This document shows, piece after piece, positions 1 through 9,587 of a stretch of 9,587 nt of DNA. How positions within the stretch are numbered: position 1 is the first letter of the stretch; each line of letters begins with the position of its first letter. A model generated the notes under the pieces. The model had not been told where the DNA came from and ran no database searches. It worked only from the letters and a program-made list of their open reading frames with translations. The translations under genes were made by a program, and so were the position numbers. Source of the DNA: Candidatus Poribacteria bacterium (GTDB lineage Bacteria > Poribacteria > DTPJ01 > WJIO01); the NCBI GenBank assembly GCA_014730235.1, contig WJIO01000076.1, forward strand, positions 1-9,587. The letters are read 5' to 3'.

Positions 1-786
1 GGTGTAAATATTGAAAATGCAAAAGATTTGAAAAATGCCATGATAAATTGGGTTCATGGAGTTATAAAATCCCCCTCCAATCCGGATAGTAGAGTTCTTT
101 ATGCCAATACATTCCAGCCTATTGACAGGCGTATTAATACAGAAATAACAGAATCCCAGGTAAACAAAATTATAACCAATCATAAAAATAAACTGGAGGA
201 AACGGAATTTATAGTTGTATCCGCATACGCAACCCGGGCCTTGCTGGAAGGATTAAATGAGATAGGTTCAAAAATTAGACGGGAAAAAGGTGGCGGGATT
301 TGCTACCAGACAGCAATTGGTGTTGATTATTTCATTGACAAAGAACGAGAAATTACAGCTTTTAAAGCCTATCAACCACGAATCCCCAGAGATGAAGAAC
401 CAGTATGGAGTAAATATCCCAATATTATATTTGAATATCTGGTAGCTGATGAAAAATTGCAGAAAGATTTTATGGACGCAGCCAAACAAATTCCTAATGT
501 TACTGTAGGCCCCTGGTGGCAGGGGTTTGGTGCCCGTTCTATAGCTTATATGATAGAATCTATGGTATGGGAGGGGAGTATCAGCAATTTCGCTGGTGGT
601 ATAAGTGATGCACGGTATGTGGAGATGATGGGAGCAAAGGGTGAGTCGGTTATAAAAGGAATTGCTACGGGTCTTGCAAAATGTATATCTCAGGGAATAC
701 TATCTATTGATAAGGCTCAAAAATATATAACTGAAATACTTTATAAAAATCCGGTGCGGATTCATAATATTCCTGATATTCAATAA
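1..786 (+). CDS. Probable amidohydrolase-superfamily / uronate-isomerase-like protein (5' partial)
   Basis: The frame is open from the first base, so this is the C-terminal 261 residues of a longer protein. The TTG at 28 and ATG at 40 have no convincing ribosome site and are probably internal. The tail looks like a TIM-barrel amidohydrolase related to uronate isomerases. A YPNIIFEYL strand and helix lead to PNVTVGPWW, matching the 'pNvy..g.WW' segment of that group. GGISDARY follows, where the family often has a (S/T)DxR segment after the last barrel strand. The ending, with A(Q)KYITEILYKNP, matches the usual closing helix and 'N-P/A' turn. The metal-binding histidines near the N-terminus lie outside the window, so activity cannot be judged. 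It is followed 18 bases later by the propeller gene and is probably co-transcribed with it. Seen: the motifs. Inferred: family membership. Another TIM-barrel hydrolase is possible. Confidence 0.5.
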   Translation, partial: GVNIENAKDLKNAMINWVHGVIKSPSNPDSRVLYANTFQPIDRRINTEITESQVNKIITNHKNKLEETEFIVVSAYATRALLEGLNEIGSKIRREKGGGICYQTAIGVDYFIDKEREITAFKAYQPRIPRDEEPVWSKYPNIIFEYLVADEKLQKDFMDAAKQIPNVTVGPWWQGFGARSIAYMIESMVWEGSISNFAGGISDARYVEMMGAKGESVIKGIATGLAKCISQGILSIDKAQKYITEILYKNPVRIHNIPDIQ

Positions 787-804
787 AAATAAGGATATGA
801 ATAT

Positions 805-1800
805 ATGAAAAAAATCTTAATAGGTGTTGTTATAATCTCATGCTTGATGATATTTATCCGGGTAAGTCAGGGTATGATTGTATTTACAAAATCCGAATTA
901 ACCAGAGATGGGTTCCGGGAGTTTATTATCAAGGAAATATATGGCCAAAGGAACTGGTGGACATTTTTCTATCGCAATATCTGTGTTATAAATCCCGATG
1001 GCACCGGGTTTATGCAGCTTACCTATGATAATGCTAGTTACAAACCTGCATGGTCTCCTGATGGAAAAACCATTGCCTTTTGCTCTGGTTTACCTCCCGC
1101 GGTAAGTTTACATATTATGAATCCCGACGGATCAGATAGGATTGAGGCACTTAAAAAGCAGAATGATATATACGATTTCCGATGGTCTCCTGATGGAAAG
1201 AAAATTATGGTTTATGTGGAATCGAGTAGTCCAAGAAACCCGGAAGAAATATGGATATCTGATATTCAAAACGGAGATTCAATCAAGTATGCAGGACGAA
1301 GCGAATGGGCCCGGGGATGGACTCATTGGAGTTCCGAGGGATCGGATGTAGAAAAACCCCACAAAAGACTTATAGAAGGTATGCCGGAGGAAACGGAGTG
1401 GCCCGAATGGTCCCCTGATAACAGGTATCTGGCCTTTGTTTATGATAACAAATTGGGTTTGGCCGATACAGAAATAGTAGGTCTGCCTGAAGAATGGCGG
1501 CAGGGACAGTTTGATCCTCCCTGCAATAAGGTTTTACATTGGTCACCTGACGGCAGTAAAATTTTATTTCTCGGTGGTGGCTATGTATCATCCAGAAATG
1601 TAGATGGATCGGGAATAAAGAACCTGAGTATGTCTGTATCAGAAGACGCTTGCTGGAATTCCGATGGAACATATATAGCTTATTCTGCCTCCGGTGGTCA
1701 TAAAGATAATACTGAAATATATATAATGAAAGCTGATGGAACTGAACATATACAGATAACAAATACAAACTATTTCCATCTGGATTTAGATTGGAGATGA
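805..1800 (+). CDS. PD40 (TolB-like) beta-propeller protein with N-terminal signal or anchor
   Basis: The protein has 331 residues. Its first 23 form a short basic start (MKK) and a hydrophobic core, a signal peptide or membrane anchor, so the rest should lie outside the cytoplasm. Five WSPDG-type repeats follow, as in TolB and WD40-like PD40 propellers: WSPDGKTIAF (about 83-92), WSPDGKKIMVY (127-137), WSPDNRYLAF (202-211), WSPDGSKILFL (246-256) and the weaker WNSDGTYIAY (284-293). Strands with NPDG or ADG turns alternate with them (63-66, 107-110, 310-312). The terminal LDLDW probably supplies the strand that closes the propeller. The ATG at 805 has AAGGA at 791-795. Such domains usually bind ligands or proteins and are not catalytic. 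In this operon, sensing or binding a polysaccharide or sugar at the surface is plausible but inferred. The stop overlaps an ATG just before the next gene, which suggests translational coupling. Confidence 0.85.
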   Translation: MKKILIGVVIISCLMIFIRVSQGMIVFTKSELTRDGFREFIIKEIYGQRNWWTFFYRNICVINPDGTGFMQLTYDNASYKPAWSPDGKTIAFCSGLPPAVSLHIMNPDGSDRIEALKKQNDIYDFRWSPDGKKIMVYVESSSPRNPEEIWISDIQNGDSIKYAGRSEWARGWTHWSSEGSDVEKPHKRLIEGMPEETEWPEWSPDNRYLAFVYDNKLGLADTEIVGLPEEWRQGQFDPPCNKVLHWSPDGSKILFLGGGYVSSRNVDGSGIKNLSMSVSEDACWNSDGTYIAYSASGGHKDNTEIYIMKADGTEHIQITNTNYFHLDLDWR

Positions 1801-1802
1801 TA

Positions 1803-2837
1803 ATGAAAAAATACAGAGTTGGAATCGTAGGAACAGGTGGAATCGCTCACGCCCATATTCAGGGCTATCGTTCAGTAGCTAATGATATATGTGAAGTTGT
1901 AGCTGCTTGTGATGCAAATCAAAGGGTGTTGAATGAATATTGCTCCAAATATGATATACCATATCATTTTACAAACGCGATCGATCTAATCGAATCAGGG
2001 AAAGTTGATGTTATAAGTCTACTGACTCCACCATCGGTTAGATCAGATATAATCTTTCCTGCTTTTGATAATGGAATCCACATACTCGTTGAAAAACCCT
2101 TTGCGGAATGTCTGTCAGATGCGATTTCTTTTGTAGAAGCGGCAGAAAAAGCTGGAGTTGGACTTGCTGTAAACCAAAGCCTGCGTTTTATGCCGGATGT
2201 CCTGAAAATGCGTGAACTTGTTAAAGCCGGAAAAATTGGTCAGATCAGATTTATCTCTCATGACCATTATCAGAATCGCACTCAAACAAAAGGTTGGCGT
2301 AAAGACGAAAAAAGACTTGAAATAAGTATATTTAGCATCCATATTCTGGATCGCATCCGCTGGTTGGTTGGAAGCAAACCCAAAAAAGTTTCAGCGGTTA
2401 CAAGATATTGGGATGATAATGTCAAAGGTGAAACCTTTACATCCCTCACAATCCAATTTGAAAACGGCGTAATTGGAACTATGGTATCAAATTGGCATTC
2501 AGTAATTCCTGACTGCCGTTTCCGAATTGATGGAACGAAAGGTAGTATCCTTTCTGAAAAAAAAGCCGTTACAGGTGATGAATCAACATTGACTATAAAA
2601 TATACGAACAAAGAAGCTGAAAAATACTCTTTCAATAGAAGAAATGCGGCAAAAATGAACATGGGTGAAAGTATGAAAGAATTATTATCAGCATTAAATG
2701 AAAACAGACAGCCACATAATAGCGGTCGAGATAATTTGCAAACTATGGCCATTGTTGATGCTGCATATCTTTCATCAAGCAGGGACGGATATCTTATTAA
2801 CATTAAAGAGCTTGGCCTTAATAAAGCTCTTTTATGA
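1803..2837 (+). CDS. Gfo/Idh/MocA-family NAD(P)-dependent oxidoreductase
   Basis: The protein has 344 residues, the usual length for this family. An N-terminal Rossmann fold is shown by RVGIVGTGGIAHAHI (GxGGIA at 10-15). The conserved EKP sits at 97-99, whose lysine is normally catalytic, followed by a C-terminal alpha/beta dimerisation domain. His180 and Asp183 in SIHILD match the family's active-site H...D helix. These enzymes oxidise or reduce sugar or cyclitol hydroxyls with NAD(P); the substrate cannot be read from sequence. I chose the ATG at 1803 because GGAG at 1793-1796 is spaced correctly and the Rossmann strand begins at once. An in-frame ATG at 1797 overlaps the upstream TGA and is the alternative. 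Either way translation is probably coupled to the propeller gene. It is the last gene of the operon; a convergent methyltransferase ends 151 bases downstream. Confidence 0.95.
   Translation: MKKYRVGIVGTGGIAHAHIQGYRSVANDICEVVAACDANQRVLNEYCSKYDIPYHFTNAIDLIESGKVDVISLLTPPSVRSDIIFPAFDNGIHILVEKPFAECLSDAISFVEAAEKAGVGLAVNQSLRFMPDVLKMRELVKAGKIGQIRFISHDHYQNRTQTKGWRKDEKRLEISIFSIHILDRIRWLVGSKPKKVSAVTRYWDDNVKGETFTSLTIQFENGVIGTMVSNWHSVIPDCRFRIDGTKGSILSEKKAVTGDESTLTIKYTNKEAEKYSFNRRNAAKMNMGESMKELLSALNENRQPHNSGRDNLQTMAIVDAAYLSSSRDGYLINIKELGLNKALL
2805..2833 (+). terminator. Weak hairpin at the 3' end of the Gfo/Idh gene
   Basis: AAAGAGCTT (2805-2813) and AAGCTCTTT (2824-2832) are perfect 9-bp inverted arms with a 10-nt loop, and one more T follows. 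The hairpin lies inside the last codons, just before the TGA at 2835-2837. The stem is AT-rich and the U tract is mostly within the stem, so termination here is only possible. Confidence 0.3.
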
Positions 2838-2922
2838 AACGTCTTTTAATATACTTGGTTGAGGAATCTACCTGTCTTAATCTAGTAGGTTAATCACAAT
2901 TCAGGAGGCCGAAGCCCATTAT

Positions 2923-2959
2923 CCCCCGCCCCCTTAATAAGGAGGTTAGGGGAATTTTT
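2923..2959 (+). terminator. C/G-rich hairpin followed by a T run: probable terminator, or a short intergenic repeat
   Basis: A C-rich arm (CCCCGCCCCCTT) is followed by AAT and then a G-rich arm (AAGGAGG...AGGGG), giving an imperfect stem with a small bulge. AATTTTT follows at 2953-2959. This fits a factor-independent terminator for the upstream operon, placed between two convergent genes. The C-run/TTAATAA/G-run design is also typical of short dispersed intergenic repeats, so it may be one that doubles as a terminator. Confidence 0.5.
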
Positions 2960-2988
2960 AGCGCGTTATAAAACTTCAAAATCATTTG

Positions 2989-4122
2989 TTAAATTTGATT
3001 AGAAAAAAAATCTCGTAACATATCTTCCAATTTCATAGATATATCACCAAATGTAGATTTCAAATCTATATACTGTTTCATGGCCATGGGATTTTTATTC
3101 TGTATCCTCTCCGCCTGTATCATAATATTTTTCGGTGTATAGATAGGTGATACATATTCAGAAACACTCACTTTATATCCAGCCACCTCCAGAACCAGAG
3201 TTCTCATAGCATCTGTAAGTAAATCAGCAAGTCTTGCCTTGTAAACACCATGACGGGCTATGGCCTTCAACGGATGCTCTTTTAGCTGATCAATTATCTC
3301 ATGCTGACAGCATGGAACGACCAGTAAAAATGGTGCATCCAGCTTTATAGCTTTTGCTATGGCTTCATCGGTGGCCGTATCGCAGGCGTGCAGGCTGCAA
3401 ACAATATCTACTTTTTCCGGCGGAGTGTAACCCATTATGCTGCTGACGCGGAATTCCATATTATCATAATTCAATTGATTCTTTATTCTCCTGCATTTTT
3501 CCAGGAGTTCAGAATTTGTATCAACGCAGTAAAAATGGCAGCTTCTTCGCATCTTTTCTCTTAAAAAATAGTTCATGGCAAATGAAAGGTAGGATTTTCC
3601 TGTTCCACAATCCAATATCTTTACCTTTTTCTGTTGACTGCTCTTTTTTAATAATGGATATACAAGTTTTATAAAGCTGTCCACCTGGACATACTTACGC
3701 CGCATATTGTCCGTCATGTGACCTTCGGAATTCAATATTTCCATGGCTTCCAGTAATTCTGAAGCCTCATCTATATCAATAAGATTCTTATCTTCTCCCA
3801 AATCTGGTAAGCTGGTCGGCTGGCTGTAGTTAATCTTTAATTTTCCCCGCTTTTCGGAAGGTATATCAATCTGCATGATACCAGACCAGCACTCGCATGT
3901 AAGGTGATGATAACCTGATCTAGCAAGTTTTTCCACAAGTTCAGGGATTTCAGCCGTTAATATCTGTGATTCTTTTCCATTGTGTTTATATATAATATTT
4001 CCATGAGAATCGGGATATATTAATACTTTTGAATCATCTTTGTCTGATGTAATTAGAATATGTTTAAAATCGTCTTTATCACTTATCCTGCTGGATATAG
4101 CCAAACGCAGTGCACCAATCAT
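2989..4122 (-). CDS. SAM-dependent methyltransferase, Methyltransf_32-like
   Basis: The protein has 377 residues. The first 145 or so form a domain I do not recognise. A class I methyltransferase core follows. ILDCGTGKSYLSFAM (about 169-183) is motif I and binds SAM. FYCVDTN (197-203) ends in the acidic residue expected after strand 2. VDIVCSLHACDTATDEAI (238-255) and LLVVPCCQHE (266-275) are the LHACDxATD and VPCCQHE segments typical of the Methyltransf_32 group, which includes METTL25-type proteins and many uncharacterised bacterial ones. Substrate is unknown; RNA or protein are both possible. I prefer the ATG at 4122, with AGGTG six bases upstream. The upstream GTG at 4131 is itself part of that ribosome site. 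Its upstream region is disrupted by a MITE-like element beginning 40 bases before the start, and I see no clear promoter there. Confidence 0.85.
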   Translation of the reverse strand: MIGALRLAISSRISDKDDFKHILITSDKDDSKVLIYPDSHGNIIYKHNGKESQILTAEIPELVEKLARSGYHHLTCECWSGIMQIDIPSEKRGKLKINYSQPTSLPDLGEDKNLIDIDEASELLEAMEILNSEGHMTDNMRRKYVQVDSFIKLVYPLLKKSSQQKKVKILDCGTGKSYLSFAMNYFLREKMRRSCHFYCVDTNSELLEKCRRIKNQLNYDNMEFRVSSIMGYTPPEKVDIVCSLHACDTATDEAIAKAIKLDAPFLLVVPCCQHEIIDQLKEHPLKAIARHGVYKARLADLLTDAMRTLVLEVAGYKVSVSEYVSPIYTPKNIMIQAERIQNKNPMAMKQYIDLKSTFGDISMKLEDMLRDFFSNQI

Positions 4123-4294
4123 AATTATCACCTGTAAGACGGTAAAGGCAGGTTAAATAATTGGCTCTTCCGACTCGAATGTGGAAATGCAAAACACATT
4201 GTCTAATTAAGAAAGAATCTCATCTCCTTGTCATTCCCGCTTTCGCAGGAATGACAAGTTGAGAGAATTTTCAATCATTACCACACTCTATCCG

Positions 4295-4437
4295 CTATAC
4301 TTTCGCAATTTTTAAAAGATATAGTATTTATGCGCTTGTAGTAGTAGGGACACGGTATACCGTGTCCCTACTACAAACCGAAAATCCTTATGAAATCTAT
4401 ATTTACCGTTTTGATATATAAAAAGTGCGAAATATAG
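4295..4437 (+). mobile_element. MITE-like element, family B, nested in family A copy 1
   Basis: This 143-bp insertion has terminal inverted repeats of about 19 bp. The left end CTATACTTTCGCA and the reverse complement of the right end, CTATATTTCGCAC, align with one gap, and both continue into TTTTTA. It is flanked by the 6-bp direct repeat TATCCG (4289-4294 and 4438-4443). Removing it with one TATCCG rebuilds the right terminal repeat of the outer element. It is non-coding and contains a perfect palindrome at 4341-4374. It must be younger than the outer element. Confidence 0.75.
4341..4374. repeat. Perfect 34-bp palindrome of the GTAGGGACACGG type
   Basis: The arms 4341-4357 and 4358-4374 are perfect 17-bp reverse complements with no loop. 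The outer sequence is GTAGTAGGGACACGGTA and the inner centre is GGTATACC. Its core (4344-4371) is bounded on each side by TA, which could be a TA target duplication, although a palindrome makes that ambiguous. It may be a third inserted element or an intrinsic part of family B. Confidence 0.8.
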
Positions 4438-4509
4438 TATCCGGAAGAGCCAAATAATTTAACCTGCCTTTAAAAATAATTTGCTTAATAAAGTCAATTT
4501 GACCACATA

Positions 4510-6285
4510 TTAAAGCAACCCGGGCCCTTCGTATGTATCAGAAGACTTAACTTTGTGCTCAAGGCTGTCTTCCATTGCATAGCTTCCGCATATTTTAGCA
4601 GTGAAACCAAGTTCATGGGCGATAGCCGCTTTGGCAAACATTATTTCATTGGCAGTAGCGGCATCAGGTGCATAGCTTACGGTAATATGGTTGGATTTGT
4701 GCTTTGCCATCATCTGGTCCCGGCTTACGCCATAGGTTACAGCGTGCATAAGAGGCCATTCTTCGGTGGTTGCAGCCCAGATTTTATCGCTTTCCTCTGG
4801 TGGAAGTTCCAGGGCAGCGCCTCTGCCGATATCAATGCACATCTCTCCCTGGTCAATGTAGACTCTACTCCAGATTATTTCACCGGATTTGGCCGTTCCT
4901 TTAGTGCATATACCGTTCTCAGGGAAGTAGTCGTAAGGTTGTCTTTCGGCTGTCATATCTGCCCATCCGTTTTCCATATGACCGGCTGGTGTATTACCTG
5001 AAAGTTCAAAGGCCCACAGGAAGGAATCAATATCCAGATCTTTGCCTTTATAGCTTCCCTTATTCTTATATACATGTCCCCATCTCAGGTCGTGCTGAGT
5101 AGTTTCCCACCATGTGGGTTCAAGACCAGTACCCTTATAAATAACTTTGCTTAATGTCTGGTCAACGGCGCAGCCCATATCAGCTTCATTGGCGCACATT
5201 ATAGGTTCATTGGGCATAACCATCTTTCCCCGATATTCCACCGGTGGTCTGACGGTGCTGTTTAGCATGGCTTCGACTAAATCTGATGCAGCGCATAGCT
5301 TCGCCAGACCGAGTTGATAAGCAATTCCAACACCTATAAGGCCTTCTTCTGCAATATGTCTTACCATGGCCCCATACATCTGACCCGACTGAATTACGGC
5401 ATCCCTGGTAATCTCTGTCAGATTGTCAGAGCCTACTTCCAGGTCAAATCCCTGTTCTACAAGATACTTAATATATCCCTCTGCCTCTCTGGTGGGTATA
5501 TCCTGCATTCTTGCGTATAATTCAGACTGATTAAGTCTTCTTAACTGTATACCTGTACCGACCATATCTTTTTCATCAAAAGCGGCGTTCAGCATACCCA
5601 TGCAAAGGGGATCATATATTCCCAGGATTCTTGGTTTTGCCAGGAAATTTTCAGCGGCTTTTTTAGCAAATTCAAAGGCATTGTTGTATTCCCTGTATTC
5701 AGCAGGATTAAATACTTTTACATGGGACAGGTCATATTCAATAGTGCCGGTTTCCAGCCACTGAATCAGACGCTTTTTGCTTGCATCATCCTTGAATTCT
5801 TCATGACTCCAGACAAAGGAATGGCCTTTCTGGTGATCACCGTATTTATATTTTGTTAAACATGCTTCCAAACCCGCAGCGCCAACCAGACCGGGCCATG
5901 TACCATCAAAGTTGGATGCAATAAGAACAGGGCCTTCCCACTCCCAGAGAGGATAAGCAATGTGATTGCTGTATTGCCAGACGGCTTCAGCCACAATTAA
6001 AGGAGCATCTTTTGGCAAACTGGCCAGAACTGCTGCTCCCTGAGCCTGTGTCTCGATAAACCCATGACCCATCTCAGGATCTACCTCAGGATGTGCACGT
6101 ATTATATTATAACCCAGATCATCAAAAGCCTTTTTTATTTGTCTTTCGCACTCCATCTGTGCTTCCTGGCATGCAGCATTGGCAAAACGACGCCTGTCAC
6201 CATTGGCTATAAGAAAAAGGTCTTTATCACCTTTACTCATAATTTCTGTTTCCGGCAGTATATCCGAATTCCATTTTATACTCAT
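4510..6285 (-). CDS. L-fucose isomerase-family protein (ketol isomerase)
   Basis: The protein has 591 residues, the same length as E. coli FucI, and is collinear with it. The three Mn-binding residues can be matched by local motifs. Glu338 lies in VEAMLNST (FucI AEAILNSS). Asp369 lies in NEADMG (FucI TENDSLNG). His533 lies in SNHITVSY (FucI ANHGVLTI). A segment near 221-234 with DPLCMGMLNA corresponds to FucI GGVSMGIAGS. FucI interconverts L-fucose/L-fuculose and D-arabinose/D-ribulose in the cytoplasm. The N-terminal FucI segment GIRPVIDGRR is replaced by LFLIANGDRRR, so substrate preference may differ. The ATG at 6285 has GGAGGT at 6296-6301 with a 10-base gap; the GTG at 6294 is too close to that site. 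Divergent from the PfkB kinase, with a promoter at 6403-6431. The DNA at its 3' side is interrupted by nested elements. Confidence 0.88.
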   Translation of the reverse strand: MSIKWNSDILPETEIMSKGDKDLFLIANGDRRRFANAACQEAQMECERQIKKAFDDLGYNIIRAHPEVDPEMGHGFIETQAQGAAVLASLPKDAPLIVAEAVWQYSNHIAYPLWEWEGPVLIASNFDGTWPGLVGAAGLEACLTKYKYGDHQKGHSFVWSHEEFKDDASKKRLIQWLETGTIEYDLSHVKVFNPAEYREYNNAFEFAKKAAENFLAKPRILGIYDPLCMGMLNAAFDEKDMVGTGIQLRRLNQSELYARMQDIPTREAEGYIKYLVEQGFDLEVGSDNLTEITRDAVIQSGQMYGAMVRHIAEEGLIGVGIAYQLGLAKLCAASDLVEAMLNSTVRPPVEYRGKMVMPNEPIMCANEADMGCAVDQTLSKVIYKGTGLEPTWWETTQHDLRWGHVYKNKGSYKGKDLDIDSFLWAFELSGNTPAGHMENGWADMTAERQPYDYFPENGICTKGTAKSGEIIWSRVYIDQGEMCIDIGRGAALELPPEESDKIWAATTEEWPLMHAVTYGVSRDQMMAKHKSNHITVSYAPDAATANEIMFAKAAIAHELGFTAKICGSYAMEDSLEHKVKSSDTYEGPGLL

Positions 6286-6310
6286 TTTTAACACTACCTC
6301 CGTTATTTTT

Positions 6311-6408
6311 AGTTAAAGAACTCAAAAGAAATTCTATGCTGAAAATTTAATATATTTACCTGATTTTCAGGTAGTAAAATTTCAATATCTATAGTTAAAG
6401 AAATTCTA
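6311..6408. repeat. Imperfect direct repeat in the divergent regulatory region
   Basis: AGTTAAAGAA followed by ATTCTA occurs at 6393-6408. The same two blocks occur at 6311-6320 and 6331-6336, separated by an extra 10 bases. The distal copy includes the predicted -10 of the isomerase promoter. These may be paired regulator half-sites or a small duplication. Confidence 0.35.
6357..6373. promoter_or_regulatory. Operator-like inverted repeat in the isomerase leader
   Basis: TACCTGA-TTT-TCAGGTA is a perfect inverted repeat with 7-bp arms and a 3-bp centre. It lies just downstream of the predicted isomerase transcription start, where repressor binding would block elongation. It could also fold as a small RNA hairpin in the leader. 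No regulator gene is visible in the window. Confidence 0.45.
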
Positions 6409-6431
6409 ACACCTTTTGTTTACAGGGTCAA
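6403..6431 (-). promoter_or_regulatory. Sigma70-type promoter for the fucose-isomerase-like gene
   Basis: On the minus strand TTGACC (6426-6431) is followed by exactly 17 bases and TAGAAT (6403-6408). Each hexamer differs from consensus at one position. The start of transcription would be near 6396, giving a leader of about 110 bases that contains the inverted repeat at 6357-6373. Confidence 0.6.
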
Positions 6432-6457
6432 TAAAAATCTGATCTAATTCGTAACTC

Positions 6458-6487
6458 TTGACAATACAGGACTTAAATTGCTATTAT
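6458..6487 (+). promoter_or_regulatory. Sigma70-type promoter for the PfkB-family kinase
   Basis: TTGACA (6458-6463) is followed by 18 bases and TATTAT (6482-6487). Transcription would start near 6494, about 35 bases before the TTG start at 6529. The -35 box lies 26 bases from the -35 box of the divergent isomerase promoter, so the two are back to back and could share regulation. Confidence 0.65.
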
Positions 6488-6528
6488 CATTTATCAAATT
6501 AAGCATACAAAAAGAAAGGTGGGATTGT

Positions 6529-7524
6529 TTGAAGGATAAAAAACTTGATTTTATAGGTTTCGGTGCATTAAATCTGGATCAGTTTTATCAGCTTCATAGT
6601 GATAAAAATACAGTTGATCTCATACCACTTCTAAAATCCGGTGGAGAGAGGATGGGAACTGACTCGGAGCGGGAACGTATTTTAAAAATCATAGACGAAA
6701 ACAGCCATCTTGTCAGTAAAAGCGGCGGAGGTCAGGCGGCAAATACATCAGTGGCTTTGTCTCGCATGGGGTTTAGCTGTGGTTTTATCGGTAAAGCCGG
6801 TAATGATGAAATGGGGGATTTACTACTGAATAGTCTGGAAAATGTTGATAAAAGTCATATCCAGCGCGGTGGAAACAGCGGCTTATGTCTTTGCCTGTTA
6901 GAAGATGATGGGGATAGAGCAAACCTGGTATTTCCCGGGTGCAATGATGATACTAAAATTACGGATGCAGATATAAATTACGCAAGAAATTCCAGAGTTG
7001 TCCATATAGCATCTTTCTGTAATACCAATCTTGTTGCTTTGCAATTAAAGCTTCTGAGGCATTTACAGGATACTAAGGTCACATTTGATCCGGGAGAAAT
7101 ATACAGCAGGCTTGGTATTGAAAAGCTTAAGGAAATCCTTGAATATACAACTGTGCTTTTTTCCACATCCGAAGAACTGGAGTTTATGACAGGAAAGACA
7201 CCTCGTAATGCCGCAAAAGACGTGCTGAAATGCGGAACTGAAATCGTTGTATGGAAAAAATCCAGTTATGGTTCTGAGATAATAACTTCTGATTCTAGTA
7301 TACCAATTTTGCCGGTTAAGGTAAATAATGTTGTAGATAAAACCGGAGCCGGAGATGTATATGCCGCTGGTTTTATCGCTGGTTTGCTAATGGATATGGA
7401 ATTAGAAAAATGTGGCAAACTGGGTAGTGCAGCAGCAGCTATGAGTATTACTGGATATGGTAGGGATAATTATCCTGACGAAGCTTTCCTGGATAGTTTT
7501 TTCAATTCCAGGTCGGTTTTATAA
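6529..7524 (+). CDS. PfkB-family carbohydrate kinase
   Basis: The protein has 331 residues and transfers phosphate from ATP to a sugar or nucleoside hydroxyl. The family signatures are clear. The N-terminal LDFIGFGALNLD strand leads to SGGGQAANTSVALSRMG (65-81), the first PfkB signature, then FIGKAGNDEMG (86-96). VDKTGAGDVYAAGFIAG (269-285) is the second signature, with the anion hole GAG and catalytic Asp276. The substrate cannot be fixed from sequence. I chose the TTG at 6529 because AAAGGTGGG (6515-6523) precedes it at the right distance. Initiation from 6478 is ruled out because that codon lies inside the promoter spacer. Divergence from an isomerase suggests the kinase acts on its ketose product. 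That role is usually taken by an FGGY kinase in fucose pathways, so the pairing is somewhat unusual. The stop codon lies within a 38-bp palindrome. Confidence 0.92.
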   Translation: MKDKKLDFIGFGALNLDQFYQLHSDKNTVDLIPLLKSGGERMGTDSERERILKIIDENSHLVSKSGGGQAANTSVALSRMGFSCGFIGKAGNDEMGDLLLNSLENVDKSHIQRGGNSGLCLCLLEDDGDRANLVFPGCNDDTKITDADINYARNSRVVHIASFCNTNLVALQLKLLRHLQDTKVTFDPGEIYSRLGIEKLKEILEYTTVLFSTSEELEFMTGKTPRNAAKDVLKCGTEIVVWKKSSYGSEIITSDSSIPILPVKVNNVVDKTGAGDVYAAGFIAGLLMDMELEKCGKLGSAAAAMSITGYGRDNYPDEAFLDSFFNSRSVL

Positions 7525-7540
7525 AACCGACCTGGAATTG
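7503..7540. terminator. Perfect 38-bp palindrome: candidate bidirectional terminator
   Basis: Arms 7503-7521 and 7522-7540 are perfect 19-bp reverse complements with no spacer. The left arm encodes the last residues of the kinase, the right arm begins with its TAA stop, and the tautomerase stop lies three bases beyond the right arm. Placement between convergent genes fits a shared terminator. It lacks a strong T run on either side, so it may also act as a transcript-end barrier or a binding site. Confidence 0.6.
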
Positions 7541-7543
7541 TCA

Positions 7544-7741
7544 CTATTTCTTCATCCGATCTGCAAGACATTCACCGCCGGAACCGATATTTTCCATATC
7601 ATTTTCCTTGATAATAACCACAAAAGCCTGTTTGGGTATAGTTCCGTATGCTTCACAGGCTGCATCAGTGAGTTTTGTTATCAACCTGCGTTTTTTCTCC
7701 GGATCATTGATTTTTCCACCTTCTACGGTAATAACTGGCAT
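7544..7741 (-). CDS. 4-oxalocrotonate tautomerase-superfamily protein, DmpI-like
   Basis: The protein has 65 residues including Met1, close to the 62-residue 4-oxalocrotonate tautomerase subunit. The start MPVITVEG places Pro directly after Met, so Met removal would expose the catalytic N-terminal proline. The ATG at 7741 has AAGGAG eight bases upstream. A longer reading from 7765 would bury the proline and overlap the upstream gene. The later IPKQAFVVIIKEND and ENIGSGGECLADR segments resemble DmpI-type members. In classical 4-OT, Arg11 and Arg39 bind the substrate; by simple alignment neither position is Arg here (Arg39 aligns with Val). Keto-enol tautomerisation of an unidentified 2-hydroxy-enoate or similar is therefore only inferred. 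It lies 20 bases after the aminotransferase stop and is probably co-transcribed. Family members usually act as hexamers in the cytoplasm. Confidence 0.85.
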   Translation of the reverse strand: MPVITVEGGKINDPEKKRRLITKLTDAACEAYGTIPKQAFVVIIKENDMENIGSGGECLADRMKK

Positions 7742-7761
7742 TGAAATTTCTCCTTCCCATT

Positions 7762-8910
7762 TCATTGTTTATTTATGTGATTACAGATTTGATTCAACCC
7801 CTCTTTCAGATTATCCTCAGAAGCGGCAAAGCATATTCTTATATAATTATCACCATCAGGACAGAAAGCCGTACCCGGTGAGACTGCCACTCTTTTATCT
7901 TTCAGCAAAGATAATGCAAAGGCTTCAGAATCCATTCCTGATTTTGAAATATCAATCAGCATGTATATAGTTCCCCGGGGTGAGTATACAAATAAATCGT
8001 TTTCCTTGAGTATTTCCACAGCTATATCTCTGCGTTTGCGATATGATTTTTTCATTATATCCAGTATCTCCTGAGGGCCTCTAAGGGCGGCTTCAGCGGC
8101 TTTTTGAGATACTGAGGATACGCAGGATGTATAAGGCTCCTGTATTTCAGTAATAAGACGGGAAAGATCAGATCTTGCAGCAACATATCCAACACGCCAT
8201 CCCGTCATGGAATACACCTTTGAAAAGCTGAAAATGCTTATTACCCGACCTTCTGTATCATATATGGCCGGGCTTATATGCTCTGCGTCAAACACAAGCT
8301 GGTCGTATGTTTCATCTGATATAAGATATAGATCATACTCCTCTGCTATTTCAAAGAAGCGCTTCTGTATTTCTTTGGGAAACACTGCTCCGGTAGGATT
8401 TGAAGGACTGTTTAGCATAATAACCTTGGTTTTATCAGTTATTAAATCGGGAATAACATCCATATCAGCTACGAAACCTTTATCTTTCAATAGTGGATAA
8501 CGCTTATATTTCCATCCGTTTACCGTTATAATCATATCGTAATCAGGCCAGCTAAAATCTGGTATCAGTATTTCTTCGTCTGGTTCCATCAGGGCCATCA
8601 ATGTTGTGGCGATAGCACATACTGCACCGGCAGTTACCGTAATATTTTCAATTGATGTATCAATTTTATTATACCGTTTCAGCTTTTCGACAATAGCTTC
8701 ACGAAGAGAGGTAATACCGGCATTGGGTGTGTACCGGGTAAATCCTGAATTAGCGGCTTCACATGCGGCTTTTACCACATGCTCTGGTGTTGGGAAGTCC
8801 GGTTGACCTACCTCCAGTCGAATAGCATCAGGTATATCCATAGCTATATGCATTATCTCCCTTATTCTAGAATGAGGCATAGCAAGGGCATTTCGGGATA
8901 AGGGCTTCAT
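7762..8910 (-). CDS. PLP-dependent class I/II aminotransferase
   Basis: The protein has 382 residues, typical of fold-type I aspartate aminotransferase-family enzymes. Visible landmarks are LEVGQPDFPTP (32-42), RYTPNAGITSLREAI (59-73), SPSNPTGAVF (168-177) with Asn171, SDETYDQL (198-205) with Asp199 and Tyr202, SFSKVYSMTGWRVGY (228-242) with the PLP-binding Lys231 and Arg239, and YIRICFA (356-362) with Arg358 for the substrate alpha-carboxylate. It moves an amino group from an amino acid to a 2-oxo acid in the cytoplasm. Assigning one substrate (aspartate, alanine, aromatic or branched-chain) would be guesswork. The ATG at 8910 has GGAG about eight bases upstream and a near-consensus promoter about 55 bases away. 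It leads a two-gene operon with the DmpI-like tautomerase. Confidence 0.93.
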   Translation of the reverse strand: MKPLSRNALAMPHSRIREIMHIAMDIPDAIRLEVGQPDFPTPEHVVKAACEAANSGFTRYTPNAGITSLREAIVEKLKRYNKIDTSIENITVTAGAVCAIATTLMALMEPDEEILIPDFSWPDYDMIITVNGWKYKRYPLLKDKGFVADMDVIPDLITDKTKVIMLNSPSNPTGAVFPKEIQKRFFEIAEEYDLYLISDETYDQLVFDAEHISPAIYDTEGRVISIFSFSKVYSMTGWRVGYVAARSDLSRLITEIQEPYTSCVSSVSQKAAEAALRGPQEILDIMKKSYRKRRDIAVEILKENDLFVYSPRGTIYMLIDISKSGMDSEAFALSLLKDKRVAVSPGTAFCPDGDNYIRICFAASEDNLKEGLNQICNHINKQ

Positions 8911-8963
8911 GATTTATTCTCCATCTTTTATAATTTATCCAATTATATTCCAGACCAGTGATT

Positions 8964-8992
8964 AGTATATATACATAGAACCACTTTGTCAA
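8964..8992 (-). promoter_or_regulatory. Near-consensus promoter of the aminotransferase-tautomerase operon
   Basis: On the minus strand TTGACA (8987-8992) is a perfect -35, then exactly 17 bases, then TATACT (8964-8969), which differs from TATAAT at one position. Transcription would begin near 8957, leaving a leader of about 47 bases. It is the strongest promoter match in the window. No operator is evident around it. Confidence 0.75.
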
Positions 8993-9008
8993 ATAAAACC
9001 TTTTTCAA

Positions 9009-9066
9009 CCAAGCATAAATTTACATCCCTGTGTTATTGCGAAGAACAGTGTAACAAATAAAGTTT
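9009..9066 (+). repeat. 58-bp direct repeat, copy 1
   Basis: The repeat starts CCAAGCATAAATTTACATCC and ends AACAAATAAAGTTT. It matches 9349-9407 with one single-base length difference and two substitutions. The middle, TGTTATTGCGAAGAACAG, has short TGTTA/TAACA arms and recalls dispersed intergenic repeats of the 'ATTGCGA' type. The right end abuts the family A element at 9067 exactly. Confidence 0.8.
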
Positions 9067-9263
9067 GGCTCTTCCGAATTGAGTGTGGAAATAATTTAAG
9101 GTTCTTCTGGGTTTAGTGGGGTTATAGTTGAAAATCCTCTCAGCTTGTCATTTCTGCGGAAGCAGGAATCCAGTAGATCCACATAAAGACTAGATTCCTG
9201 CTTCCGCAGGAATGACAGCATAAAGAATTTTCTTATCTTTAACACACTTAATTCGCAAGATCC
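9067..9263 (-). mobile_element. MITE-like element, family A, copy 2 (inverted orientation)
   Basis: The left end GGCTCTTCCGAATTGAGTGT and the reverse complement of the right end, GGATCTTGCGAATTAAGTGT, form terminal inverted repeats of about 26 bp. The element is 197 bp and non-coding. Its centre is a hairpin with 25-base arms (9146-9170 and 9193-9217, one mismatch) of the TGTCATT...AATGACA type. Aligning GAAAAT-CTCAGCTTGTCATT shows that it lies in the opposite orientation to copies 1 and 3, with about 30 extra bases near 9099-9130. No clear target duplication is visible. Confidence 0.65.
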
Positions 9264-9348
9264 AACAAGGCCAGTAAGTTTATTATCCCTGGATAACAAA
9301 CTACTCTTCATAATATAATTTATTTGTGTTATAATAATCCAGATTTAT
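9264..9348. other. Gene-free spacer between repeats
   Basis: AT-rich sequence with no credible reading frame, RNA gene or convincing promoter. It links the right end of family A copy 2 to the second copy of the 58-bp repeat. Confidence 0.6.
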
Positions 9349-9407
9349 CCAAGCATAAATTTTACATCCCTGTGTTATTGCGAAGAACGGAGTAACAAAT
9401 AAAGTTT
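9349..9407 (+). repeat. 58-bp direct repeat, copy 2
   Basis: This is the second copy of the repeat at 9009-9066, one base longer because of an extra T in the ATTTTAC tract. It lies 340 bases from the first copy. About 20 bases of AT-rich sequence separate it from the next family A element. Confidence 0.8.
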
Positions 9408-9428
9408 TTAGTCTGTATCAAAATTTTT

Positions 9429-9587
9429 GGCTCATCCAGTTTGAATGTGGAAGTGTAAAAGACATTGTCCAATTAAGAAAAAATATCCTCCATTTGTCAT
9501 TCCTGCTTCAAGCTTTTTGAAAAAGCTTGAAGCAGGAATGACAAGCTGAGAAAATTTTCAAATTATTACCATACTCAAACCGGAAGA
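9429..9587 (+). mobile_element. MITE-like element, family A, copy 3 (cut by window end)
   Basis: The element begins GGCTCATCCAGTTTGAATGT and ends CCATACTCAAACCGGAAGA at the window edge, about two bases short of its expected end. Copies 1 and 3 align along their whole length, including GACATTGTCCAATTAAGAAA and the stretch before the right end. It contains a perfect hairpin with 25-bp arms (9494-9518 and 9520-9544) around one G. It is in the same orientation as copy 1 and is non-coding. Confidence 0.7.

What the first reader, a model, noticed from the sequence alone, without database searches (positions are those of the whole stretch)
4143..4472. Nested insertions that can be peeled back in order
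Three layers can be undone by exact rules. Removing 4295-4437 with one TATCCG rebuilds a proper terminal repeat for the outer element. Removing 4163-4451 with one AAATAATT then restores a 16-bp perfect palindrome. Two independent reconstructions both giving perfect or near-perfect symmetry is strong evidence for two non-autonomous element families with 8-bp and 6-bp duplications. A perfect 34-bp palindrome inside the inner element may be a third layer.
Basis: seen in the sequence. Interest (0 to 1): 0.72.

Follow-up and report, generated by a model that had tools for sequence, protein, structure and literature searches.

The report
Transposon nested inside another transposon
In an uncultured bacterium of the candidate phylum Poribacteria, a tiny gene-less transposon jumped into a gene-end hairpin and a second one later jumped into the first; both are of known kinds, but the genome holds over a thousand ends of the first family and its copies' lengths look fixed in steps of the DNA helix turn.

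Summary
Confirmed. 4163-4451 is a non-autonomous element with 22-bp terminal repeats, flanked by AAATAATT/AAATAATT. It is interrupted by a second one, 4295-4437, flanked by TATCCG/TATCCG. Undoing both gives a 140-bp outer element (85% identical end to end to intact 141-bp copies) and an empty site with a 16-bp perfect stem. Other copies share these boundaries. The outer family has about 1,105 ends in the 5.5-Mb genome; its 8-bp duplications are decisive (identity 0.78 at k=8, 0.51 shuffled, z 15.6). The inner family has about 57 ends and 6-7 bp duplications (z 4.3 at 6).

Ends and duplication length link the outer family to ISL3 transposases. The inner ends occur on a full-length archaeal element with an IS701-type transposase. 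The 34-bp palindrome is not a third insertion: nearly all inner copies carry it, and its arms change together (27 symmetric double changes, 6.2 expected).

Beyond the finding: outer-family lengths cluster at 109, 120, 141, 163, 184, 205 bp despite unrelated insides, suggesting helical phasing. A third family (9-bp duplications) usually carries an outer copy and often sits 16 nt upstream of promoter -35 boxes. Nested MITEs are a known kind; I found no description of these families.

The parts
4143..4158 (.). left arm of the hairpin at the original empty site (downstream of the minus-strand gene 4510-6294)
   Evidence: pairs perfectly, 16 bp, with 4160-4162 joined to 4460-4472 once the outer element and one AAATAATT are removed
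4460..4472 (.). right arm (13 of 16 bases) of the same hairpin
4155..4162 (.). 8-bp target duplication AAATAATT, left copy
   Evidence: exact repeat; family-wide 8-bp duplication
4452..4459 (.). 8-bp target duplication AAATAATT, right copy
4163..4451 (.). outer element, ISL3-type MITE (140 bp without the inner element and one TATCCG)
   Evidence: boundaries shared with 146 copies collected; 85% identity to 141-bp copies
4163..4184 (+). outer left terminal repeat GGCTCTTCCGACTCGAATGTGG
   Evidence: family TIR GGYTCTTCCGRNYNNAGTGTGG, 547+558 hits in the genome, reversed-pattern control 2+2
4281..4294 (-). outer right terminal repeat, first 14 bp (CCACACTCTATCCG), cut by the inner insertion
4444..4451 (-). 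outer right terminal repeat, last 8 bp (GAAGAGCC)
4227..4258 (.). central hairpin of the outer element (CTTGTCATTCCCGC...GCAGGAATGACAAG)
   Evidence: inverted repeat, 93% complementary; present in nearly all copies of 100 bp or more
4289..4294 (.). 6-bp target duplication TATCCG, left copy
4438..4443 (.). 6-bp target duplication TATCCG, right copy
4295..4437 (.). inner element, 143-bp MITE with IS701-like ends
   Evidence: boundaries shared with aligned copies
4295..4314 (+). inner left terminal repeat CTATACTTTCGCAATTTTTA
   Evidence: 57 hits in the genome, control 1+1
4419..4437 (-). inner right terminal repeat, with one base missing against the family (GAAATATAG for GAAAGTATAG)
4341..4374 (.). 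perfect 34-bp palindrome at the centre of the inner element
   Evidence: arms covary between copies
2989..4131 (-). neighbouring gene, Methyltransf_32 protein (not part of the elements)
4510..6294 (-). neighbouring gene, Fucose_iso_C protein, whose downstream hairpin was hit

Best explanation
Two successive cut-and-paste insertions of unrelated MITEs. (1) A 140-bp ISL3-type MITE was inserted, probably by an ISL3-family transposase acting in trans, into AAATAATT near the centre of a 16-bp hairpin downstream of the gene at 4510-6294, duplicating 8 bp. (2) Later a 143-bp MITE with the ends of an IS701-like element was inserted into the right terminal repeat of the first, duplicating TATCCG. The second insertion split the first element's right end and so probably immobilised it. 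Shown: boundaries, duplications, family copies, shared ends, restored structures. Inferred: which transposase acted, that insertion was in trans, immobilisation, and any effect on transcript ends.
For: Exact duplications at both levels and restoration of a 22-bp terminal repeat and a 16-bp stem. Outer family: 1,105 TIR ends; 8-bp duplication identity 0.776 against 0.510 shuffled, z 15.6, 26 exact of 67. Inner family: 57 ends; duplication identity 0.604 at k=6, z 4.3, 6 exact of 16; exact 7-bp duplications in other genomes. Reconstructed outer element 85% identical over its length to intact 141-bp copies. ISL3 link: annotated ISL3 elements have ends GGTTCATCCGG or GGTTCTTCGCG; two have exact 8-bp duplications and one 7 of 8. 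Broken ISL3 genes with GGTTCATCCGG or GGATTCATCCGGG ends lie in this genome. In another poribacterial genome a broken ISL3 gene lies between GATTCATCCGACTTATGTGGGAATGAATCTTGCTA ends, which match MITEs of that phylum. IS701 link: CTATACTTTTGCACTTTTTA ends flank a 1,492-bp archaeal element with a transposase scoring 268 bits to NF049999, cut-off 170; order-mate copies keep the ends and the start of a similar reading frame (MNAFFPAILL).
Against: No intact ISL3 or IS701_3 transposase gene with matching ends is assembled in this genome; the draft of 451 contigs may have lost repeated elements. ISL3 ends in this genome share only about 10 of the first 11 bases with the MITE ends. The full-length archaeal element shows no target duplication. 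IS701 elements are recalled as making 4-bp duplications, not 6-7 (own knowledge, not tested).
Confidence: 0.93

Rival explanations
1. The elements are real, but the outer family is moved by a transposase family other than ISL3 that also makes 8-bp duplications.
For: Several poribacterial genomes with related ends have no ISL3 match.
Against: ISL3 elements pair this end sequence (GGTTCWTC) with 8-bp duplications; broken ISL3 genes with such ends occur in this phylum.
Confidence: 0.17
2. The inner family is moved by another DDE family (IS4 or IS1634-like), and the archaeal IS701-type element shares its ends only by convergence.
For: Duplications of 6-7 bp are unlike the 4 bp that I recall for IS701.
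Against: 20 shared terminal bases; order-mate copies keep the end plus the start of a similar reading frame.
Confidence: 0.2
3. The 34-bp palindrome is itself a third inserted element.
For: It is a perfect, self-contained palindrome, and a like hairpin (TTTAGGGACACGGCACGCCGTGTCCCT) occurs alone in another poribacterial genome.
Against: 24 inner copies have a palindrome at the same place, so it predates their spread; no duplication flanks it. Copies without it are shortened.
Confidence: 0.06
4. The nesting arose by recombination or replication slippage between repeats, not by transposition.
For: Hybrid and broken copies exist (L067; L066).
Against: Precise boundaries with family-specific duplication lengths at both levels.
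Confidence: 0.02

Closest known systems
ISL3-family MITEs and ISL3 insertion sequences
   Same: GGTTCWTC ends, 8-bp duplications, AT-rich targets.
   Different: No transposase of its own; the end sequence differs from the assembled ISL3 copies after about 10 bases; very high copy number.
IS701-type element (NF049999) in Methanosarcinales/Methanophagales
   Same: First 20 bases of the ends.
   Different: Inner element is 143 bp with no gene and 6-7 bp duplications.
Paramecium internal eliminated sequences (PMC3464196)
   Same: Lengths of short transposon-derived elements follow the helical repeat.
   Different: Here the elements are bacterial MITEs, the steps are mostly 21 bp, and the phase of the shortest copies differs.
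Template-switch maintenance of hairpins (PMC8794818)
   Same: Both arms of a stem change together.
   Different: Here it is seen between copies of a MITE palindrome, not an RNA gene; the mechanism is untested.

Membership tests
MITE (miniature inverted-repeat transposable element) | short, no transposase gene, terminal inverted repeats, target duplication, many copies | tested here: met
   both families
ISL3-derived | 8-bp target duplication | tested here: met
   z 15.6 at k=8 only
ISL3-derived | terminal repeats like those of ISL3 elements | tested here: met
   GGYTCTTCCG against GGTTCATCCGG and GGTTCTTCGCG in annotated ISL3 elements
ISL3-derived | full-length ISL3 element with the same ends in the same genome | tested here: not met
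   only broken or contig-end ISL3 genes, ends close but not identical
IS701-derived (inner) | same ends as a full-length element with an IS701-family transposase | tested here: met
   L137 3675-5166, NF049999 268 bits; in another organism
IS701-derived (inner) | 4-bp target duplication (recalled, not looked up) | tested here: not met
   6-7 bp; so the link is by ends, not full membership
helically phased transposon lengths | lengths cluster at multiples of about 10.5 bp across independent architectures | tested here: inconclusive
   R 0.61-0.64, p below 0.001 against jittered lengths; 13 hand-listed events p 8e-4; adding short hairpin-less copies weakens it to p 0.06

The most novel reading that the evidence does not exclude
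Copies of the outer MITE family are confined to lengths about 109, 120, 141, 163, 184 and 205 bp whatever their internal sequence, because transposition of so short an element needs its two ends on the same face of the DNA helix: a natural helical-twist experiment on an ISL3-type transposon. A companion family with 9-bp duplications is aimed at a fixed distance upstream of promoter -35 boxes.
Probability: 0.5. Interest if true: 0.68.

Novelty: new member of a known kind. Interest (0 to 1): 0.5.

Why it matters
Insertion history can be read base by base here, and the genome behind it is unusual: over a thousand terminal repeats of one MITE family, with no intact transposase assembled. The copy set is large enough to read physical limits on transposition (end-to-end phasing, duplication length, target choice) from sequence alone, in a phylum without a cultured model (own knowledge). 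If the length steps hold, they would be a natural bacterial counterpart of helical-twist experiments made with short transposons.

Tried and rejected
An exact 31-base inner pattern in named genomes found nothing; the 20-base end found 29 stretches. The outer element is not in phages or viral contigs. Insertion into hairpins as a rule was rejected: of 86 outer insertions only the window's restores a stem of 10 bp or more. C80 of this genome has an IS701-like gene, but no matching ends or duplications. ISL3 in the order-mate is only a fragment. A fuzzy regular-expression search for all inner palindromes timed out; 24 were typed from earlier outputs, with extra GTA triplets removed by hand. Paper searches found nothing on Poribacteria MITEs or nested bacterial MITEs.

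Full report
The window is a whole contig of a 5.53-Mb, 451-contig genome whose order-mate (G001) has the same contig coordinates and sequence as named Candidatus Poribacteria SpSt-970 records.

Observation. The coordinates in the finding are exact. The outer unit 4163-4451 is flanked by AAATAATT and the inner unit 4295-4437 by TATCCG. Undoing the inner insertion yields a 140-bp element with 22-bp ends. Undoing the outer one yields a 33-nt empty site with 16-bp perfect arms, folding at -19.9 kcal/mol, z -7.2. The hairpin lies downstream of the minus-strand gene 4510-6294 (Fucose_iso_C), so it could be a transcription terminator; its U run is short and this was not tested.

Outer family. A search of the genome with the window stretch found many copies of each half, breaking exactly at the inner insertion point. 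The terminal repeat GGYTCTTCCGRNYNNAGTGTGG occurs 547 and 558 times on the two strands at up to 3 mismatches; the reversed pattern gives 2 and 2. In 67 paired copies from 879 kb, flanking identity is 0.776 at 8 bp against 0.510 for shuffled flanks (z 15.6); lengths of 6, 9 and 10 show nothing. The target consensus is AT-rich, AAATATTT-like, which fits AAATAATT. The reconstructed 140-bp element is 85% identical over its length to 141-bp copies.

Which transposase. Annotated ISL3 elements on plasmids have ends GGTTCATCCGG or GGTTCTTCGCG; two have exact 8-bp duplications and the third 7 of 8. This genome has ISL3 gene pieces at contig ends, with ends GGTTCATCCGG and GGATTCATCCGGG. In poribacterial genome G063 a broken ISL3 gene lies between GATTCATCCGACTTATGTGGGAATGAATCTTGCTA ends; MITEs of 270-948 bp in other genomes of the phylum have GGYTCTTCAGRGTTAAGTGTGGGAATGAA-type ends, several with exact 8-bp duplications. 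No intact ISL3 element with exactly the MITE's ends was found.

Inner family. CTATACTTTCGCACTTTTTA occurs 57 times (control 1+1). Complete copies are mostly 135-141 bp and share both boundaries. Flank identity peaks at 6 bp (0.604 against 0.412, z 4.3, 6 exact of 16) and at 7 bp (z 3.3). Copies in Desulfobacterales and a Bacillota genome have exact 7-bp duplications. The same ends flank a 1,492-bp element in a Methanosarcinales genome (L137 3675-5166) whose transposase scores 268 bits to NF049999, IS701 family. Order-mate copies keep the end and the start of a similar frame. I recall 4-bp duplications for IS701, so I link the inner family by its ends and do not file it as a regular member.

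The palindrome. All 24 inner copies examined have a palindrome at the same place, so it is not a third layer. Its arms differ between copies more than the flanks do (0.142 against 0.08), yet change together: 27 symmetric double changes of 12 types against 6.2 +- 1.9 expected with arms shuffled, maximum 14 of 5000. Some of these are shared by descent. Template switching between arms (PMC8794818) or selection on a hairpin would both give this.

Length steps. Among 146 outer copies, lengths of 100 bp or more fall at 108-110, 118-123, 138-142, 161-166, 182-186, 203-207 and so on, with few between, although the steps come from different pieces: two unrelated long arms, a loop palindrome, a longer loop, a doubled hairpin, a piece of the inner MITE, and separate deletions of 9-12 bp. 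Counting one per architecture, the 10.5-bp resultant is 0.61-0.64 with p below 0.001 against jittered lengths. Thirteen hand-listed size changes give R 0.74, p 8e-4; adding five short copies without a hairpin lowers this to p 0.06. Architectures share modules, so these p-values are optimistic. Precedents are IS50 and Paramecium IESs (PMC3464196).

A real further layer. A third family with ends CCAAGCATAAATTTTA and 9-bp duplications (identity 0.71 at k=9 against 0.40 or less; 9 exact of 19) carries an outer copy at the same inner site in about 27 of 29 copies, so a nested composite was itself amplified. Its right ends stand 16 nt before TTGA in 18 of 67 cases (background 0.0066, p 4e-24), with TATAAT-like boxes at the expected spacing in 24 of 67 against 1-4 at control places. 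The window holds left halves of this family near 9004-9066 and 9344-9407.

Verdict. Nested MITEs are a known kind; the length steps and the promoter-side insertions are the parts worth pursuing.

Noticed in passing
whole genome sample; outer family, e.g. L200, L179, L182, L258, L265: Lengths of outer-family copies are stepped (109, 120, 141, 163, 184, 205 bp) although made of unrelated internal pieces; compatible with helical phasing of the two ends.
   Followed up: partly
window 9004-9066 and 9344-9407; 67 right ends in the genome sample: A third MITE family (ends CCAAGCATAAA, 9-bp duplications) often lies with its end 16 nt upstream of a TTGA(C) -35 box with a TATAAT box at the usual spacing.
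   Followed up: partly
e.g. L174:787, L184:2884, L301:117: Nearly all copies of the third family carry an outer MITE at the same internal AAAGTTTT site, so a nested composite was amplified as a unit.
   Followed up: partly
window 4341-4374 and 23 other inner copies: The palindrome arms of the inner family change symmetrically between copies.
   Followed up: partly
window 9067-9263 and 9429-9450: Further outer-family ends: a 164-bp copy at 9100-9263 lies 33 bp inside another outer left end at 9067, a second nested pair with a rearranged right side.
   Followed up: no
L067, L066: Hybrids of the two families: an inner left half joined to an outer right half, and an outer copy with intact 8-bp duplication holding a piece of the inner element.
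   Followed up: no
L138-L165 (Bacillota UR.bin48, Nitrospirae, Desulfobacterales, Poribacteria): The inner terminal repeat occurs in MITEs of 104-171 bp in distant phyla, some with a similar central TGTAGGGGC hairpin.
   Followed up: no
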